This document shows positions 1 through 64,000 of a DNA stretch of 64,000 nt, piece after piece. This DNA comes from Ornithinicoccus hortensis (lineage in GTDB: Bacteria; Actinomycetota; Actinomycetes; Actinomycetales; Dermatophilaceae), in the NCBI RefSeq assembly GCF_006716185.1, contig NZ_VFOP01000001.1, positions 2,790,001-2,854,000 on the forward strand, read 5' to 3'. The position numbers and the translations under genes are program-made. The stretch's first letter is position 1; every line of letters starts with the position of its first letter. The notes under the pieces were generated by a model. It had not been told where the DNA came from, ran no database searches, and saw only the letters and a list, made by a program, of their open reading frames with translations.

Positions 1-98
1 ACGACATAGACAAGAGGTTCTGCACAGGAACTTTTGGCGGGTCGGCACCCCGGCGAGATTCCGCACCGTGTCGGACCCACCAGGCAGGATGGACCTTG

Positions 99-1289
99 AT
101 GCGACACATCAACGACAACGAGAGACGCAACAGGTTGGCCGTGCGCCACGGGATCCACCCGGACCACCGGCTACCCGACGCGGTGGCCGCCACCAGGGCG
201 ATGACCGTGCTCCACGCGACCGAGGCCGCGACGGTCCACCTCTCGGTCCAGGCCCGGGTCGACGGGACGACGCCGGCGGACATCGACCATGCCCTCTACG
301 AGGACCGGTCCCTGGTGAAGCAGCTGGCGATGCGGCGCACCCTGTTCGTCTTTCCGCGCGACCTCCTGCCCGCCGCCCTGGGCAGCGCCTCGGCCCGGGT
401 CGCGGTCGAGCAGCGCCGGGTGATCACCCGCGACGTCGAGATGCACGGGGTCGCCGAGGACGGCGCAGCCTGGCTCGACCGGGCCTGCGACGCCGTCCTC
501 ACACGGCTCGAGCCCGGTGACTGCCTGTCCGCCAAACAACTGCGCGAGGAGATCCCGGAGCTCCGCGGCACCATCACGGTCAACACCTCCAAGAAGTACG
601 GCGGGACCTTCCAGATCGCACCGCGGGTGTTCACCCTGCTCGGCGCCCAGGGGCAGCTGGTGCGCGCGACAAACGGTGGCCACTGGCGTCTGGGGCGCCC
701 GACCTGGACCTCGATGGGCACCTGGCTCGGGCAGGAGGTCATGCCGCTGACCACCGAGGAGGGGTATGCCGAGCTGACCCGTCGCTGGCTCGGCACCTTC
801 GGGCCGGGCACGGTGGAGGACCTTCAATGGTGGCTGGGCTCCACCAAGTCCGCAGCGCGGGCGGCCCTCGCGACGGTCGACGCGAGGGAAGTCTCGCTGG
901 ACGGCGGTATCCACGGGTGGGTCCTGCCCGACGACGAGGCACCGGTCGCGGCACCCGAACCGTGGGCGGCGCTGCTTCCCACCCTCGACCCGACCACCAT
1001 GGGGTGGAAGCTCCGCGACTTCTACCTCGCCCCGGAGCACGTGCCGTACCTGTTCGACAGCAACGGCAACGGCGGCACCACGGCCTGGTGGAACGGCCGC
1101 ATCGTGGGCTGCTGGGTGCAGGACCCGGATGCCGTGGTCCGTGTCGTGCTGCGCGACGGCGAGGAGGTCGGAGCAGCCGGCACCAGGGCCCTGCAGGACG
1201 AGGCGGAGCGACTCACCCGGTGGCTGGACGGCGTCGTGATCAGCAACGTCTACAAGTCGCAGCTCATGAAGCGGGCAATCTTGCCCTAG
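99..1289 (+). CDS. Winged-helix DNA-binding protein, YcaQ/AlkX-like (HTH_42)
   Basis: The 396-residue protein matches the HTH_42 family, which includes the crosslink-repair DNA glycosylase YcaQ. Its N-terminus has the family pattern (Arg-rich start, then an alpha-helical stretch ending LHATEAATVHLSVQARV). The centre carries the winged-helix block and the C-terminus the LPTLDPTTMGWKLRDFYL and AWWNGRIVGCWVQ blocks. A TTG lies one codon upstream, but the ATG at 99 is the simpler start. Role in the cell is inferred only at family level: DNA binding, possibly glycosylase-like repair of bulky or crosslinked bases. It appears monocistronic and is followed by a hairpin terminator. Family assignment is firm, catalytic activity is not shown. 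Confidence 0.82.
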   Translation: MRHINDNERRNRLAVRHGIHPDHRLPDAVAATRAMTVLHATEAATVHLSVQARVDGTTPADIDHALYEDRSLVKQLAMRRTLFVFPRDLLPAALGSASARVAVEQRRVITRDVEMHGVAEDGAAWLDRACDAVLTRLEPGDCLSAKQLREEIPELRGTITVNTSKKYGGTFQIAPRVFTLLGAQGQLVRATNGGHWRLGRPTWTSMGTWLGQEVMPLTTEEGYAELTRRWLGTFGPGTVEDLQWWLGSTKSAARAALATVDAREVSLDGGIHGWVLPDDEAPVAAPEPWAALLPTLDPTTMGWKLRDFYLAPEHVPYLFDSNGNGGTTAWWNGRIVGCWVQDPDAVVRVVLRDGEEVGAAGTRALQDEAERLTRWLDGVVISNVYKSQLMKRAILP

Positions 1290-1315
1290 TGGTCGCACCA
1301 CTGCCCCAGGGGCAG
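1288..1315 (+). terminator. Double hairpin after the winged-helix gene
   Basis: Two hairpins sit directly after the stop codon: AGTGG/CCACT (1288-1302) and a perfect palindrome CTGCCCC-A-GGGGCAG at 1301-1315. No T tract follows, as is common for high-GC actinobacterial terminators. It probably ends transcription of the gene before it. Confidence 0.5.
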
Positions 1316-1404
1316 CGAAAGGCGACCCAACCGGCAGTGCCCGAGCGGCGTCATACTGCTGAGACGGGCACGACGGCGTGCCCCAGGCACCCCCGGAGGT
1401 CCCG

Positions 1405-3195
1405 ATGAGCGCACTGCGTCCCACCCATCACCTGCTGCGGCGCCTGCTCCTGGGGCTCCTCCTCATCGCGCTCGGCCCCGGACTCCTGGCCGGCCCCGGC
1501 GCCGTAGCCACGACGACCAACCCGGCGGCCGGGGCCTCGTCCTCCGGCACGGTCCGCCAAACCACCGACCACGAGACGCAGGGTGACCTCGCCTTCCGCC
1601 TGGAACGACTCTCCGGCACCGACCGGTATGCCACGGCGGCGGCCATCAGCGCACGGTTCTTCGGGTCCGGCGTCCCGGTGGCGCTCGTGGTGACCGGCGC
1701 CGAGTTCCCCGACGGCCTCGCCGCGGGACCGGTGGGCGACCGGCTCGGCGGCCCCGTGCTGTTCACCCGGCATACCTCGCTCCCTGCCAGCACCACCGCG
1801 GAACTGAAGCGGCTCAAGCCACAGCGCATCCTGGTGGCGGGCGGGACGGCTGCGGTGTCCAACGGGGTGCTCAACCAGCTGGACGCGTTGGCCACCTCGG
1901 GTGCCACCCGCATCTCGGGCCCGGACCGCTACGCCACGGCGGCGGCGCTGTCCAAGCACGCGTTCCCGGGCGGCGCCTCGATCGCGTACGTCGCCACCGG
2001 GAGGGCGTTCCCCGACGCACTCGCCGGAGGGGCCGCCGCCGGGGTCCAGGACGCGCCGATGCTGCTGACCGCCAGGTACTCCCTCAGCGACGCGACGCGC
2101 ACCGAGCTGGAACGTCTGGCGCCCGACCGGATCATGCTGTTGGGCGGCACCGCGTCGGTCTCGAACACCGTCGCGAGCCAGCTGTCCGAGATCGCCGTCA
2201 CCGAGCGGGTCTCCGGCAGCGACCGGTACCAGACAGCACTGGCCATCTCCCGTCGCGTGTTCGGCCCCGACCGGCCGGGCTTCCTGATGGCGACCGGCAC
2301 CAACTGGCCGGATGCCCTCGCGGCGAGCCCGGCGACCCGGACCACGCGCGGCCCCCTGCTGCTGTCCTCCGGGACCAATCTCCCCGGCGGCACGACGACC
2401 GAGCTCCGCCGCACCACCCCGACCCGGGCATACCTGCTCGGCGGCACCGACGTGGTGGACCGCGAGATCGCCCGCAAGGTGCAGGCCATCCTCGGGGTCT
2501 GTTCGGCGGGGGCCAGGCCCTCCCCCGGCTCCCAGGAGGTCTTCGACCACGTGCCCGGCGCCACCAAGCAGCTGGCCTTCACCCTCGACATGGGCGGCCG
2601 GATGGACCCGGCGATGGACATCGTGGAGTTCCTGATCGACAACCAGGTCTGCACGACCTTCTTCCCCACGGGCATCACCGCCAACTCGCCGGAGGGACGA
2701 CAGGTCCTGGAGCTCATCTCGGCCAACCCGCACCTGTTCGAGGTCGGCAACCACACCGTGCACCACTGCGACCTGGTCAACGGCGGAGGAGGCAGCCCGA
2801 CCACCGCCCCCTGCCAGCGGAGCATGACCGCGCAGTTCATCCGGGACGAGCTCACCGGCGCCGAGTCGACCATCGAGCTGCGCACCGACGGCATGACGGT
2901 CACCCCCTACTGGCGACCGCCCTACGGCTCGCACAACAGCTTCGTGCGCAGTGCGGCCGCCCAGGTGGACTACACCAAGACGGTCCTGTGGAACCGCGAC
3001 ACCATCGACTGGTCGCTGGACACGACGACCCAACAGATCATCGACCGGGTCACCAAGCCGCTGCCGCCGGCAGGGACGATCGTCCTGGCCCACATCGGTG
3101 GTTACCGGACCCTCGACGCGCTCCCCACGATCGTGAGCACGCTCCGCGCGAACGGCTACACCTTCACCACGATCTCGGACCTGCGGGACGGCTAG
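1405..3195 (+). CDS. Secreted polysaccharide deacetylase with three cell-wall-binding type 2 repeats
   Basis: The 596-residue exported protein starts at the ATG preceded by GGAGG at 1395-1399. A GTG at 1378 in the same frame lacks a ribosome site. Residues about 8-35 form a signal peptide. Three cell-wall-binding repeats follow (about 66-165, 166-260, 261-355), each opening with a variant of RLSGTDRYATA. The C-terminal 210 residues are a NodB-type deacetylase: TLDMGG (motif 1), NHTVHHCD (motif 2), RPPYGS (motif 3). Motif 1 is normally TFDDG, and here the metal-binding second Asp is Met. The likely job is N-deacetylation or remodelling of peptidoglycan or wall glycans at the surface. A 7-bp hairpin (1366-1383) lies in the leader. 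A weak -10 (CATACT near 1351) suggests the transcript starts just upstream. Confidence 0.85.
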   Translation: MSALRPTHHLLRRLLLGLLLIALGPGLLAGPGAVATTTNPAAGASSSGTVRQTTDHETQGDLAFRLERLSGTDRYATAAAISARFFGSGVPVALVVTGAEFPDGLAAGPVGDRLGGPVLFTRHTSLPASTTAELKRLKPQRILVAGGTAAVSNGVLNQLDALATSGATRISGPDRYATAAALSKHAFPGGASIAYVATGRAFPDALAGGAAAGVQDAPMLLTARYSLSDATRTELERLAPDRIMLLGGTASVSNTVASQLSEIAVTERVSGSDRYQTALAISRRVFGPDRPGFLMATGTNWPDALAASPATRTTRGPLLLSSGTNLPGGTTTELRRTTPTRAYLLGGTDVVDREIARKVQAILGVCSAGARPSPGSQEVFDHVPGATKQLAFTLDMGGRMDPAMDIVEFLIDNQVCTTFFPTGITANSPEGRQVLELISANPHLFEVGNHTVHHCDLVNGGGGSPTTAPCQRSMTAQFIRDELTGAESTIELRTDGMTVTPYWRPPYGSHNSFVRSAAAQVDYTKTVLWNRDTIDWSLDTTTQQIIDRVTKPLPPAGTIVLAHIGGYRTLDALPTIVSTLRANGYTFTTISDLRDG

Positions 3196-3228
3196 GCGAA
3201 CCTGGGGCGACCGGCCGCACAGCACCGG

Positions 3229-4227
3229 TCAGACGGTGGAGCGGGACCTCCCGGGGAGCAGCGTCAGCAGCAGCCCGGCCGCGATCCAGCAGCCGAGCAC
3301 GATGAACGCCCCGGTGGATCCCGCGCCGTCGAACCAGCCGACGGACCGGAGCGCCGTGGCCGTGGCGCCGGGCGGCAGGACCTGACCCAGGGCGCCCCAG
3401 CCGGCGGGCAACATCTCCGGCGCCGACATGGCCCCGGAGAGCGGGTTGCCGAGCAGCACCATCACGGCCGCTACCAGACCGATCGCGGCGGTGCCCAGGA
3501 AGCGGTGCAGCCCGACGATCGTCGTCCCGATGGCACAGATCCCCAGGGCGAGCACCCCGGCATTGGCCCAGAAGGAGCCGGCCAGGGCGCTGAACCACGT
3601 CTGCATCACCAGGGTCAGCACCAGTCCGCCGCCTACCGCCACGGCGAGGACGGTGGCGAGGCGCCGACCACGGCCGACGATCTGAAGGCAGCTGAGGGCT
3701 CCCGACGCGATACCGCCGATCACGATCGGCAGGACGGCCGACCCGAGCCCGACGCCGCGCGGGTCATCGTCCGGCAGGGGCACCACGTCCGTCACCTGGA
3801 GCGGGCCGCCGGCCTCCGCGGGCACGTTGGCCGCCAACTGCCCCAGCGCGGACGCCACCGCGGGGCTCGCCGCAGTGGCCGTGAGCATCCGGCCACCATC
3901 CGGACCGAGCAGGATCGCACCGTAGACCTCGCGGTCGCGGATCGCCTGCTCGGCCGCGTCCTGGTCCGCCAGCACGCTGATCTCGAAGGCGTCCTCGCCC
4001 GCTGCGGCAGCGAGCCGGTCGCCGAGCTGCCCGGCTACCTGCGGGGGCGCCACCACGCCGACGGGTATGCCGCGGGGTGCGCTGTGCAGGTTGGGCCAGG
4101 CGAACGCGGTGATGACCAGGCCCAGCAGCACGGCCACCCCGAGCGCCAGGCCCAGCACCCGTCCCCACGCGGTCGGGACCTGCGAACCGGGCCGGTGCTG
4201 CGGCTGCCGGGTCTGGGTTTCGACCAT
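3229..4227 (-). CDS. ABC-2/YhgE-like membrane protein, divergent from TetR
   Basis: The 332-residue membrane protein has an N-terminal anchor (about 25-45), a long extracytoplasmic segment of about 130 residues, and five or six further hydrophobic segments. This is the DUF3533/YhgE-Pip arrangement related to ABC-2 permeases. The start is the ATG at 4227, chosen because GGGAGG precedes it. An in-frame ATG at 4239 has none. The gene is divergent from a TetR regulator, with two TetR-type palindromes between them, so it is probably the regulated target. A role in export or envelope stress is guessed from context. No ATPase partner is adjacent. Substrate unknown. Confidence 0.7.
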   Translation of the reverse strand: MVETQTRQPQHRPGSQVPTAWGRVLGLALGVAVLLGLVITAFAWPNLHSAPRGIPVGVVAPPQVAGQLGDRLAAAAGEDAFEISVLADQDAAEQAIRDREVYGAILLGPDGGRMLTATAASPAVASALGQLAANVPAEAGGPLQVTDVVPLPDDDPRGVGLGSAVLPIVIGGIASGALSCLQIVGRGRRLATVLAVAVGGGLVLTLVMQTWFSALAGSFWANAGVLALGICAIGTTIVGLHRFLGTAAIGLVAAVMVLLGNPLSGAMSAPEMLPAGWGALGQVLPPGATATALRSVGWFDGAGSTGAFIVLGCWIAAGLLLTLLPGRSRSTV

Positions 4228-4240
4228 CTTGCCTCCCATA

Positions 4241-4308
4241 AACGAGCATTCGTTCTCTTTGAGAGAAGAGTCCTCCTCACACCCCGACCTTGTCAAGAAC
4301 GGTCGTTC
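4241..4308. promoter_or_regulatory. Pair of TetR-type operators between divergent genes
   Basis: Two related palindromes lie in the 97-bp divergent promoter region: AACGA-GCAT-TCGTT at 4241-4254 and GAACG-GT-CGTTC at 4297-4308. They share the ACG...CGT core. The second ends 16 bp before the TetR start codon and the first lies 14 bp before the membrane-protein start. This is what an autoregulated TetR controlling its divergent neighbour would need. Confidence 0.6.
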
Positions 4309-4324
4309 GGTTTTATGGTGCGGC

Positions 4325-4918
4325 ATGCCCAAGGTCACCGACGAGCACCGCGCGGCCCGCCGCCAGCAGATCCTGATGGCCACCCTCCGGTGCGTCGCCG
4401 TCGAAGGGCTCCACCGCACGACGATGGCCGACGTGATCCGCGAGTCCGGGCTCTCGGCCGGGGCGGTCTACGGCTACTTCAAGAGCAAGAACGACCTGAT
4501 CCTGGCGATCGCCGAGTTCGGCCTCGCACTGATGGACACCGAGCTGCGCGGCCTCGCGAAGGACGGGAACGTCCCCTCCCCCGACGAGGTGACCCGGCAG
4601 CTCACCCGGGCGATCGTCCGGCAGGCGGAGAGCCAGGAGATCGACATCACCAAGGTGGTGATCGCCGTGTGGGCCGAGGCGGTCCGCGACGAGGGGGTCC
4701 GCGCCATCGTGAGTGAGCGGATCAGGACACTGCGCGACTCCTACGCGGGCCTGGTCTCGGCACAGCAGGCGGCCGGGCTGGTCGATCCCGATGCCGATCC
4801 CCTGCACGTCACCCAGGTGATGGTCGGGATGCTGCCCGGGTTCATCCTGCAGCGCCTCGTGCTCCAGGACGTGGACCCCGAGGGGTATGCCGACGGCCTG
4901 GCGGCGCTTCGCCGGTAG
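4325..4918 (+). CDS. TetR family transcriptional regulator
   Basis: The 197-residue protein has a standard TetR helix-turn-helix at residues about 13-58 (RQQILMATLRCVAVEGLHRT, then VIRESGLSAGAVYGYFKSKN). A variable ligand-binding domain follows. Length is normal for the family. The ATG at 4325 fits the domain start. An earlier ATG at 4315 is out of frame. It is divergently transcribed from the membrane protein at 3229-4227, and two palindromes between them are likely its operators. The ligand is unknown. Confidence 0.88.
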   Translation: MPKVTDEHRAARRQQILMATLRCVAVEGLHRTTMADVIRESGLSAGAVYGYFKSKNDLILAIAEFGLALMDTELRGLAKDGNVPSPDEVTRQLTRAIVRQAESQEIDITKVVIAVWAEAVRDEGVRAIVSERIRTLRDSYAGLVSAQQAAGLVDPDADPLHVTQVMVGMLPGFILQRLVLQDVDPEGYADGLAALRR

Positions 4919-4973
4919 GTGGGTGCCCGGCCGGGTCGGGCGAGCGCCGCGACAGCGGGACGCAGGGAACAGG

Positions 4974-5897
4974 TCAGCGGGACGCCAGGAACTCGTCGAT
5001 CTCGGCCCGGGTAGGGGCGGTAGCGGGCCCGCGCCGGGTCACCTTGATGGCGCCGGCCGCATTGGCCCTGCGGGAGGCGGTGAGCAGGTCGGCCCCGGCA
5101 GCCAGTTCGGCGACCAGCACGCCGGTGTGTGCGTCGCCCGCGCCGTTGGTGTCGACCGGCTCCTGCGGGAAGCCGGGCAAGTGGACCACGTCGTCGGAGC
5201 CGGCCTCGAGCACGTAGCACCCGTCCGGACCGTCCCGCACGACGACCAGCGCCCCGTCGGGCAGCCGGTCCCGCACGGCGGGGACGGAGCCGGCCACGTC
5301 CTCGACCCCGGTCAGCTCGGCGGCTTCCTCGGCGTTGCTGGTCCACACGGCGGTGCCGGCCAGCATCCGGTCGCGCACGGACGCGGCGAGGCCGGCGAAC
5401 GCCGCCCCCGGGTCAAGCACCACCCGCACGTCCTCGCCCACGTCCTCGAGCCAGGCCAGCAACGGGTCGCGGGTGGGCTCCAGCAGGGTGTAGCCGGTCA
5501 CGCAGACCAGGTCGCCGCCCGAGGCCCGGGAGGTCGCCAGGCTCTCGGGGGTGATCAGCCGCTCGGCCCCCAGGGTCGTCACGAAGGTCCGCTCCGCGCT
5601 CGGTTCGACCAGGACGACGCACACACCGGTGTCGGCATCCGGCACCGGCTCGCTGGACACGGCGACCCCCTCGGCCGCCAGCGCCGCGCGCACGAGGTCA
5701 CCGTTGGGCCCCGTGCCGTGCGCGCCGGCGTGCACCGCCTCGGCCCCGGAGCGCGCGGCGGCGGCGAGCACGCTCACCGAGCCCCCCGCATACCGGTTCT
5801 GGGAGGTGGCCATCACGTTGCCCCCGCGCCGTGGCAGCTGCTGCACCTCCACGACGAGGTCGACGAGTGCCTGTCCCGTGTGGATCACCCTGGTCAC
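4974..5897 (-). CDS. PfkB family sugar kinase
   Basis: The 307-residue cytoplasmic kinase of the ribokinase/PfkB family has the glycine-rich N-terminal block (NRYAGGSVSVLAAAARSG, about 34-51). It also has the C-terminal signature DTNGAGDAHTG (249-259) with catalytic Asp255. It transfers a phosphate from ATP to a sugar or nucleoside, and the exact substrate cannot be read from sequence. It starts with GTG and is divergent from phzF with only 17 bp between start codons, so any promoters must lie inside the opposite genes or the transcripts must be leaderless. It is convergent with the TetR gene. Confidence 0.85.
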   Translation of the reverse strand: MTRVIHTGQALVDLVVEVQQLPRRGGNVMATSQNRYAGGSVSVLAAAARSGAEAVHAGAHGTGPNGDLVRAALAAEGVAVSSEPVPDADTGVCVVLVEPSAERTFVTTLGAERLITPESLATSRASGGDLVCVTGYTLLEPTRDPLLAWLEDVGEDVRVVLDPGAAFAGLAASVRDRMLAGTAVWTSNAEEAAELTGVEDVAGSVPAVRDRLPDGALVVVRDGPDGCYVLEAGSDDVVHLPGFPQEPVDTNGAGDAHTGVLVAELAAGADLLTASRRANAAGAIKVTRRGPATAPTRAEIDEFLASR

Positions 5898-5914
5898 CCG
5901 GGTGACACTAGGGC

Positions 5915-6742
5915 ATGCGCTTCTCCCAGGTCGATGTCTTCTCCGGCACGTCCTACCGGGGCAACCCGCTGGCCGTGGTGCACGACGCCGAGGGCCTGCC
6001 CGAGGAGGACCTCGCCCGGTTCGCGAACTGGACCAACCTGTCGGAGACCACCTTCCTCCTGCCGCCCACCGTCCCCGGCGCCGACTACCGGGTGCGGATC
6101 TTCACCGTCACCGAGGAGCTTCCGTTCGCCGGTCACCCCACGCTGGGCAGTGCCCGCGCCTGGCTCGCCGCTGGCGGCGTTCCCGCCAGTGAGGGTGTGG
6201 TGGTGCAGGAGTGCGGGGCCGGCCTGGTGCCGGTCCGGTATGCCGACAGCCACCTCGCCTTCGCCGCGCCACCGTTCCTCCGGTCCGGTCCCGTCGACCC
6301 GTCCGATCTCGACCGGATCGCGCGCGCCCTCCGGATCGACCCGGGGCAGATCCGGCACAGCCAGTGGATCGACAACGGTCCCGGCTGGGTCGGCGTGGTC
6401 CTGGCGTCGGCCGAGGAGGTGCTCGCGCTCCGGCCGGACTTCGCGGCCTTCGACGGTCTCGACATCGGCGTGATCGGGCCACACGGCCCCGGTGGACCGG
6501 CCGACTACGAGGTGCGGGCGTTCGTGCCCGGGCTTGGCGCCACCGAGGACCCGGTCACCGGCAGCCTGAACGCCGGGTTCGGAGTGTGGCTCACCGGGGC
6601 GGGGCTCGCCCCCACGTCGTTCACCGTCCGCCAGGGCACGGCGCTGGGCCGCGCAGGCGACGTCACCCTGTCCGTCGAGGGGGACCAGGTGTGGGTCGGG
6701 GGCCAGGCAACCGTCATGATCAGCGGAGAGATCCGGTTCTGA
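5915..6742 (+). CDS. PhzF family isomerase
   Basis: The 275-residue protein belongs to the PhzF/diaminopimelate-epimerase-like fold. It begins RFSQVDVFSGTSYRGNPLAVV, as members do, and has the catalytic Glu in NLSETTF (Glu44, equivalent to Glu45 of phenazine PhzF). The second-half block LGATEDPVTGSLNAG is also conserved. Phenazine genes are absent, so this is one of the many stand-alone PhzF-like isomerases of unknown substrate. The next gene starts 17 bp later on the same strand, which suggests an operon with the decarboxylase. Confidence 0.88.
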   Translation: MRFSQVDVFSGTSYRGNPLAVVHDAEGLPEEDLARFANWTNLSETTFLLPPTVPGADYRVRIFTVTEELPFAGHPTLGSARAWLAAGGVPASEGVVVQECGAGLVPVRYADSHLAFAAPPFLRSGPVDPSDLDRIARALRIDPGQIRHSQWIDNGPGWVGVVLASAEEVLALRPDFAAFDGLDIGVIGPHGPGGPADYEVRAFVPGLGATEDPVTGSLNAGFGVWLTGAGLAPTSFTVRQGTALGRAGDVTLSVEGDQVWVGGQATVMISGEIRF

Positions 6743-6759
6743 CCCGAGGTGTGTGGCTG

Positions 6760-8148
6760 ATGCAAGACCTGCACGAGTTGTTCCGACGCGCGGCCGACGA
6801 GGCTGCCGGTTTCCGCAGTTCGCTCGGCACCCGCCCGGTGCAGGCACCGGTCGACCAGGCGCGGGCGAAGGAGTTGCTGGACGTCCCGCTGCCGGACGCG
6901 CCGCGGGATCCGGCCGAGGTGGTCGACCACCTGGTCTCGGCCGCCACGCCGGGCCTGATGTCGACCCCCGGTCCGCGCTACTTCGGTTTCGTCGTGGGTG
7001 GCGCCCTGCCGGCGGCATCGGCCGCGGACCTGCTCGCGGTCGGTTGGGACCAGTGCGCCTTCAACGGGTCCCTCTCCCCCGCCGCCGCGGCCGCCGAAGA
7101 GGTGGCCGGCGGCTGGCTCAAGGAGCTGCTCGGCCTGCCGGAGACGGCCGGGGTCGGCTTCGTGACCGGGGCCCAGGGGGCCAACACCGTGGGGCTCACC
7201 TCGGCCCGACACCACCTGATGCGCCAGGCGGGCTGGGACGTCGAGCGCCGGGGCCTCAACGGGGCGCCGGCCATGCGGGTGCTCGCCGGCGCCGAGCGCC
7301 ACGCCACGATCGACCGCTCGCTGCGCCTGCTCGGCCTGGGCTCGGACTGCCTGGAAGAGGTAGCCGTCAACGACGAGGGGGCGATCGACACCGCGGACCT
7401 GGCCCGGGTCCTGGCGGACGGGCCCACCGGCCCCGAGCACCCGACCGTCGTCTGCCTGCAGGCCGGCAACGTCAACACCGGCGCCGTCGACGACCTGCGC
7501 GCCGCGACCGAACTGGCCCACGCGGAAGCGGCCTGGGTACACGTGGACGGTGCCTTCGGGCTGTGGGCCGCGGCCAGTCCCGCCCTGCGGCACCTGGTGG
7601 ACGGCGTGGAACTGGCGGACTCCTGGGGCTGCGACGGCCACAAGTGGCTCAACGTCCCCTACGACTCCGGCTTCGCGTTCTGCTCCCGGCCAGAGGTGCA
7701 GACCGCCGCCATGTCCTACACGGCCTCCTACCTGACCGGGTCCGGGGCCTCGCCCGGTGCGGCAGACTTCACCGCCGAGTCCTCGCGCAGGGCCCGGGGT
7801 TTCGCGGTGTGGGCCGCGCTCCAGGAGCTGGGCCGCGACGGGGTGGCCGACCTGGTCGACCGCACCTGCGCGCTGGCCCGCCGGTTCGCCGCGGCGCTGT
7901 CCGACGCGGGACTGGAGATTGTCAACGACGTGGTGCTCAACCAGGTCCTGGTTGGGTTCGGCGAGGACGACGCGCGCACCGACGAGATCCTGGCCCGCAT
8001 CCAGCAGGACGGCACCTGCTGGATGGGCGGCACGACCTGGCGCGGTCGTCGGCTGATGCGGATCGCGGTGTCCAACCACCTGACGACGGAGGCCGACGTC
8101 GACGCCTCGGTCGAGGCCGTGCTCCGCGCCGCCAGGCACACCGGGTAG
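6760..8148 (+). CDS. PLP-dependent group II amino-acid decarboxylase
   Basis: The 462-residue protein is a pyridoxal-phosphate decarboxylase of the aromatic-amino-acid/glutamate type. The PLP-binding lysine lies in DGHKWLNVPYDSG (Lys295). Other family marks are the N-terminal TPGPRYFGFVVGG, FVTGAQGANT, and HVDGAFGLWA with the PLP-contacting Asp. The ATG at 6760 has GAGG ten bases upstream, while a GTG at 6751 is too close to it. Substrate is uncertain: aromatic amino acids, glutamate or a related compound. It is probably co-transcribed with the phzF-like gene. Confidence 0.86.
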   Translation: MQDLHELFRRAADEAAGFRSSLGTRPVQAPVDQARAKELLDVPLPDAPRDPAEVVDHLVSAATPGLMSTPGPRYFGFVVGGALPAASAADLLAVGWDQCAFNGSLSPAAAAAEEVAGGWLKELLGLPETAGVGFVTGAQGANTVGLTSARHHLMRQAGWDVERRGLNGAPAMRVLAGAERHATIDRSLRLLGLGSDCLEEVAVNDEGAIDTADLARVLADGPTGPEHPTVVCLQAGNVNTGAVDDLRAATELAHAEAAWVHVDGAFGLWAAASPALRHLVDGVELADSWGCDGHKWLNVPYDSGFAFCSRPEVQTAAMSYTASYLTGSGASPGAADFTAESSRRARGFAVWAALQELGRDGVADLVDRTCALARRFAAALSDAGLEIVNDVVLNQVLVGFGEDDARTDEILARIQQDGTCWMGGTTWRGRRLMRIAVSNHLTTEADVDASVEAVLRAARHTG

Positions 8149-8239
8149 GCGCACGGCATACGATCTGCAGTGAACGGCCACAGGCGCACCGCAGCTGACC
8201 GGATCGGGGACCGGCGCCCGGGGCCAGATCGGAGCGTCC

Positions 8240-9964
8240 ATGGAGTTCCTACCCATGATCCTGCTGGTCACCGCGACCGTGGGACTCACCGCCGTGGCCC
8301 GGCACTTCCTGTGGCCGGCACCGCTCCTGGTCACCGGGGTGGCGCTAGTCGTGGCGGGCATCCCCGGTCTGCCCGCGTTCACGATCGACTCCCACGTCAT
8401 CCTCACCCTGGTGCTGCCGCCACTGCTCTACTCGGCCGCGCTGGACGTCTCGCTGCTCAACTTCACCCGGAGCCGCAAGCACATCTCCCGGCTCGGCGTC
8501 GGGCTGGTGGCGGTCACCGCCGGCGTGGTCGGCATCGTCGGCTACCTGCTGGTGCCGGACATGACGCTGCCCGCCGCGCTGCTCCTGGGCGCCATCGTGG
8601 CCCCGCCGGACGCGGTCTCCGCGGCCGCGATCGGCCGCCGGCTGGGGCTGCCCCGCCACGTGATGACGGTCCTGTCCGGGGAGAGCCTTATCAACGACGC
8701 GGCCTCGCTGACCCTGTTCAAGGTGTTCCTGCTGATCATCGGCGGCACCTCGCTGACCGTCCTGGACGACCTCGGCATCTTCGTCACCGCGGTCCTCGTG
8801 GGGGTCTTGGTCGGGCTGGTGCTGGGCGTGGTCTTCCACTGGATCCGGATGCGGATCGACGACCCGGTCGTGGAGACGATGCTCGGCCTGCTGGTGCCCT
8901 TCCTGGCCTACATCGGCGCCGAGGAGATGCAGGGCTCGGGCGTCCTGGCGGTCGTCGCGGCCGGCCTGTGGATCGGCTTCAACTCCCCGAAGACCGGCTA
9001 CGCGGCCCGGATCACCGAGCGTCCGGTCTGGTCCGCGATCGACCTGCTGCTCGAGAGCTTCGTCTTCGCCCTGATCGGGCTGCAGATGAAGCCGATCGCC
9101 GAGGCGCTGGACAGCAGCGGGCGCGGTGTCTGGAACACGGTGTGGATCGCCGTCGTCGTGCTGATCGTCGTGATCCTGATCCGCCCGGCGTTCATCTTCG
9201 GCACCTACCACCTGTCCCGGTTCAGGTCCAACAGCCGGGAGCAACGCCGCGTGCGGGCGGTGGAACGGGCCAGCCGCAGGGTGGAGAGCCGCAACCGGCC
9301 GCCCCGGGTCCCGAAGCCCCTGGGGCGCAAGCTCCTGCAGGCCGAGCCCGAGATGACCTGGCAGGAACTGACCGTGCTGTCGTGGACCAGCATGCGGGGC
9401 GTGGTGACGCTCGCCGCGGCCGCGGCGGTGCCCGTGGTGACCGACTCGGGCAACCGGGTGCCGGGCCACGACGTCATCATCTTCGTGGCCTTCTTCGTCA
9501 CGATCGGCACACTCCTGCTCCAGGGGCTGACCCTGCCGTTCGTGATCCGCCGGCTGGGAGTCACCGACCCGGAGCAGGACAAGCGGGACCGGGAACAGGA
9601 ACGGGCGCTGCTGCGGATCACCATCACCGAGAGCGTGGAGTACCTGGAGACCCACCGGGACGAGCTCACCAAGACCTTCGACGGGCCGCTGCTGGACCGC
9701 CTGCTCAAGGGGATGCGGCAGCGCATCGAGTGGCAGGAGCAGGAGTCCCGCCTCGAGGCCCAGGAGGACCGTCAGCTGGACCGGCGGGGGCTGCAGTACC
9801 GGGGCGAGCTGCGCCGCAAGATGCTCCGCCGCCAGCGCGACGTCCTGGTCCGGGAGCGGGACAAGGGCAGCATCGACGAAGAGGTGATGCGCGAGGTGCT
9901 CAAGGGGCTGGACGCCGAGGAGCTGGCCCTGGACACCTCGATCCTGCACTGGGACCGGGCCTAG
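8240..9964 (+). CDS. CPA1 family Na+/H+ antiporter
   Basis: The 574-residue integral membrane protein has about twelve transmembrane segments and matches the NhaP/NHE-like CPA1 group. Conserved points are GAIVAPPDAVSAAAIGRRLG, the ion-binding block SGESLINDAASLTLF, and TSMRGVVTLAAAAAVP. The last 135 residues are a charged, largely helical cytoplasmic tail rich in Arg/Glu, consistent with a regulatory or pH-sensing domain. It exchanges Na+ (or K+) for protons across the membrane. The start ATG follows GGAGCG. A -10-like TACGAT (8158-8163) lies about 75 bp upstream. Confidence 0.9.
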   Translation: MEFLPMILLVTATVGLTAVARHFLWPAPLLVTGVALVVAGIPGLPAFTIDSHVILTLVLPPLLYSAALDVSLLNFTRSRKHISRLGVGLVAVTAGVVGIVGYLLVPDMTLPAALLLGAIVAPPDAVSAAAIGRRLGLPRHVMTVLSGESLINDAASLTLFKVFLLIIGGTSLTVLDDLGIFVTAVLVGVLVGLVLGVVFHWIRMRIDDPVVETMLGLLVPFLAYIGAEEMQGSGVLAVVAAGLWIGFNSPKTGYAARITERPVWSAIDLLLESFVFALIGLQMKPIAEALDSSGRGVWNTVWIAVVVLIVVILIRPAFIFGTYHLSRFRSNSREQRRVRAVERASRRVESRNRPPRVPKPLGRKLLQAEPEMTWQELTVLSWTSMRGVVTLAAAAAVPVVTDSGNRVPGHDVIIFVAFFVTIGTLLLQGLTLPFVIRRLGVTDPEQDKRDREQERALLRITITESVEYLETHRDELTKTFDGPLLDRLLKGMRQRIEWQEQESRLEAQEDRQLDRRGLQYRGELRRKMLRRQRDVLVRERDKGSIDEEVMREVLKGLDAEELALDTSILHWDRA

Positions 9965-10099
9965 TCCGGTCTGGCCCGGCCCCCGGTCTAGCCCCAGGCG
10001 CGTGCCGCACCCGTGCTCCCGGTGCGTCACGACATACGATCGAGGACGATCCCTATCCACCTGCACCACGCACCGCACAGCACCCAGGAGTAGCACTTC

Positions 10100-12550
10100 A
10101 TGGCGCGACGCCCCCGCTCGTCCGGCCCCGACCTGTTCGACGTCGAGGAGAAGATCGTCGACATCGACGTCCAGGAGGAGATGCAGGGTGCCTATCTGGA
10201 GTACGCCTACTCGGTGATCTACTCCCGGGCGATCCCCGACGCCCGGGACGGCCTGAAGCCGGTGCAGCGCCGGATCCTCTTCGGCATGCACGAGCTGGGG
10301 CTGCGCCCGGACAAGGGCCACGTGAAGTGCTCCCGCGTGGTCGGCGAGGTGATGGGTAAGTACCACCCGCACGGCGACGGCGCGATCTACGACGCCATGG
10401 TCCGGATGGCGCAGCCGTTCACCATGCGGTTGCCGCTCGTGGACGGGCACGGCAACTTCGGCTCGCTGGACGACGGCCCCGCCGCGAGCCGGTACACCGA
10501 GGCCCGGCCGGCCCCCGCGGCGCTCCTGATGACCGGGAGCCTGGACGAGGAGACGGTCGACTTCGTCCCCAACTACGACGAGCAGCTGATGCAGCCGGAG
10601 GTGCTGCCGGCCGCCTTCCCCAACCTGCTGGTCAACGGCGCGTCCGGCATCGCGGTCGGGATGGCCACCAACATGGCGCCGCACAACCTCGGTGAGGTGA
10701 TCGGCGCCGCCCGGCACCTGATCGCCCACCCGGACGCGACGCTGGACGACCTGATGCGCTTCGTCCCGGGCCCTGACCTGCCGCTCGGTGGCCGCATCGT
10801 CGGCCTGGACGGCATCCGGGACGCCTACGAGTCCGGCCGCGGCTCGTTCCGCACCCGGGCGACCGCTCGGATCGAGAACGTCACCCCCCGCCGCAAGGGC
10901 ATCGTGGTGACCGAGCTGCCCTACCTGGTCGGCGCCGAGAAGGTGATCGAGAAGGTCAAGCAGCTGGTGCAGAGCAAGAAGCTGCAGGGCATCTCCGACA
11001 TCAACGACCTCACCGACCGCAGCAAGGGCCTGCACCTGGTGATCGAGGTGAAGAACGGCTTCAACCCCGACGCCGTCCTGGAGCAGCTCTACAAGCTCAC
11101 CCCGATGGAGGAGTCCTTCGGGATCAACAACGTCGCCCTCGTCGAGGGCCAGCCCCGCACGCTCGGCCTGCGCGAGCTGTTGCAGGTGTATGTCGACTTC
11201 CGCACCGACGTCGTCCGGCGGCGCACCGCCTACCGGCTGCGCCGACGGCAGGAGCGGCTGCACCTGGTCGAGGGCCTGCTCATCGCGATCCTGGACATCG
11301 ACGAGGTCATCCAGCTGATCCGCTCCAGCGACGACGCGGCCGCGGCCCGCGAACGGTTGATGCAGGTCTTCGACCTCTCCGAGCTCCAGGCCAACTACAT
11401 CCTGGAGCTGCAGCTGCGCCGGCTCACCAAGTTCTCCCGGATCGAGCTGGAGTCCGAGCGGGACGAGCTGCAGCGGGAGATCGAGCGGCTGACCGCACTC
11501 CTGGAGGACCACGAGCTGCTGCTGGCCCTGGTCTCCGACGAACTGGCCGAGGTCGCCAAGGAGCACGGGACCCCGCGGCGCACGGTGCTGCTGGAGTCGG
11601 CCGGGGTCACGGCCTCGGCGGCGGCCTCTACGCCGATGGAGGTGCCCGACGACCCCTGCTGGGTGCTGCTGTCCTCCACCGGGCTGCTGGCCCGGACCTC
11701 GACCGACGAACCGCTGGGCACCGGCGGGGCCCGGCGCAAGCACGACGCGATCGTGTCCCGGGTCCGCACCACCGCCCGGGGCGACGTCGGACTGGTCACC
11801 TCGACCGGCCGGCTGGTCCGCCTCTCCGCCCTCGAGCTGCCCACCCTGCCCCCGACCAACGGGGCGCCGACCCTCTCCGGTGGGGCACCGCTCGCGGCCT
11901 TCGTCGACCTGCCCGCGGGCGAGCAGCCGCTGGCGCTCTGCACGCTCACCGGGGACGGGCCCGGCCTGGCGCTGGGCACCCGCAACGGCGTCGTCAAGCG
12001 GGTCAACCCGGACTACCCGGGCAACAAGGACAGTTTCGAGGTGATCTCGCTCAAGGACGGCGACAGCGTGGTCGGCGCCGTGGAGCTGACGACTGGCGAG
12101 GAGGACCTCGTCTTCATCACCTCCGAGGCGAGCCTGCTGCACTTCTCGGCCTCCGGCGTGCGGCCGCAGGGCCGCTCGGGTGGCGGCATGGCGGGCATCA
12201 AGCTCCCGGCCGGCGTGTCGGTGGTCGGCTTCTGGGCGGTCGACCCGGAGGCGGAGAACGTCGTGGTGACCGTGGCCGGGAGCGCCGGTGTCCGCCCCGG
12301 GACGGAGGCCGGGTCGGTCAAGGTCACGCCGTATGCCGAGTACCCGGCCAAGGGGCGCGCCACCGGCGGAGTGCGGTGTCACCGGTTCCTGCGCGGCGAG
12401 GACGCCCTGATGGTCGGCTGGGCGGGGTCCACTCCCCCCATGGCCGCCTCCGCCAACGGCGTGGCGGTCGAGCTGCCGCCGGCGACCGGCAAGCGGGACG
12501 GCTCCGGAACGCCGGCCAAGGCCCCGATCGCCCGCGTCGCCGCAGGCTGA
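10100..12550 (+). CDS. parC: DNA topoisomerase IV subunit A
   Basis: The 816-residue type IIA topoisomerase A subunit cleaves and rejoins both DNA strands. The catalytic Tyr is in [11 protein letters not shown]. The quinolone-determining segment is [19 protein letters not shown] (Tyr88 onward), with Gly at the usual Ser83 position. Coiled-coil, tower and C-terminal pinwheel regions follow. The GyrA box (QRRGGKG) is absent, which favours ParC over GyrA. Its ATPase partner ParE is not in the window. The ATG follows CCAGGAGTAGCACTTC. A -10-like TACGAT lies at 10034-10039. Confidence 0.88.
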
Positions 12551-12581
12551 GACGCTCCGGGAGGCACGCCAGGAGGCCGAA

Positions 12582-14059
<1,478 letters not shown>

Positions 14060-14064
14060 CCGGC

Positions 14065-15288
14065 TCAACCGCGGCGCGGGTGCTCCCGGAGTTCCTCGCG
14101 GAGGAAGTCGGTGACGAACCGGCGCGCCTCCTCGTCGGTGTCGACCGACGGCACGTCGGACTGGTCCTGACCTGCCCCCGCGGGAGCGGTCCGGGAGCGC
14201 TCGAGTTGCACCATCTTGCGCACCGTCGACCACGGGCTGGCGAGCCAGGACAGGTCCACCAGCTCGTCGGTGAGCTCCAGGTGCCCGGGGTCCTGCGCCT
14301 CGGCGGCGGCCCGGGCCCTGGCTCCCTCCTGCAGGACGACCTCCTGCTGTCGCAACCAGGCGTCGACCTGCCGGTCGACCTCGGCATGCCGGTCCCGGCG
14401 CCGGACACCCCGCTGGACGAACCCCTGGAACAGCCAGTCCTCCTCGTCCCACCAGGAGCCGAAGGTGAGCAGGCCCGCCCCGTCCGGCCAGTGCGGGGAG
14501 ACGGCCGGGAGGTCCTCGTATGCCGTCAGCAGCGCCCGCCTCCCCCGGCGCCACCACGGCCGCCGGTCCACGGTGTCGACCACCTCGTGGAACCTCCGGC
14601 GGAAGATCTCGGCTCCGAGCGCCCGCTGACGCAGTTCCCTGGCGGGGGCGCCCGTCCCGGCCGGGTCCTCGTCGAGGTGCTCCAGTCGGTCGGCCGTTCC
14701 GGCCACGGCGGCGGCCAAGCCGTGCCGGATGAGCGGTGCCGCCATCGTCAGCAGCGGCGCCAGCACCGGTCGCCAGGCCCCCCTGCCGACGACCCGTAGG
14801 CGCACCCGCAGGGACTCCCCGGTCGCCCGACGCACCACCTGCGCCCGCACCCGGACCGACAGCCAGTCCAGCTCGATCGCGGCATCGAGCAACCGCTCCG
14901 GCTCTCGGCGCAGCGCCACCTCCAGGCCGAGGTGGCGCAGCGTGCTGTGCACCGCGAACGAGCGGAACGCCTCCAGCCCGTCGCAGTCCACCAGGAACCG
15001 ACGGCGACCAGTCGTCTCGCGGTAGGCCAGGTGCGCGGTCCGGGCGCCGTCAGTCCCGCCGATCCGGACAGCGGCTGCCCCGACGGTCAGGCCGGGGGCG
15101 ACGACCTCGTACCTGGCACCCGGGCGGCCGTCCACCCCGTGGACCAGGCGCAGGTCGTGTCCGGTTGCCTCGGGCAGCAGCACGCCCAGGTCGGCCCCGC
15201 CCCCCGGTTCACCGACCTGGAGCCGCCACCACGCATCCCACCCCTGGCCGATCGGCCACCTGGTGCCCTGCTCGGCCCGGAATCGCAC
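14065..15288 (-). CDS. Conserved-looking protein of unknown function
   Basis: I do not recognise this 407-residue protein. It has no signal peptide or clear membrane segment. It is rich in Arg, Trp and Glu, with a beta-like first 150 residues (WDAWWRLQVGEPGG, YEVVAPGLTVGAAAVRIGG). A basic, helix-rich second half follows (REGARARAAAEAQ-type stretches), with an acidic tail ending in ARRFVTDFLREELREH. Codon use and GC match its neighbours, so it looks like a resident gene. It converges on argG (5 bp between stops) and lies upstream of pepN on the same strand, with 72 bp between. Confidence 0.6.
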   Translation of the reverse strand: MRFRAEQGTRWPIGQGWDAWWRLQVGEPGGGADLGVLLPEATGHDLRLVHGVDGRPGARYEVVAPGLTVGAAAVRIGGTDGARTAHLAYRETTGRRRFLVDCDGLEAFRSFAVHSTLRHLGLEVALRREPERLLDAAIELDWLSVRVRAQVVRRATGESLRVRLRVVGRGAWRPVLAPLLTMAAPLIRHGLAAAVAGTADRLEHLDEDPAGTGAPARELRQRALGAEIFRRRFHEVVDTVDRRPWWRRGRRALLTAYEDLPAVSPHWPDGAGLLTFGSWWDEEDWLFQGFVQRGVRRRDRHAEVDRQVDAWLRQQEVVLQEGARARAAAEAQDPGHLELTDELVDLSWLASPWSTVRKMVQLERSRTAPAGAGQDQSDVPSVDTDEEARRFVTDFLREELREHPRRG

Positions 15289-15320
15289 GCGCCCACCCTG
15301 CCACGCCCGGGTCGCCCGGG

Positions 15321-15370
15321 GACACGGTCACCCCTGGGACACAGTCACCCCTGGACACAGTCACCCCTGG
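15321..15370. repeat. Three tandem 17-bp repeats at the pepN 3' end
   Basis: The unit GACAC(G/A)GTCACCCCTGG occurs three times head to tail at 15321-15337, 15338-15354 and 15354-15370. The last copy contains the stop codon and final codons of pepN. Read on the minus strand each copy gives CCAGGGGTGA, so the Gln-Gly-stop end of pepN has been duplicated twice downstream of itself. Confidence 0.8.
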
Positions 15371-18018
15371 GAGCCCTCCTCGGCCGCGGCAAGCCGCGCG
15401 GACTGCTGCGCCACGAGGGCCCGCAGCGCCAGGTCCACGTGGTCGACCACGAGCCGGCGCAGCGCCGCGGGCGCCTCCTCGTGCGCGGCCAGCCACTCCT
15501 TCCCCGCCACCACGACCGGGTGCTCCACGGGCCGCCGAAGGGCCCCCTCGGCGAGGTCCGCCCGGGGAAACAGCCCGTTGACCAGGATGGTGGCCATCGT
15601 CATCGAGCGGCTCTCCCACCACCCGGTCAGGCTCGCGAAGTAGGCCTCGGCATACTCCGCGGCCGCGGCCGCACCGGCCGGTTCGGCGAACCCTGCGACG
15701 AGCGCCCGCAACTGGTCGTTGGTGACGGACTCGTCGGTGGTGGCCCGTTCCCAGGTCTGGCGGCGGGCGGCGGCACCCGGCCGGCTAGCGACGGCCCGCA
15801 GGTAGAAGGTCCGCCCGGTCATCGTGTCGTCGTCGGCCAGTGCCGCGTCCAGGTCCACGAGCGCGATCGCGTCCTGGGCGGCCAGGGCGCGGCGCGCCGA
15901 CCAGCGCAGGTCGTCGTCCACGTCCAGGCCCTCGGGGACCCTGCTGCCGTCGAGCAGACCGCGCAGGTCGGGCACCCCGTCGGCACAGGTCGCGGTGGCA
16001 CCGATGAGGGCCTGCGCCCACACCTTCTGCAGGTCCGACCCGGCGGGTGCCTGGGCGAGCCCGGAGCGGGCGGTCGCGACCAGGTGGGCCCGCAGCTCAT
16101 CGCGCTGCTCGGCCGGGGCGTAGACCTCGACCGCCTGGGCCGCGGTCCCGAGGGCTGTCGCCACGATGGAGGCGTCCTGCTCCGCCAGGACCTGCGGCAG
16201 CGCGCGGAGGAACTCCCGGGGAGGCAGGTTCCCGTCGCGCAACGAGTTCCAGGCGATCGACCAGAGCAGTCCCCGGGTCAACGGCGACTCGATGCTCGCC
16301 AGGTGGTCCCGGACGACCGCCGCCGAGTGCGGGTCCAGGTGCACCTTGGCGTACGTCAGGTCGTCGTCGTTGAGCAGGACGAGGTCCGCGCGGTGGCCGG
16401 CTGCCTCCGGGACCTCGGTCATCTCGCCCACGACGTCCTGTTCGATCCGGGCGGTGCGCACCAACCGGTCGTCCACCAGCTCGTAGAGTCCCACCACGAG
16501 CCGGTGCGGTCGGTCGATGCGCTCGCCCGAGGAGAGCTCCACAGCGGTATGCCGGATCACCAGGCGGGTCAGGACCCCGTCCGCGCCGCGCTCCGGGAAC
16601 GGCTCCAGCTCGGAGATCCCGGCGAGCTCCAGCCAGGCACCGGCCCAGCCCGACAGGTCCCGTCCCGAGGCCCCCTCGAGGGCCGCCAGGAGGTCCTCGA
16701 ACTCGGTGTTGCCGAAGGCGTGGTCGGCGAAGTACCGGCGGGCCCCGGCGAAGAAGGCCTCCTGCCCGACGTAGGCCATCAGCTGCTTCAGCGCCGAGGC
16801 GCCCTTGGCATACGTGATGCCGTCGAAGTTCTGCCGGGCCGCCTCCAGGTCATCGACCCGGGCGACGACGGGGTGCGTCGTCGGGAGCTGGTCCTGGCGG
16901 TAGGCGAAGGTCTTGCGGTCGGAGGCGAACCGGGTCCAGGCGTCGGTGAACTCGGTGGCCTCGGCCGCAACGTGCCAGCCCATCAGGTCGGCGAAGGACT
17001 CCTTCAACCACAGGCCGTCCCACCAGCGCATCGTCACCAGGTCGCCGAACCACATGTGCGCCATCTCGTGCAGGATCGTCGAGGCCCGCCCCATCAGGTG
17101 GGGCCTGGTCGCCTTCCCCCGCGGGAGGTACTGCTCGGTGAAGGTGACCAGCCCTGGGTTCTCCATCGCCCCGATGTTGTATTCCGGCACAAAGACCTGG
17201 TCGTACTTGCCCCACGGGTAGGGGTAGCCGAAGGCCGCGTCGAAGAAGTCCAGGCCCTGCCTGGTCACCTCCAGCAGCGCCTCGTGGTCGAAGTGCTCGA
17301 CCATCGAGGCCCGGCAGAGGACGCCGAGCTCGATCTCCTGCGCGGACCCGTCGGCGCGCCGGACCGACCAGGTGTCGCCGAACCGTCGGTAGGGACCGGC
17401 CGCGACGGCGGTGATGTAGGTGGACAGCGGCGGCGTCGGCGCGAAGGTGACGGTGGCCAGGGCCCCGGAGCCGTCGGTGGTCCGGGAGGCCTCCGGCTGT
17501 CCCGACACGATCTCCCAGTCCGCCGGGGCGGTCACCACGAAGGTGAACGCGCCCTTGAGGTCCGGTTGCTCGAAGTTGGCGAAGACCCGCCGGGCGTCGG
17601 TCGGCTCGAAGTGGGTGTAGAGGTAGGTCGCGCCGTCCACCGGGTCGGTGAACCGGTGGAGCCCCTCGCCGGTGCGGCTGTAGGCGCACTCGGCCCGCAC
17701 AACCAGCTCGTTGTCCGGCGCGAGCCCGGTCACCGGCAGCCGCGCCCCGTCGTAGGTGGAGACGTCGACCGGCTCCCCGTTGAGGGTGGCCCCGAGCACC
17801 CGGTCGGCGATCAGGTCGACCCAGGTCTCCGGACCCGAGGAGGTGAAGGCGATCGTCGTGGTCGAGCCGTAGCTGTCGACGTCGGGGTCCGCGGCCCGGG
17901 CGAGGTCCAGCTCCACCCGGTAACTCTGGACCGAGACGGTCTGCGCACGGGCGGCACACTCGGCATGGGTCAGGTTGGTCGTGGGGGTCGTGGCAGTCAC
18001 GACGGACCAGTCAACCAT
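15361..18018 (-). CDS. pepN: Aminopeptidase N (M1 zinc metallopeptidase)
   Basis: The 885-residue M1 aminopeptidase removes N-terminal residues from peptides in the cytosol. The substrate-binding GAMENPG motif is followed by the zinc site HEMAHMWFGDLVTMRWWDGLWLKESFA, giving HExxH-18-E. The N-terminal beta domain (YRVELDLARAADPDVDSYGS) and the long ERAP1-like C-terminal helical domain are both present, so the protein is full length. The start is uncertain: ATG at 18018 or GTG at 18000. The second fits the usual family N-terminus better, and neither has a clear ribosome site. It is divergent from the threonyl-tRNA synthetase leader. Confidence 0.93.
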   Translation of the reverse strand: MVDWSVVTATTPTTNLTHAECAARAQTVSVQSYRVELDLARAADPDVDSYGSTTTIAFTSSGPETWVDLIADRVLGATLNGEPVDVSTYDGARLPVTGLAPDNELVVRAECAYSRTGEGLHRFTDPVDGATYLYTHFEPTDARRVFANFEQPDLKGAFTFVVTAPADWEIVSGQPEASRTTDGSGALATVTFAPTPPLSTYITAVAAGPYRRFGDTWSVRRADGSAQEIELGVLCRASMVEHFDHEALLEVTRQGLDFFDAAFGYPYPWGKYDQVFVPEYNIGAMENPGLVTFTEQYLPRGKATRPHLMGRASTILHEMAHMWFGDLVTMRWWDGLWLKESFADLMGWHVAAEATEFTDAWTRFASDRKTFAYRQDQLPTTHPVVARVDDLEAARQNFDGITYAKGASALKQLMAYVGQEAFFAGARRYFADHAFGNTEFEDLLAALEGASGRDLSGWAGAWLELAGISELEPFPERGADGVLTRLVIRHTAVELSSGERIDRPHRLVVGLYELVDDRLVRTARIEQDVVGEMTEVPEAAGHRADLVLLNDDDLTYAKVHLDPHSAAVVRDHLASIESPLTRGLLWSIAWNSLRDGNLPPREFLRALPQVLAEQDASIVATALGTAAQAVEVYAPAEQRDELRAHLVATARSGLAQAPAGSDLQKVWAQALIGATATCADGVPDLRGLLDGSRVPEGLDVDDDLRWSARRALAAQDAIALVDLDAALADDDTMTGRTFYLRAVASRPGAAARRQTWERATTDESVTNDQLRALVAGFAEPAGAAAAAEYAEAYFASLTGWWESRSMTMATILVNGLFPRADLAEGALRRPVEHPVVVAGKEWLAAHEEAPAALRRLVVDHVDLALRALVAQQSARLAAAEEGSQG

Positions 18019-18097
18019 CCCCGCGCGGTCCCCGGGCGGCTCACCCTCCGACCGGCCTGTCGTGGCGGATCTGCCGCCCCCGGGCTACAGTCGGGGG

Positions 18098-18145
18098 ATG
18101 CACCACCAGCAGCGGACGACCACGCCGGATCCTCTCCGGCGCTGA
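18098..18145 (+). CDS. Threonine-codon leader peptide of the thrS2 attenuator
   Basis: A 15-codon reading frame encodes MHHQQRTTTPDPLRR with three consecutive Thr codons (18116-18124). It is followed by RNA segments able to form mutually exclusive hairpins and then by a threonyl-tRNA synthetase gene. The -10-like TACAGT (18086-18091) ends 6 bp before the ATG, so the peptide may be read from a leaderless mRNA, although GGGGG just before the ATG could also serve. A ribosome short of Thr-tRNA would stall at the Thr run. The peptide itself is expected to have no function beyond sensing. Confidence 0.72.
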   Translation: MHHQQRTTTPDPLRR

Positions 18146-18193
18146 CTTGCTGCACCCAAGTCCCAGGCCCCGGAGCGTGACTCCGGGGCCTTT
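18124..18193 (+). promoter_or_regulatory. Transcription attenuator (threonine-sensing) upstream of thrS2
   Basis: Three pairings can be drawn. 1:2 is GCCGGA (18124-18129) with TCCGGC (18135-18140), inside the leader frame. 2:3 is CTCCGG (18134-18139) with CCGGAG (18170-18175). 3:4 is the perfect 10-bp terminator GGCCCCGGAG (18166-18175) with CTCCGGGGCC (18181-18190), loop CGTGA, followed by TTT. Stalling at the Thr codons would mask segment 1, free segment 2 to pair with 3 and block the terminator. This is the classic ribosome-mediated attenuation layout. The pairings are read from sequence, the regulation is inferred. Confidence 0.7.
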
Positions 18194-18234
18194 CCCGTCC
18201 CTCCTCGCGCTCCACCCACCACCAGGAGCACGAA

Positions 18235-19512
18235 ATGCCCGACCGACCGTCCGACGAGCCGCTGGACCACCGCGACCTCAACCACGACCTGCGCGTCTTT
18301 GCCACCGACCCCGCCATCGGTTCGGGGTTACCCCTGTGGCTGCCCGCTGGGGCGACCATCCGCCACGAGCTGGAACGGTTGGCCCGTGACATCGCCCGGC
18401 GGGACGGGTGCGAGGGGGTCTACTCCCCCGTCCTGGCCAAACGCGCCCTCTTCGAGCAGTCCGGGCACTGGGACAAGTTCCACGAGGACATGTTCCCGCC
18501 GATGTCGCTCGGCGGGGGTCCCGACGGCGAGGACCTGGTCCTGCGCCCGGCGAACTGCCCGCACCACGCGAAGATCTACGCCTCCTCCCGGCACTCCTAC
18601 CGGGAGCTGCCGGTGCGCCTCAACGAGTTGGCGCCGATGTTCCGCGCCGAGCGCTCCGGGGTGCTCTCCGGCCTGAGCCGGGTCCGCCAGATCAACCTCG
18701 ACGACACCCACGTCTTCTGCCGACCGGACCAGGTGGCGGCCGAGGCCGCGCGGGCGCTGCGCTCGGCACTGGAGGCGCAGCGGATCCTCGGGATGCGGGT
18801 CGACTACGTCCGGCTCTCCCTCGGCGACGACAGCGGGGCCTTCCTGGGTGCGCCCGAGCAGTGGGAGCACGCCGCCGCGGCGCTGCGGGAGGCCGCGGCC
18901 GAGGTCGACCTCGATGCCCTCGGTATGCCGTTGCACGAGGTCGGGGGCGAGGCCGCCTTCTACGGGCCCAAGCTGGACCTGCAGGTCCGGGACGGGCGTG
19001 GCCACGAGGAGACCATCGCGACCGTGCAGCTCGACTTCGTGCAGCCCGAGCGCTTCGACCTCGGCTACGACGCCGCCGACGGCAGCCGGGCACGCGTGGT
19101 GATGATCCACCGCGGCACCGTCGGCTCGATGGAGCGTGTCGTGGCCGCGCTGCTGGAGCGCTACCAGGGGCGGCTCCCGCTCTGGCTGGCGCCGGTCCAG
19201 GTCTGCGTGCTGCCCGTCTCCCCCGACCAGGACGGACCCGCCCGTGACCTGGCCGAGCAGCTGCGGGGAGCCGACCTGCGGGTCCGGGTGGAGCACGAGG
19301 GGACCCTCGGGGCGCGCATCCGGTCCGCCCGGGTGCGCCGGGACTGCCTGGTCGCCGTGCTCGGGGCGCGCGAGGTCGCCTCCGGCAGCGTCGGGGTGAC
19401 CGACGTGGCCGCCGGCTTCCGCGGCCCGGTCGGGCGGGAGGAGTTCCTGCGGATCCTGGGCCGGGCGTATGCCGCACGGCTGCCCCGGGTGCCCTGGCAG
19501 CAGGCCGGCTGA
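18235..19512 (+). CDS. Editing-less threonyl-tRNA synthetase paralogue
   Basis: The 425-residue class II synthetase contains only the catalytic core and anticodon-binding domain of ThrRS. The TGS and editing domains (about 240 residues in E. coli) are absent. The zinc ligands are kept: Cys108 (NCPHH), His159 (DDTH) and His292 (IHRGTVGSMER). The substrate Tyr is in FYGPKLD. Compared with E. coli, Gln381 is Leu155, and the borrelidin-pocket residues Leu489 and Leu493 are Gln270 and Phe274. It probably charges tRNA-Thr as an inducible back-up enzyme. A normal thrS is presumably elsewhere. It is preceded by a Thr attenuator and followed 114 bp later by a DHA2 exporter. Confidence 0.85.
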   Translation: MPDRPSDEPLDHRDLNHDLRVFATDPAIGSGLPLWLPAGATIRHELERLARDIARRDGCEGVYSPVLAKRALFEQSGHWDKFHEDMFPPMSLGGGPDGEDLVLRPANCPHHAKIYASSRHSYRELPVRLNELAPMFRAERSGVLSGLSRVRQINLDDTHVFCRPDQVAAEAARALRSALEAQRILGMRVDYVRLSLGDDSGAFLGAPEQWEHAAAALREAAAEVDLDALGMPLHEVGGEAAFYGPKLDLQVRDGRGHEETIATVQLDFVQPERFDLGYDAADGSRARVVMIHRGTVGSMERVVAALLERYQGRLPLWLAPVQVCVLPVSPDQDGPARDLAEQLRGADLRVRVEHEGTLGARIRSARVRRDCLVAVLGAREVASGSVGVTDVAAGFRGPVGREEFLRILGRAYAARLPRVPWQQAG

Positions 19513-19593
19513 CCCGGCGACCCCACTGCATACCAAAGTAGGGTGCCCGGCCGGAACAATCTCGCCCACGGGCAACGTTGAGCCGTCGGCTAA

Positions 19594-21330
<1,737 letters not shown>

Positions 21331-21334
21331 GCCG

Positions 21335-22564
21335 TCAGACCAGCTGGCCCCCGTCGGCGACGACCCGGCCCGCGTGCACGACGGTGCGGCCGGCGGGCCG
21401 GTCCATCACCGCCGAGGTCGGCGTCTCCGCGTCGACCAGCACGAAGTCGGCGCTGTCCCCCTCCCGGACCTCCCGGTGGGACAGGTCCGTCGGGTCGGTG
21501 GGCAGCCGCGGCGCGACCGGGTCGAGCACCGCGCGGCCGCCGAGCGTGGCGACCTCCAGGCAGCGCTCGATCATCCGGTCGGCCCGCAGCCCGCCGGTGA
21601 AGGCGAGCTGCCAGGTGCGGTCGAGCATGTCGGCGTTGCCGTAGGGCGACCAGTAGTCGCGCTGGCCGTCCTCCCCCAGCCCGACCCGCACCCCGGCCGC
21701 GAGCAGCTCGGCCAGGGGCAACACCTTCGGGCCCGCCGGAGCGACGGTGGTCACCGCGACGTCCTGCTCCACGAGGCCCTCGACCAGCCGGCTCCTCGTC
21801 GCCGCGTCCACCTGGCCCAGCGCGAAGGCGTGCGCCAGGGTCACCCGTCCCCTCATGCCGGCGGCCCGGGTGTGCTCCAGGACCAACTCGGTGCTGAAGG
21901 CGCCCAGGTCCCCGGGCTCGTGCAGGTGGATGTCGACCGGCACCTGGTGCTGCTGCGCCAGGTCGAAGACCGTCCGCAGGTGGGTCCTCGGGTCCCGGTC
22001 CAGCGAGCAGGGGTCGATCCCGCCGACCACGTCGGCCCCGGCCTCCAGCGCCGCGCCCAGCACCTCGACGCTGCCCCGCTCACGCAACAGCCCCGCCTGG
22101 GGGAAGGCGACGATCTCGATCTGGCAGCGGTCGGCATACCGCTCCCGCGTGGCGAGCACCGCCTCCAGCCGCTCCAGCCGGCAGTCCACGTCGACCTGGG
22201 CATAGCTGCGCATCCGGGTGGTGCCGCGGGCGATCATCATCTCGACCGTGGTGGCGACCCGCTCGGTGATGGGCACCTCGGCGTCGCGCCAGTGGGCGCG
22301 GTCGTTGAGCATCATCGCCCAGACGCCGGGCGCCCCCGTGTGCGGCCGGAACGGCAGACCCAGCCGGGTGGAGTCCAGGTGCACGTGGACGTCGGCGAAG
22401 CTGGGCAGCAGCAGGCGACCCCCGCCGTCGAGCACCGTGGTCCCGGCGGCGGGCTCCCCCGCCGGGTCAGCGTGCTCGGACACGCCCGTGACGACCCCGT
22501 CGCGGACCGTGATGTCGTACAGCGGCCCGCCCCAGGGCCGGACCGCACGGATCAGCCGAACCAC
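21335..22564 (-). CDS. Amidohydrolase, cytosine-deaminase-like
   Basis: The 409-residue metal-dependent hydrolase of the amidohydrolase superfamily has the metal-site motifs HVHLD (N-terminal), HLHEPGDLG, LAHAFALG and the C-terminal GEDGQRDYWSPYGNADML. The last is close to the cytosine deaminase signature, where an Asp-Asn pair is usual and here reads Glu-Asp-Gly. The substrate is probably a cyclic amidine or N-heterocycle, and cytosine is not assured. The GTG start at 22564 overlaps the end of the upstream lipoprotein gene by 13 bp, so the two are translationally coupled. Confidence 0.82.
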   Translation of the reverse strand: MVRLIRAVRPWGGPLYDITVRDGVVTGVSEHADPAGEPAAGTTVLDGGGRLLLPSFADVHVHLDSTRLGLPFRPHTGAPGVWAMMLNDRAHWRDAEVPITERVATTVEMMIARGTTRMRSYAQVDVDCRLERLEAVLATRERYADRCQIEIVAFPQAGLLRERGSVEVLGAALEAGADVVGGIDPCSLDRDPRTHLRTVFDLAQQHQVPVDIHLHEPGDLGAFSTELVLEHTRAAGMRGRVTLAHAFALGQVDAATRSRLVEGLVEQDVAVTTVAPAGPKVLPLAELLAAGVRVGLGEDGQRDYWSPYGNADMLDRTWQLAFTGGLRADRMIERCLEVATLGGRAVLDPVAPRLPTDPTDLSHREVREGDSADFVLVDAETPTSAVMDRPAGRTVVHAGRVVADGGQLV

Positions 22565-23466
22565 GGCTCCTCGGCCTCCTGGTAGGTCCCGTCCTGCAAC
22601 GCGATGTCGAGCCAGACGTTCACGAGCTGCTGCCAGGCCACGTCACCGTGCGGCAGGAGGTAGCCGTTCTGGAAGAAGGTGAAGGGCTCGTCGGGGTTCA
22701 CCGCACACAGCTCGTCCTCGGTGTGCGCCACCCACTTGGTCTCCGAGGCGTCGGTGACCATGACGTCGGCATCGCCGGCGATGATCTGGTCGAAGATCGT
22801 GTTGTTGTCGTCCCACTTGGTGATCTCGGCGTCGGGGAAGTTCTCCTCGGCGAACGCCTCGTTGGTGCCGCCCACCGGCGTGATGACGCGCACCCCGGCG
22901 GTGTTGATGTCCTCGATGGTCTGGTACTGCTCGACGTCGTCGCAGCGAGTGATCGGTGCCTTGCCGTCCTGCACGGTCGGCTGGGTGAAGAAGACCTGCT
23001 GGGCCCGGTCGGTGTTGAACGAGATGCCCCCGGCCGCGAGGTCGCACCCGGCGTCCAGGTCGGTGATCAGGTCGCCCCACGTGGTCTGGACCATCTCCAC
23101 CTCCACCCCGAGGTGGTCGGCGAGGTCCTGCGCCATCGTGACGTCGATGCCGCTCCACTCCCCCGTCTCGGGGTCGAGGTAGGTGTAGGGCCGGTAGTCG
23201 CCGGTCGAGCAGACCCGCAGCACGCCCGAGTCGAGCACCTGCGCCATGGTGTCGGGGGCGGCCGACGCGCTTTCCTCACCCGGCGCGGCGGTGGCCTCCC
23301 CGTGGTCAGCGGCGCCGTCCGCTTCCTCCTCCGCGTGCCCGGCGTCCGCTGCGGGGCCGGCGTCGAGGCCGGGGCCGTCCTCGCTGAGCGCGCAGCCCGT
23401 GAGGCCCAGTCCCGCCCCCAGCAGGGTGAGCGTCGCCAGGGTGCTGCGGGTCCGGTGGTGTCGCAC
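22552..23466 (-). CDS. Solute-binding-fold lipoprotein resembling cyclohexadienyl dehydratase (PheC)
   Basis: The 304-residue lipoprotein has a GTG start with AGGAGG six bases upstream and lipobox LGLTGC. An Ala/Glu/Asp-rich linker follows, then a family 3 solute-binding domain. The domain matches PheC-type cyclohexadienyl dehydratases more closely than ordinary amino-acid binders: LRVCSTGDYRPYTY, AAGGISFNTDRAQQVFF, DGKAPITRCDDVEQYQTI, PVGGTNEAFAEENFP and VTDASETKW. PheC proteins convert prephenate or arogenate in the periplasm. An enzyme here, or a binding protein feeding the adjacent deaminase, are both possible. No permease or ATPase gene lies nearby, which weakens the transporter reading. 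Confidence 0.75.
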   Translation of the reverse strand: MRHHRTRSTLATLTLLGAGLGLTGCALSEDGPGLDAGPAADAGHAEEEADGAADHGEATAAPGEESASAAPDTMAQVLDSGVLRVCSTGDYRPYTYLDPETGEWSGIDVTMAQDLADHLGVEVEMVQTTWGDLITDLDAGCDLAAGGISFNTDRAQQVFFTQPTVQDGKAPITRCDDVEQYQTIEDINTAGVRVITPVGGTNEAFAEENFPDAEITKWDDNNTIFDQIIAGDADVMVTDASETKWVAHTEDELCAVNPDEPFTFFQNGYLLPHGDVAWQQLVNVWLDIALQDGTYQEAEEPWFG

Positions 23467-23521
23467 GGTGCCTCCTACGGCCTCGGGTGGGGGGCCCACG
23501 CTAGTCGACGCCTAGCTGTAC

Positions 23522-23815
23522 CTAGCCGTGCGGGTTGGAGGTCTTGCCGTCCAGCCAGAGCACGTCGGTGGCGTCCCGGTGGGTCCCGTCGGTGCCCACG
23601 TGCTTGTCGCTGATCTGCACGCCGTGCTTGATCACGTGCCACAGCGCCATCGCGTGCCCGCGCCCCACGTCGTAGTCCTCCTTCAGCCAGGCGGCGACGT
23701 CGCCAGCCCTGGTCTCCGGGGAATCCAGGCCCCGGCCGTGGGCGATCTGCACGAGTTCGCGGGGAGTCTTGCCGGTCTTGGTCTCGAGTGCGTCGAGGTA
23801 TGCCTGGAAGGACAC
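23522..23815 (-). CDS. DUF4287 domain protein
   Basis: The 97-residue cytoplasmic protein opens MSFQAYLDALETKTGKTPRE and contains GDVAAWLKEDYDVGRGHAMAL, the hallmarks of DUF4287. The function of the family is not known. Normal length, native codon use, apparently monocistronic. It is divergent from the histidine phosphatase gene with about 100 bp between. Confidence 0.85.
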   Translation of the reverse strand: MSFQAYLDALETKTGKTPRELVQIAHGRGLDSPETRAGDVAAWLKEDYDVGRGHAMALWHVIKHGVQISDKHVGTDGTHRDATDVLWLDGKTSNPHG

Positions 23816-23918
23816 GGTGCGCCTTTCGGTCGGTGGGCCTGCGTCGAGCGGTCTGACCCGGGACGGTGCCGAAACTCATCGCCAACACATCGCCCCGGCG
23901 TCCTGGGAGGATGGTGCC

Positions 23919-24413
23919 GTGGAACGCACCCTCGTCGTAGTCCGCCACGCCAAGTCGGACTGGGACGTCCCGGCCGGTGACCGGGACCGCCCGCTGTCCG
24001 CCCGCGGTCGCCGGCAGGCCCCGGAGGTGGGCCGCTGGCTCGCCCGGCACCTGGGGAGCCTCGACCTCGCCGTGGTCTCCGTCGCCGCCCGCGCGCAGCA
24101 GACCTGGGAGTTGGTCGCCGGGCAGCTGCCGCAGCCCCCGGACGCGCGCGAGGAGGAGGACGCCTACACCTTCAGCGGGGACGACCTCGTCGACCTGGTG
24201 CGCGACCTGCCCGCGCACGCCGGCCGGGTCGCCCTGGTCGGCCACAACCCGGCGGTCGAGGAGCTCGTGGCCCGCCTGACCGGGGAGCCCGTCCGTATGC
24301 CGACCGCTGCACTGGCCGTCGTCGCCCTACCTGCGTGGGGTGCCGGTCCGGGACGGGGCCGGTTGCGCGCGGCCGGGCGCCCGGCGGACGGCGAGGTCAC
24401 GCTCGCCGACTAG
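23919..24413 (+). CDS. SixA-like histidine phosphatase
   Basis: The 164-residue protein of the phosphoglycerate-mutase/histidine-phosphatase superfamily has the catalytic RHAKS motif at residues 10-14 and the second His in GHNPAVEELV. It resembles SixA, which dephosphorylates histidine on signalling proteins, but small-molecule phosphatases share the fold. The GTG start has GGGAGG eight bases upstream. An ATG at 23911 is out of frame. It is the last resident gene before the insertion-sequence island. Confidence 0.82.
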   Translation: MERTLVVVRHAKSDWDVPAGDRDRPLSARGRRQAPEVGRWLARHLGSLDLAVVSVAARAQQTWELVAGQLPQPPDAREEEDAYTFSGDDLVDLVRDLPAHAGRVALVGHNPAVEELVARLTGEPVRMPTAALAVVALPAWGAGPGRGRLRAAGRPADGEVTLAD

Positions 24414-24529
24414 ATGAGTAAGTCCAAGTCCAAGGGGGGCAGTGACTGGTGTGATCGGTGTGGGCGCATGTGATTTGAGGGCATGACTGTCCAGAGTCGG
24501 CGTTGTCATCCAACGTCGAACCTGGAGGT

Positions 24530-25105
24530 CCTCGTGGACGCCGATCTGGACACCCTTGCCACTGGACTGTATATGACGACCGATGATCTACTCGCTGCTC
24601 ACCCGTGGTGTCCCGCCCCGTCCGGCCGTCGGGATCGCGCCGGATCAGCGATGCTGAGGTTCTGACGATGGCGGTGATGCAAGCCCTGCTGGGCTTCACC
24701 AGCGAGGCTCGCTGGCTGCGGAACGCCCGGGCGCACCTGGACGCGCTGTTTCCGTCCCTGCCCAGCCAGTCCGGGTACACCAAGGGGCTATGTGAGTTCC
24801 CTCCGACCATGTCCTGGCTGGTCAGCCGACTAGCCGCGGTTACCAGCGTGGCCGACGACGCTGTGTGGTTGTCGACTCCACCCCGGTTGAGTGTGACCGC
24901 TCCCGAGAGACCACCCGCCGCAGCGACCTGGTCGGCTGAGCCGAGTACGGTTACTGCGCCTCCCACTCCCGCTTCTTCTGGGGGCTGCGCCTGCACCTGG
25001 TCGCCACCGTGCACGGGCTCCCTATCGCCTCGGCCCTGACCGGGGCCAAGGCCGACGAACGAGCGACACTCAACGATACCCTGGCCGCCCGGCCCGCCCC
25101 GGCAG
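24530..25105 (+). pseudogene. IS982-family transposase remnant, frameshifted and truncated
   Basis: Pieces of one transposase appear in different frames: DADLDTLATGLYMTTDDLLAAHP (from 24540), ISDAEVLTMAVMQALLGFTS then EARWLRNARAHLDALFPSLP (24645-24770), and YCASHSRFFWGLRLHLVATV through LTGAKADERATL (24950-25070). A frameshift lies near 24640, a one-base loss near 24868 restores VDSTPVE, and a TGA at 24937-24939 replaces a Trp codon. The frame ends around residue 195 of an expected 270 or so, so the catalytic C-terminus is gone. Order and wording match actinobacterial IS982 transposases. It is dead. Confidence 0.75.
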
Positions 25106-25107
25106 CA

Positions 25108-25208
25108 GTGTTCTCGTTCGCTCCGACCTCACGCGCAGCCGCTCGGACGTTGCCGTCCTGGCGGTCCAGCTCCGTCAAGAAAGTTTCCTTCAAGTCATCC
25201 AATGACAC
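25108..25208 (-). pseudogene. 5' fragment of a second transposase (helix-turn-helix part)
   Basis: From a GTG at 25208 the minus strand encodes MSLDDLKETFLTELDRQDGN followed by VRAAAREVGANENT, a helix-turn-helix like the N-terminus of IS30-type transposases. After about 34 codons the frame runs into the IS982 remnant and loses sense. One element probably inserted into or recombined with the other. The family is a guess from the helix-turn-helix pattern only. Confidence 0.45.
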
Positions 25209-25246
25209 GATCCCCGCAACTCCCTGAAGAACAGGGTGCGGGGATC
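25209..25246. repeat. Hairpin abutting the transposase-fragment start
   Basis: The perfect outer arms GATCCCCGCA (25209-25218) and TGCGGGGATC (25237-25246) enclose inner arms CCCTG/CAGGG with loop AAGAA. On the minus strand the hairpin ends next to the GTG start at 25208 and would hide its ribosome site. Such hairpins protect insertion sequences from being expressed by outside transcription. Confidence 0.6.
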
Positions 25247-25479
25247 ACTAGCACCCGCGCACCGGGCGGGGCCATTCCTTCACCACCTACACGTCATCAC
25301 CGATCACGACGCCACCGTCCTCACTCGCGGCCGGCAACACCCTCAGCCGTGCGAATCGGGCACACTAACTGCAGTGTCACCGATAGCGTGATACCGCACC
25401 TCAGACGGTCAAGGTCACGATCAGGCCACGTTCTCCCCATGTGATGGCAAGAACGGCAATTTGCGCTAGGTTCAGCAGC
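25247..25479. other. Gene-poor stretch at the right edge of the IS remnants
   Basis: I see no convincing gene here. Short frames are present, with no recognisable motif. The GC content falls along this stretch toward that of the following island genes, so this is probably an element edge plus the promoter region of the metalloprotease gene. Confidence 0.4.
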
Positions 25480-26475
25480 ATGACCCGTCAACGTCGTCGG
25501 ATGAGTACCCGACTGGCGGCCCTGGCGCTGTTGGGAACGTTAGTTATCCCTGCCGTTGCCAGCGCTTCGACCGTTCCGCCTTCAGGCACCCCCGCCAGGG
25601 CGCCGATGCACTCTGGCGGCAACGCCCCAAACGACTCTCTTGCAGACTCGTCGTGCACATGGCAGCACAACAATGGGAACTGGCCCGCCGAGATCCGCGT
25701 CCATATCGCAGCAGGCACAGCGCCGACCCCGTATCCGAACTACGACATTGTGGACTTTCCCGCTGCAGTTGTACGAGATGGCCGAACCTACAGCTTCCAG
25801 GGACGCATACGGGATGCCGTGAGCCGCTGGGACACCAGTTTGGGGTCAACGGCGGCTGGGGCAGCTGGCTTCAATTATACGAACGGGGAACTAGCCTTCA
25901 CTGGAACCTTGGCCAATGACCGAGTCGTGGTGTATCACTATAACCCGACGCAGCGCACTCCCGCGGACCCGCCTCTAGCCGCTGGCAATGACTATTGGCG
26001 TACTGGTGGTGTGGCCGCTCACTGGATTTGGCAGGGACGCACGAGCAGCACCATCCCCTCGTGCACCCCACGGATTACGACGCACACGAGGCTACTCCGT
26101 GCCGCAATATATGTTCCCCAGTACAGCAACTGGCACACGGCCGCGGAACGCAGCGCATGGGAGAACTGTGCTGCGCGAGATGCTGCAGGTCCCTATCTAT
26201 GTCGCAAGGACTATGACCTCCAGGAGTCGGTTCACCACGAACTCGGCCACACGCTTGGCCTTGTTCACGCTACAGGCACAGTGCCCAGCACCTGGGCTCA
26301 CTGCGGGGAACCTACCGTCGATCGGGGGTCAGGAGCTGCTCCGAGGTACAGAACGAGTGATCGATCCGTCATGTGCGCCGGGCCGAAACCCTTCGAGACG
26401 GCGCGCCGCACGGCAGCTCACCTGCACAACTATGAGAGTCGCACCATCTCGAGACAGGGGAGGGATCAGCTGTGA
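25480..26475 (+). CDS. Secreted metzincin-type zinc metalloprotease
   Basis: The 331-residue exported protein has a signal peptide (hydrophobic core LAALALLGTLVIPAVASAS). The metzincin zinc motif HELGHTLGLVH comes late in the sequence, and a Met-turn candidate SVMC follows about 55 residues later. Before the zinc site are matrixin-like features such as RIRDAVSRWDTSL. Several Cys residues suggest disulphides. It likely cleaves protein outside the cell. GC content and codon choice (TAT, GAA, ACG, CGT) are clearly unlike the flanks, so acquisition by transfer is likely. The start is ATG 25480. ATG 25501 would also leave a signal peptide. It overlaps the lipoprotein gene by GTGA, so the two form an operon. 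Confidence 0.78.
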   Translation: MTRQRRRMSTRLAALALLGTLVIPAVASASTVPPSGTPARAPMHSGGNAPNDSLADSSCTWQHNNGNWPAEIRVHIAAGTAPTPYPNYDIVDFPAAVVRDGRTYSFQGRIRDAVSRWDTSLGSTAAGAAGFNYTNGELAFTGTLANDRVVVYHYNPTQRTPADPPLAAGNDYWRTGGVAAHWIWQGRTSSTIPSCTPRITTHTRLLRAAIYVPQYSNWHTAAERSAWENCAARDAAGPYLCRKDYDLQESVHHELGHTLGLVHATGTVPSTWAHCGEPTVDRGSGAAPRYRTSDRSVMCAGPKPFETARRTAAHLHNYESRTISRQGRDQL

Positions 26476-27104
26476 GACTCCTAGCGCGAATAGCCGCCTG
26501 CGGCATGCTCATGATCTCGGCCGTCGCGTGCGGAGACGTCTCTGACGAGGTAGGTCAATCTTCCGTCAACTCTGCTGGAGAAGATCAGTCAGACCGCTCC
26601 GCTGATCCGGATGCCCAGGACCCAGGCGATCTGATGTGTGGATCGAGTGGTGCGGGCGATGTCAACCCCGAGGACTTCCGGGGCACCGAGCAGCTGTCAT
26701 CGAGCTCTGAGGAGGCGGCGTCGCGGTACCTGGAAGACACACGGGACTTCTACGAGAACGACCCCGGGGGAATCGCACAGGTTGAAGCTGGCCGTCGCTG
26801 GATCACGCGCGTCGAAGGAGGCACACCCCTCACCGCCGAAGAGTTGCAGGCCGGGGCAGAGGCTGAGCTCCAAGCGGCCGCCACGTTGCGAGGGGCGCAG
26901 GCGTTATCTGAGGCATTGGAACGCGGCACGGTAGTCATCGAAGAACGTGACGATGGTTACCTGGACCTCACTACCCCGAACGAGTCGACCACCTTTGCCT
27001 ACCTGACCCTGGCCTTCGTGCCAGGAGACGGCGGCGGGTACATGGGCGTGGAGTTCGGCTACGAGTTGCCCGCCCTAGAGTGTGACCGCGCTCCCGAAGA
27101 CTAG
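26472..27104 (+). CDS. Putative lipoprotein paired with the metzincin
   Basis: I do not recognise this 210-residue protein. An N-terminal hydrophobic segment ends in SAVACG, a plausible lipobox. After it come a Ser/Asp/Glu-rich linker (DQSDRSADPDAQDPGD) and an acidic, helix-rich domain with Ala-rich helices (LQAGAEAELQAAATLRGAQA). It ends in a beta-like stretch YLTLAFVPGDGGGYMGVEF. It begins with GTG inside the stop of the protease gene, so production is coupled. A membrane-anchored partner, inhibitor or chaperone of the protease is conceivable but only by position. GC is lower than the chromosome. Confidence 0.62.
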   Translation: MRLLARIAACGMLMISAVACGDVSDEVGQSSVNSAGEDQSDRSADPDAQDPGDLMCGSSGAGDVNPEDFRGTEQLSSSSEEAASRYLEDTRDFYENDPGGIAQVEAGRRWITRVEGGTPLTAEELQAGAEAELQAAATLRGAQALSEALERGTVVIEERDDGYLDLTTPNESTTFAYLTLAFVPGDGGGYMGVEFGYELPALECDRAPED

Positions 27105-27151
27105 GCTTCACGACCGTCTCCGGCAGTCCCTTAGTTGCCCCGGGGACCGCC

Positions 27152-27991
27152 TCACCCGAGCGTGGTGCGCAGCTGCCCGATCCCCTCGATGGTGCTCACG
27201 ATGACCTCGCCGCGGGACAGGTAGCGCCGGGGCTTGCGCACCGCGCCGACGCCGGCGGGGGTGCCGGTGAAGATCAGGTCTCCGGGCAGCAACCGCACGA
27301 TGGCGGACAGCCGCGCGATCAGGTCGGCCACCGGGAACACCATGTCGGCCGTGGTGCCGTCCTGCAGCACCTCCTCCCCCGAGCTGCAGCCGATGGCCAG
27401 CCGGTCCCGGTCGGCGAACTCCTCGGGGGTCACCAGCACCGGCCCGACCGGGGAGAACCCGGGATAGGACTTTCCCATCGAGAACTGCGGCGGCTTCCCC
27501 CGGAACTGGACGGCCCGCTCGCTGAGGTCCTGTCCTACGGTGAGCCCGGCGACGTGGTCCCAGGCCCGGTCGGCGGAGATCGCGTGGCCCTCCTGCCCGA
27601 TGACGACCACCAGTTCCACCTCGTAGTCGCAGCGGTCCGACGGCAGCCGCACCTCGGCATACGGGCCGGTCACCGAGGAGGGGAACTTGGTGAACACCAT
27701 CGGCTCCTCCGGCAACTCGAGCCCGGCCTCCTCGGCGTGGTCCCGGTAGTTCAGCCCGATCCCGAACACCTGGGGCGGACGCGGCACCGGCGGGCCCAGC
27801 CTGGCCGGGTCGAAGGGCTCGCCCGCCGAGGGATCGACATCGGCGGCCCACTGCACGAACTCGGCCCAGCGCTCGAAGACCGCCTGCGGGTGCGCCCCGA
27901 ACCTCCCGTCGCTGGCGCGTTCGACGTCGGTCGCGTGCTCACTGTCGGGGTCGACGAGCACCAGCCGTCCGCCCAGGTTCCCGATCCGCAT
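27152..27991 (-). CDS. Fumarylacetoacetate hydrolase family protein
   Basis: The 279-residue protein has the FAH fold. GIGLNYRDHAEE begins the catalytic domain. The metal site comprises the Glu pair in CDYEVELVVVIG and the Asp in GLTVGQDLSERAVQ. KSYPGFSPVGPVLVT and IFTGTPAGVGAVRKP are the usual later blocks. FAH enzymes hydrolyse or decarboxylate beta-keto acids in aromatic and sugar-acid breakdown. The substrate here is not predictable. No catabolic partner gene is adjacent. Confidence 0.88.
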   Translation of the reverse strand: MRIGNLGGRLVLVDPDSEHATDVERASDGRFGAHPQAVFERWAEFVQWAADVDPSAGEPFDPARLGPPVPRPPQVFGIGLNYRDHAEEAGLELPEEPMVFTKFPSSVTGPYAEVRLPSDRCDYEVELVVVIGQEGHAISADRAWDHVAGLTVGQDLSERAVQFRGKPPQFSMGKSYPGFSPVGPVLVTPEEFADRDRLAIGCSSGEEVLQDGTTADMVFPVADLIARLSAIVRLLPGDLIFTGTPAGVGAVRKPRRYLSRGEVIVSTIEGIGQLRTTLG

Positions 27992-28123
27992 ACGAACTCC
28001 TCCTCTGTGGTCAGGTCCGGCACCGACCCGGATGCCGGTATCGGCGTCCGCGGCGTGCCCTGCGTGGCCATCCTCTCCCGACCCCGCTGGTCGCCCTCGC
28101 AGGGCCCGTGGGACAGTGCTGCC

Positions 28124-28456
28124 ATGGAGAAGTCCTCACTCACCGCGCTGGCCCGGGAACAGCTGCGGAAGGCCACCGCCTCCAGTGCCGGCCGCAGCGC
28201 GAGCACCGTCTACGGCGGGCACGAGCACGTGCTCCGGCAGACCGTCATCGCGCTGGCCGGCGGCCAGCGGCTGGAGGAGCACGAGAATCCCGGCGAGGCG
28301 ACGGTCCACGTGCTGCACGGCCGGGTGCGCCTCGGCGCGGGCGAGACCACCTGGGACGGGACACCGGGCGACCTGCTCGTCGTGCCGCCGGCCCGGCACT
28401 GGCTCGAGGCGCTGGAGGACTCCGCCGTCCTGCTCACGGTGGCCAAGACCGGCTGA
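28124..28456 (+). CDS. Small cupin-domain protein
   Basis: The 110-residue single-domain cupin has the first motif around residues 46-66 (GQRLEEHENPGEATVHVLHG) and the second around 75-95 (WDGTPGDLLVVPPARHWLEA). The metal-binding His/Glu set is partial: His in EEHENPGEATVHV and His in PARHW. Binding of a metal and a small ligand is likely, and catalysis uncertain. The ATG follows about 130 bp of leader after the divergent FAH gene. Native composition. Confidence 0.78.
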   Translation: MEKSSLTALAREQLRKATASSAGRSASTVYGGHEHVLRQTVIALAGGQRLEEHENPGEATVHVLHGRVRLGAGETTWDGTPGDLLVVPPARHWLEALEDSAVLLTVAKTG

Positions 28457-28465
28457 GCCGCCGGG

Positions 28466-29221
28466 CTACACCGGCTCCGGCACCAGCGTGAGCAGGGCCC
28501 GACCGGCCAACCCCACGGACCGGGACAGCGTGTCGCGGAACTCCGCGTCGAGCTCGGGCAGGTGCTGCAGCTGCCACAACACCTCGGTGTTCACCCACGC
28601 GGCGTCCCGTGCCCGGCCGATGCTCCACGACCCGACGAGCGTCAGGACCGGCGCCAGCTCCCGGTCGACGTCGAGCGCGATGCCGGACAGGAAGGACTGC
28701 CGGACCTCCTCGTGCCCCTCGGCCAGGACCTTGGTCACCAGGTCGTAGTCGGCGCGCACCCCAGGATCGCCCGGGTCCTTGCCCAGTTGCCGGCAGGTCT
28801 GCACGACGGCGACCGGCAGGTCGTGGTTGATGTGCGCGTTCATCCCGGCGATCGCGAACTGCACAGGCACCAGGGGGGCGTCCCTGGACTCGAACAGCGG
28901 CGCCCAGCACCTCGGCACGTCCTGCCCGCTGCCCCGGACCGCGTCCAGGTAGAGGTGGGCGAAGACGATGTCCAACCGGGTGATGAACTCCCGGTCGCCG
29001 AAGGTGCCGTCCTCGATCCGGGCCGCGACGAGCTCGGTCACCCGCAGGTACATCCGGTTGAAGTGCCGTATGCCGTCGCCCGGCTCCAGCGTCCCGTCCA
29101 CCGCGCGCAGGGCCTCGATCACCGCGGCGACGGAGGCGAGCTGGTGCGGTGGTGGTTGCACACGCCCCGGCGTGGGGCGCAACCGCCTCCGCACACCGGC
29201 CAACAGGTCACGCCATCCCAT
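28466..29221 (-). CDS. DUF5995 family protein
   Basis: This 251-residue protein matches DUF5995: DGIRHFNRMYLRVTELVAA, FITRLDIVFAHLYLDAV, AIAGMNAHINHDLPVAVV and SWSIGRARDAAW. Conserved His and Asp residues (HFNRMY, NAHINHDLP) could bind metal, but the family has no known function. An in-frame GTG at 29236 would add five residues. I prefer the ATG at 29221. It faces the cupin gene tail to tail. Confidence 0.8.
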   Translation of the reverse strand: MGWRDLLAGVRRRLRPTPGRVQPPPHQLASVAAVIEALRAVDGTLEPGDGIRHFNRMYLRVTELVAARIEDGTFGDREFITRLDIVFAHLYLDAVRGSGQDVPRCWAPLFESRDAPLVPVQFAIAGMNAHINHDLPVAVVQTCRQLGKDPGDPGVRADYDLVTKVLAEGHEEVRQSFLSGIALDVDRELAPVLTLVGSWSIGRARDAAWVNTEVLWQLQHLPELDAEFRDTLSRSVGLAGRALLTLVPEPV

Positions 29222-29304
29222 GGCCGATTCGACCACTCCGGCGACGTCACCACAAGGGCCCGTCGGGGCGCCGCGCCGTCAGGGCGCCGCGGTCTTGGCG
29301 GCGC

Positions 29305-30318
29305 TCAGTCCCGTGACGGGGCGTGGATCCCGGCGAGCATGCACCGGGCGGACCCGCCGGCGTGCTCGATGGTGGGCACCTCGACCGGCAGCACGGCATG
29401 GACCGCCTCGAGCTGTCGTCGCTGACGGCGGCGCAGCGAGCGCCACCCGCGGGCCGAGATCACCAGCGCCGGGTGGTCACCGGCCCAGACCTCCAGGGCG
29501 TTGCCAGCGAACTCCCGGACCTGCTCCGCGGTGATCGCCAGGACAGTCCTGCCGGACCCCTCGAGCTCCTCGACCAGGCGGCGCCGCTGGTCCTCGTCGC
29601 GCACCGTCTCCAGGGCGACGATGGCCACCCGTTGCCCGACCGACATCATCACGTTGGTGTGGTAGATCGGGACACCCTGCCGGTCGGTGGCGTCGAACAG
29701 CACGGGGCGGTAGCCGTGGTCCAGGCAGAACAGCTCCACCAGCTGGGGGTCGGCGCGACCGGACCGGCAGACGTAGGCGATCCGGTGGACGTGGTCCAGC
29801 ACCATCACCCCGGTCCCCTCCAGGAAGCAGTCGATCTCCTCCCACAGGCTGTAGTCCCGGGTGCGGGAGATCTCGTAGTGCCGGCACAGCTCGTGCACGA
29901 TGTCCGCGCGGCGCTCCAACCGGCGCACCGAGGCCCGCATCGGGTAGAGCGCCAGGCTCCCGTCCGGGTGCGTGGTGAACCAGTTGTTCGGGAAGACGGA
30001 GTCCGGCGTCCGGCGCTCCAGGTCCTCGAACAGGTGCACCCGGACACCCTCGTCCTGCAACCGCCGCGCCATCGCGGTGACCTCCCGGTAGGCGGCACGG
30101 GCCACCTCGTCGGGGTCGCCCGGGGGCACGGTCATGAAGCCGTTGTCCACCAGCGTCTGGGGGTTGGGGGTGAAGAAGTGCGGTCGCACCATGACGACGG
30201 CGGCCGGGGTCTGCAGCGGTGCCCGGGCGCCCTGCGGGGCGGGCGACGTCGGCGCCTGGCCGGCCCCTGGGCTCAGGGGCGTGCTCGGCGTCCTGGGTCC
30301 GTAGGTCGAGAGCGTCAT
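29305..30318 (-). CDS. Citrulline/arginine deiminase-like amidinotransferase-fold enzyme (CtlX-like)
   Basis: The 337-residue protein is of the amidinotransferase/deiminase superfamily. Signature points are MVRPHFFTPNPQT, SVFPNNWFTTHPDGS, PIYHTNVMMSVG, and the C-terminal GGSARCMLAGIH with the nucleophilic Cys. CtlX proteins act on citrulline or related guanidino/ureido compounds. A 25-residue Pro-rich N-terminal extension precedes the fold. It is divergent from an Lrp/AsnC regulator with repeats in between, so amino-acid-responsive control is likely. Confidence 0.83.
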   Translation of the reverse strand: MTLSTYGPRTPSTPLSPGAGQAPTSPAPQGARAPLQTPAAVVMVRPHFFTPNPQTLVDNGFMTVPPGDPDEVARAAYREVTAMARRLQDEGVRVHLFEDLERRTPDSVFPNNWFTTHPDGSLALYPMRASVRRLERRADIVHELCRHYEISRTRDYSLWEEIDCFLEGTGVMVLDHVHRIAYVCRSGRADPQLVELFCLDHGYRPVLFDATDRQGVPIYHTNVMMSVGQRVAIVALETVRDEDQRRRLVEELEGSGRTVLAITAEQVREFAGNALEVWAGDHPALVISARGWRSLRRRQRRQLEAVHAVLPVEVPTIEHAGGSARCMLAGIHAPSRD

Positions 30319-30354
30319 GATCCGGATGCTAGGCCAGCCGTGCTGCCAACAGAA

Positions 30355-30400
30355 CGGCATACTCACACCGCAATCCCTCGGCATACTGGTCATTTTGCGG
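30355..30400. promoter_or_regulatory. Putative Lrp-type operator between ctlX-like and lrp genes
   Basis: The 103-bp divergent region has a direct repeat CGGCATACT at 30355-30363 and 30379-30387, 24 bp apart. An inverted repeat CCGCAA (30368-30373) and TTGCGG (30395-30400) surrounds the second copy. Repeats phased by about two helical turns suit the multimeric Lrp family regulator encoded alongside. Confidence 0.45.
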
Positions 30401-30421
30401 CAGTTGATGTACAGATTGGTC

Positions 30422-30847
30422 ATGCGAGGTCTCGACGACATCGACCGGGCACTGCTGACCCGGCTCCGCGACGACGGCCGGGCGTCGGTCTCCTCCCTGG
30501 CCCAGGACCTCCACGTGGCGCGGGGAACGGTGCAGACCCGGCTTACCCGGCTGCTCGACGAGGGCGTGATCCGGAGGTTCACGATCGAGCTCGACCCGGA
30601 CCACGAGCACCAGACGGTGCGCGCGGTGGCGATGGTCCAGTTGCAGAGCGTGACCACCACGGTCGTGGCCAGGGCCCTGCAACGGATCCCGGAGGTGGCC
30701 GAGGTGCACACCACCAACGGCGCCTGGGACCTGGTCACCGAGCTGCGCGCGGCGACCCTCGAGGACCTGGACCGTGCCCTGGTCGAGCTGCGGGCGGTGC
30801 GCGGGGTCAGCAACACCGAGACCTCCATCCTGCTGCGCACCTACTGA
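30422..30847 (+). CDS. Lrp/AsnC family transcriptional regulator
   Basis: The 141-residue protein has an N-terminal helix-turn-helix (LDDIDRALLTRLRDDGRASV then LAQDLHVARGTVQTRLTRLL) and a C-terminal RAM ligand-binding domain (RAVAMVQLQSVTTTVVARAL). Starts at 30407 or further up are possible, and 30422 gives the typical family N-terminus. It probably controls the divergent CtlX-like gene and senses an amino acid, perhaps Arg or citrulline (inference from neighbour). Confidence 0.86.
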   Translation: MRGLDDIDRALLTRLRDDGRASVSSLAQDLHVARGTVQTRLTRLLDEGVIRRFTIELDPDHEHQTVRAVAMVQLQSVTTTVVARALQRIPEVAEVHTTNGAWDLVTELRAATLEDLDRALVELRAVRGVSNTETSILLRTY

Positions 30848-30936
30848 CCGATCTCACGGTCGGAAGGTGACATTTATCAATGGCGCGCGCGGCGTCCGCC
30901 TCCCTACGCTGAACGGGCAAGCGGAGGGGACAGCCG

Positions 30937-31932
30937 ATGGGAGAGCACATGTCAGTGCAGGATGCGCAACCAGCCGCGACCAGCGGTCCCGACACCGGGG
31001 ACGTCCTCGTCGTCGAGGGCCTGCGTCGCCGGTTCGGCGACCTGGTCGCGGTCGACGGGGTCGACTTCCGGATCGGGCACGGGGAGACCTACGGGTTGCT
31101 CGGCCCGAACGGTGCCGGGAAGACCACGACCATCTCGATGGTGGCCGGGCTGATCCCCGCCGACGAGGGCACGGTCACCGTGGCCGGGCAGCTGATGGGC
31201 CCCCGCAGGGTCGACCCCAAGCGGCACATCGGCCTGGTCCCGCAGGACCTGGCGATCTATCCGGAGCTGACCGCCCGGGAGAACCTGACCTTCTTCGGCA
31301 AGCTCCAGGGCATCACCGGCGCCGACCTGAAGGGCCGGGTGGCCGAGGTGCTCGAGCTGATCGGACTGACCGACCGGGCCAAGGAGGCCAGCAAGAACTT
31401 CTCCGGCGGCATGAAACGTCGCCTAAACATCGGCATCGGCCTGTTGCACCAGCCGAGCCTGCTGATCCTGGACGAGCCCACGGTCGGGGTGGACCCCCAG
31501 TCCCGCAACTCGATCCTGGAGTCGGTGGAGGCGCTGTCGGGCGAGGGCATGGCGGTGCTCTACACCACGCACTACATGGAGGAGGCCGAGCGCCTCTGCG
31601 ACCGGATCGGCATCATCGACTCCGGCACCATCCAGGCCGAGGGCACCCGGGAGGAGCTGATCCGGCTCACCGGCGGTGTCGACCAGATCCGGCTCAGCGG
31701 GTCGGGCGACGTCGCGGCGGCGGCCGAGGCACTGCGCGGTATGCCGAAGGTCGAGCAGGTGGACGCCGACCGGCACACGCTGCGCCTGACGGTGCGCGAG
31801 GCGCCGACGGCGGTCGCCGACATCGTCACCGGGGCGAGCGCGGCCGGGATGAGCCTGAGCGACGTGGAGATCAGCCGGCCCAACCTGGAGTCGGTCTTCC
31901 TGCACCTGACCGGCAAGGCGCTGAGGGACTGA
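30937..31932 (+). CDS. ABC exporter ATP-binding protein (DrrA-like)
   Basis: The 331-residue ATPase has Walker A GPNGAGKTT, Q-loop VPQDLAIYP, signature FSGGMKRRLNIG, Walker B LLILDEPTVG and H-loop TTHYMEEAERLC. A C-terminal regulatory extension typical of DrrA/NatA ATPases follows. It powers the two permeases encoded next. Starts at 30937 (with GGAGGGG upstream) and 30949 (GGGAGAG) are both plausible. The downstream permease begins one base after the stop. Confidence 0.9.
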   Translation: MGEHMSVQDAQPAATSGPDTGDVLVVEGLRRRFGDLVAVDGVDFRIGHGETYGLLGPNGAGKTTTISMVAGLIPADEGTVTVAGQLMGPRRVDPKRHIGLVPQDLAIYPELTARENLTFFGKLQGITGADLKGRVAEVLELIGLTDRAKEASKNFSGGMKRRLNIGIGLLHQPSLLILDEPTVGVDPQSRNSILESVEALSGEGMAVLYTTHYMEEAERLCDRIGIIDSGTIQAEGTREELIRLTGGVDQIRLSGSGDVAAAAEALRGMPKVEQVDADRHTLRLTVREAPTAVADIVTGASAAGMSLSDVEISRPNLESVFLHLTGKALRD

Positions 31933-31933
31933 G

Positions 31934-33100
31934 ATGCGCGCACTCCTCACCATGACCGGGTCGGACCTGCGGCAACGCATCCGGGACCGGTCGGTCATCA
32001 TCTTTGCGGTCCTCGTGCCGCTGGCGCTCATGTTCGTCCTTGACCTGGTGGTCGGCGACGCCACCGACAGCGAGCTGGAGCCGATGACGGTGGCCGCGTC
32101 GGCCCCCGCCGACGACGAGCTCGCCGCCGCGCTGGTGGAGGTCCTCCCCCAGATCGAGGGACTGGACATCACCGTCGAGCAGGTCGACGCCGACCGGGCG
32201 CGGTCGATGGCCGAGGACGGCTCGGCCACCATCGGGTTGCTCGTGCCGGAGGGGTTCGGCGCCGGGCTCCAGTCCGGCGACGGGATGGACGTCACCATCA
32301 TCGAGGGCGACTCGGCCGGCCTGGAGGGTCAGATCCTGACCTCCATCGTGACCGGCACGGTCGACCGTTTCGGCGCGGCGGCGGTCGCCACCCGGGCCGG
32401 GGTCGCGGCCGACGTGCCACCGGCTGACCTGGCCGCCATCGGCGAGTCCGTCGCCGCGGCCGAACCCTCGATCACGCTGACCGAGGGCCAGGCCTCCACG
32501 GAGCAGCTGGACGGCTCGGGCACCCTGGTCGCCGGTCAGGCCGGCCTGTTCCTGATGTTCACCGTCGGATTCGGCGTGCTCTCCCTGCTGTACGAACGCG
32601 AGCACGGCACGCTGGCCCGGCTCAAGTCGATGCCGATGAAGCCGGAGCTGATCATCGCCGCCAAGGCCGCGGTGAGCTTCGTCCTCGGGGTCGTCGCCAC
32701 GACCATCCTGCTGGTCGCGGGGAGCCTGCTCTTCGGGGTCAGCTTCGGATCCCCGGTCGCCGTCGGCGCGCTCGTGCTCGCCGTCGTGCTCGCCTCGACG
32801 TCCCTGATGATGGTCGTCGCCCGGGTCGCCAGGACCTCCGAGCAGGCCAACATCGCCCAGTCCGTCCTGGCCATGGTGCTGGGGATCGCCGGTGGCGCAT
32901 TCTTCCCGATCGCCGCCAGCGGCCCGGTCGGCACGCTGCTCGACCTGAACCCGATCGCGGCCTTCATCCGCGGCCTGGGCATCACCGCCGGCGGCGGGGG
33001 CCTGACCGACATCGGTATCCCGGTGGCCATCATGCTCGCCTTCGCCGTCGTGGTGACCGTGCTGTCCCGGCTGGTGCCGGAGAAGGGAACGGCGCTATGA
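31934..33100 (+). CDS. ABC-2 type permease, first subunit
   Basis: The 388-residue membrane protein has one N-terminal helix, a large extracytoplasmic domain of about 170 residues, then five or six C-terminal helices (FLMFTVGFGVLSLLYERE, AAVSFVLGVVATTILLVAG and others). This is the ABC2_membrane_3 layout. It pairs with the following permease to form a heterodimeric exporter driven by the upstream ATPase. It ends in ATGA with the next gene. Confidence 0.88.
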   Translation: MRALLTMTGSDLRQRIRDRSVIIFAVLVPLALMFVLDLVVGDATDSELEPMTVAASAPADDELAAALVEVLPQIEGLDITVEQVDADRARSMAEDGSATIGLLVPEGFGAGLQSGDGMDVTIIEGDSAGLEGQILTSIVTGTVDRFGAAAVATRAGVAADVPPADLAAIGESVAAAEPSITLTEGQASTEQLDGSGTLVAGQAGLFLMFTVGFGVLSLLYEREHGTLARLKSMPMKPELIIAAKAAVSFVLGVVATTILLVAGSLLFGVSFGSPVAVGALVLAVVLASTSLMMVVARVARTSEQANIAQSVLAMVLGIAGGAFFPIAASGPVGTLLDLNPIAAFIRGLGITAGGGGLTDIGIPVAIMLAFAVVVTVLSRLVPEKGTAL

Positions 33101-34260
33101 GACCCGTCCTCGCCGTCGCGGGCGCCGAGCTGCGCCGCTTCCTGCGCGACAAGTCCAACATCTTCTTCGTCTTCATCTTCCCGCTCCTGCTGGTCCTGGT
33201 CCTGGGGTCCCAGTTCGGCGGGTCCGGCGGCAACGGCAACGTGACCATCGCCGGGGAGGCCGGGGACCTGCGGGAGGCCATCACCACCCAGCTGGAGTCC
33301 CAGGACGTCGGCGTGCAGACCGCCGACCACGCCACCACGTTGGAGCAGGTCTCCCGGGGCCGCACCGATGCCGGCCTGATCCTGCCCGACGGGGCCGAGG
33401 CGGCCTACCAGGCCGGCGACCCGGTCACCCTGGAGGTGGTTCCGGGGTCCGGGGCCAACGGCATGGCCACCCAGCAGCAACTGACCCTGGCCGTGGGCGC
33501 CCTGCAGCTCCACGAGGCCCAGGTCACCGCGCTGACCGACCTCGGGGTCGACTCCGACCGGGCCCGCACCGAGCTGAGCACGGCCGCCGACCAGGTCACC
33601 CTGCCCGGCGTGCAGGTCCAGGACGTCGACGAGGTCGCCCAGGAGTTCGCGGGCGTCGGCAAGTTCGACGTGGGAGCCTCCTCCCAGCTGCTGCTGTTCG
33701 TCTTCCTCACCTCCCTGGCGGGGTCAGCCACCCTCATCCAGTCCCGCAGCGAGGGGGTCATCGCCCGCTCCCTGGCGGCCCCGGTCAGCAGCACCCAGGT
33801 GCTGCTCGGCCAGGCCGCGGGCCGGTTCGTCATCGCCGCCTTCCAGGGCATCTACATCATGGTCGCCACGGGACTGTTGTTCGGTGTCAGCTGGGGCAAC
33901 CCGGCGCTCTCCGTCCTGGTCCTGCTCTGCTTCAGTGCGGTCGCCGCCGGCGCCGCGATGCTCCTCGGGGCCTCGCTGGACAACGCCGCGGCCGCCTCCG
34001 GGGTCGGGGTCGGGTTGGGCCTGGTGCTCGCCGGGATCGGCGGCGGGATGGTCCCGTTGGAGATCTTCTCCGACACCATGCGCCAGGTCGCGCACTTCAC
34101 CCCGCACGCCTGGGCCTACGACGCGCTGGCCAAGATCACCCGCCACGACGCCGGGCTGGTCGACATCCTGCCCGAGCTCGGGGTGCTCGTCGGGATCGCG
34201 GCGGCGGTCCTGCTGCTCGGCACGTGGGCGCTGCGCCGCAGCGTCGCCCGCGCCATGTAG
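33097..34260 (+). CDS. ABC-2 type permease, second subunit
   Basis: The 387-residue membrane protein has the same layout as its neighbour: N-terminal anchor (DKSNIFFVFIFPLLLVLVLG), extracytoplasmic domain, six C-terminal helices. It overlaps the previous gene by four bases, so the two are made in equal amounts. The substrate may be a lipid or drug-like molecule. It ends 129 bp before uraD and is probably not part of that regulon. Confidence 0.88.
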   Translation: MRPVLAVAGAELRRFLRDKSNIFFVFIFPLLLVLVLGSQFGGSGGNGNVTIAGEAGDLREAITTQLESQDVGVQTADHATTLEQVSRGRTDAGLILPDGAEAAYQAGDPVTLEVVPGSGANGMATQQQLTLAVGALQLHEAQVTALTDLGVDSDRARTELSTAADQVTLPGVQVQDVDEVAQEFAGVGKFDVGASSQLLLFVFLTSLAGSATLIQSRSEGVIARSLAAPVSSTQVLLGQAAGRFVIAAFQGIYIMVATGLLFGVSWGNPALSVLVLLCFSAVAAGAAMLLGASLDNAAAASGVGVGLGLVLAGIGGGMVPLEIFSDTMRQVAHFTPHAWAYDALAKITRHDAGLVDILPELGVLVGIAAAVLLLGTWALRRSVARAM

Positions 34261-34344
34261 GAGCGGGCCTCGGGGAGCCGGGCCCGGTTGCCGCGCAAGC
34301 TCGGCTCCCCGATCTCTTGACAACGACGCGAGACTCCCCCAAAC

Positions 34345-34378
34345 TCTGACATACGGAATACAGTTCTCGCATCGCGAA
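34345..34378 (+). promoter_or_regulatory. Two AllR/IclR-type operator candidates upstream of uraD
   Basis: Site 1 (34345-34358) reads TTCCGTATGTCAGA on the minus strand. Site 2 (34364-34378) is the near-palindrome TTCTCGCATCGCGAA. Both relate to the sites near the malic-enzyme and hyi promoters (consensus about TTCCGYAT-YGYGGA). They end 10 bp before the uraD start, so bound repressor would block the urate operon. Confidence 0.55.
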
Positions 34379-34388
34379 AGCAGACACC

Positions 34389-34880
34389 ATGTCGCTCCAG
34401 CAGTTCAACGACGCACCGCTCGACGAGGCGACAGCCACCGTCAGGGCCTGCCTCGACATCCCCCGGTGGGTAGAGGCGGTCGTGTCGGGACGACCCTACC
34501 GCTCCGCCGACGACGCGGTCGCGGTGGCGCAGACCGCTGCCGACCCGTTCACCACGGACGAGGTCGACCAGGCGCTGTCGCACCACCCCCGCATCGGGGA
34601 GCGTGCCGAGGGACAGAGCCGCGAGGCCTCGCTGTCCCGGTCCGAACAGGCCGGGCTGGGCCTGGACGACAGCGTCCAGGAGCGACTCGCGGAGGCGAAC
34701 CGGGCATACGAAGAGCGGTTCGACCGGGTATTCCTGATCCGCGCCGCCGGACGCACCGCCGAGGAGATCCTCGCCGAGTGCCGCCGCCGGCTGGACAACG
34801 AGCCGGAGCAGGAGGCCCGCGAGGTCGCGGACCAGCTCCGCCAGATCGCCGTCCTCCGACTGCAGGGAGCACTGTCATGA
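34389..34880 (+). CDS. uraD: 2-oxo-4-hydroxy-4-carboxy-5-ureidoimidazoline (OHCU) decarboxylase
   Basis: The 163-residue all-helical enzyme turns OHCU into S-allantoin, the third step of urate degradation. The catalytic His is in LSHHPRIGERAEG. SREASLSRSEQAGL and YEERFDRVFLIRAAGRTAEE are family blocks. It is first in the operon uraD-uraH-urate oxidase. Its stop overlaps the uraH start (ATGA). Predicted AllR-type operators sit directly upstream. Confidence 0.93.
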   Translation: MSLQQFNDAPLDEATATVRACLDIPRWVEAVVSGRPYRSADDAVAVAQTAADPFTTDEVDQALSHHPRIGERAEGQSREASLSRSEQAGLGLDDSVQERLAEANRAYEERFDRVFLIRAAGRTAEEILAECRRRLDNEPEQEAREVADQLRQIAVLRLQGALS

Positions 34881-35203
34881 GTTTCGTGACCGCCCACGTC
34901 CTCGATGCCACCGCCGGCACCCCCGCCCGTGGCGTCAGCGTCGTCCTCGCCGATGCGGAGGACCAGGTGATCGCCGAGGCGGTCACCGACGACGACGGCC
35001 GGGTCAAGGACCTCGGCCCCGAGACCCTGGGATCCGGGCACTACCGGATCACCTTCGGGACCGGCGACTACTTCGCCGCCCGGGAGAGCGCCACCTTCTA
35101 CCCGTTCGTGCGGGTGGACTTCGTGGTGGACGAGCAACAGGCGCACTACCACGTGCCGTTGTTGCTCAGCCCGTTCGCCTACTCCACCTACCGAGGCAGC
35201 TGA
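34877..35203 (+). CDS. uraH: 5-hydroxyisourate hydrolase
   Basis: The 108-residue transthyretin-like enzyme hydrolyses 5-hydroxyisourate, the product of urate oxidase, to OHCU. The N-terminal block VTAHVLDATAGTPARG (catalytic His), GHYRITFGTGDYFA in the middle and the C-terminal tetrapeptide-containing end SPFAYSTYRGS are diagnostic. Translation is coupled to uraD through ATGA. Confidence 0.94.
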   Translation: MSFVTAHVLDATAGTPARGVSVVLADAEDQVIAEAVTDDDGRVKDLGPETLGSGHYRITFGTGDYFAARESATFYPFVRVDFVVDEQQAHYHVPLLLSPFAYSTYRGS

Positions 35204-35312
35204 ACCAGGAGCTGTCACCCCGCCCGACGAACGGCGTTCGCCGGCGCGGTGACGGCGGCCGCCGCAACCGCACCGAGCGCAGCCATCGCGCTGCAGACAA
35301 AGGAGTCAGAAG

Positions 35313-36194
35313 ATGAGCAACGTCACCCTCACCGGCAGCCAGTACGGCAAGGCGGAGAACCGCCTGGTCCGGATCACCCGGGACACCGACCGGCACGAGA
35401 TCGAGGACCTCAACGTCACCTCACAGCTGCGCGGGGACTTCGACGCGGCGCACTACGAGGGCGACAACAGCCACGTGGTCGCCACCGACACCCAGAAGAA
35501 CACGATCTTCTCCTTCGCCCGCGACGGCATCGGTTCCCCCGAGGAGTTCCTGCACCGCCTGGCGGAGCACTTCACCTCCTCCTTCGACTGGGTCTCCGGT
35601 GGCCGTTGGGCTGCGGAGCAGTTCGGCTGGTCCCGGATCGCCGACCACGACCACACCTTCTACCGCTCGGCCCCCGAGGTCCGCACCGCCGTGCTCGTGC
35701 GCGACGGCGACGACGAGACCTACATCAGCGGCTTCTACGGCCTGACCGTGCTCAAGTCCACGGCGTCCGGGTTCGTCGGCTACCCGAAGGACCCCTACAC
35801 CACGCTGCCGGAGACCGAGGACCGCATCATGGCCACGGACATCGCGTGCCGCTGGCGCTACAACACCTCCGACGTCGACTTCAACGCCTCCTACGAGGCG
35901 ATCAAGAAGACGATCATGGAGGCCTTCGGCGCCGAGTACTCCAAGGCCCTGCAGCACACGCTGTTCCAGATGGCCGAGGCCGTCGTGGAGAACCACCCGG
36001 AGGTCGACGAGATCCGGTTCTCCTGCCCGAACAAGCACCACTTCACCTCGGACCTGAGCCACACCAACCAGGACAACCCGAACGTGGTCTTCTACGCCGC
36101 CGACCGCCCGTACGGCCTGATCGAGGCCAACTTCGCCCGCGAGGGCGCGGCCACCAAGGACGAGGCCTGGGTCGGGATCGCCGGCTACTGCTGA
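35313..36194 (+). CDS. Urate oxidase (uricase)
   Basis: The 293-residue cofactor-free uricase oxidises urate to 5-hydroxyisourate. Recognisable blocks are GDNSHVVATDTQKNTIFSFA (active-site Thr region), FYGLTVLKSTASGFVGYPKD, FQMAEAVVENHPEVDEIRFS and CPNKHHF. AAGGAG at about 35301 precedes the ATG. It is the third gene of the urate operon, 109 bp after uraH, and followed by a strong hairpin. Confidence 0.94.
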   Translation: MSNVTLTGSQYGKAENRLVRITRDTDRHEIEDLNVTSQLRGDFDAAHYEGDNSHVVATDTQKNTIFSFARDGIGSPEEFLHRLAEHFTSSFDWVSGGRWAAEQFGWSRIADHDHTFYRSAPEVRTAVLVRDGDDETYISGFYGLTVLKSTASGFVGYPKDPYTTLPETEDRIMATDIACRWRYNTSDVDFNASYEAIKKTIMEAFGAEYSKALQHTLFQMAEAVVENHPEVDEIRFSCPNKHHFTSDLSHTNQDNPNVVFYAADRPYGLIEANFAREGAATKDEAWVGIAGYC

Positions 36195-36229
36195 GCCGCG
36201 GCGCTCGGCATACGTCCGTACGGCAGACC

Positions 36230-36267
36230 GAGGAGGCCGGGCCCCACCACCGGGGCCCGGCCTCCTC
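36230..36267 (+). terminator. 16-bp stem hairpin after urate oxidase
   Basis: Perfect arms GAGGAGGCCGGGCCCC (36230-36245) and GGGGCCCGGCCTCCTC (36252-36267) flank the loop ACCACC. No T run follows. It lies 35 bp after the urate oxidase stop and is the likely terminator of that operon. Confidence 0.75.
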
Positions 36268-36367
36268 GCGCGCTCGTTCGGTGCACTCTGGGACGGATCA
36301 AGCCGCCACCACCGTCGCTTCACCCCGGAACCTGGCGCTATCCACCGGGAAGCTTCTCCTACGAAGC

Positions 36368-36398
36368 GCAGGATTACCGGGTAACCCGATAATCCTGC
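36368..36398. repeat. AT-containing hairpin beyond the allE 3' end
   Basis: Arms GCAGGATTA (36368-36376) and TAATCCTGC (36390-36398) enclose a second small stem CGGG-TAA-CCCG. It sits 22 bp past the allE stop (minus strand) and may end that transcript. It also marks the junction of the two convergent operons. Confidence 0.5.
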
Positions 36399-36419
36399 AG
36401 CCCCGGAGCGGCCCTCGGG

Positions 36420-37244
36420 TCAGCCGAAGAGGCGGCCGAGGGGGGCGTGGCGGTTGACGTCCTTGTAGAGCAGGTAGCGGAACGGCTCGGGGCCGCCGGC
36501 GTAGCAGGCCTGGGGGCAGAAGGCGCGCAGCCACATGAAGTCGCCGGCCTGCACCTCGACCCACTCCTGGTTGAGCAGGTAGACACCCTTGCCCTGCAGC
36601 ACGTAGAGGCCGTGCTCCATGACGTGGGTCTCCGGGAACGGGATCGAGCCGCCGGGCTGGAAGGTGACGATGTTGACGTGCATGTCGTGCCGCACGTCGG
36701 TGGGGTCGGCGAACCGGGTGGTCGCCCACCGGCCGTCGGTGTCCGGCATCACGGAGGGCTCGACCTCGGCGTCGGAGGTCACGAAGGACTCCGGGGCGTC
36801 CAACCCGTCGACCGCCTGGTAGTTCTTGCGCACCCAGTGGAAGGTCGCGGGGACCTCTCCGGTCGACCGGACGGTGTAGGCCTCCCCCGGCGCCAGGTAG
36901 GCGTAGCCGCCCTCGTCCAGCACGTGGGCGGTCCCGGCGATGGTCACGGTCAGCTGGCCGCCGACCACGAAGAGGACCGCCTCGGCGCGGGGGTCGTCCT
37001 CGGGCCGCTCGCTCCCGCCGCCGGGCTGGACCTCCACCAGGTACTGGGAGAAGGTCTCGGCCATGCCGGTCAGCGGGCGCGCCAGGATCCACATCCGCAT
37101 GTCGTCCCAGTGCGGGAGCAGGCTGGCGGTGATGTCGCTCATCGTGCGGCGCGGCAGCACGGCGTAGGCGTCGGTGACCACGGAACGGTCCGTGGTCAGC
37201 TCGTGCTGGCCGGGCAGTCCGCCGGTCGGGACGTGGTAACTCAT
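36420..37244 (-). CDS. allE: (S)-ureidoglycine aminohydrolase
   Basis: The 274-residue bicupin releases ammonia from ureidoglycine to give ureidoglycolate. The first cupin covers about residues 60-130 (GGSERPEDDPRAEAVLFVVG). The second covers about 195-265, with the metal set in SIPFPETHVMEHGLYVLQG and a conserved end ACYAGGPEPFRYLLYKDVNR. It starts inside the stop of the DUF6986 gene (ATG at 37244, overlap of 4), so it belongs to the operon malic enzyme-DUF6986-allE. Confidence 0.92.
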   Translation of the reverse strand: MSYHVPTGGLPGQHELTTDRSVVTDAYAVLPRRTMSDITASLLPHWDDMRMWILARPLTGMAETFSQYLVEVQPGGGSERPEDDPRAEAVLFVVGGQLTVTIAGTAHVLDEGGYAYLAPGEAYTVRSTGEVPATFHWVRKNYQAVDGLDAPESFVTSDAEVEPSVMPDTDGRWATTRFADPTDVRHDMHVNIVTFQPGGSIPFPETHVMEHGLYVLQGKGVYLLNQEWVEVQAGDFMWLRAFCPQACYAGGPEPFRYLLYKDVNRHAPLGRLFG

Positions 37245-38539
37245 GGGTGGGCCTCCTTGGCGAGTGCAGCGGTGTCGGAGCGGGGTCGGGCGAGCTCTTG
37301 CATGCGTGGCCCGTCCAGCCCCGTCCGGCTCACCAGCTCATCTTCCCCGATGGCACCGCAACTGTGCCCGCGGTGCAGGTACCGGGCGAGGGCACGCACG
37401 GTCGCGGGCTCGTCCATCACCTCGCCCTGCACCTGGGCGATGTAGCGCCCGATCCGGTCGCCCGCGCTGGGCAGCCCGGAGCGGAAGAACGCGTAGTTGG
37501 CGATGTAGCGGGTGATCAGGTGCCCCGGGTGCATGTCCCAGCCCTGGTAGATGCCCTGGCGCAGCGACCGGGTGACCAGCCGGTGGTGCAGCTCCCGGGC
37601 CGCGCGTCGCTGGGCGGCGTCCCCGGAGGGCACCACGTTGGTCGACCCGTCGCTGAGCTCGACCGGCGTGCCGGCGGCGACCAGCTGCATCACCGCCTTG
37701 GCCTGGTCGGCGACCGGATGGTCCATCGCCTGGTGGGCGGCGGCCACCTGCATCGAGGCGGAGTAGTCGTAGGTGCCGTAGTGCAGCCCGCTGACCCGCG
37801 CTCCCCCGGCCCGGACCGCCGCCGCCAGCTCGGCGCGGCCGTCCACCCCCAGGATCAGGGGCGGGGTCTCGACCTGGATCTCGAAGGTGAGCCGCCCGCT
37901 GTCCAGCCCGAGCTTGCGCTCGGCCTCCTCCAGCACCAGGACCAGCGCCTCGACCTGGCTCGCCGTGCTGACCTTGGGGAAGGTCAGGCGCAACCCCTCG
38001 GGCAACCCCGCGCCGTCGCCGTCGGCGAGGCCGGACAGGAACCGGCCCAGGGTGCGCAGCCCGCGGGCCCGCACGTCCGACTCGAAGCACTTGAACCGGA
38101 TCCCCCAGAAGGGCGTCGCGGTCCCGTCCTGCTCGTCGGCGCGGCGGGCGGCCAGCGCGGCGGCCACGGCGGCGTCCTCGACCTCGTCGGGCCGCACCCC
38201 GTAGCCGTCCTCGAAGTCGACCCGCAGGTCCTCGACCGGCTCCTCGAGCAGCTTCTGCTCCACCCGGGGAGCCACCTCGGCGGCGAGACCGGGGTCCAGC
38301 CCCAGCTCGTGACAGAGCGCCTCGACGCCACCGTCCTGGGCTGCCAGTTCGCGCGCCGTGGCGCCCCAGCCGGCCGCCGTCCCCGGGCCGATGGCGTCGG
38401 CCGGGACGTAGACGGTGTGCACCGGTTGGCGGGAGTCGCCGGGCCCCGGGTATGCCGAGGCCAACAGGGCGTCGGTCGGGGCGAGGTGCTCCTCGACCCG
38501 GTCCAGCGTCGCCCGGTCAAAGAGGTCGTCGTCGCTCAT
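37241..38539 (-). CDS. DUF6986 family protein, CitE/aldolase-like
   Basis: The 432-residue protein belongs to DUF6986, whose reaction is not established. Motifs suit the HpcH/CitE/malate-synthase superfamily of TIM barrels: LRVDFEDGYG, a substrate Arg in GIRFKCFES, FPKVSTASQVEAL, the Mg-binding Glu in FEIQVETPPLILG, and the Asp in LHYGTYDYSASMQV. CoA-ester or 2-oxoacid condensation or cleavage is the expected chemistry. It lies between malic enzyme (1-bp gap) and allE (4-bp overlap), which suggests it handles a ureide- or glyoxylate-derived intermediate. Confidence 0.8.
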   Translation of the reverse strand: MSDDDLFDRATLDRVEEHLAPTDALLASAYPGPGDSRQPVHTVYVPADAIGPGTAAGWGATARELAAQDGGVEALCHELGLDPGLAAEVAPRVEQKLLEEPVEDLRVDFEDGYGVRPDEVEDAAVAAALAARRADEQDGTATPFWGIRFKCFESDVRARGLRTLGRFLSGLADGDGAGLPEGLRLTFPKVSTASQVEALVLVLEEAERKLGLDSGRLTFEIQVETPPLILGVDGRAELAAAVRAGGARVSGLHYGTYDYSASMQVAAAHQAMDHPVADQAKAVMQLVAAGTPVELSDGSTNVVPSGDAAQRRAARELHHRLVTRSLRQGIYQGWDMHPGHLITRYIANYAFFRSGLPSAGDRIGRYIAQVQGEVMDEPATVRALARYLHRGHSCGAIGEDELVSRTGLDGPRMQELARPRSDTAALAKEAHP

Positions 38540-38540
38540 G

Positions 38541-39986
38541 TCAGGGGGTCACCTCGGGCAGCGGCGCCGCACCCTCGGGCGTCTCCGGCAGGGCGGTCCC
38601 GGTGGCCCGGGCCGCCTGGTGGACGGCTGCGGCCACGTCCTTGGCCACCCGGGGGTTGAAGACGCTGGGCACGATGAAGCTCGGGTTCAGCTCGTCGGCG
38701 TCCACGCAGTCGGCGATGGCCGTGGCGGCCGCCACCAGCAGCTCGGTGGTGACCTCGCTGGCGCCGGCGTCGAGCAGCCCCCGGAACAGGCCCGGGAAGG
38801 CCAGCACGTTGTTGATCTGGTTCGGGAAGTCGGACCGGCCGGTCGCCACCACCATGGCGTGCTTGGCCGCCTCGACCGGGTGGATCTCGGGGTCGGGGTT
38901 GGCCAGCGCCATCACGACGGCGCGCTCGTTCATCGTGGCGATGTCCTCGGCGGTGAGCAGGTCCGGTGCGCTGACCCCGACGAAGACGTCCGCCCCGGCG
39001 ACCGCCTCGGCCAGTGTGCCGCTGAAGTCCTCCTCGTTGGTGTGCTCGGCGATCCAGGCCCGGTGCTCGTCCTGGTAGGTCTCACCACGGTGCAGGGCAC
39101 CCTTGCGGGCCACCCCGACGATGTGCCGGGCACCGTGCGCGATGAGCAGCTGGATGATCGCGTGGCCCGCGGCGCCGACGCCGGAGACCACGATCCGCAC
39201 GTCCTCGATCTTCTTGTCGACCACGCGCAGCGCGTTGATCAGCGCGGCGAGCACCACGATCGCGGTGCCGTGCTGGTCGTCGTGGAAGACCGGGATGTCG
39301 AGTTCCTCACGCAGCCGGCGCTCGATCTCGAAGCAGCGGGGGGCCGCGATGTCCTCGAGGTTGATCCCGCCGTAGGTGGGCGCGATCGCCTTGACGATCT
39401 CGATGATCTTCTCGGTGTCCTTGGTGTCCAGGCACACCGGCCAGGCGTCCACCCCGGCGAACTGCTTGAATAGCACCGCCTTGCCCTCCATCACCGGCAT
39501 GGCCGCGGCCGGGCCGATGTCGCCCAGCCCCAGCACCGAGGTGCCGTCGGTCACCACGGCGACGGTGTTGCGCTTGATCGTCAGGTTGCGGGCGCTCTCG
39601 GGATTGGCCGCGATCGCCTTGCAGACCCGCGCGACACCGGGGGTGTATGCCCGGGAGAGGTCGTCGCGGGTGCGCAGCGGCGACTTGGCCTCGACGGACA
39701 GCTTGCCGCCCAGGTGCATCAGGAAGGTGCGGTCGCTCACGTGCTGGACGCTCACCCCGTCCAGGGCGCCGAGTGCCTCGGCGACCCGCGCGGCGTGGTC
39801 GTCGTCGATCGTGTTGCAGCTGACGTCGACGATCATCGAGTCCGGTGAGGACTCCACGATGTCCAGGGCCGTGACGGCGGCTCCCGCCTCCGTGGTGGCC
39901 ACGGCCAGCTCCGAGGTGGACGACATGCCCGCGGGGGCGCTGACCCGGAGCGTGATGGAGTGCCCGGGGTTGGGATGACCTGCCAT
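38541..39986 (-). CDS. NAD-dependent malic enzyme with N-terminal ACT-like domain
   Basis: The 481-residue enzyme oxidatively decarboxylates malate to pyruvate. An ACT-like domain (about 10-90, LRVSAPAGMSSTSELAVATT) precedes the malic domain: SRAYTPGVARVCKAIA, VTDGTSVLGLGDIGPAAAMP, INLEDIAAPRCFEIERRL and DIPVFHDDQHGTAIV. The NAD-binding domain is VVSGVGAAGHAIIQLL. It heads the minus-strand operon with DUF6986 and allE, downstream of an AllR-type operator. Its job may be to drain C4 acids made from glyoxylate. Confidence 0.9.
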   Translation of the reverse strand: MAGHPNPGHSITLRVSAPAGMSSTSELAVATTEAGAAVTALDIVESSPDSMIVDVSCNTIDDDHAARVAEALGALDGVSVQHVSDRTFLMHLGGKLSVEAKSPLRTRDDLSRAYTPGVARVCKAIAANPESARNLTIKRNTVAVVTDGTSVLGLGDIGPAAAMPVMEGKAVLFKQFAGVDAWPVCLDTKDTEKIIEIVKAIAPTYGGINLEDIAAPRCFEIERRLREELDIPVFHDDQHGTAIVVLAALINALRVVDKKIEDVRIVVSGVGAAGHAIIQLLIAHGARHIVGVARKGALHRGETYQDEHRAWIAEHTNEEDFSGTLAEAVAGADVFVGVSAPDLLTAEDIATMNERAVVMALANPDPEIHPVEAAKHAMVVATGRSDFPNQINNVLAFPGLFRGLLDAGASEVTTELLVAAATAIADCVDADELNPSFIVPSVFNPRVAKDVAAAVHQAARATGTALPETPEGAAPLPEVTP

Positions 39987-40001
39987 GAATGCCTCCTAGA
40001 A

Positions 40002-40015
40002 TTCCGTATTGCGGA
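40002..40015. promoter_or_regulatory. AllR/IclR-type operator upstream of the malic enzyme operon
   Basis: TTCCGTATTGCGGA is a near-perfect palindrome 15 bp upstream of the malic enzyme start codon. It is the best match among the related sites at 34345-34378 and 40900-40934. It lies between the malic enzyme and IclR genes, both transcribed leftward. Confidence 0.6.
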
Positions 40016-40074
40016 GCCTACAGTTCGCAGAGCAGAATCATCAAGGGTTTCCCGCCGATCGGGTCCCCGTGTCC

Positions 40075-40848
40075 TCAGGACATCAGCGCACCGATCCGCG
40101 CCGCGGCCTCCTTCAGCCGGGGCACGGCCACGTCCACGAAGTCGCCCGCGACCCGGCTCACCGGGCCGATCACCGAGACGGCCATCGGCGCGGGGGCGCC
40201 CGGCACGGGGACCGCGTAGCACTGCACGCCGACCTCCTGCTCCTGCTCGTCGACCGCATACCCCCGGGCGCGGACGGTGGCCAACTGGGTGGCCAGGGCG
40301 TCGATGTCGGTGAGCGTCTGCGGGGTGGCGGCCGGCATCCCGGTCCTGCCCAGGATCGCGCGGACCTGCTCCTCGGGCAGGAAGGCCCCGACGGCCTTGC
40401 CGACGCCGCTGTTGTGCAGCAGCGCCTGACGGCCCACCTCGGTGAACATGCGCATCGCGTGCGGCGAGGGCGACTGGGCGATGTAGACCATGTGGTCCCC
40501 GTCCAGCATCGCCAGGTTCGCGGTCTCCGACAGATCCTGCACCAGGGACACCAGCTCCGGTCGCGCGATGCCGCCGAGCTGCTTGGAGGCGTGGTCCCCC
40601 AACCGGACCAGGCGGGCACCGAGGGCGTACCACCGCGACGGCAGCTGCCGCACGTAGCCCAGCGCCACGAGGGTCTGCAGCTGGCGGTGGATGGTCGGCA
40701 CCGGCAGCCCGGAGCGGGTCGAGAGCTCACTGGTGGAGATCTCGCCCCCCGCGTCGGCGATCGCCTCCAACAGGGCGAAGGCGCGCTCGACGGACTGGAT
40801 CTTGCCGTTCCGCTTGGGGGCCTTCTCGGACGTGGCCGACTCGCTCAT
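40075..40848 (-). CDS. IclR family regulator, AllR-like
   Basis: The 257-residue regulator has an N-terminal winged helix (SVERAFALLEAIADAGGEIS, ELSTRSGLPVPTIHRQLQTL) and a C-terminal IclR effector domain (ETANLAMLDGDHMVYIAQSP, GVQCYAVPVPGAPAPMAVSV). It sits in the centre of the purine-ureide cluster between oppositely oriented operons, like the allantoin repressor AllR, which in enterobacteria and streptomycetes responds to glyoxylate or allantoate. Its likely targets are the three operator regions described. Confidence 0.86.
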   Translation of the reverse strand: MSESATSEKAPKRNGKIQSVERAFALLEAIADAGGEISTSELSTRSGLPVPTIHRQLQTLVALGYVRQLPSRWYALGARLVRLGDHASKQLGGIARPELVSLVQDLSETANLAMLDGDHMVYIAQSPSPHAMRMFTEVGRQALLHNSGVGKAVGAFLPEEQVRAILGRTGMPAATPQTLTDIDALATQLATVRARGYAVDEQEQEVGVQCYAVPVPGAPAPMAVSVIGPVSRVAGDFVDVAVPRLKEAAARIGALMS

Positions 40849-40871
40849 GCGCTGCAGTCTACGAAGAACCC

Positions 40872-40934
40872 TTGACAGCCCAGTCAGGCATCCCTAAGGT
40901 TCCGTAGTGCAAGATACTTTTTCCGCATCGTGGA
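40872..40934 (+). promoter_or_regulatory. hyi promoter with two IclR-type sites
   Basis: TTGACA (40872-40877) and TAAGGT (40895-40900) are 17 bp apart, a good SigA-type promoter reading toward hyi. A site TTCCGTAGTGCAAGA (40900-40914) covers the start point. TTCCGCATCGTGGA (40921-40934) reaches into the hyi ribosome site GGAGG (40932-40936). The last resembles site 2 upstream of uraD and the palindrome at 40002. Confidence 0.62.
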
Positions 40935-40941
40935 GGTAGAG

Positions 40942-41748
40942 ATGGTCCGGTACACCGTCAACGCATCGATCCTGCTGACCGACCGGCCGCTCCTGGAGCG
41001 CCCGGCGGCCGCCGCCGAGGCCGGGTTCGGCGCGGTGGAGTTCTGGTGGCCATGGGCCACCGCCGTGCCGGGCGATGCCGAGGTGGACGCCTTCGTCCGC
41101 GCCGTGCGCGACGCCGGCGTGCAGCTCACCGGCCTCAACTTCTTCGCCGGCGACATGCCCGGAGGCGAGCGCGGCCTGGTCAGCCAGCCGGCCCGCAGCC
41201 AGGAGTTCCGGGACAACATCGACGTCGTCGTGGGCATCGGCGAACAGCTCGGCTGCCGGGGCTTCAACGCCCTCTACGGCCTGCGCGTGGACGGCGCCGA
41301 CGTCGCCGCGTCGGAGGAGGCGGCGACCGAGAACCTGCTCGCCGCGAGTGCCGCCGTGGCCGCGATCGGCGGGACCGTGCTGCTGGAGCCGGTGAGCGGC
41401 GCCGCCGGCTACCCCCTGCTCACCGCCCGCGACGCCCTGGACGTGGTGGACCGGGTCAACGGCGCCGGCGGATCCGCGGTCGCCCTGCTGGCCGACTTCT
41501 ACCACCTGGCCGTCAACGGCGACGACGTCGCCGCGGTCGTGGAGCAGCACGCCGCACAGTTCGGCCACATCCAGATCGCCGACGCCCCCGGCCGCGGCGA
41601 GCCCGGCACCGGTGACCTCCCCCTGCAGGAGTGGATCGAGCGCAGCTACGCGCTCGGCTACGACGGCTGGGTCGGCCTGGAGTACAAGACCGACGCCGCC
41701 GACCCGTTCGTCTGGCTGCCCCGCGAGCAGCGCGGCGCACCGGCCTGA
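40942..41748 (+). CDS. hyi: Hydroxypyruvate isomerase
   Basis: The 268-residue TIM-barrel sugar-phosphate-isomerase-like enzyme interconverts hydroxypyruvate and tartronate semialdehyde. Blocks include FGAVEFWWPWATAVPGDAEV, LTGLNFFAGDMPGGERGL, the catalytic Glu in LLEPVSG, DFYHLAVNGDD, HIQIADAPGRGEPGTG and GWVGLEYKT. ATG 40942 follows GGAGG. It is first gene of the operon hyi-glxR-gcl-glxK-allB. Confidence 0.93.
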   Translation: MVRYTVNASILLTDRPLLERPAAAAEAGFGAVEFWWPWATAVPGDAEVDAFVRAVRDAGVQLTGLNFFAGDMPGGERGLVSQPARSQEFRDNIDVVVGIGEQLGCRGFNALYGLRVDGADVAASEEAATENLLAASAAVAAIGGTVLLEPVSGAAGYPLLTARDALDVVDRVNGAGGSAVALLADFYHLAVNGDDVAAVVEQHAAQFGHIQIADAPGRGEPGTGDLPLQEWIERSYALGYDGWVGLEYKTDAADPFVWLPREQRGAPA

Positions 41749-41806
41749 CCGGCACCACCGCCCACCGCACCGCACCCCGCACAGCACCACCCGAGAGGAC
41801 TCCCCC

Positions 41807-42706
41807 ATGAGCACGCAGCAGACCACCGTCGCCGTCATCGGCCTGGGCATCATGGGCGGCCCGATGGCCGCCAACCTGGTCAAGGCCGGCTTCGACACCG
41901 TCGGTTACAACCGTAGCCCGCAGAAGGTGAAGGACCTGGAGGCCGCGGGAGGCCGGGGCGCCGCCTCGATCGCCGAGGCGGTCGCCGACGCCGACGTCAT
42001 CATCACGATGGTGCCCGACTCCCCCGACGTGGAGGACGTCGCGCTCGGCGAGGGCGGACTCGTCGGGGCGGCGAAGTCCGGCGCGATCTGGGTCGATGCC
42101 TCCACCATCCGCCCGGACGTCGCGGTCCGGGTGGGCGAGGCCGCCACCGAGGCGGGCCTGCGTCCGCTGGACGCACCGGTCTCCGGCGGTGAGAAGGGCG
42201 CCATCGAGGCGACCCTGTCGATCATGGCCGGTGGCGAGGCCGAGACCTTCGAGGCGGCACGCCCCGTCCTGGAGGCGGTCGGCAAGACCATCGTGCACGT
42301 CGGACCGTCCGGGTCCGGCCAGACCGTCAAGGCGGCCAACCAGCTGATCGTGGCGGGCACCATCGAGCTGGTCTCCGAGGCGCTGGTGTTCCTGGAGGCC
42401 TACGGCGTGGACACCGAGGCGGCCATCAAGGTCCTCGCCGGCGGACTGGCCGGCAACCGGATCCTGGACAACAAGGCCTCGGCCATGGCCCAGCGGTCCT
42501 TCCAGCCCGGCTTCCGGGTGGACCTGCACCACAAGGACATGGGCATCGTCACCGCCGCCGCCCGCGAGGCCGGGGTCGCGATCCCGCTCGGCGCCCTCAC
42601 CGCCCAGCTGATGGGTTCGCTGCGCCAGCTCGGCCACGGCGACCTGGACCACTCGGCCCTGCTGCTGCTCGTCGAGCAGCTGTCCGGCCACACCCGCAAG
42701 GACTGA
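41807..42706 (+). CDS. glxR: 2-hydroxy-3-oxopropionate (tartronate semialdehyde) reductase
   Basis: The 299-residue beta-hydroxyacid dehydrogenase reduces tartronate semialdehyde to D-glycerate with NAD(P)H. The Rossmann motif is [35 protein letters not shown] is the substrate loop, and the catalytic Lys is in [24 protein letters not shown] closes the helical domain. It lies between hyi and gcl, as in other glyoxylate-utilising clusters. Confidence 0.93.
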
Positions 42707-42746
42707 GCCCCGCCCCGGGAGCTCGCCACGACGTAAGGACGAACCG

Positions 42747-44525
<1,779 letters not shown>

Positions 44526-44537
44526 CAGACTGACGTC

Positions 44538-45746
44538 ATGCGCGTAGTGCTCGCCCCGGACAAGTTCAAGGGTTCCCTGACCGCGGCGGAGGTCTGCTCG
44601 GCCCTGGCCGACGGCCTGCGCCGGGAGCTGCCCGAGGTCGAGGTGGTCAGCGTGTCCGTCGCCGACGGCGGCGACGGCACGGTCGCCGCCGTGCTCGACC
44701 AGGGGTGGCAGGCGGTCACGACCGAGGTGCCCGGCCCCTGGGGCGACCCGGTGGCCGCGACCTGGGCCCGGGAGCCGGACGGCCCCGGCGCGGTGCTGGA
44801 GATGGCCGCGTCCTCGGGCATCGCCCTGGCGCCGCAGGACGTCCCGTCCCGTCCCGACGACGGACCGACCCGGGCCCTGACCGCCTCGACGGCCGGCACC
44901 GGCGCACTGTTCGCCGCGGCCCTGGACCAGGGCTGCAGCACCATCGTGCTCGGGGTCGGCGGCAGCGCCACGAACGACGGGGGCGCGGGCATGCTCAGCG
45001 CCCTCGGCGCCCGCCTGCTCGACGCATCCGGTCACCCCGTCCCGCCTGGCGCAGCCGGCCTGGAGTCCCTGGACCGGGTCGACCTCTCCGGCCTGGACCG
45101 CAGGCTCCTGGCCGCAGAGGTGCTGCTGGCCAACGACGTGGACAACCCGCTGACCGGCGACGACGGCGCCGCGGCGGTCTTCGGCCCGCAGAAGGGCGCC
45201 GACCCGGCCACGGTGGCACGGATCGACGCGGCCCTCGCCCGCTGGGCCGAGCTGCTGGACGCCGCCCTCCCCACGCTGCCCGAGCCGACCGCGGGACGAC
45301 CGGGAAGGGCGACCGCCCGTGGCGCCGGTGCCGCCGGCGGCACCGGCTACGCGGCGATGGCCGTCGGCGCCCAGCAGGTCTCCGGCGTCGACCACGTCCT
45401 GGACCTCGTGGGCCTGGACGACGCCCTGGAGGGCGCAGACCTGGTGGTCACCGGCGAGGGGATGCTGGACCGGCAGACCCTGTCGGGCAAGGCCCCGGTG
45501 GGCGTCCTGGCCCGGGCCCGGCGCCACGGCATACCCGTCGTCGCGGTGTGCGGCCACCGTGCCCTGACCGACGCGGAGACCGACGAGGTCGGGTTCGCCG
45601 CCGCGTACGCGCTCACGGACCTCGAGCCGGACGTCGAGCGGTGCATCGAGGACCCGGTGCCCCTCCTGGAACGGGTCGGCGGCCTGCTGGCGGGCCACGT
45701 CCCGCCGCACCAGCCGCCCACCAGCGGACGGGAGGAGACCCCGTGA
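44538..45746 (+). CDS. glxK: Glycerate 2-kinase
   Basis: The 402-residue kinase phosphorylates glycerate, delivering the glyoxylate carbon to glycolysis. Family blocks are LAPDKFKGSLTAAEVCSAL, VADGGDGTVAAVL, TASTAGTGALFAAAL, VGGSATNDGGAGMLSALGAR, VLLANDVDNPLTGDDGAAAVFGPQKG and VTGEGMLDRQTLSGKAPVGV. Its stop overlaps the allB GTG start (GTGA). Confidence 0.93.
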   Translation: MRVVLAPDKFKGSLTAAEVCSALADGLRRELPEVEVVSVSVADGGDGTVAAVLDQGWQAVTTEVPGPWGDPVAATWAREPDGPGAVLEMAASSGIALAPQDVPSRPDDGPTRALTASTAGTGALFAAALDQGCSTIVLGVGGSATNDGGAGMLSALGARLLDASGHPVPPGAAGLESLDRVDLSGLDRRLLAAEVLLANDVDNPLTGDDGAAAVFGPQKGADPATVARIDAALARWAELLDAALPTLPEPTAGRPGRATARGAGAAGGTGYAAMAVGAQQVSGVDHVLDLVGLDDALEGADLVVTGEGMLDRQTLSGKAPVGVLARARRHGIPVVAVCGHRALTDAETDEVGFAAAYALTDLEPDVERCIEDPVPLLERVGGLLAGHVPPHQPPTSGREETP

Positions 45747-47221
45747 GCACGGACCCCAGCACGCCTCGGTTGGAGGAGGTCAACCGTCCGGAGTCGTTCC
45801 GCGCCGAGTTGGAGCGGTTGCGCGCCGAGGCGACCGGGACCCCGGGCGGGGACCCGAGCCCCGCCGGAGGCACCACCGACCGGACGGGCGGGACGGGCCT
45901 GGACCTCGTCGTCCGCGGCGAGCGGATCCTGGTCGAGGGCGCCTTCGGCCCCTGGGAGGTGGGCGTCCGGGGCGAGCAGGTCGTGGCCATCGAGCCGCTC
46001 GGGACCGGCCTGGCCGCGGGCCGGGTCATCGAGCTGGCCGCCGACGAGGTGCTGGTGCCGGGGCTGGTCGACACGCACGTCCATGTCAACGAACCCGGCC
46101 GCACCGAGTGGGAGGGGTTCGCCACCGCCACCCGCGCCGCGGCCGCCGGCGGTGTGACGACGATCCTGGACATGCCGCTGAACTCGATCCCCTCGACGGT
46201 CACCCCCGAGGCGCTGGAGCTCAAGCGGCTGGTCGCCGGCCCCCAGGCGCACGTCGACGTCGGCTTCTGGGGCGGGGCCGTCCCCGGCAACCGGGACCAG
46301 CTCGCCGCGCTGCACGGGGCGGGGGCGTTCGGATTCAAGTGCTTCCTGCTGCACTCGGGCGTGGACGAGTTCCCGCCGTTGACGCCGGAGGACCTGGAGG
46401 ACTACCTGCGGGAGGTCGCCGGGTTCGGTGGCCTGATGATCGTGCACGCCGAGGACTCGCGGGCGATCGACCTGGCACCGCACTGCGAGGGTGACCGCTA
46501 CGAGCGGTTCCTGGCCTCCCGGCCGCGCGGCGCGGAGAACCTGGCCATCGCCGTGGTCATCGAGCGGGCCCGTTGGACCGGTGCGCGGGCGCACGTCCTG
46601 CACCTGTCGTCCTCCGACGCGCTGCCGATGGTCGCCAGCGCCAAGGCCGACGGGGTCGACCTGACCGTGGAGACCTGCCCGCACTACCTGACGTTGACCG
46701 CCGAGGACGTCCCGGCCGGCGCCACCGCCTACAAGTGCTGCCCGCCGATCCGGGAGGAGTCCAACCGCGAGCTCCTCTGGCAGGGGTTGCTGGACGGCAC
46801 CATCGACTACATCGCCTCGGACCACTCGCCCTCGACCCCGGAGATGAAGGGCGTCGCGCACGGCGACTTCGGCCAGGCCTGGGGAGGCGTCGCCTCGGTC
46901 CAGGTGCAGCTGCCGGTGGTCTGGACCGAGGCCCGGCGCCGTGGCATCCCGCTGGAGCAGGTGATCGCCTGGATGGCCACCAAACCCGCCGCACGGGTGG
47001 GCCTGTCCTCGCGCAAGGGCGCGATCGGCGTGGGCCTGGACGCCGACCTGGTGGTGCTCGCCCCCGACGCGACCTTCACGGTGGACGCGGCCGCGCTGCA
47101 ACACCGGCACGCCGTCACCCCGTACGACGGCAGGGAACTGACCGGCGTCGTGCGTCGCACCCTGCTGCGGGGCGCACCGACCGGGGACACCCCGCACGGT
47201 CGGCTCCTGTCCCCCGGCTAG
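45743..47221 (+). CDS. allB: Allantoinase
   Basis: The 492-residue amidohydrolase opens the allantoin ring to allantoate. Metal ligands lie in DTHVHVNEPGRTEWEGF, the carboxylated Lys in AFGFKCFLLHSGV, and the His residues in IVHAEDS and VLHLSSSDALP, with the Asp in YIASDHSPSTPEMK. The first 50 residues, Pro/Gly/Thr-rich, are an extension not needed by the family, so the true start could be later. The GTG at 45743 has GGAGGAG upstream and couples to glxK. Confidence 0.92.
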   Translation: MSTDPSTPRLEEVNRPESFRAELERLRAEATGTPGGDPSPAGGTTDRTGGTGLDLVVRGERILVEGAFGPWEVGVRGEQVVAIEPLGTGLAAGRVIELAADEVLVPGLVDTHVHVNEPGRTEWEGFATATRAAAAGGVTTILDMPLNSIPSTVTPEALELKRLVAGPQAHVDVGFWGGAVPGNRDQLAALHGAGAFGFKCFLLHSGVDEFPPLTPEDLEDYLREVAGFGGLMIVHAEDSRAIDLAPHCEGDRYERFLASRPRGAENLAIAVVIERARWTGARAHVLHLSSSDALPMVASAKADGVDLTVETCPHYLTLTAEDVPAGATAYKCCPPIREESNRELLWQGLLDGTIDYIASDHSPSTPEMKGVAHGDFGQAWGGVASVQVQLPVVWTEARRRGIPLEQVIAWMATKPAARVGLSSRKGAIGVGLDADLVVLAPDATFTVDAAALQHRHAVTPYDGRELTGVVRRTLLRGAPTGDTPHGRLLSPG

Positions 47222-47225
47222 CCGC

Positions 47226-48095
47226 TCAGAGTCGGACCGGCTCCCCCGGCAGGTACTCGGCGAACACCCACAGGTCCACGTCGCGGATCGCCAGCACGCC
47301 CAGGTACGGGAACTGGGAGTCCACCGCGGGCCACAGCGAGGCGGCACCGTCGGCGGACCACCGGAGGTAGCCCAGCGGCCTGAGCGCACCCAGGCTGTCG
47401 TGGACCTCGGTTTCCCTGTCGACCACGCTGATCCACCAGCCGCCCGCCCCGTCGCCCCGGGGCAACAGGCCCGGGGTCTCGATGAGGTGCTCGAGCAGCA
47501 GGCCGCTGCCCCGGCTGTTCCGCATCGGCCACGCGGTGGCGACCCGACCCTCGCCCTCGTCCCGGCCCACCGGGGTCCGGTCGAAGTGCACGGTGACCAC
47601 CGGGTCGATCGCGTCGATCTGTTCCTCGGTCACGCTCGGAGCTTCTCCCCGGCCGAGCAGCCGGGCGAACCAGCCCCGGGGATCTTCCGGGACGCTGATG
47701 GTCGGCACCTCCGCGGGAGCCTGCGGTGGCGGATCGGGCTCCGCGCCCACCAGCTCGCAGAACAGGGACACGCCCCGGGAGCGCCCGGCGAGGGCGGCCA
47801 CGTCGTCGGCACCGACCAGCGCCGGGAACCCGTGGACCCGCGCGGTCCCCTCGCCGGCCAGCAACAGGATCCCGAGGGTGTCGGCCGGTCCCCCGCCCTG
47901 GCGGGTCCGGTCCTGGGTGAGCCGCCAGGCGGCCTCCGAACCGTCCCCGACGCGCGGGCTCCGTCGCGCGACCTCGCGGAGCAGTCCCGCCACCGTGTCG
48001 TCCGCCGGGTGGTCCCAGACCGCATCCCCAGCGTCGCCGCCGGCGACGGACTCCGGGGCATAGAACTCGAGGTCGACCCCGACCGTCCGGACCAT
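47226..48095 (-). CDS. Protein of unknown function
   Basis: I do not recognise this 289-residue soluble protein. It contains two mixed alpha/beta halves around an acidic centre (ISVPEDPRGWFARLLGRGEA, EEQIDAIDPVVTVHFDRT) and ends in LGVLAIRDVDLWVFAEYLPG. ATG 48095 is preferred because GGGGAG lies upstream. The longer frame from 48110 lacks one. It is convergent with allB (4 bp apart) and lies downstream of the M4 protease gene on the same strand. Native GC. Confidence 0.58.
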   Translation of the reverse strand: MVRTVGVDLEFYAPESVAGGDAGDAVWDHPADDTVAGLLREVARRSPRVGDGSEAAWRLTQDRTRQGGGPADTLGILLLAGEGTARVHGFPALVGADDVAALAGRSRGVSLFCELVGAEPDPPPQAPAEVPTISVPEDPRGWFARLLGRGEAPSVTEEQIDAIDPVVTVHFDRTPVGRDEGEGRVATAWPMRNSRGSGLLLEHLIETPGLLPRGDGAGGWWISVVDRETEVHDSLGALRPLGYLRWSADGAASLWPAVDSQFPYLGVLAIRDVDLWVFAEYLPGEPVRL

Positions 48096-48153
48096 CACGT
48101 CACTCCCCACCTCGGTGCACCCCTGACCGGACCAGCGTATGCCGTGTCCCGGG

Positions 48154-49668
48154 TCAGCCGGGCTGCTCCAGCGTGCGTTCGAACAGTCCGCGCACGTCGT
48201 GCGGCAGGTGCGACTCGGTGACGGTCACGTCCAGGTCGACGGCGTCGCAGCACACCCGATAGGTGAACGCGTCCGGGTGGCCGCCCCGGGACGCCTCCCC
48301 GCCCGGCGCCTGCAGCGCGCGCAGCCGCTGGCCACCGAGCAGGTGGCGCCAGTCCCGGGTATCGGGCTCGGGCAGTTCGTCCAGGCGCACCTCGCGCTCC
48401 CGGACCAGGCCGGCGAACCCGCCGCTGCGACGCAGCAGCAGCTCGGCCCCGGCGGGCGCCGGCTCGGCTCCGCCCTCGGGCACCGGGTCCGTTGCCGGGC
48501 CGGGTGCCGGCTCCTCGGCACCTGCCACGTCCGACCCCTGCCCGGTCAGCACGCCGACCGCCTCCCACCCGTGCCGCACCGCCGCGACCTCGGCGGAGTC
48601 CGCGCCGTAACGGTCGGTGGCCGCGGTCACAGTCAGCTGGGCGAACGTGGCGAAGTCGCAGTCGGCCCGGATGTCCCCGGTCAGCGTGTCGTACCAGATC
48701 TGACCCGGCGCCTCCCAGGCGTTGCCGCCGAGCGCGACGGCGGTCTCGTAGAACGCCCGGTTGGGGATGCCCGAGTTGATGTGCACGCCGCCGTTGTCCT
48801 CCGCGGTCCGGACGTAGTCGTCCAGGTGGCCCGGCTGCGGGTCCTTGCCCAGCACGGGGTCGTCGTATGCCGTGCCCGGCGCCTTCATCGACCGCAGCGC
48901 CACGCCCTGCACCGCGTCGGTGAACAGGTCCGCCCCGATCAGCCAGTCCGCCTCCCGCGCGGACTGGCCGAGGGCACGCTGGCGCACCAGCGAACCGAAG
49001 ACGTCGGACACACTCTCGTTGAGGGCGCCCGGCTGGTCGCGGTACATCAGCCCGGCCGTGTGCTCGATGACGCCGTGGGCGAGCTCGTGGCCGATGACGT
49101 CCAGGCTGAGCGTGAACCGGTTGAAGATGCGGCCGTCCCCGTCGCCGAAGACCATCTGCACGCCGTCCCAGAAGGCGTTGTCGTAGTCCCGGTCGAAGTG
49201 CACCGTCGCCAGCAACGGCATCCCCCGGCCGTCGAGGGAGTCGCGCCCGAAGGCGTCGAAGAACAGCTGCCAGGTGTCCCCCAACCCGTCGTAGGCCTCG
49301 TCGGCCGCCGGGTCACCGGTGGGGTCCTCCGCCTCCCGCCGGACGGGGGTGCCGGGCAGCTCCCGGCCACCTCGGGCATCGGACACCACCCGCTGCGGCC
49401 CGGGCTCGCCCTGGCCGCCGGACTCGGGTGACTCCACCGCGCCCGACTCGGCCGCACCCGACTCCACCTCGCCCGAGGCCACCTCGCCCGAGGGGTCCGC
49501 CCACTGGCCCCACAGGTCCGGACGCTCCCGGGCGCGGCGCAGCGTGTCGTCCCCGTCCAGGGTGCGCCGCGCGGGGCCGGACAGGCCCGGGTCGGCATCG
49601 GCCGCCAACCGCTCCAGCAGGTAGGGCGGCACGAAGCCGTGGGTCCGGGACCTGGTCGGGTCGTTCAT
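48154..49668 (-). CDS. Protealysin-like M4 metalloprotease fused to an emfourin-like inhibitor domain
   Basis: The 504-residue protein has no signal peptide, so it is probably cytoplasmic like protealysin. A short propeptide with the PPY/PPL motif (FVPPYLLERL, 12-21) and a low-complexity Glu/Ser/Gly linker (about 60-90) come first. The M4 catalytic domain follows: HELAH (His194, Glu195, His198), Glu218 in ALNESVSDVF and His296 in DNGGVHINSG. After an acidic Pro/Ala linker (381-407), residues 408-500 (LLLRRSGGFAGLVREREVRL ... LPHDVRGLFERTL) resemble emfourin, the protealysin inhibitor normally encoded as a separate protein. All catalytic residues are present. Confidence 0.85.
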   Translation of the reverse strand: MNDPTRSRTHGFVPPYLLERLAADADPGLSGPARRTLDGDDTLRRARERPDLWGQWADPSGEVASGEVESGAAESGAVESPESGGQGEPGPQRVVSDARGGRELPGTPVRREAEDPTGDPAADEAYDGLGDTWQLFFDAFGRDSLDGRGMPLLATVHFDRDYDNAFWDGVQMVFGDGDGRIFNRFTLSLDVIGHELAHGVIEHTAGLMYRDQPGALNESVSDVFGSLVRQRALGQSAREADWLIGADLFTDAVQGVALRSMKAPGTAYDDPVLGKDPQPGHLDDYVRTAEDNGGVHINSGIPNRAFYETAVALGGNAWEAPGQIWYDTLTGDIRADCDFATFAQLTVTAATDRYGADSAEVAAVRHGWEAVGVLTGQGSDVAGAEEPAPGPATDPVPEGGAEPAPAGAELLLRRSGGFAGLVREREVRLDELPEPDTRDWRHLLGGQRLRALQAPGGEASRGGHPDAFTYRVCCDAVDLDVTVTESHLPHDVRGLFERTLEQPG

Positions 49669-49732
49669 CGCTGCTCCGTTCGCCGTGGTAGTCCCCAGTG
49701 TGGACCCCACCACCGACAAACGGCCGGGAAGG

Positions 49733-50167
49733 TCAGGGCACGGCGCCGTAGGTGCGCCCCACCCCGATCCGCAGCACCAGCCGCCGCTCCGCCACCTGGC
49801 TCGAGCGGTACTCCTCCCAGTCCGGGTGCTCCCCGGAGATCGCCCGGTAGTACCCGACCAGCTCGTCGACCACCTCGTCGTGGGGGTCACCCGCGACCTC
49901 GGTGAGCTCTGCGCGGCCCTCGGCCACGGCATACCCCCAGAAGTCGTCCGAGCTCACCTGGAGGGCCACCCACGGCTCGCGCCGGGCGTTGCGGGTCTTG
50001 GCCCGGTCCTGCGTCACCGAGACCCGGGCGGTGTCGGTCTCCGGGTCGTAGACGTAGAGCACGTTGGACAGCTGCGGCCGTCCGTTGCGTCGCAGGGTGA
50101 CCAGGACGCCCTTGTGGTGGGCGGCCAGGAAGTCCCGGTGCCCGGGCGCGATGCCGTCGCCGGACAC
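49733..50167 (-). CDS. PPOX-class F420-dependent oxidoreductase-like protein
   Basis: The 144-residue split-barrel protein belongs to the pyridoxamine-phosphate-oxidase-like superfamily. GVLVTLRRNGRPQLSNVLYV and RVSVTQDRAKTRNARREPWV are typical of the F420-binding actinobacterial branch. It probably reduces a small substrate with F420H2. It starts with GTG at 50167, two bases past the end of the hexapeptide-repeat gene, so the two are likely co-transcribed. Confidence 0.8.
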   Translation of the reverse strand: MSGDGIAPGHRDFLAAHHKGVLVTLRRNGRPQLSNVLYVYDPETDTARVSVTQDRAKTRNARREPWVALQVSSDDFWGYAVAEGRAELTEVAGDPHDEVVDELVGYYRAISGEHPDWEEYRSSQVAERRLVLRIGVGRTYGAVP

Positions 50168-50169
50168 GG

Positions 50170-50592
50170 TCAGGCCGCCGTGCTGATCTGTCGACCGGGC
50201 ACGCGGCGACCCGTCACGACCGCACCGGCGGCGATGGTCTCCTCGGCGTCGACCCGCGCGTGGTCCGCGATCCGGGCCCGGTCGCCGACCTTGGTCCGCA
50301 TCCCCAGCCGCACCCCGCGGCCGATCTGGGCGTCCCTGCCGACCCGGACACAGCTGCCCACCACGGCGTCCTCGCCGATCTGGGCACCCTGGTCGACCCA
50401 GGCCCCGGACCCGATGCGGGCGCCGCGGCGCACCACGGCCCCGGGGTCGACGTAGGCGGACTCGTGGACGAAGGCGGACGGGTCCACGCTGGCCCCGTCG
50501 GCGACGAACCCACCGCCGTGGACGTGCTTGTAGTAGCGAAGTGCCTTGCCCGGCACCTCTTCGATCTCGATGTAGTTCTTCTTCCTGCGCAC
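50170..50592 (-). CDS. Left-handed beta-helix (hexapeptide repeat) protein
   Basis: The 140-residue protein begins RKKNYIEIEEVPGKALRYYK and then consists of about fifteen hexapeptide repeats (VDPSAF, VHESAY, VDPGAV and so on up to ETIAAGAVVTG). They form an LpxA-like left-handed beta-helix. Without a clear acyltransferase insert, the activity is uncertain, and a structural or scaffolding role is possible. The GTG start has GGGAGGG eight bases upstream. Confidence 0.78.
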   Translation of the reverse strand: MRRKKNYIEIEEVPGKALRYYKHVHGGGFVADGASVDPSAFVHESAYVDPGAVVRRGARIGSGAWVDQGAQIGEDAVVGSCVRVGRDAQIGRGVRLGMRTKVGDRARIADHARVDAEETIAAGAVVTGRRVPGRQISTAA

Positions 50593-50768
50593 CGTGATCC
50601 CTCCCCTCGGGAACTGTCGTCGGGTGCCGGGAGTCACGGATCCCCGGCGTGTAGTGGAACGGTCGATCGGGGCCGGATGTTCCCGGCCGGTAACGACCGG
50701 CGGGAACCCCCGTGCCGCACACGGCGCCGCCCGCCCCAAGGAAGCGGGACGGGCGGCGACGGAGATGC

Positions 50769-51047
50769 TCAGGAGGTCGGGGACAGGGTGAAGCCCACGC
50801 CCTCCTCGGTCGGTGTCGCGTCGAGGGTCTGGCCGTCCAGCAGGGTGGCGGCGTCCTCGGCCAGGTAGACCTTGCCCTCCCCCGCGTCGACGACCACGTC
50901 GGTCGGCTCCGGCTCGGGCACGACGCTCACCGCCAGCTGGGTCTCGTCCCCGGCGACGGCCAGGCGCAGCCCGGCGGTGTCGGGGAGCTCGTCGCTGTCG
51001 GTCAGGCCCTTGACGACGGCCTGGGCGTTCTCGGTCACGGTCAGCAT
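50769..51047 (-). CDS. HesB/IscA-like protein without cysteines
   Basis: The 92-residue protein has the HesB/IscA fold pattern (LTVTENAQAVVKGLTDS, TAGLRLAVAGDE, DAGEGKVYLAEDAATLLDGQ, VGFTLSPTS). It lacks every cysteine, so it cannot carry an iron-sulphur cluster the way A-type carriers do. Actinobacteria often encode such relatives, whose role is unknown. Single gene with its own promoter region. Confidence 0.75.
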   Translation of the reverse strand: MLTVTENAQAVVKGLTDSDELPDTAGLRLAVAGDETQLAVSVVPEPEPTDVVVDAGEGKVYLAEDAATLLDGQTLDATPTEEGVGFTLSPTS

Positions 51048-51237
51048 GGAAGTACTCCTGTCTTCGGTGCGGCGCCGGCAGCGGACTGCCGGCGTGGACG
51101 CTTACGACCACCTCGCGGGGCAATGCGCACGCGCCTCGGACTCCTCCACCCTCGTCGACCGACCGGGGGGTGTGTCAAACGCGGCACCCGGAGGGGGTGG
51201 TGCCTCCCGCCGTCGCAGCGGCACAGAGAATGCCGGT

Positions 51238-52344
51238 ATGCCGACGACCGCCGAGTCCGCCCTGTTCCGCCCCTACCGCCTGCGCGGCGTGGAGTTCCCC
51301 AACCGGATCTGGGTCTCCCCGATGTGCCAGTACTCCTGCGACGACCGCAGCGGCGAGCCGCACGACTGGCACCTGGCCCACCTCGGCGGATTCGCCCGCG
51401 GCCGGGCCGGACTGGTCCTCACCGAGGCGACGGGCGTCAGCCCGGAGGGACGCATCTCGGCCCAGGACACCGGCATCTACACCGACGCGCAGGTCGCTGC
51501 CTGGCGCCGGATCGTCGACTTCGTCCACGGACAGGGCGTCCCCATCGGCATGCAGCTCTCCCACGCGGGGCGCAAGGCCTCGGCCTACCGGCCCTGGGAC
51601 GGCCGCCGCGAGACGGTGCCCGCCGACGAGGGCGGGTGGACCCCGGTCGCCCCGAGCCCCATCCCGCACGACGGCCGCGTGGTCCCCCGCGAGCTGAGCA
51701 CCCAGGAGGTCCGGGACGTCGCCGCGGACTTCGTGGTGGCCGCCCGGCGGGCGCGGGAGGCTGGCTTCGACGTGCTCGAGGTGCACAACGCCCACGGCTA
51801 CCTGCTGCACCAGTTCCTCTCCCCGCTGTCCAACGAGCGCACCGACGACTACGGCGGCTCCCCGGAGAACCGGGCCCGCCTGTTGCTGGAGATCGTGGCC
51901 GGCATCCGCGCGGAGGTCGGGCCGGACGTCCCCCTGTTCGTCCGGTTCTCCGCGACCGACCACGCCGAGGACGGCCTCACCCCCGAGGACGTCGCCGCCG
52001 TCGCCGGGTGGGCCCGGGACGCGGGCGCCGACCTGTTCGACATCTCCAGCGGTGGGCTCGTGCCGGCCACCTTCCACACCGGTCCCGGCTACCAGGTGCC
52101 GTATGCCGAGGAGATCGCCGCGCGGACCGGTGCGCCGGTGAGCGCGGTCGGGATGATCACCACCCCGCAGCAGGCCGAGGACATCGTGTCCTCCGGGCGG
52201 GTACAGGCGGTGATGATGGCCCGCGAGCTGATCCGGGACCCGCACTTCCCGCTGCGGGCGGCCCACGAGCTGGGCCAGGAGATCGCCTGGCCCCCGGCAT
52301 ACGACCGGGGCCGGTGGCCCCAGGAACCGGCGCGCGGGGCCTAG
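51238..52344 (+). CDS. Old yellow enzyme family NADH:flavin oxidoreductase (YqjM-like)
   Basis: The 368-residue FMN enzyme reduces activated C=C bonds. It has the YqjM-type features: WVSPMCQYSCDD with the redox-tuning Cys, GLVLTEATGVSPEGRIS, MQLSHAGRKAS with the active-site His, VLEVHNAHGYLLHQFLSPLS, and ERTDDYGGSPENR. The physiological substrate is unknown. A lysE-type gene begins 8 bp later, so the two may be one transcript. Confidence 0.9.
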   Translation: MPTTAESALFRPYRLRGVEFPNRIWVSPMCQYSCDDRSGEPHDWHLAHLGGFARGRAGLVLTEATGVSPEGRISAQDTGIYTDAQVAAWRRIVDFVHGQGVPIGMQLSHAGRKASAYRPWDGRRETVPADEGGWTPVAPSPIPHDGRVVPRELSTQEVRDVAADFVVAARRAREAGFDVLEVHNAHGYLLHQFLSPLSNERTDDYGGSPENRARLLLEIVAGIRAEVGPDVPLFVRFSATDHAEDGLTPEDVAAVAGWARDAGADLFDISSGGLVPATFHTGPGYQVPYAEEIAARTGAPVSAVGMITTPQQAEDIVSSGRVQAVMMARELIRDPHFPLRAAHELGQEIAWPPAYDRGRWPQEPARGA

Positions 52345-52351
52345 GTCTGCG

Positions 52352-52975
52352 ATGGATGCCGTCCTGCTCGGGCTGACGCTCGGCGCCGCCGCCGGGATCA
52401 GCCCGGGCCCGCTCCTGGTGCTGGTGATCACCTCCGCGCTGCGCGGCGGCTGGCCGGCGGGGGTCCTCGCGGCGTGCGCGCCGCTGCTCTCCGACCTCCT
52501 CGTGGTCTCCGGCACCCTGCTCCTGCTCAACCACCTGCCGGACCGCGCGATGGGCTGGCTCGCCCTGGCCGGTGCGGTCTTCGTCGCCTGGACCGGGGTC
52601 AGCACCATCCGCGAGGCCCGGGACGCCTCGTTGACGCCCGCCCCGGCTGCCCGGCGGACCGTGGCCCACCAGGCTCTGGGGCAGGCCGCGCTGGTCAACC
52701 TGCTGAGCCCGCACCCCTGGCTCACCTGGGCCACCGTGCTCGGCCCGTTGACCCTCTCGGCGTGGCGGGAGGCCCCCGTGGGCGGGGTCGCTCTCGTGGT
52801 CGGGTTCTACGTCGCGATCGTCGGGTCCAAGGCGCTGCTCGCGGTCCTGGTCGCCGGAGGCCGCCACCTGCTGAGCGACCGGGCCTACCGCCGGATCCTC
52901 GTAGTCGCCGGCGCGCTGTTGGTCCTGGCCGCAGTCGTGCTCGCGGTCGAGTTCTGGCCCGTGGCGTTCGGCTGA
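52352..52975 (+). CDS. LysE family translocator
   Basis: The 207-residue membrane protein has about six transmembrane segments and the LysE/RhtB start GAAAGISPGPLLVLVITSAL. SPHPWLTWATVLGP marks the central helix. It is a likely exporter of amino acids or derivatives. It follows the flavin oxidoreductase closely. Confidence 0.87.
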   Translation: MDAVLLGLTLGAAAGISPGPLLVLVITSALRGGWPAGVLAACAPLLSDLLVVSGTLLLLNHLPDRAMGWLALAGAVFVAWTGVSTIREARDASLTPAPAARRTVAHQALGQAALVNLLSPHPWLTWATVLGPLTLSAWREAPVGGVALVVGFYVAIVGSKALLAVLVAGGRHLLSDRAYRRILVVAGALLVLAAVVLAVEFWPVAFG

Positions 52976-53029
52976 CCCCCTTCCCAGCGGGTCGAGAGTC
53001 CGGCCTACTCCCCGCCGGCGGGCCCTCCG

Positions 53030-53620
53030 TCACCGACGCGTCAGCGCCGCCGCGACCCAGTCGGTGAACGCCTCGGTGGTCCACCCGGAATCCACCACCA
53101 GCGCCCGGTAGACCCCGGGGGCGGCCAACGCCCGCAACACCGCCTGCACCTGGTCCACCGGGCGAGACAGCGCCGGCTCCAGCGAGGCGACCATGGCGTC
53201 GAGGACCTGGTCGCGGCCGGCCAACTTGGCCCGCAGCAGCGTCCTCGTCTCGGGACTCTCGTCGCTGGCCCCCTCGAAGACCGTCGCCACGTCGAGCCCG
53301 GTGGCATACAGGTTGGTGAGCCAGGCGGCCGTCCCCCACACCCGTGCCGAGACGTCCGGGTCGGCCAACACCGCCTCGGCGCGCTCCCGGGCCCCGGCCT
53401 CCTCCAGCCAGATCTCGCAGATGCGGGACAGGATCTCCCGCTTGGTGCCATAGGCGGAATAGACGGTCCGGACGGCGACCCCGGCCGCCGCGGCGATCGA
53501 CTCGATGCTCGCGCTGCCGTATCCCTGGGCCGCAAAGACCTCGCGCGCGGCCCGCGCGATCCGGTCCCGCGTCTGGGCCGCCTGCTCCTGGCGGTAGGTG
53601 CTCTTGACAGGTGCTGCCAT
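53030..53620 (-). CDS. TetR family transcriptional regulator
   Basis: The 196-residue regulator has the TetR helix-turn-helix at about 13-60 (RIARAAREVFAAQGYGSASI, AAAAGVAVRTVYSAYGTK). A C-terminal ligand domain follows. Its start overlaps the beginning of a truncated SnoaL-like gene on the other strand by 10 bp, so whatever it once regulated divergently may be damaged. Target and ligand unknown. Confidence 0.87.
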   Translation of the reverse strand: MAAPVKSTYRQEQAAQTRDRIARAAREVFAAQGYGSASIESIAAAAGVAVRTVYSAYGTKREILSRICEIWLEEAGARERAEAVLADPDVSARVWGTAAWLTNLYATGLDVATVFEGASDESPETRTLLRAKLAGRDQVLDAMVASLEPALSRPVDQVQAVLRALAAPGVYRALVVDSGWTTEAFTDWVAAALTRR

Positions 53621-53871
53621 ACAGGAACTTCCCCGACGCAGAGTTCACCATCGAGGACTGGGTACAGGACGGGCCGACAGTCTGGGCCCGGGTGCGTGGC
53701 CGGGCCACCGCGTCCGGACCCTTCTTCGGGCCCCCCAGCAACCGGCCCGTGGACTTCACGGTCGTGGATATCGCCCGTGTCGTCGACGGCCGGATCGTCG
53801 AGCACTGGGGCGTGCCGGACCGGTTCGCCCTCCTGGCGCAGACTGGTGTCCTGGACCGGCTGGCGCCCTGA
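53611..53871 (+). pseudogene. N-terminally truncated SnoaL-like domain
   Basis: The frame encodes only the second half of a SnoaL/NTF2-like fold: FPDAEFTIEDWVQDG, VWARVRGRATASGPFFGPP, VDIARVVDGRIVEHWGVPD. Family members have about 45 more residues before this. The available start (GTG 53611) lies within the TetR gene on the opposite strand, and no ribosome site is seen. It looks like a remnant left when the TetR gene joined this locus. A functional short protein cannot be excluded. Confidence 0.6.
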
Positions 53872-53904
53872 CCCCGGCGGCGACTCCCGACATACGCTGG
53901 ACCC

Positions 53905-54858
53905 GTGCCGGAGGACTTCCTGATCGCCCGCAACCCGGAGGAGGGCACGTCCCTGCCCTACCTGCTCCGCATCCCCTTGGGCCCGGAGGGCATCGTGCTC
54001 AAGGCCCGCGAGACGTGGCCGCGGACGGCCAAGGTCTACTGTCACCGCGCCGTCGGCTGGCCGCGCGACCCCGAGATCCTGGAGCGGGTCCCGGTCCGCT
54101 CCTGCGTGCGCCGCGGTGCCGCCATCGACCTGGTGCTGGGGCGGGGGCGGGAGAACCGGTCCCAGTTCGTGCTGACCCGGGTCCGAGGCGGTCGGGAGGC
54201 GATCTTCTGGCAGACCGCCCGCACCACCAGGCAGGCCCGCCCGGCCGTGACCCTGCCCACCGCCCGCGCGGCGGGCGTGACCGACCTCCCGATCATCGTG
54301 GACTCGCACGAGCGCTATGCCTGGAAGTTCACCCACCAGCAGGCCACCACCACGGTGCGGGGCCTGTCCGCCGGCGACTACGCGGTGGAACTCCACGGCC
54401 GGGTCGTCGCCTCGGTCGAGCGCAAGAGCCTGACCGACCTGGTGTCCACCCTGACCGGCGGGCGGATGCGCTACCTCCTGGCGGCCCTGGCGGACCTCCC
54501 GCGGGCCGCGGTGGTGGTCGAGGACCGCTACTCCCAGGTCTTCCAGCTGGAGCGGGTGCGTCCGGCACTGGTCGCCGACGGGCTGGCCGAGTGTCACGCC
54601 CGCTTCCCCCAGGTGCCGATCATGTTCTGCGAGACACGGGCGCTGGCCCAGGAGTGGACCTACCGGTTCCTGGCCGCGTCGCTGCGCGAGGCGGCCGAGG
54701 AGCAGGGCGGGGACGCCCGGGTCGCCGACCTCCCCGCCGCGACCCCGGCGCCGCCGGCCCGGATCCGCGCGTGGGCCCGCGCCCAGGGTCTGGAGGTCTC
54801 GGACCGCGGGCGGATCCCGGCGGACGTGGTGGCCGCGTTCGACCGCCGCAACGACTGA
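53905..54858 (+). CDS. ERCC4-type nuclease with C-terminal Lsr2-like DNA-binding tail
   Basis: The 317-residue protein has an N-terminal region of unknown fold (1-125). An ERCC4-type nuclease domain (about 128-255) follows, with Asp133 in VDSHERYAW and the ERK motif at 172-174 (VERKSLTDLV). Residues 283-313 (PARIRAWARAQGLEVSDRGR, then IPADVVAAF) match the DNA-binding C-terminus of Lsr2, including the RGR that inserts into AT-rich minor grooves. It probably cuts branched or AT-rich DNA. Leaderless expression is likely: a -10-like TACGCT near 53893 lies shortly before the GTG and there is no ribosome site. Confidence 0.78.
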   Translation: MPEDFLIARNPEEGTSLPYLLRIPLGPEGIVLKARETWPRTAKVYCHRAVGWPRDPEILERVPVRSCVRRGAAIDLVLGRGRENRSQFVLTRVRGGREAIFWQTARTTRQARPAVTLPTARAAGVTDLPIIVDSHERYAWKFTHQQATTTVRGLSAGDYAVELHGRVVASVERKSLTDLVSTLTGGRMRYLLAALADLPRAAVVVEDRYSQVFQLERVRPALVADGLAECHARFPQVPIMFCETRALAQEWTYRFLAASLREAAEEQGGDARVADLPAATPAPPARIRAWARAQGLEVSDRGRIPADVVAAFDRRND

Positions 54859-54929
54859 CGACCCTCGTCCCGACCCGCCTCCCCGGGGACCGGGCGGAGG
54901 GCACGCCGGAGAGCGTGTACCCTGGCTCC

Positions 54930-54992
54930 ATGCTCATCGCGCGTTCGTATTGGTTCTTTGTGTCGGCTCCGGCCGGCGCGACGAACGACTGA
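54930..54992 (+). CDS. Aromatic-codon leader peptide of the DAHP synthase attenuator
   Basis: This 20-codon frame encodes MLIARSYWFFVSAPAGATND, with Tyr-Trp-Phe-Phe codons in a row at 54948-54959. It lies upstream of the first enzyme of aromatic amino-acid synthesis and is followed by alternative hairpins. The -10-like TACCCT (54918-54923) ends 6 bp before the ATG, so the leader is probably translated from a leaderless end. It would sense shortage of any of the three aromatic aminoacyl-tRNAs. Confidence 0.75.
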   Translation: MLIARSYWFFVSAPAGATND

Positions 54993-55038
54993 CGCGCACC
55001 CGGAGCCGACACGGGCGTGGACCATCTGGTCCGCGCCC
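54962..55038 (+). promoter_or_regulatory. Attenuator hairpins upstream of DAHP synthase
   Basis: Segment GTCGGCTCCGG (54962-54972, inside the leader frame) pairs perfectly with CCGGAGCCGAC (55000-55010). Next comes a terminator-like stem GGGCGTGGACC (55013-55023) with GGTCCGCGCCC (55028-55038), 11 bp with one G-T pair and loop ATCT, followed by a poor T tract. Segment CCCGGAGC (54999-55006) can instead pair with GCTCCGGG (55060-55067). A ribosome stalled at the aromatic codons would cover the first segment and change the folding. The exact antiterminator is inferred. Confidence 0.6.
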
Positions 55039-55105
55039 TCCGCTATTTCTCAGGCGGACGCTCCGGGACGAAGGGGTGCCGCCACCGCACCAGGAGGACA
55101 CCCCG

Positions 55106-56185
55106 ATGACTAGCATCAACCAGATGGCGGCTGAACGCACCGACGACCTGCGCGTCCTACGGATGGACCCGCTGCCCACCCCGCACGACGTGCGCACCGA
55201 GCTCCCGCTGCCGGACCACCTGTCCGAGCGGGTCGCCCGGTCCCGGGCCGCGGTGCAGGACGTGCTGCGCGGCGACGACGACCGGCTGCTCGTCGTGGTC
55301 GGGCCGTGCTCGGCACACGACCCCGTCGCCGTCGTCGACTACGCCCACCGGCTGGCCGAGACCGCGCGGGCCCTCGAGGACGACCTGGTGGTCGTCATGC
55401 GGGTGTACTTCGAGAAGCCCCGCACCACCACCGGGTGGAAGGGCCTGATCAACGACCCCCACCTGGACGGCAGCTACGACATCCCGCGCGGGCTCCGGCT
55501 GGCCCGTCAGGTGCTCCTCGACGTACTCGACGCCGGGGTCCCGGCCGGCTGCGAGTACCTGGAGGCGACCACCCCGCAGTACCTCGCCGACACCGTCACC
55601 TACGGCGCGATCGGCGCCCGCACCGTGGAGTCCCAGGTGCACCGCCAGCTCGCGTCCGGCGTCTCCATGCCGGTCGGGTTGAAGAACGGCTCGGACGGCA
55701 ACATCCAGGTCGCGGTGGACGGGTGCGTCGCGGCGCGTGCCCCGCAGACCTTCCTCGGCGTCGACCTGTCGGGCCGGGCCGCCCTCGTCGAGACGGCCGG
55801 CAACCCCGACTGCCACGTCATCCTGCGCGGCGGGCGGGCCGCCCCCAACTACGACGCGGCCTCCGTGGCGGAGGCCGCCGCCCTGCTGGCCAGGGCCGGA
55901 CTCCCCGAGGGGGTCGTCATCGACGCCAGCCACGGCAACAGCCGCAAGGACCACGTCCGCCAGGCCGAGGTGGCCCGGGAGATCGGGGCCCAGGTGGCAG
56001 CCGGCAGCACCACCGTCGTCGGAGTCATGCTGGAGAGCTTCCTGGTCGAGGGTCGCCAGGAGCCGGCGCCGTCCGGCTTGACCTACGGACAGTCGGTGAC
56101 CGACGCCTGTATGTCGTGGGAGACGACCCGGACCGTGCTCACCGACCTCGCCGGCTCGGTGCGACAACGGCGCGGCACCCGCTGA
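55106..56185 (+). CDS. 3-deoxy-7-phosphoheptulonate (DAHP) synthase, class I
   Basis: The 359-residue enzyme condenses phosphoenolpyruvate and erythrose-4-phosphate, the first step of the shikimate pathway. Class I (AroF/G/H) blocks are VVGPCSAHDPVAVVDYAHRL, MRVYFEKPRTTTGWKGLIND, GLKNGSDGNIQVAVDG, LRGGRAAPNYDA, IDASHGNSRKDH and GVMLESFLVEGRQ. ATG 55106 follows AGGAGG (55092-55097). Allosteric control by an aromatic amino acid is likely, and the leader peptide upstream adds attenuation. Confidence 0.94.
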   Translation: MTSINQMAAERTDDLRVLRMDPLPTPHDVRTELPLPDHLSERVARSRAAVQDVLRGDDDRLLVVVGPCSAHDPVAVVDYAHRLAETARALEDDLVVVMRVYFEKPRTTTGWKGLINDPHLDGSYDIPRGLRLARQVLLDVLDAGVPAGCEYLEATTPQYLADTVTYGAIGARTVESQVHRQLASGVSMPVGLKNGSDGNIQVAVDGCVAARAPQTFLGVDLSGRAALVETAGNPDCHVILRGGRAAPNYDAASVAEAAALLARAGLPEGVVIDASHGNSRKDHVRQAEVAREIGAQVAAGSTTVVGVMLESFLVEGRQEPAPSGLTYGQSVTDACMSWETTRTVLTDLAGSVRQRRGTR

Positions 56186-56198
56186 GGCCGGCCGACCG

Positions 56199-56672
56199 AT
56201 GCGCCTGTGGAGCCTGCACCCCCGCTACCTGGACCGCCCGGGACTGACCGCGGCCTGGCGGGAGGCTCTCCTGGCACAGACGGTCCTGGCCGGGCGGACC
56301 CGCGGCTACACCCGTCACCCGCAGCTCACCCGGTTCCGGGAGACCGACGACCCGCTCGGGGCGGTGGGCGCCTACCTGTGCGGCGTGCACGATGAGGCGA
56401 CCGCCCGCGGCTACTCCTTCGATGTCACCAGGGTGGACACCCCGGACCCGACCGGTCGGTGGGCCGGTGCCCTCGAGGTCACGCAGGGGCAGCTCGACCA
56501 CGAGTGGGCGCACCTGATGGGCAAGCTCCGGGTCCGCAGTCCCGAGCTGGCCGAGGAACACGCCCGCGACGTCGCCGCGGGCAGCGATCGGGTCGCCGTG
56601 CATCCGGTCTTCTCGGTCGTCGAGGGTCCGGTGGCGGACTGGGAGGTGGTCGGCGAGGCCGGCCCGCGGTGA
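56199..56672 (+). CDS. Pyrimidine dimer DNA glycosylase/endonuclease V-like protein
   Basis: The 157-residue protein begins MRLWSLHPRYLDRPGLTAAW, the hallmark of this family, and continues ARGYSFDVTRV with a second-half His/Glu cluster (QLDHEWAHLMGKL). Homologues resemble T4 endonuclease V, which removes UV dimers, but the bacterial proteins are little tested. It begins 13 bp after DAHP synthase and is probably co-transcribed. Confidence 0.78.
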   Translation: MRLWSLHPRYLDRPGLTAAWREALLAQTVLAGRTRGYTRHPQLTRFRETDDPLGAVGAYLCGVHDEATARGYSFDVTRVDTPDPTGRWAGALEVTQGQLDHEWAHLMGKLRVRSPELAEEHARDVAAGSDRVAVHPVFSVVEGPVADWEVVGEAGPR

Positions 56673-56674
56673 CG

Positions 56675-57292
56675 TCAGCCGGGTCGGACGGCCGTCGCGA
56701 GGAACAACGGGTAGGTACGCCCGTCCTTCATCACGTCATACGCGTGCCGGACGTCGACGGAGACGAGGCCAGCCTGCCCGAGCTGCTCCGCGAGCGCGTC
56801 GGTGTCGAAGCCGTGGTGCACGTCCGCGTCCGGGGAGTCGTGGAACGACCCGTCCTCAGCGACCAGGTCCGACAGGCACACCCGGCCACCGGGCGCCAAC
56901 AGTGCTACGCAGGCGCGCAGGACCGCTGGCACGTCCGGGATGTGGTGCAGGGCCATCAGGCTGACGACCAGGTCGAACTCCTCCGCCGGAGGCGGCGCGG
57001 TCGACAGGTCGACGTCCCAGATCCGGGTGGCCCCCGGGAAGATGCCTGCGGACACCTTGTCGGCCAGGACCTGTCGCATACCGCGGGACGGGTCCGCGAG
57101 GGTGATCGGCCCGACGTGTCCGACCAGCGCCTCCGAGAGCAGCCCCGTCCCGGCCCCGCACTCCAGGACCCGTGCGTCTGGGTCGGGCCCGGTGACCTGG
57201 CGGATGAGGTCGGCCACCGCGGTGGCTCGGGTCCGCTTCTCCGGGTCGTCGTCCCAGGTGGCCGCGCGGTCATCGAAACTGTCGCCGGACAT
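56675..57292 (-). CDS. Class I SAM-dependent methyltransferase
   Basis: The 205-residue protein has the Rossmann SAM-binding motif LECGAGTGLLSEAL (about 43-56), the acidic motif TLADPSRGM, and EFDLVVSLMALHHIPD. It methylates a small molecule or peptide of unknown identity. It lies 87 bp downstream of the lanthipeptide operon on the same strand, so it may be a tailoring enzyme, but the gap leaves this open. Confidence 0.85.
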   Translation of the reverse strand: MSGDSFDDRAATWDDDPEKRTRATAVADLIRQVTGPDPDARVLECGAGTGLLSEALVGHVGPITLADPSRGMRQVLADKVSAGIFPGATRIWDVDLSTAPPPAEEFDLVVSLMALHHIPDVPAVLRACVALLAPGGRVCLSDLVAEDGSFHDSPDADVHHGFDTDALAEQLGQAGLVSVDVRHAYDVMKDGRTYPLFLATAVRPG

Positions 57293-57379
57293 GGTTACCC
57301 CTCAGGTGGTGGCGGGCGGGTCGCGGAGGAGCGGTCGGGGCCGGTCCCCCGCCGAGCCTAGCGAGTCCACCGTGGACGG

Positions 57380-58273
57380 TCAGCCCTCCAGGAGCAGATC
57401 CGTCAGCGTCGGCTCCTCCTGGGCGACCTCCACGAGGGGGACCCCCACGTTGCCGGCCACGGCGGCCACCCGGGCAGTGTCCGCCCCCTCGACCCGGATC
57501 CGCGAACCCTCGCTCTCCACCGGGCCGCAACCGCCCTCAGACAGACCCCGGACCATGGTCGGCGTATCGGCCTCCGAGAGCACTTCGACGGTGACCCTGC
57601 TGCGCAGCCTGAACGACCGCGCCGGCCCCGACTGCGCCACCTCACCGTCCTGGAGCACGACGACATCGTCGGCGACGTCGAGCGCCTCGCGGATGCGGTG
57701 CGTGGCCACCAGCGCAGTGCCTCCGTCGGTGCAGTGCTCACGCAGGGTGTCGTGCAGCCACCCCACTCCCTCCGGATCCAGCCCGTTGTGCGGCTCGTCC
57801 ATCACCAGGGAGGCTGGCCGGTGGAGCGTGGCGGCCGCGACGGCGAGGCGCTGCCGCATCCCCAGGCTGTAGGTTCCCACCCGGTCACCGGCAACCTCGG
57901 CCAGACCGGCCCGCTCCAACGCCTCCTGCTGGGTGGCTCGGTCCACGAGACCGTGCCCGACGACCCTGAGGTGGTCTGCAGCCGTCCTGCCGGCGGCAGC
58001 GGTCGGCCGGTCGAGCACCGCGCCGACGATCCGGCGTGCCCGGGCGTAGTCACGCAGTTCCCGGTCCCCGAAGGTGGCGCTGCCGCTGTCCGCCGACGTC
58101 AGTCCTAGCAGGATGCCGAGCGCGGTCGACTTGCCGCTGCCGTTGTGTCCGAGCAGCACGGTCAGGCGTCCGGGCGCGCAGGCGACGTCGACGCCAGTGA
58201 GGACCTGGCGTCCGGCGAGACTCTTGGTCACCGCCGCGAAGGCTATCCGGATCCCGTTCGTGATGGTCCTCAT
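57380..58273 (-). CDS. ABC transporter ATP-binding protein (lanthipeptide operon)
   Basis: The 297-residue ATPase has Walker A GHNGSGKST, a divergent signature YSLGMRQRLAVAAA, Walker B SLVMDEPHNGLDPEG and H-loop VATHRIREALD. A C-terminal extension follows. With the permease encoded two genes upstream it likely forms a LanFE-type immunity exporter. It overlaps the flavin oxidoreductase gene by ATGA. It is the last gene of the tightly packed operon. Confidence 0.87.
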   Translation of the reverse strand: MRTITNGIRIAFAAVTKSLAGRQVLTGVDVACAPGRLTVLLGHNGSGKSTALGILLGLTSADSGSATFGDRELRDYARARRIVGAVLDRPTAAAGRTAADHLRVVGHGLVDRATQQEALERAGLAEVAGDRVGTYSLGMRQRLAVAAATLHRPASLVMDEPHNGLDPEGVGWLHDTLREHCTDGGTALVATHRIREALDVADDVVVLQDGEVAQSGPARSFRLRSRVTVEVLSEADTPTMVRGLSEGGCGPVESEGSRIRVEGADTARVAAVAGNVGVPLVEVAQEEPTLTDLLLEG

Positions 58274-59262
58274 CGGGCGGCCACCGCCCGCCCCACCGTC
58301 GACCGGAGTGCGTGCGCCACCGACCGGAGCTCGTCCACCATCCTCGCCATCCCTTCCAGTGCGAAGACGCCTCCCGCGTTGAGGACGACCTCGTCGACGC
58401 CTGCCGCCCGTAGAGCGAGGACGTGGTCGACCACCTCGTCCTCCGAGCCCACGGCGAGGACCCCAGAGTCCAGCAGCTGGGTGATCGCCTCCCCCGTGGT
58501 CGCCCCCTCGCTGACTGCACCGGACATCTCAAGCATCCGGCGATAGTGGGGCAGGTCGAGGTGTCCCCCGGCTGCCGCCGTCATGACCGTGGCGAGGTCG
58601 CGACCCGGACGGGCCGTCGCCACATGCACGATGCTCACGACCCGTGCGCACGATCGACCGGCCCGGTCGGCACCGTCCCGGAGAGCCGGCACCAGGGTGT
58701 CCGTCAGGTACTGCCGGGGAGTCAGCAAGGTGATCGCGACGTCGGCGACCTCGCCCACGGCGGCCGCGTGGCGCGGGCGCAGCACACCGGCACCCACCTC
58801 GACTGCCGGGGCGGCCACGGGCAGGAGACCCACCGGGGAGCCGTCGTCCGTGCCTCCCCCGTCTCCCGGCAACACCCCACCCTCCAGGAGGAGTCGGACC
58901 TGTCGGACCTGGTGCACCGTGTCGTGGGACGGACGCACCCGGGATCGCCCCGTCACCGCCCGGGCGAAGCCGGGATTCCCGATGCCCAGGCCGAGGACGA
59001 AGGGCTGTTGGGTGAGGACGGCCGCGCTCCGAGCCTGGAGTGCCGCGTCATACGCCGTGCGCAGGGGGACCAGTCCGACGCTAAGTCCGCACGGGACGGG
59101 GAGGCCCGCACCGGCGAGATAGCTCATCACGTGCAGACTGTCCACGCCGAAGCTGTGGCCCATCCAGAAGCGGTCGGCCGTGCCCTCCGCCACCAACTCG
59201 GCGACCCGGTAGCCCGCCCGCGCGTCGGCGGGAGAGAACGGCAGCAGGACGGAGACCTTCAC
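58270..59262 (-). CDS. LLM-class (luciferase-like) flavin or F420-dependent oxidoreductase
   Basis: The 330-residue TIM-barrel protein belongs to the bacterial luciferase-like superfamily, which uses FMN or F420. Typical parts are FWMGHSFGVDSLHVMSYLAG, VGLVPLRTAYDAALQARSAA, and FVLGLGIGNPGFARAVTGRS. The GTG start at 59262 overlaps the permease stop (GTGA), so it is an integral part of the lanthipeptide operon. In such operons related enzymes (LanJ_C type) reduce dehydroalanine to D-alanine. That role here is inference. Confidence 0.85.
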   Translation of the reverse strand: MKVSVLLPFSPADARAGYRVAELVAEGTADRFWMGHSFGVDSLHVMSYLAGAGLPVPCGLSVGLVPLRTAYDAALQARSAAVLTQQPFVLGLGIGNPGFARAVTGRSRVRPSHDTVHQVRQVRLLLEGGVLPGDGGGTDDGSPVGLLPVAAPAVEVGAGVLRPRHAAAVGEVADVAITLLTPRQYLTDTLVPALRDGADRAGRSCARVVSIVHVATARPGRDLATVMTAAAGGHLDLPHYRRMLEMSGAVSEGATTGEAITQLLDSGVLAVGSEDEVVDHVLALRAAGVDEVVLNAGGVFALEGMARMVDELRSVAHALRSTVGRAVAAR

Positions 59263-60107
59263 CGGTCCCGCCCCGCGGAGTAGTCGCGCCGCGCCACCGT
59301 CCAGGCCCCCACCAGCCAGGCAAGGCCGGCGTACCCGGCCAGGACGAGCAGTGCTGCGCCCGCGGCCAGGGGCTCGGCTCCGCCGCCCGCTTCGACCCCG
59401 CCGGAAAGTGCACCCACCACACTGCCGGGCAGCATGCTGGCGGCAGTGCCGAGGGCGTCGGTCTGGTTCAGGATGCCGGCTACCACCCCGTCCACCAGCA
59501 GCAACCAGACCAGCGCCACGATGACCGCCAACAACTCCTTGCGGAAGAGGGAACCGACCCCGACCCCGATCACGGCGAAGAGCGGGTGGGCGAGCCACGC
59601 CGCCCCGATCGTGCCCAGCGTGTCGGGATCGGTGAGGAGGACCGGGTGACCACCGATCGTGGCGGCCACGACACCGACCGTCAGCCCCGCCAGGAGCAGC
59701 AGGCCACCGGCGACCGCACCGGCGACCCCGGCTGCTGCGACCTTGGCTGCCAGCACCCGAGAGCGCCGCGGGGAGGCGACCAGGGTGGTCAACAGGGTCC
59801 CCTGCCTCAGGTCGCCCGCCATCATGGTGATGCCCAGGAGAACCGACAGGATGAAGCCGTACCGGAACCCGGTGAGGTAGACGTTGAGGAGCATCTCCGG
59901 CAGGGCCAGACCACTGCCCTCCGGACGTTGGACCTCCCCGGCGAAGAGGGCATACAGCGTGGCGAGCACGAGGATGATGACCACGCCGCCGGCCACCGCG
60001 ACGCACGGCACCACGTCTGTGCGCAACTTCACCAGCTCGGCCCGGACGTCTCGCCGGAACGACTCGCGGTCACTGCTGGTGAGCCGTCGCTCCTGGAGTG
60101 TGGTCAT
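59259..60107 (-). CDS. ABC-2 type permease (lanthipeptide operon)
   Basis: The 282-residue membrane protein has six transmembrane helices, starting with a cytoplasmic N-terminus (MTTLQERRLTSSDRESFRRD) and VAVAGGVVIILVLATLYAL. The middle block MMAGDLRQGTLLTTLVASPRRSRVLAAK is common to immunity permeases. It probably works with the ATPase at 57380-58273. It overlaps the peptidase-exporter gene by ATGA. Confidence 0.85.
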   Translation of the reverse strand: MTTLQERRLTSSDRESFRRDVRAELVKLRTDVVPCVAVAGGVVIILVLATLYALFAGEVQRPEGSGLALPEMLLNVYLTGFRYGFILSVLLGITMMAGDLRQGTLLTTLVASPRRSRVLAAKVAAAGVAGAVAGGLLLLAGLTVGVVAATIGGHPVLLTDPDTLGTIGAAWLAHPLFAVIGVGVGSLFRKELLAVIVALVWLLLVDGVVAGILNQTDALGTAASMLPGSVVGALSGGVEAGGGAEPLAAGAALLVLAGYAGLAWLVGAWTVARRDYSAGRDR

Positions 60108-62254
60108 GAGTTCTCGGCACCCGCGGGGGTGTCCATCTGGTGGGCGACCAGGTCGGCGTAGTGAGGGCACCGCCGGACGAGTTCCTCGTGCGTCCCGGTG
60201 TCGACCACCTCTCCGTGGTGCAGGACGACGATCTGGTCTGCGTCCCGCACCGTGCTGAGTCGGTGGGCCACGATGACCTGCGTGCAGGCCAGATCCCGCA
60301 GCCGCCCGAAGACCTGCTGCTCCGTCCGGGCGTCCAGGTGGCTGGTCGCCTCGTCGAGGACGAGGATCCGCGGTCGGTGCACGAGCGCCCTGGCCAGTGC
60401 CAGGCGCTGGAGCTGTCCGCCGGAGAGCCCGACGCCCTCATCGCCCAGGGGGGTCGAGTAGCCCAGCGGCATCGCGACGATGTCATCGTGCAGGCAGGCC
60501 AGGGATGCCGCGAGGACCACGTCCTCATCCGTCGCCTCGGGGTCGGCCAGGGTGATGTTGGCCCGGATGTCCCCGCTCAACAGGGAGGGAGACTGGGTCA
60601 CCACCCCACACTGGGAGCGGAGCCACTCGAGGTCGAGGGACTGAAGGGGGTGACCGTCCATCGAGACGTTGCCAGACGTAGGCGGCAGGAGGCCGGTGAG
60701 CACCCTGGCCAGCGTGCTCTTGCCCGATCCGCTGTAACCCACGACGGCAACCCGTCCCCCTGCCGGCACGGACACGTTGACCCGGTCCAGCGCCAAGGGC
60801 GCGTTCTGCGCGTAGGCGAACGACACGTCCTCCAGCTCGATGCTGCCCTTCAGCACCGGCCTGGCATCGCCCTGCCCGACGGATTCCGGTTCCTCATCCA
60901 ACACGTCCTTGATCCGGTCCAGGTGGACCCGGACGGTCTGCATGGCCTGCAGGCTGTTGCCGAGCTGGCCGATGGGCGCCAACGCCGCCCCCGACAGCGC
61001 GCTCACCGCGAGCATCGTGCCCATCGACATCTGGCCCATGATCACCAGCGACGCCGCGAGCAGGGTGACCGCGATGGGCGCGGCGATCCGGGTGCCGGAG
61101 AGGACGGCCTCGACGACGTTGTCGAGGCGGCGACGTTGCACGGAGCTGTCCAACTGGCGCCGGTAGGCCACGGCCCACCGGGAGAAGGCCGCACGGTCGG
61201 CGCCCGAGCTCTTGATCGACTCCATGCCGCCCACCGTCTCCAGCAGCGCGCTCTGGGAGTCGCCCATGGCGATGAGTTCCCGCTCGGCGAGCAGCTTGGC
61301 GCGCCCCAGGGTGCTCACGATCAGGAGCACCTGCAGCATGCCCACGGCGACCAGCGCGAGCGCGATGACCCAGGAGTTGAGGGCGATGACAGCCAGGTAG
61401 ACCATCACCAGGCCCGAGTCGATGAGGATGGCCAGCATCTGGCCGCTCAGCAGGTCGCGGATGAACGCGGTGCTCGACGCGCGTACCAACAGGTCTCCGC
61501 CGCGTCGCAGCTGGAAGTACTTGTAGGGCAGCGACAGCAGGTGTCGCATGAAGTGCGTCATCATCCGGATGTCGATCACGGTCTGCAGCCACAGCAGGAA
61601 CTCGGATCGGGCCAGGGCACTGCCCACGTTGGCCACCGCGAAGCAGAGCAGCCCCAGCAGCAAGATCTTCACAACGCCCGCATCACCGGACGGGATGATC
61701 TGGTCCACCACGAACTTGGTGAGCAGCGGAGGAAGGATCCCCAACGCGACGAGCAGGAGGGACACGCCGACGACGGCGCCCAGGTGTGAGGGGCTCCGCG
61801 GGACGTAGCGGGCGATGAACGAGAAGAAGGACCCGCGCTCGCGGGCACGGGGCGTCACCTGCTGGGGTCGGAGTTGGAGGACCACGCCCTGGTAGCCCGC
61901 GTCGAACTCCGCCCACGACAGCGTGCGCCGTCCGATGGCCGGATCGATGATCCGGACCCCGCTCCCGGAGATCCGCTCCACCACCACGTAGTGGGCGCCC
62001 TCCCAGTGGGCGATGAAGGGGGCCGTCACCTCGCCGAGCGACTCGATCGGTGCTCGCAGCGCCTTGGCCTCGAAGCCGCGGTCGCGCGCCGACTCCGCCA
62101 GCACCCGGAGCGAGGTCCCGTCCCGTCCGACACCGAGGCTGTTGCGCAGCTCCCGGACCTGTATGTGGTGGCCGTGGAAGCCGCTGACCATCGCCAGGCA
62201 GGCGACCCCGCACTCGGTGGGCGTCGACTGGTAGTGAACCGGTGTGCGCCACAT
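60104..62254 (-). CDS. Peptidase-containing ABC exporter (LanT-type, C39 protease)
   Basis: The 716-residue protein cleaves the leader of a peptide after a double-Gly-type site and exports the core. The C39 domain (1-125) has Cys15 in TPTECGVACL, His88 in HWEGAHYVVVE and Asp104 in IDPAIG. A six-helix membrane domain follows (about 150-430). The ATPase has Walker A GYSGSGKST, signature LSGGQLQRLALARAL, Walker B ILVLDEATSHLD and H-loop VIVAHRLSTVRDAD. It starts two bases after the adaptor gene. Confidence 0.93.
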   Translation of the reverse strand: MWRTPVHYQSTPTECGVACLAMVSGFHGHHIQVRELRNSLGVGRDGTSLRVLAESARDRGFEAKALRAPIESLGEVTAPFIAHWEGAHYVVVERISGSGVRIIDPAIGRRTLSWAEFDAGYQGVVLQLRPQQVTPRARERGSFFSFIARYVPRSPSHLGAVVGVSLLLVALGILPPLLTKFVVDQIIPSGDAGVVKILLLGLLCFAVANVGSALARSEFLLWLQTVIDIRMMTHFMRHLLSLPYKYFQLRRGGDLLVRASSTAFIRDLLSGQMLAILIDSGLVMVYLAVIALNSWVIALALVAVGMLQVLLIVSTLGRAKLLAERELIAMGDSQSALLETVGGMESIKSSGADRAAFSRWAVAYRRQLDSSVQRRRLDNVVEAVLSGTRIAAPIAVTLLAASLVIMGQMSMGTMLAVSALSGAALAPIGQLGNSLQAMQTVRVHLDRIKDVLDEEPESVGQGDARPVLKGSIELEDVSFAYAQNAPLALDRVNVSVPAGGRVAVVGYSGSGKSTLARVLTGLLPPTSGNVSMDGHPLQSLDLEWLRSQCGVVTQSPSLLSGDIRANITLADPEATDEDVVLAASLACLHDDIVAMPLGYSTPLGDEGVGLSGGQLQRLALARALVHRPRILVLDEATSHLDARTEQQVFGRLRDLACTQVIVAHRLSTVRDADQIVVLHHGEVVDTGTHEELVRRCPHYADLVAHQMDTPAGAENS

Positions 62255-62256
62255 GG

Positions 62257-62679
62257 TCAGCCGATCAGGCCACGGAGGACGGGCGTGGGCGCGAACCGCA
62301 CGCTGACCGGGTCCCCAGCGACCACGTCGTCGACCGCTTCGTCGAGTTCCACCACCACTGTCGGTGGCTGGCCCTGCTCGGCGGGCTGCACCGAGATCAC
62401 CGTGCCGTCGATGACATCGCCGGGCACGGCCACCTCGACATCTTCGCCTTCCTGGGCGACGTCACCTCCCGACACGAGGAGGCTGCCCCGGGTGCCGGAG
62501 ACCTCGCTCCACTGCCCGTGGGCGACCGGCCGGTAGGTGACGAGGAGTCCGGCCACCAGGATGGCCGCGCAGACTGCTGCGGTCACCCAGAACCACCACC
62601 AGCGGACCCGGATGACCTCGGGAGTGATCGAGTCGCTGCTCCGGATCGCTGCCTGTGTCTCGTCGAGCGTGGCTGTCAT
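62257..62679 (-). CDS. Small membrane-anchored HlyD-like adaptor
   Basis: The 140-residue protein has a short cytoplasmic N-terminus, one membrane helix (WWWFWVTAAVCAAILVAGLL, about 27-46) and an extracytoplasmic beta-rich domain. The domain ends VVAGDPVSVRFAP, reminiscent of the beta-barrel of HlyD-type membrane-fusion proteins but much shorter. It overlaps lanM (ATGA) and precedes the exporter, so a helper role in export is likely. Family assignment tentative. Confidence 0.6.
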   Translation of the reverse strand: MTATLDETQAAIRSSDSITPEVIRVRWWWFWVTAAVCAAILVAGLLVTYRPVAHGQWSEVSGTRGSLLVSGGDVAQEGEDVEVAVPGDVIDGTVISVQPAEQGQPPTVVVELDEAVDDVVAGDPVSVRFAPTPVLRGLIG

Positions 62680-64000
62680 GGCCTGTTCACCTCACCCACC
62701 GCCTCCGCGGACTCAAGGGTCAGCACATTCGGCATCGCCCCTCCGGAGGCCGCAAACGCGAGGCCCCACGCGATGCCGGCGGTCCCGGTCATCAGTCCCG
62801 GGGTGTGGACGCCGCGCGGTACCCCGCAGAGCCATCCGTCCCGGCTGCCCGACTCCACCAGGGCCAGGAGGGTCGTGTCGGTGTCCGCGTGGGGAGCGGC
62901 GCCGGAGTGGGTGGCGGCCAGCAGGTTGCCAACGTCGCCGTGGCACAGACAGTGATTGCCGATCCCGCGCACCTCGGATGCTCCCGCCAGCCCGGTGTCC
63001 CACAGCGCGCGGACCGCCAGGTCGCGTTGCCCCGTGAGCCGGTCCGGGTCCGGGATCAGGTCCTGGTGCCTCAGCAGGGCACCACGTCCCAGGGCGCCGC
63101 CACCCGCGCCGTGACACCAGGCACGCATCGCCCCGCCGCGACCCGTGGCGATGGTCCGGAGGTCCGCCGAGTCGCCGCTCTGGCTGTCGAAGTGTTGGTC
63201 CTCGTGGGCCAGGGCACCGGCGATCAGGTCCCCCACGTCGGCGCCGGAGTCGGCTTCGTGTAGCCGGGCGAGCGCGAGGGCGATGCCGAGGGTGCCGTGC
63301 GAGAGCCCCACGAGGGGTTGGCCGTCGGAGACCGGGCTGATCCACCCGAGTTCACCCTCGCCCAGGCCCTGGGCTGTCTCGCGCAGCCGGTCGGCGGCGC
63401 AGTGGGCCACCTCCAAGGCCGGAGTCGGGGCGAACGGCGCGACGGCGAGTGCGGCCAGCAGCGCCCCGGCGCTGCCCGACACGATGTCGGCATTATCGTC
63501 GACCTGGACAAGTTTCCCGAGCGTGTCCAGGAGCCCTGCTGCTGCGTCACCCCAGTCTGCCCGGTCACGCAACGTCGCGGCCGTCGCCAGGGCGTACATG
63601 GTGCCGCCGACGATGCCGAATGCTCCCGCATCCATCCCGGCGACCCCCCGCTTGGCGACCTGGCCTGCCGACAGTTCCGCCATGACGGCTGCCTGGGACG
63701 CGACCTGGCCCATCGCCCGGTCGGCGTACTCGACGACCCGGTCGTCTCCCCCGACGCTCGCGACCGCGGACAGCGCCAACGCGATACCCGGCACACCTGC
63801 ATACAGGTCCATGGACGTCGGGGAGAGGGTCCACCACCGTTCGTCGACCAGGTTCAGCCCGATCCAGCCGAGGTGTCCATCCCGTTCCACGGCCGAGTCG
63901 CACAGGGTGCGGGCGATCTCGTGGGCGGCCTCGACCACCTGTTCCCGGGAGGCCCCGGCGGCCGGTCGGGGCCGCGACCAGCCCGGCCACTTGTCGACCT
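62676..64000 (-). CDS. Lanthionine synthetase, LanC-like cyclase domain of LanM (5' end beyond window)
   Basis: The frame is open to the window edge, so the gene begins outside. The visible 440 residues are a LanC-like cyclase. The start GHLGWIGLNLVDERWWTLSP then DLYAGVPGIALALSAVA matches the junction and domain start seen in LanM. Zinc ligands are the Cys in RAWCHGAGG and the Cys-His pair in NHCLCHGDVGN. The final TGTAGIAWGLAFAASGG is typical. It forms lanthionine rings by adding Cys to dehydrated Ser/Thr. The dehydratase half and the precursor gene should lie to the right. Confidence 0.88.
   Translation of the reverse strand, partial: VDKWPGWSRPRPAAGASREQVVEAAHEIARTLCDSAVERDGHLGWIGLNLVDERWWTLSPTSMDLYAGVPGIALALSAVASVGGDDRVVEYADRAMGQVASQAAVMAELSAGQVAKRGVAGMDAGAFGIVGGTMYALATAATLRDRADWGDAAAGLLDTLGKLVQVDDNADIVSGSAGALLAALAVAPFAPTPALEVAHCAADRLRETAQGLGEGELGWISPVSDGQPLVGLSHGTLGIALALARLHEADSGADVGDLIAGALAHEDQHFDSQSGDSADLRTIATGRGGAMRAWCHGAGGGALGRGALLRHQDLIPDPDRLTGQRDLAVRALWDTGLAGASEVRGIGNHCLCHGDVGNLLAATHSGAAPHADTDTTLLALVESGSRDGWLCGVPRGVHTPGLMTGTAGIAWGLAFAASGGAMPNVLTLESAEAVGEVNRP

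Follow-up and report, generated by a model that had tools for sequence, protein, structure and literature searches.

The window examined here, a 64,000-nucleotide stretch of the Ornithinicoccus hortensis genome, contains a gene for a second threonyl-tRNA synthetase, ThrRS2 (18235-19512, forward strand), preceded by a short leader ORF and a set of alternative RNA pairings. ThrRS2 is 425 aa long and consists of catalytic and anticodon domains only; its Pfam (PF00587 and PF03129) and TIGR00418 matches (the latter at positions 172-558 of 565) bear out the initial annotation in identifying a threonyl-tRNA synthetase, so that the enzyme agrees with the amino acid proposed to be sensed. The editing region (tRNA_SAD) is absent by Pfam, setting the protein apart from canonical ThrRS; in the other ThrRS of the same genome (684 aa), this second additional domain is present. 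The neighbors, as judged by eye from their translations, are a divergent aminopeptidase-like gene upstream (15361-18018, minus strand) and a transporter-like gene downstream.

The leader ORF (18098-18145; this and all features below are on the forward strand) can be read directly from the sequence: 15 codons from an ATG at 18098 to a TGA at 18143-18145, encoding MHHQQRTTTPDPLRR, with three successive Thr codons, ACG ACC ACG, at 18116-18124, just as first described. Six nucleotides before the ATG ends a -10 hexamer, TACAGT (18086-18091). Hexamers of the form TANNNT end 6-8 nt 5′ of an in-frame start in 124/124 ThrRS2 loci (counts of 124 include six same-genome duplicates), and at 11 other offsets, tested likewise, in 0-3 of 124; where there was more than one in-frame start, the start was picked with the hexamer in view. 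This spacing suggests that the leader is probably leaderless, with the transcript starting on the A of its ATG or beside it. A sigma-70 scan at the locus did not find a full promoter, and none of the NCBIfam models matched the four leader peptides for which they were sought.

The Thr codons run directly into the first of four RNA arms. Arm 1, CGCCGGA (18123-18129), begins inside the last Thr codon; arm 2, CTCCGGCG (18134-18141, with TCCGGCG at 18135-18141), can have either arm 1 or arm 3 as its partner; arm 3, AGGCCCCGGAG (18165-18175), joins arm 2 in an antiterminator (CTCCGG, 18134-18139, with CCGGAG, 18170-18175) or arm 4 in a terminator hairpin; and arm 4, CTCCGGGGCCT, takes in a short T tract (18181-18193). 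The 1:2, 2:3, and 3:4 pairings are thus mutually exclusive, as originally claimed, and both the sequence and comparison with shuffled sequences uphold them. The terminator was only slightly misdescribed as a perfect 10-bp stem followed by TTT: the hairpin and the three T (18191-18193) are there, and the stem has 11 bp, not 10 (18165-18175 with 18181-18191). The T tract is typically this short across loci (a median of 3 T per 8 nt in 118 of them), and an automatic pattern scan for terminators did not call the hairpin. Folding of 18098-18160 reveals in addition an outer stem, P0, formed by GCAGCGG (18109-18115) and TTGCTGC (18147-18153): the first leader codons pair just 3′ of arm 2, leaving the Thr codons as a bulge in an extended 1:2 hairpin. 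In the fold of a longer RNA, other pairings replace P0. A small hairpin, GACTTG/CAAGTC (18144-18162), is predicted within the antiterminator loop of this leader.

Stability was compared with that of 200 dinucleotide shuffles. The fold of 18098-18200 has a z of -4.57, with 0/200 shuffles as stable; the corresponding values are -2.83 (one shuffle as stable) for the 1:2 region with its outer stem, -2.52 (five shuffles; -19.7 kcal/mol) for the 2:3 antiterminator with its small inner hairpin, and -4.31 (no shuffle; -24.4 kcal/mol) for the 3:4 terminator hairpin. Pairing of the Thr codons with a GTCGT motif in the tail beyond the terminator was also considered, as a possible structural reason for the use of ACG. 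The motif occurs in 28/116 tails, against 9.0 (sd 2.8) in shuffled ones; its frequency is not much higher than behind comparable hairpins elsewhere in these loci (9/49), and the tail was therefore rejected as a conserved partner, although single loci may have such pairing. In the window's own fold, 18114-18118 is paired with CGTCC beyond the terminator.

How general is this arrangement? Relatives were pooled into 129 ThrRS2 loci, 123 of them distinct (the same-genome duplicates L038, L091, L057, L049, L093, and L117 removed) and 120 of these with intact upstream DNA (L087, L142, and L175, at contig ends, dropped); L063 was left out of scripts requiring Thr-Thr-Pro, and L103, outside the main set, had its leader checked separately. 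The leader is present in all 120 distinct intact loci, with at least three Thr codons in 118 and only two in the others (L075, TTP; L063, TTAP). A pattern of -10 hexamer, ATG, Thr run, and CC(G or C)G finds 122/128 ThrRS2 loci, missing L063, L087, L089, L124, L142, and L175. ThrRS2 itself was found in 11/59 genomes of the same family (window genome included) and in at least 60/394 of the class at E up to 1e-100, a lower bound because two genomes (G144 and G186) have ThrRS2 and yet are unlisted. Among the best 80 of 330 named loci, 59 are ThrRS2; hosts include Saccharopolyspora, Nocardia, Rhodococcus, Nocardioides, Promicromonospora, Isoptericola, Humibacillus, and Flexivirga, as well as MAGs labelled Acidimicrobiia and Nitriliruptoraceae.

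The leader appears to be specific to this gene. Its pattern was found in 0/21 weaker relatives (39-42% identity; Saccharibacteria, Chloroflexi, Patescibacteria, and unlabelled bacteria, mostly other phyla) and in 0/24 control loci (20 canonical thrS and four other class II synthetases). One weaker relative, L111, has a bare run of ACN triplets, 73 nt short of where the scanned stretch ends. The -10/ATG/Thr-run pattern has a single match on the two strands of the 64-kb window, at this leader, and none in 20 windows shuffled by mononucleotide and searched on one strand. With a covariance model derived from 49 leaders, the window's included, this site scores 77.9 bits and the next best in the genome 27.5; in all, 30 weaker matches (27.5 bits or less) extend to E 10, one being the reverse strand of this site. 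Six of the weaker matches were inspected: in L180 (20.5 bits) a Thr run lies where it would be expected, in L181 such runs lie at other places, and the remaining four lack them. Across 197 genomes of the class, the model gives 30 matches in 29 genomes, 28 of the matches preceding ThrRS2 (26 known ThrRS2 places plus L191 and L192); of the remaining two, one lies before a DAHP-synthase-like gene with an aromatic leader and one is apparently spurious.

Several observations indicate that the leader is maintained as RNA. Arm 1 overlaps the end of the Thr run by 1-3 nt in 118/118 distinct loci, a constant spacing. Arm 2 persists whichever of the three reading frames it falls in (22, 42, and 54 of the 118), indicating selection as RNA, and because of this the peptide after TTTP differs by clade (PDPLRR, PDPSGA.., or PExVPAR). 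The alignment across related genomes that had been suggested as a check was informative for two of the three stems: the Thr run is conserved and there are compensatory changes in 2:3 and 3:4, while helix 1:2 is nearly invariant (4/7 pairs never vary) and hence shows almost no covariation. Of 54 non-redundant loci, 28 have T/A/T and 17 have C/G/C at the first base of arms 2, 3, and 4 past the CCGG core (eight of 124 loci without a CCGG core being left out of this comparison); at the second position, the Nocardia leaders L054 and L067 have T/A/T instead of the usual C/G/C; the third position is paired in 2:3 in only 22/54, giving a shared helix of about six pairs.

Exchanging arms between species provides a further test, with relatedness among loci only partly controlled in these permutations. 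In 59 non-redundant leaders, own arms 2 and 3 reach -15.11, compared with -13.64 (sd 0.25) for permuted arms, and own P0 arms -13.27, compared with -11.36 (sd 0.32) kcal/mol, in both cases with 0/5000 permutations as good. For P0 the result is again 0/5000 in the family and named-loci set (40 leaders) and in 20 very different leaders, and 0 or 9 of 5000 in the class set (18 leaders), depending on segment length; a control region gives z of 0.1 to 2.1. L037 (ATGCGATTTGTTCAG with CTGACGAGTCGCAT) is one example of P0; the stem is weak in several leaders (e.g., L047 and L067, at -6.5 kcal/mol). In an alignment of 57 sequences, which is model-fitted and so favors the structure, pairing in helices 1:2 and 3:4 reaches 92.7%, and double-change cells number 41, where shuffles give 17.0; 6 pairs show a double change, against 3.7 in shuffles (20/500 shuffles reach 6), most of this signal lying in 3:4.

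A covarying hairpin is also predicted over the ThrRS2 Shine-Dalgarno, formed by arms 5 (18205-18213) and 6 (18225-18233), the latter overlapping AGGAG (18224-18228). This hairpin was analyzed in 54 non-redundant loci, ThrRS2 starts having been located in 119/124. Own arms 5 and 6 give -15.03, compared with -12.38 (sd 0.34) for permuted arms, with 0/5000 as good; the z of this pairing is -8.0, and four control partner regions give -0.8 to +2.7. Against shuffles, the region is only modestly more stable (mean z -0.92; 25/54 loci below -1; -3.12 in the window).

The choice of Thr codons sets leader and gene apart. In the leaders of 118 distinct loci, 330/353 Thr codons are ACG, and in the ThrRS2 genes (93 of 123 distinct genes, those with coding DNA) only 50/904 are, 67/93 genes having no ACG at all; the window's ThrRS2 has none among its 8 Thr codons. 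By comparison, ACG accounts for 77/267 Thr codons in the homologous part of canonical thrS (20 genes, window's family; Fisher p 1e-22) and, when matched by family, for 177/555 in whole canonical genes against 5/110 in ThrRS2 (11 genes); in putative flanking open frames the count is 990/2784. The effect is strongest for threonine: the share of G- versus C-ending codons in the Thr box is 0.06 in ThrRS2 and 0.30 in canonical genes, the largest difference of eight boxes, the seven other four-codon boxes differing by no more than 0.13 (next largest CGN, 0.46 and 0.33). Thr content is also reduced, to 2.44% in ThrRS2 from 3.55% in canonical enzymes and 5.07% in the weaker relatives. Within the leader, the third Thr codon is ACG in 115/115 loci, as arm 1 requires; ACG also occupies codons 1 and 2, which have no such pairing, in 100 and 108 of 115. 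Among its 46 tRNA matches, the genome has a single tRNA-Thr for each of the anticodons CGT, GGT, and TGT. The codon split suggests that the leader probably responds to the ACG-reading tRNA-Thr species, while the ThrRS2 gene depends on the ACC reader. Being Thr-poor and nearly free of ACG, the gene would be translatable while the sensed tRNA is uncharged.

Taken together, these features point, with high confidence, to a ribosome-mediated transcription attenuator controlling a backup ThrRS in response to charged tRNA-Thr, the ACG reader in particular. The attenuator proposed by the initial annotation is thereby supported, its Thr run and stems being conserved across Actinomycetota and its geometry workable in a folding model. 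The start site, translation of the leader, termination, and the response to starvation are all deduced here, and would fit together as follows. Transcription would begin at the leader's own ATG. If the leader went untranslated, arm 2 would be held by arm 1 and P0, 3:4 would form, and transcription would end. If the leader were completed, a ribosome at the stop codon would cover arm 2, again allowing 3:4 to form and ending transcription. If charged tRNA-Thr were short, a ribosome would wait on the Thr codons, covering arm 1 and the 5′ arm of P0; arm 2 would then be able to pair with arm 3, no terminator would form, and ThrRS2 would be transcribed.

For the folding model, a ribosome was placed on the second Thr codon with an assumed 13-nt reach, and the RNA was folded in silico before arm 4; under that assumption, it covers arm 1 and spares arm 2. 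The set comprised 120 loci, including five duplicates and leaving out four loci with a doubtful choice of terminator. With ribosome masking, 2:3 forms in 109/120 loci (52/56 non-redundant), and unmasked in 1/120 (0/56); 3:4 forms in the full transcripts of 115/120 (55/56). Modelled 2:3 is weak in 11/120. In the window, the expected number of 2:3 pairs is 6.0 masked and 2.4 unmasked, some 2:3 thus appearing even without a ribosome, and 3:4 has 10.9 of 11 in the full RNA.

An unlikely possibility, which we nevertheless place first among the alternatives, is that control is mainly translational: the leader ribosome would refold the downstream RNA, exposing the ThrRS2 Shine-Dalgarno, and 3:4 would be no true terminator. 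The weak T tract would suit this, as would the covarying hairpin over the Shine-Dalgarno. However, modelled Shine-Dalgarno accessibility is unchanged, with a median of 0.25 in all four upstream states (54 loci), so that the model provides no link between the Shine-Dalgarno and the position of the leader ribosome. Coupling of Shine-Dalgarno exposure to the state of the leader was dropped as a proposal, the modelled states showing no difference. An arm 3/arm 5 pairing is likewise not claimed: permutations as good number 0/5000 in the whole set and 5/5000 in the family and named-loci set, but 158/5000 in the class set, which is marginal, and the complementarity may only reflect the resemblance of arm 3 to a Shine-Dalgarno.

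Attenuation could instead depend on Rho, with stalling or completion of the leader setting Rho's access to the RNA and the hairpins being secondary. The weak T tract fits here too, and predictions for actinobacteria contain few intrinsic terminators (PMC2965389, in the part available). Given that arms 3 and 4 covary, that 3:4 is very stable, and that covariation in 2:3 would be left unexplained, this seems quite improbable. Still more so is an arrest peptide, in which the nascent chain rather than codon supply would stall the ribosome. It would draw on the wide conservation of TTTP, followed mostly by D or E; but the P and D/E are dictated by the RNA arm CCGGA, the later residues vary with reading frame, the N-terminal half is variable, and an arrest peptide would not predict that ThrRS2 genes avoid the leader's own codon. 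A T-box or a ThrRS-bound operator in place of ribosome sensing, as known for thrS elsewhere (a T-box in Bacillus, a ThrRS operator in E. coli), can hardly apply to this locus, since neither features a leaderless start and an in-frame run of Thr codons, and Rfam detects no family in the 64-kb window at gathering score and no T-box in 18000-18300 at E up to 1 (the only match there being a human lncRNA model, E 0.25, far below cut-off).

The ribosome-mediated transcription attenuator thus remains the preferred reading. A more ambitious form of it, for which the chances seem to us evenly balanced, is that of a codon-partitioned emergency synthetase: a sensor for the ACG tRNA, an enzyme shedding ACG and Thr, and the Shine-Dalgarno hairpin as a second gate, with sensor and escape codons having co-evolved across an actinobacterial lineage. 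If so, the system could possibly provide inducible protection against ThrRS inhibitors. More generally, actinobacteria may control a backup synthetase through a leaderless Thr leader that accompanies its gene; the suggested role of the editing-less ThrRS2 is that of an enzyme for threonyl-tRNA shortage, which could bear on natural ThrRS inhibitors. The codon split would also provide a natural test, outside E. coli, of how far selective charging explains the codons used in attenuators (a theory described in PMC1183508, as far as its accessible text goes). The -10 box, outer stem P0, Shine-Dalgarno hairpin, and codon split are additions to the initial annotation. Among the matches listed in a search of the open-access literature, the conserved system, the codon split, and the Shine-Dalgarno hairpin are unreported, the searches for the last two not having been targeted to thrS.

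The type of mechanism is classical, and a Thr leader before thrS is already published for Streptomyces lividans, so that the novelty initially supposed for an actinobacterial ThrRS was overstated and only partly right. In the available portion of that work (PMC8079986, published in 2021), a leaderless Thr leader peptide, thrL (MKRVRPFLETTPGFVPAR), precedes thrS (SLIV_19410) of strain TK24, as a probably leaderless Thr leader precedes ThrRS2 here; thrL has two threonines and one hairpin, with termination unclear and no U-rich stretch after thrL. By eye, thrL is identical at 13/18 residues to the ThrRS2 leader of L167, MKRAQPFLTTTPDSVPAR, and peptides of the type TT(T)P..VPAR recur in Streptomyces-like loci; the window's peptide shares TTTP and the RNA layout with this type, but ends in PDPLRR. 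Judging by its leader peptide, SLIV_19410 may be a ThrRS2. For thrL, the same portion of PMC8079986 makes no mention of an antiterminator, of conservation, of a Shine-Dalgarno hairpin, or of a codon split. Classical attenuators before other actinobacterial aminoacyl-tRNA synthetase genes, those of leuS and trpS in Streptomyces, are covered by a 2005 survey (PMC1262725); they concern other amino acids, and the accessible part of the survey reports no Thr attenuator candidate in actinobacteria and no classical T-boxes in the phylum.

More distant systems share some elements with the one proposed here. In Bacillus, T-boxes of thrS and thrZ induce a second ThrRS when tRNA-Thr is uncharged, which is also the outcome expected for ThrRS2; there, however, the tRNA is sensed directly, without a leader ribosome. 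In mycobacteria, leaderless short ORFs encoding polycysteine were reportedly described by Canestrari in 2020: they resemble the present leader in being leaderless and in having a run of codons for one amino acid, and differ, in what is available of that account, in that the amino acid is cysteine and the genes are operonic. Another parallel is the E. coli thr operon attenuator, in which a leader ribosome senses Thr codons and alternative hairpins can form; in contrast to the leader considered here, it controls biosynthesis genes and is not leaderless. The codons differ as well: the E. coli thr leader uses ACC (PMC1183508, in the portion accessible), and the leaders of ThrRS2 mostly ACG.

Saccharopolyspora sp. 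HNM0986 has a further copy of the terminator hairpin and first codons of ThrRS2, the second threonyl-tRNA synthetase (L040:462-640). This copy, which looks like a decayed duplicate, is found some 0.9 kb upstream of where the intact leader sits. In the same genome as the window, a weak match to the covariance model built from Thr leaders (20.5 bits; G000:C1:2522549-2522672, minus strand) has a Thr run where the model expects one.

The leader pattern was not found at short-range ThrRS relatives (39-42% identity) from Saccharibacteria, Chloroflexi and Patescibacteria MAGs (L095-L102 and L104-L116), proteins whose Thr content is about twice that of ThrRS2.

A locus on the reverse strand of another genome (L193; G234:C6:173552-173651) is a candidate aromatic amino acid attenuator arranged as in the Thr leader, with a short, leaderless-looking ORF (MQQNFWRFYGYRPTGTVAPPVLR) and a GC hairpin 3' of it. 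The gene downstream of both, as read by eye, is DAHP synthase-like.

The metL leader peptide of Streptomyces lividans, as listed in Table 4 of PMC8079986, includes ATTTPGA, which resembles the Thr leader motif; metL precedes the methionine uptake genes metNIQ.
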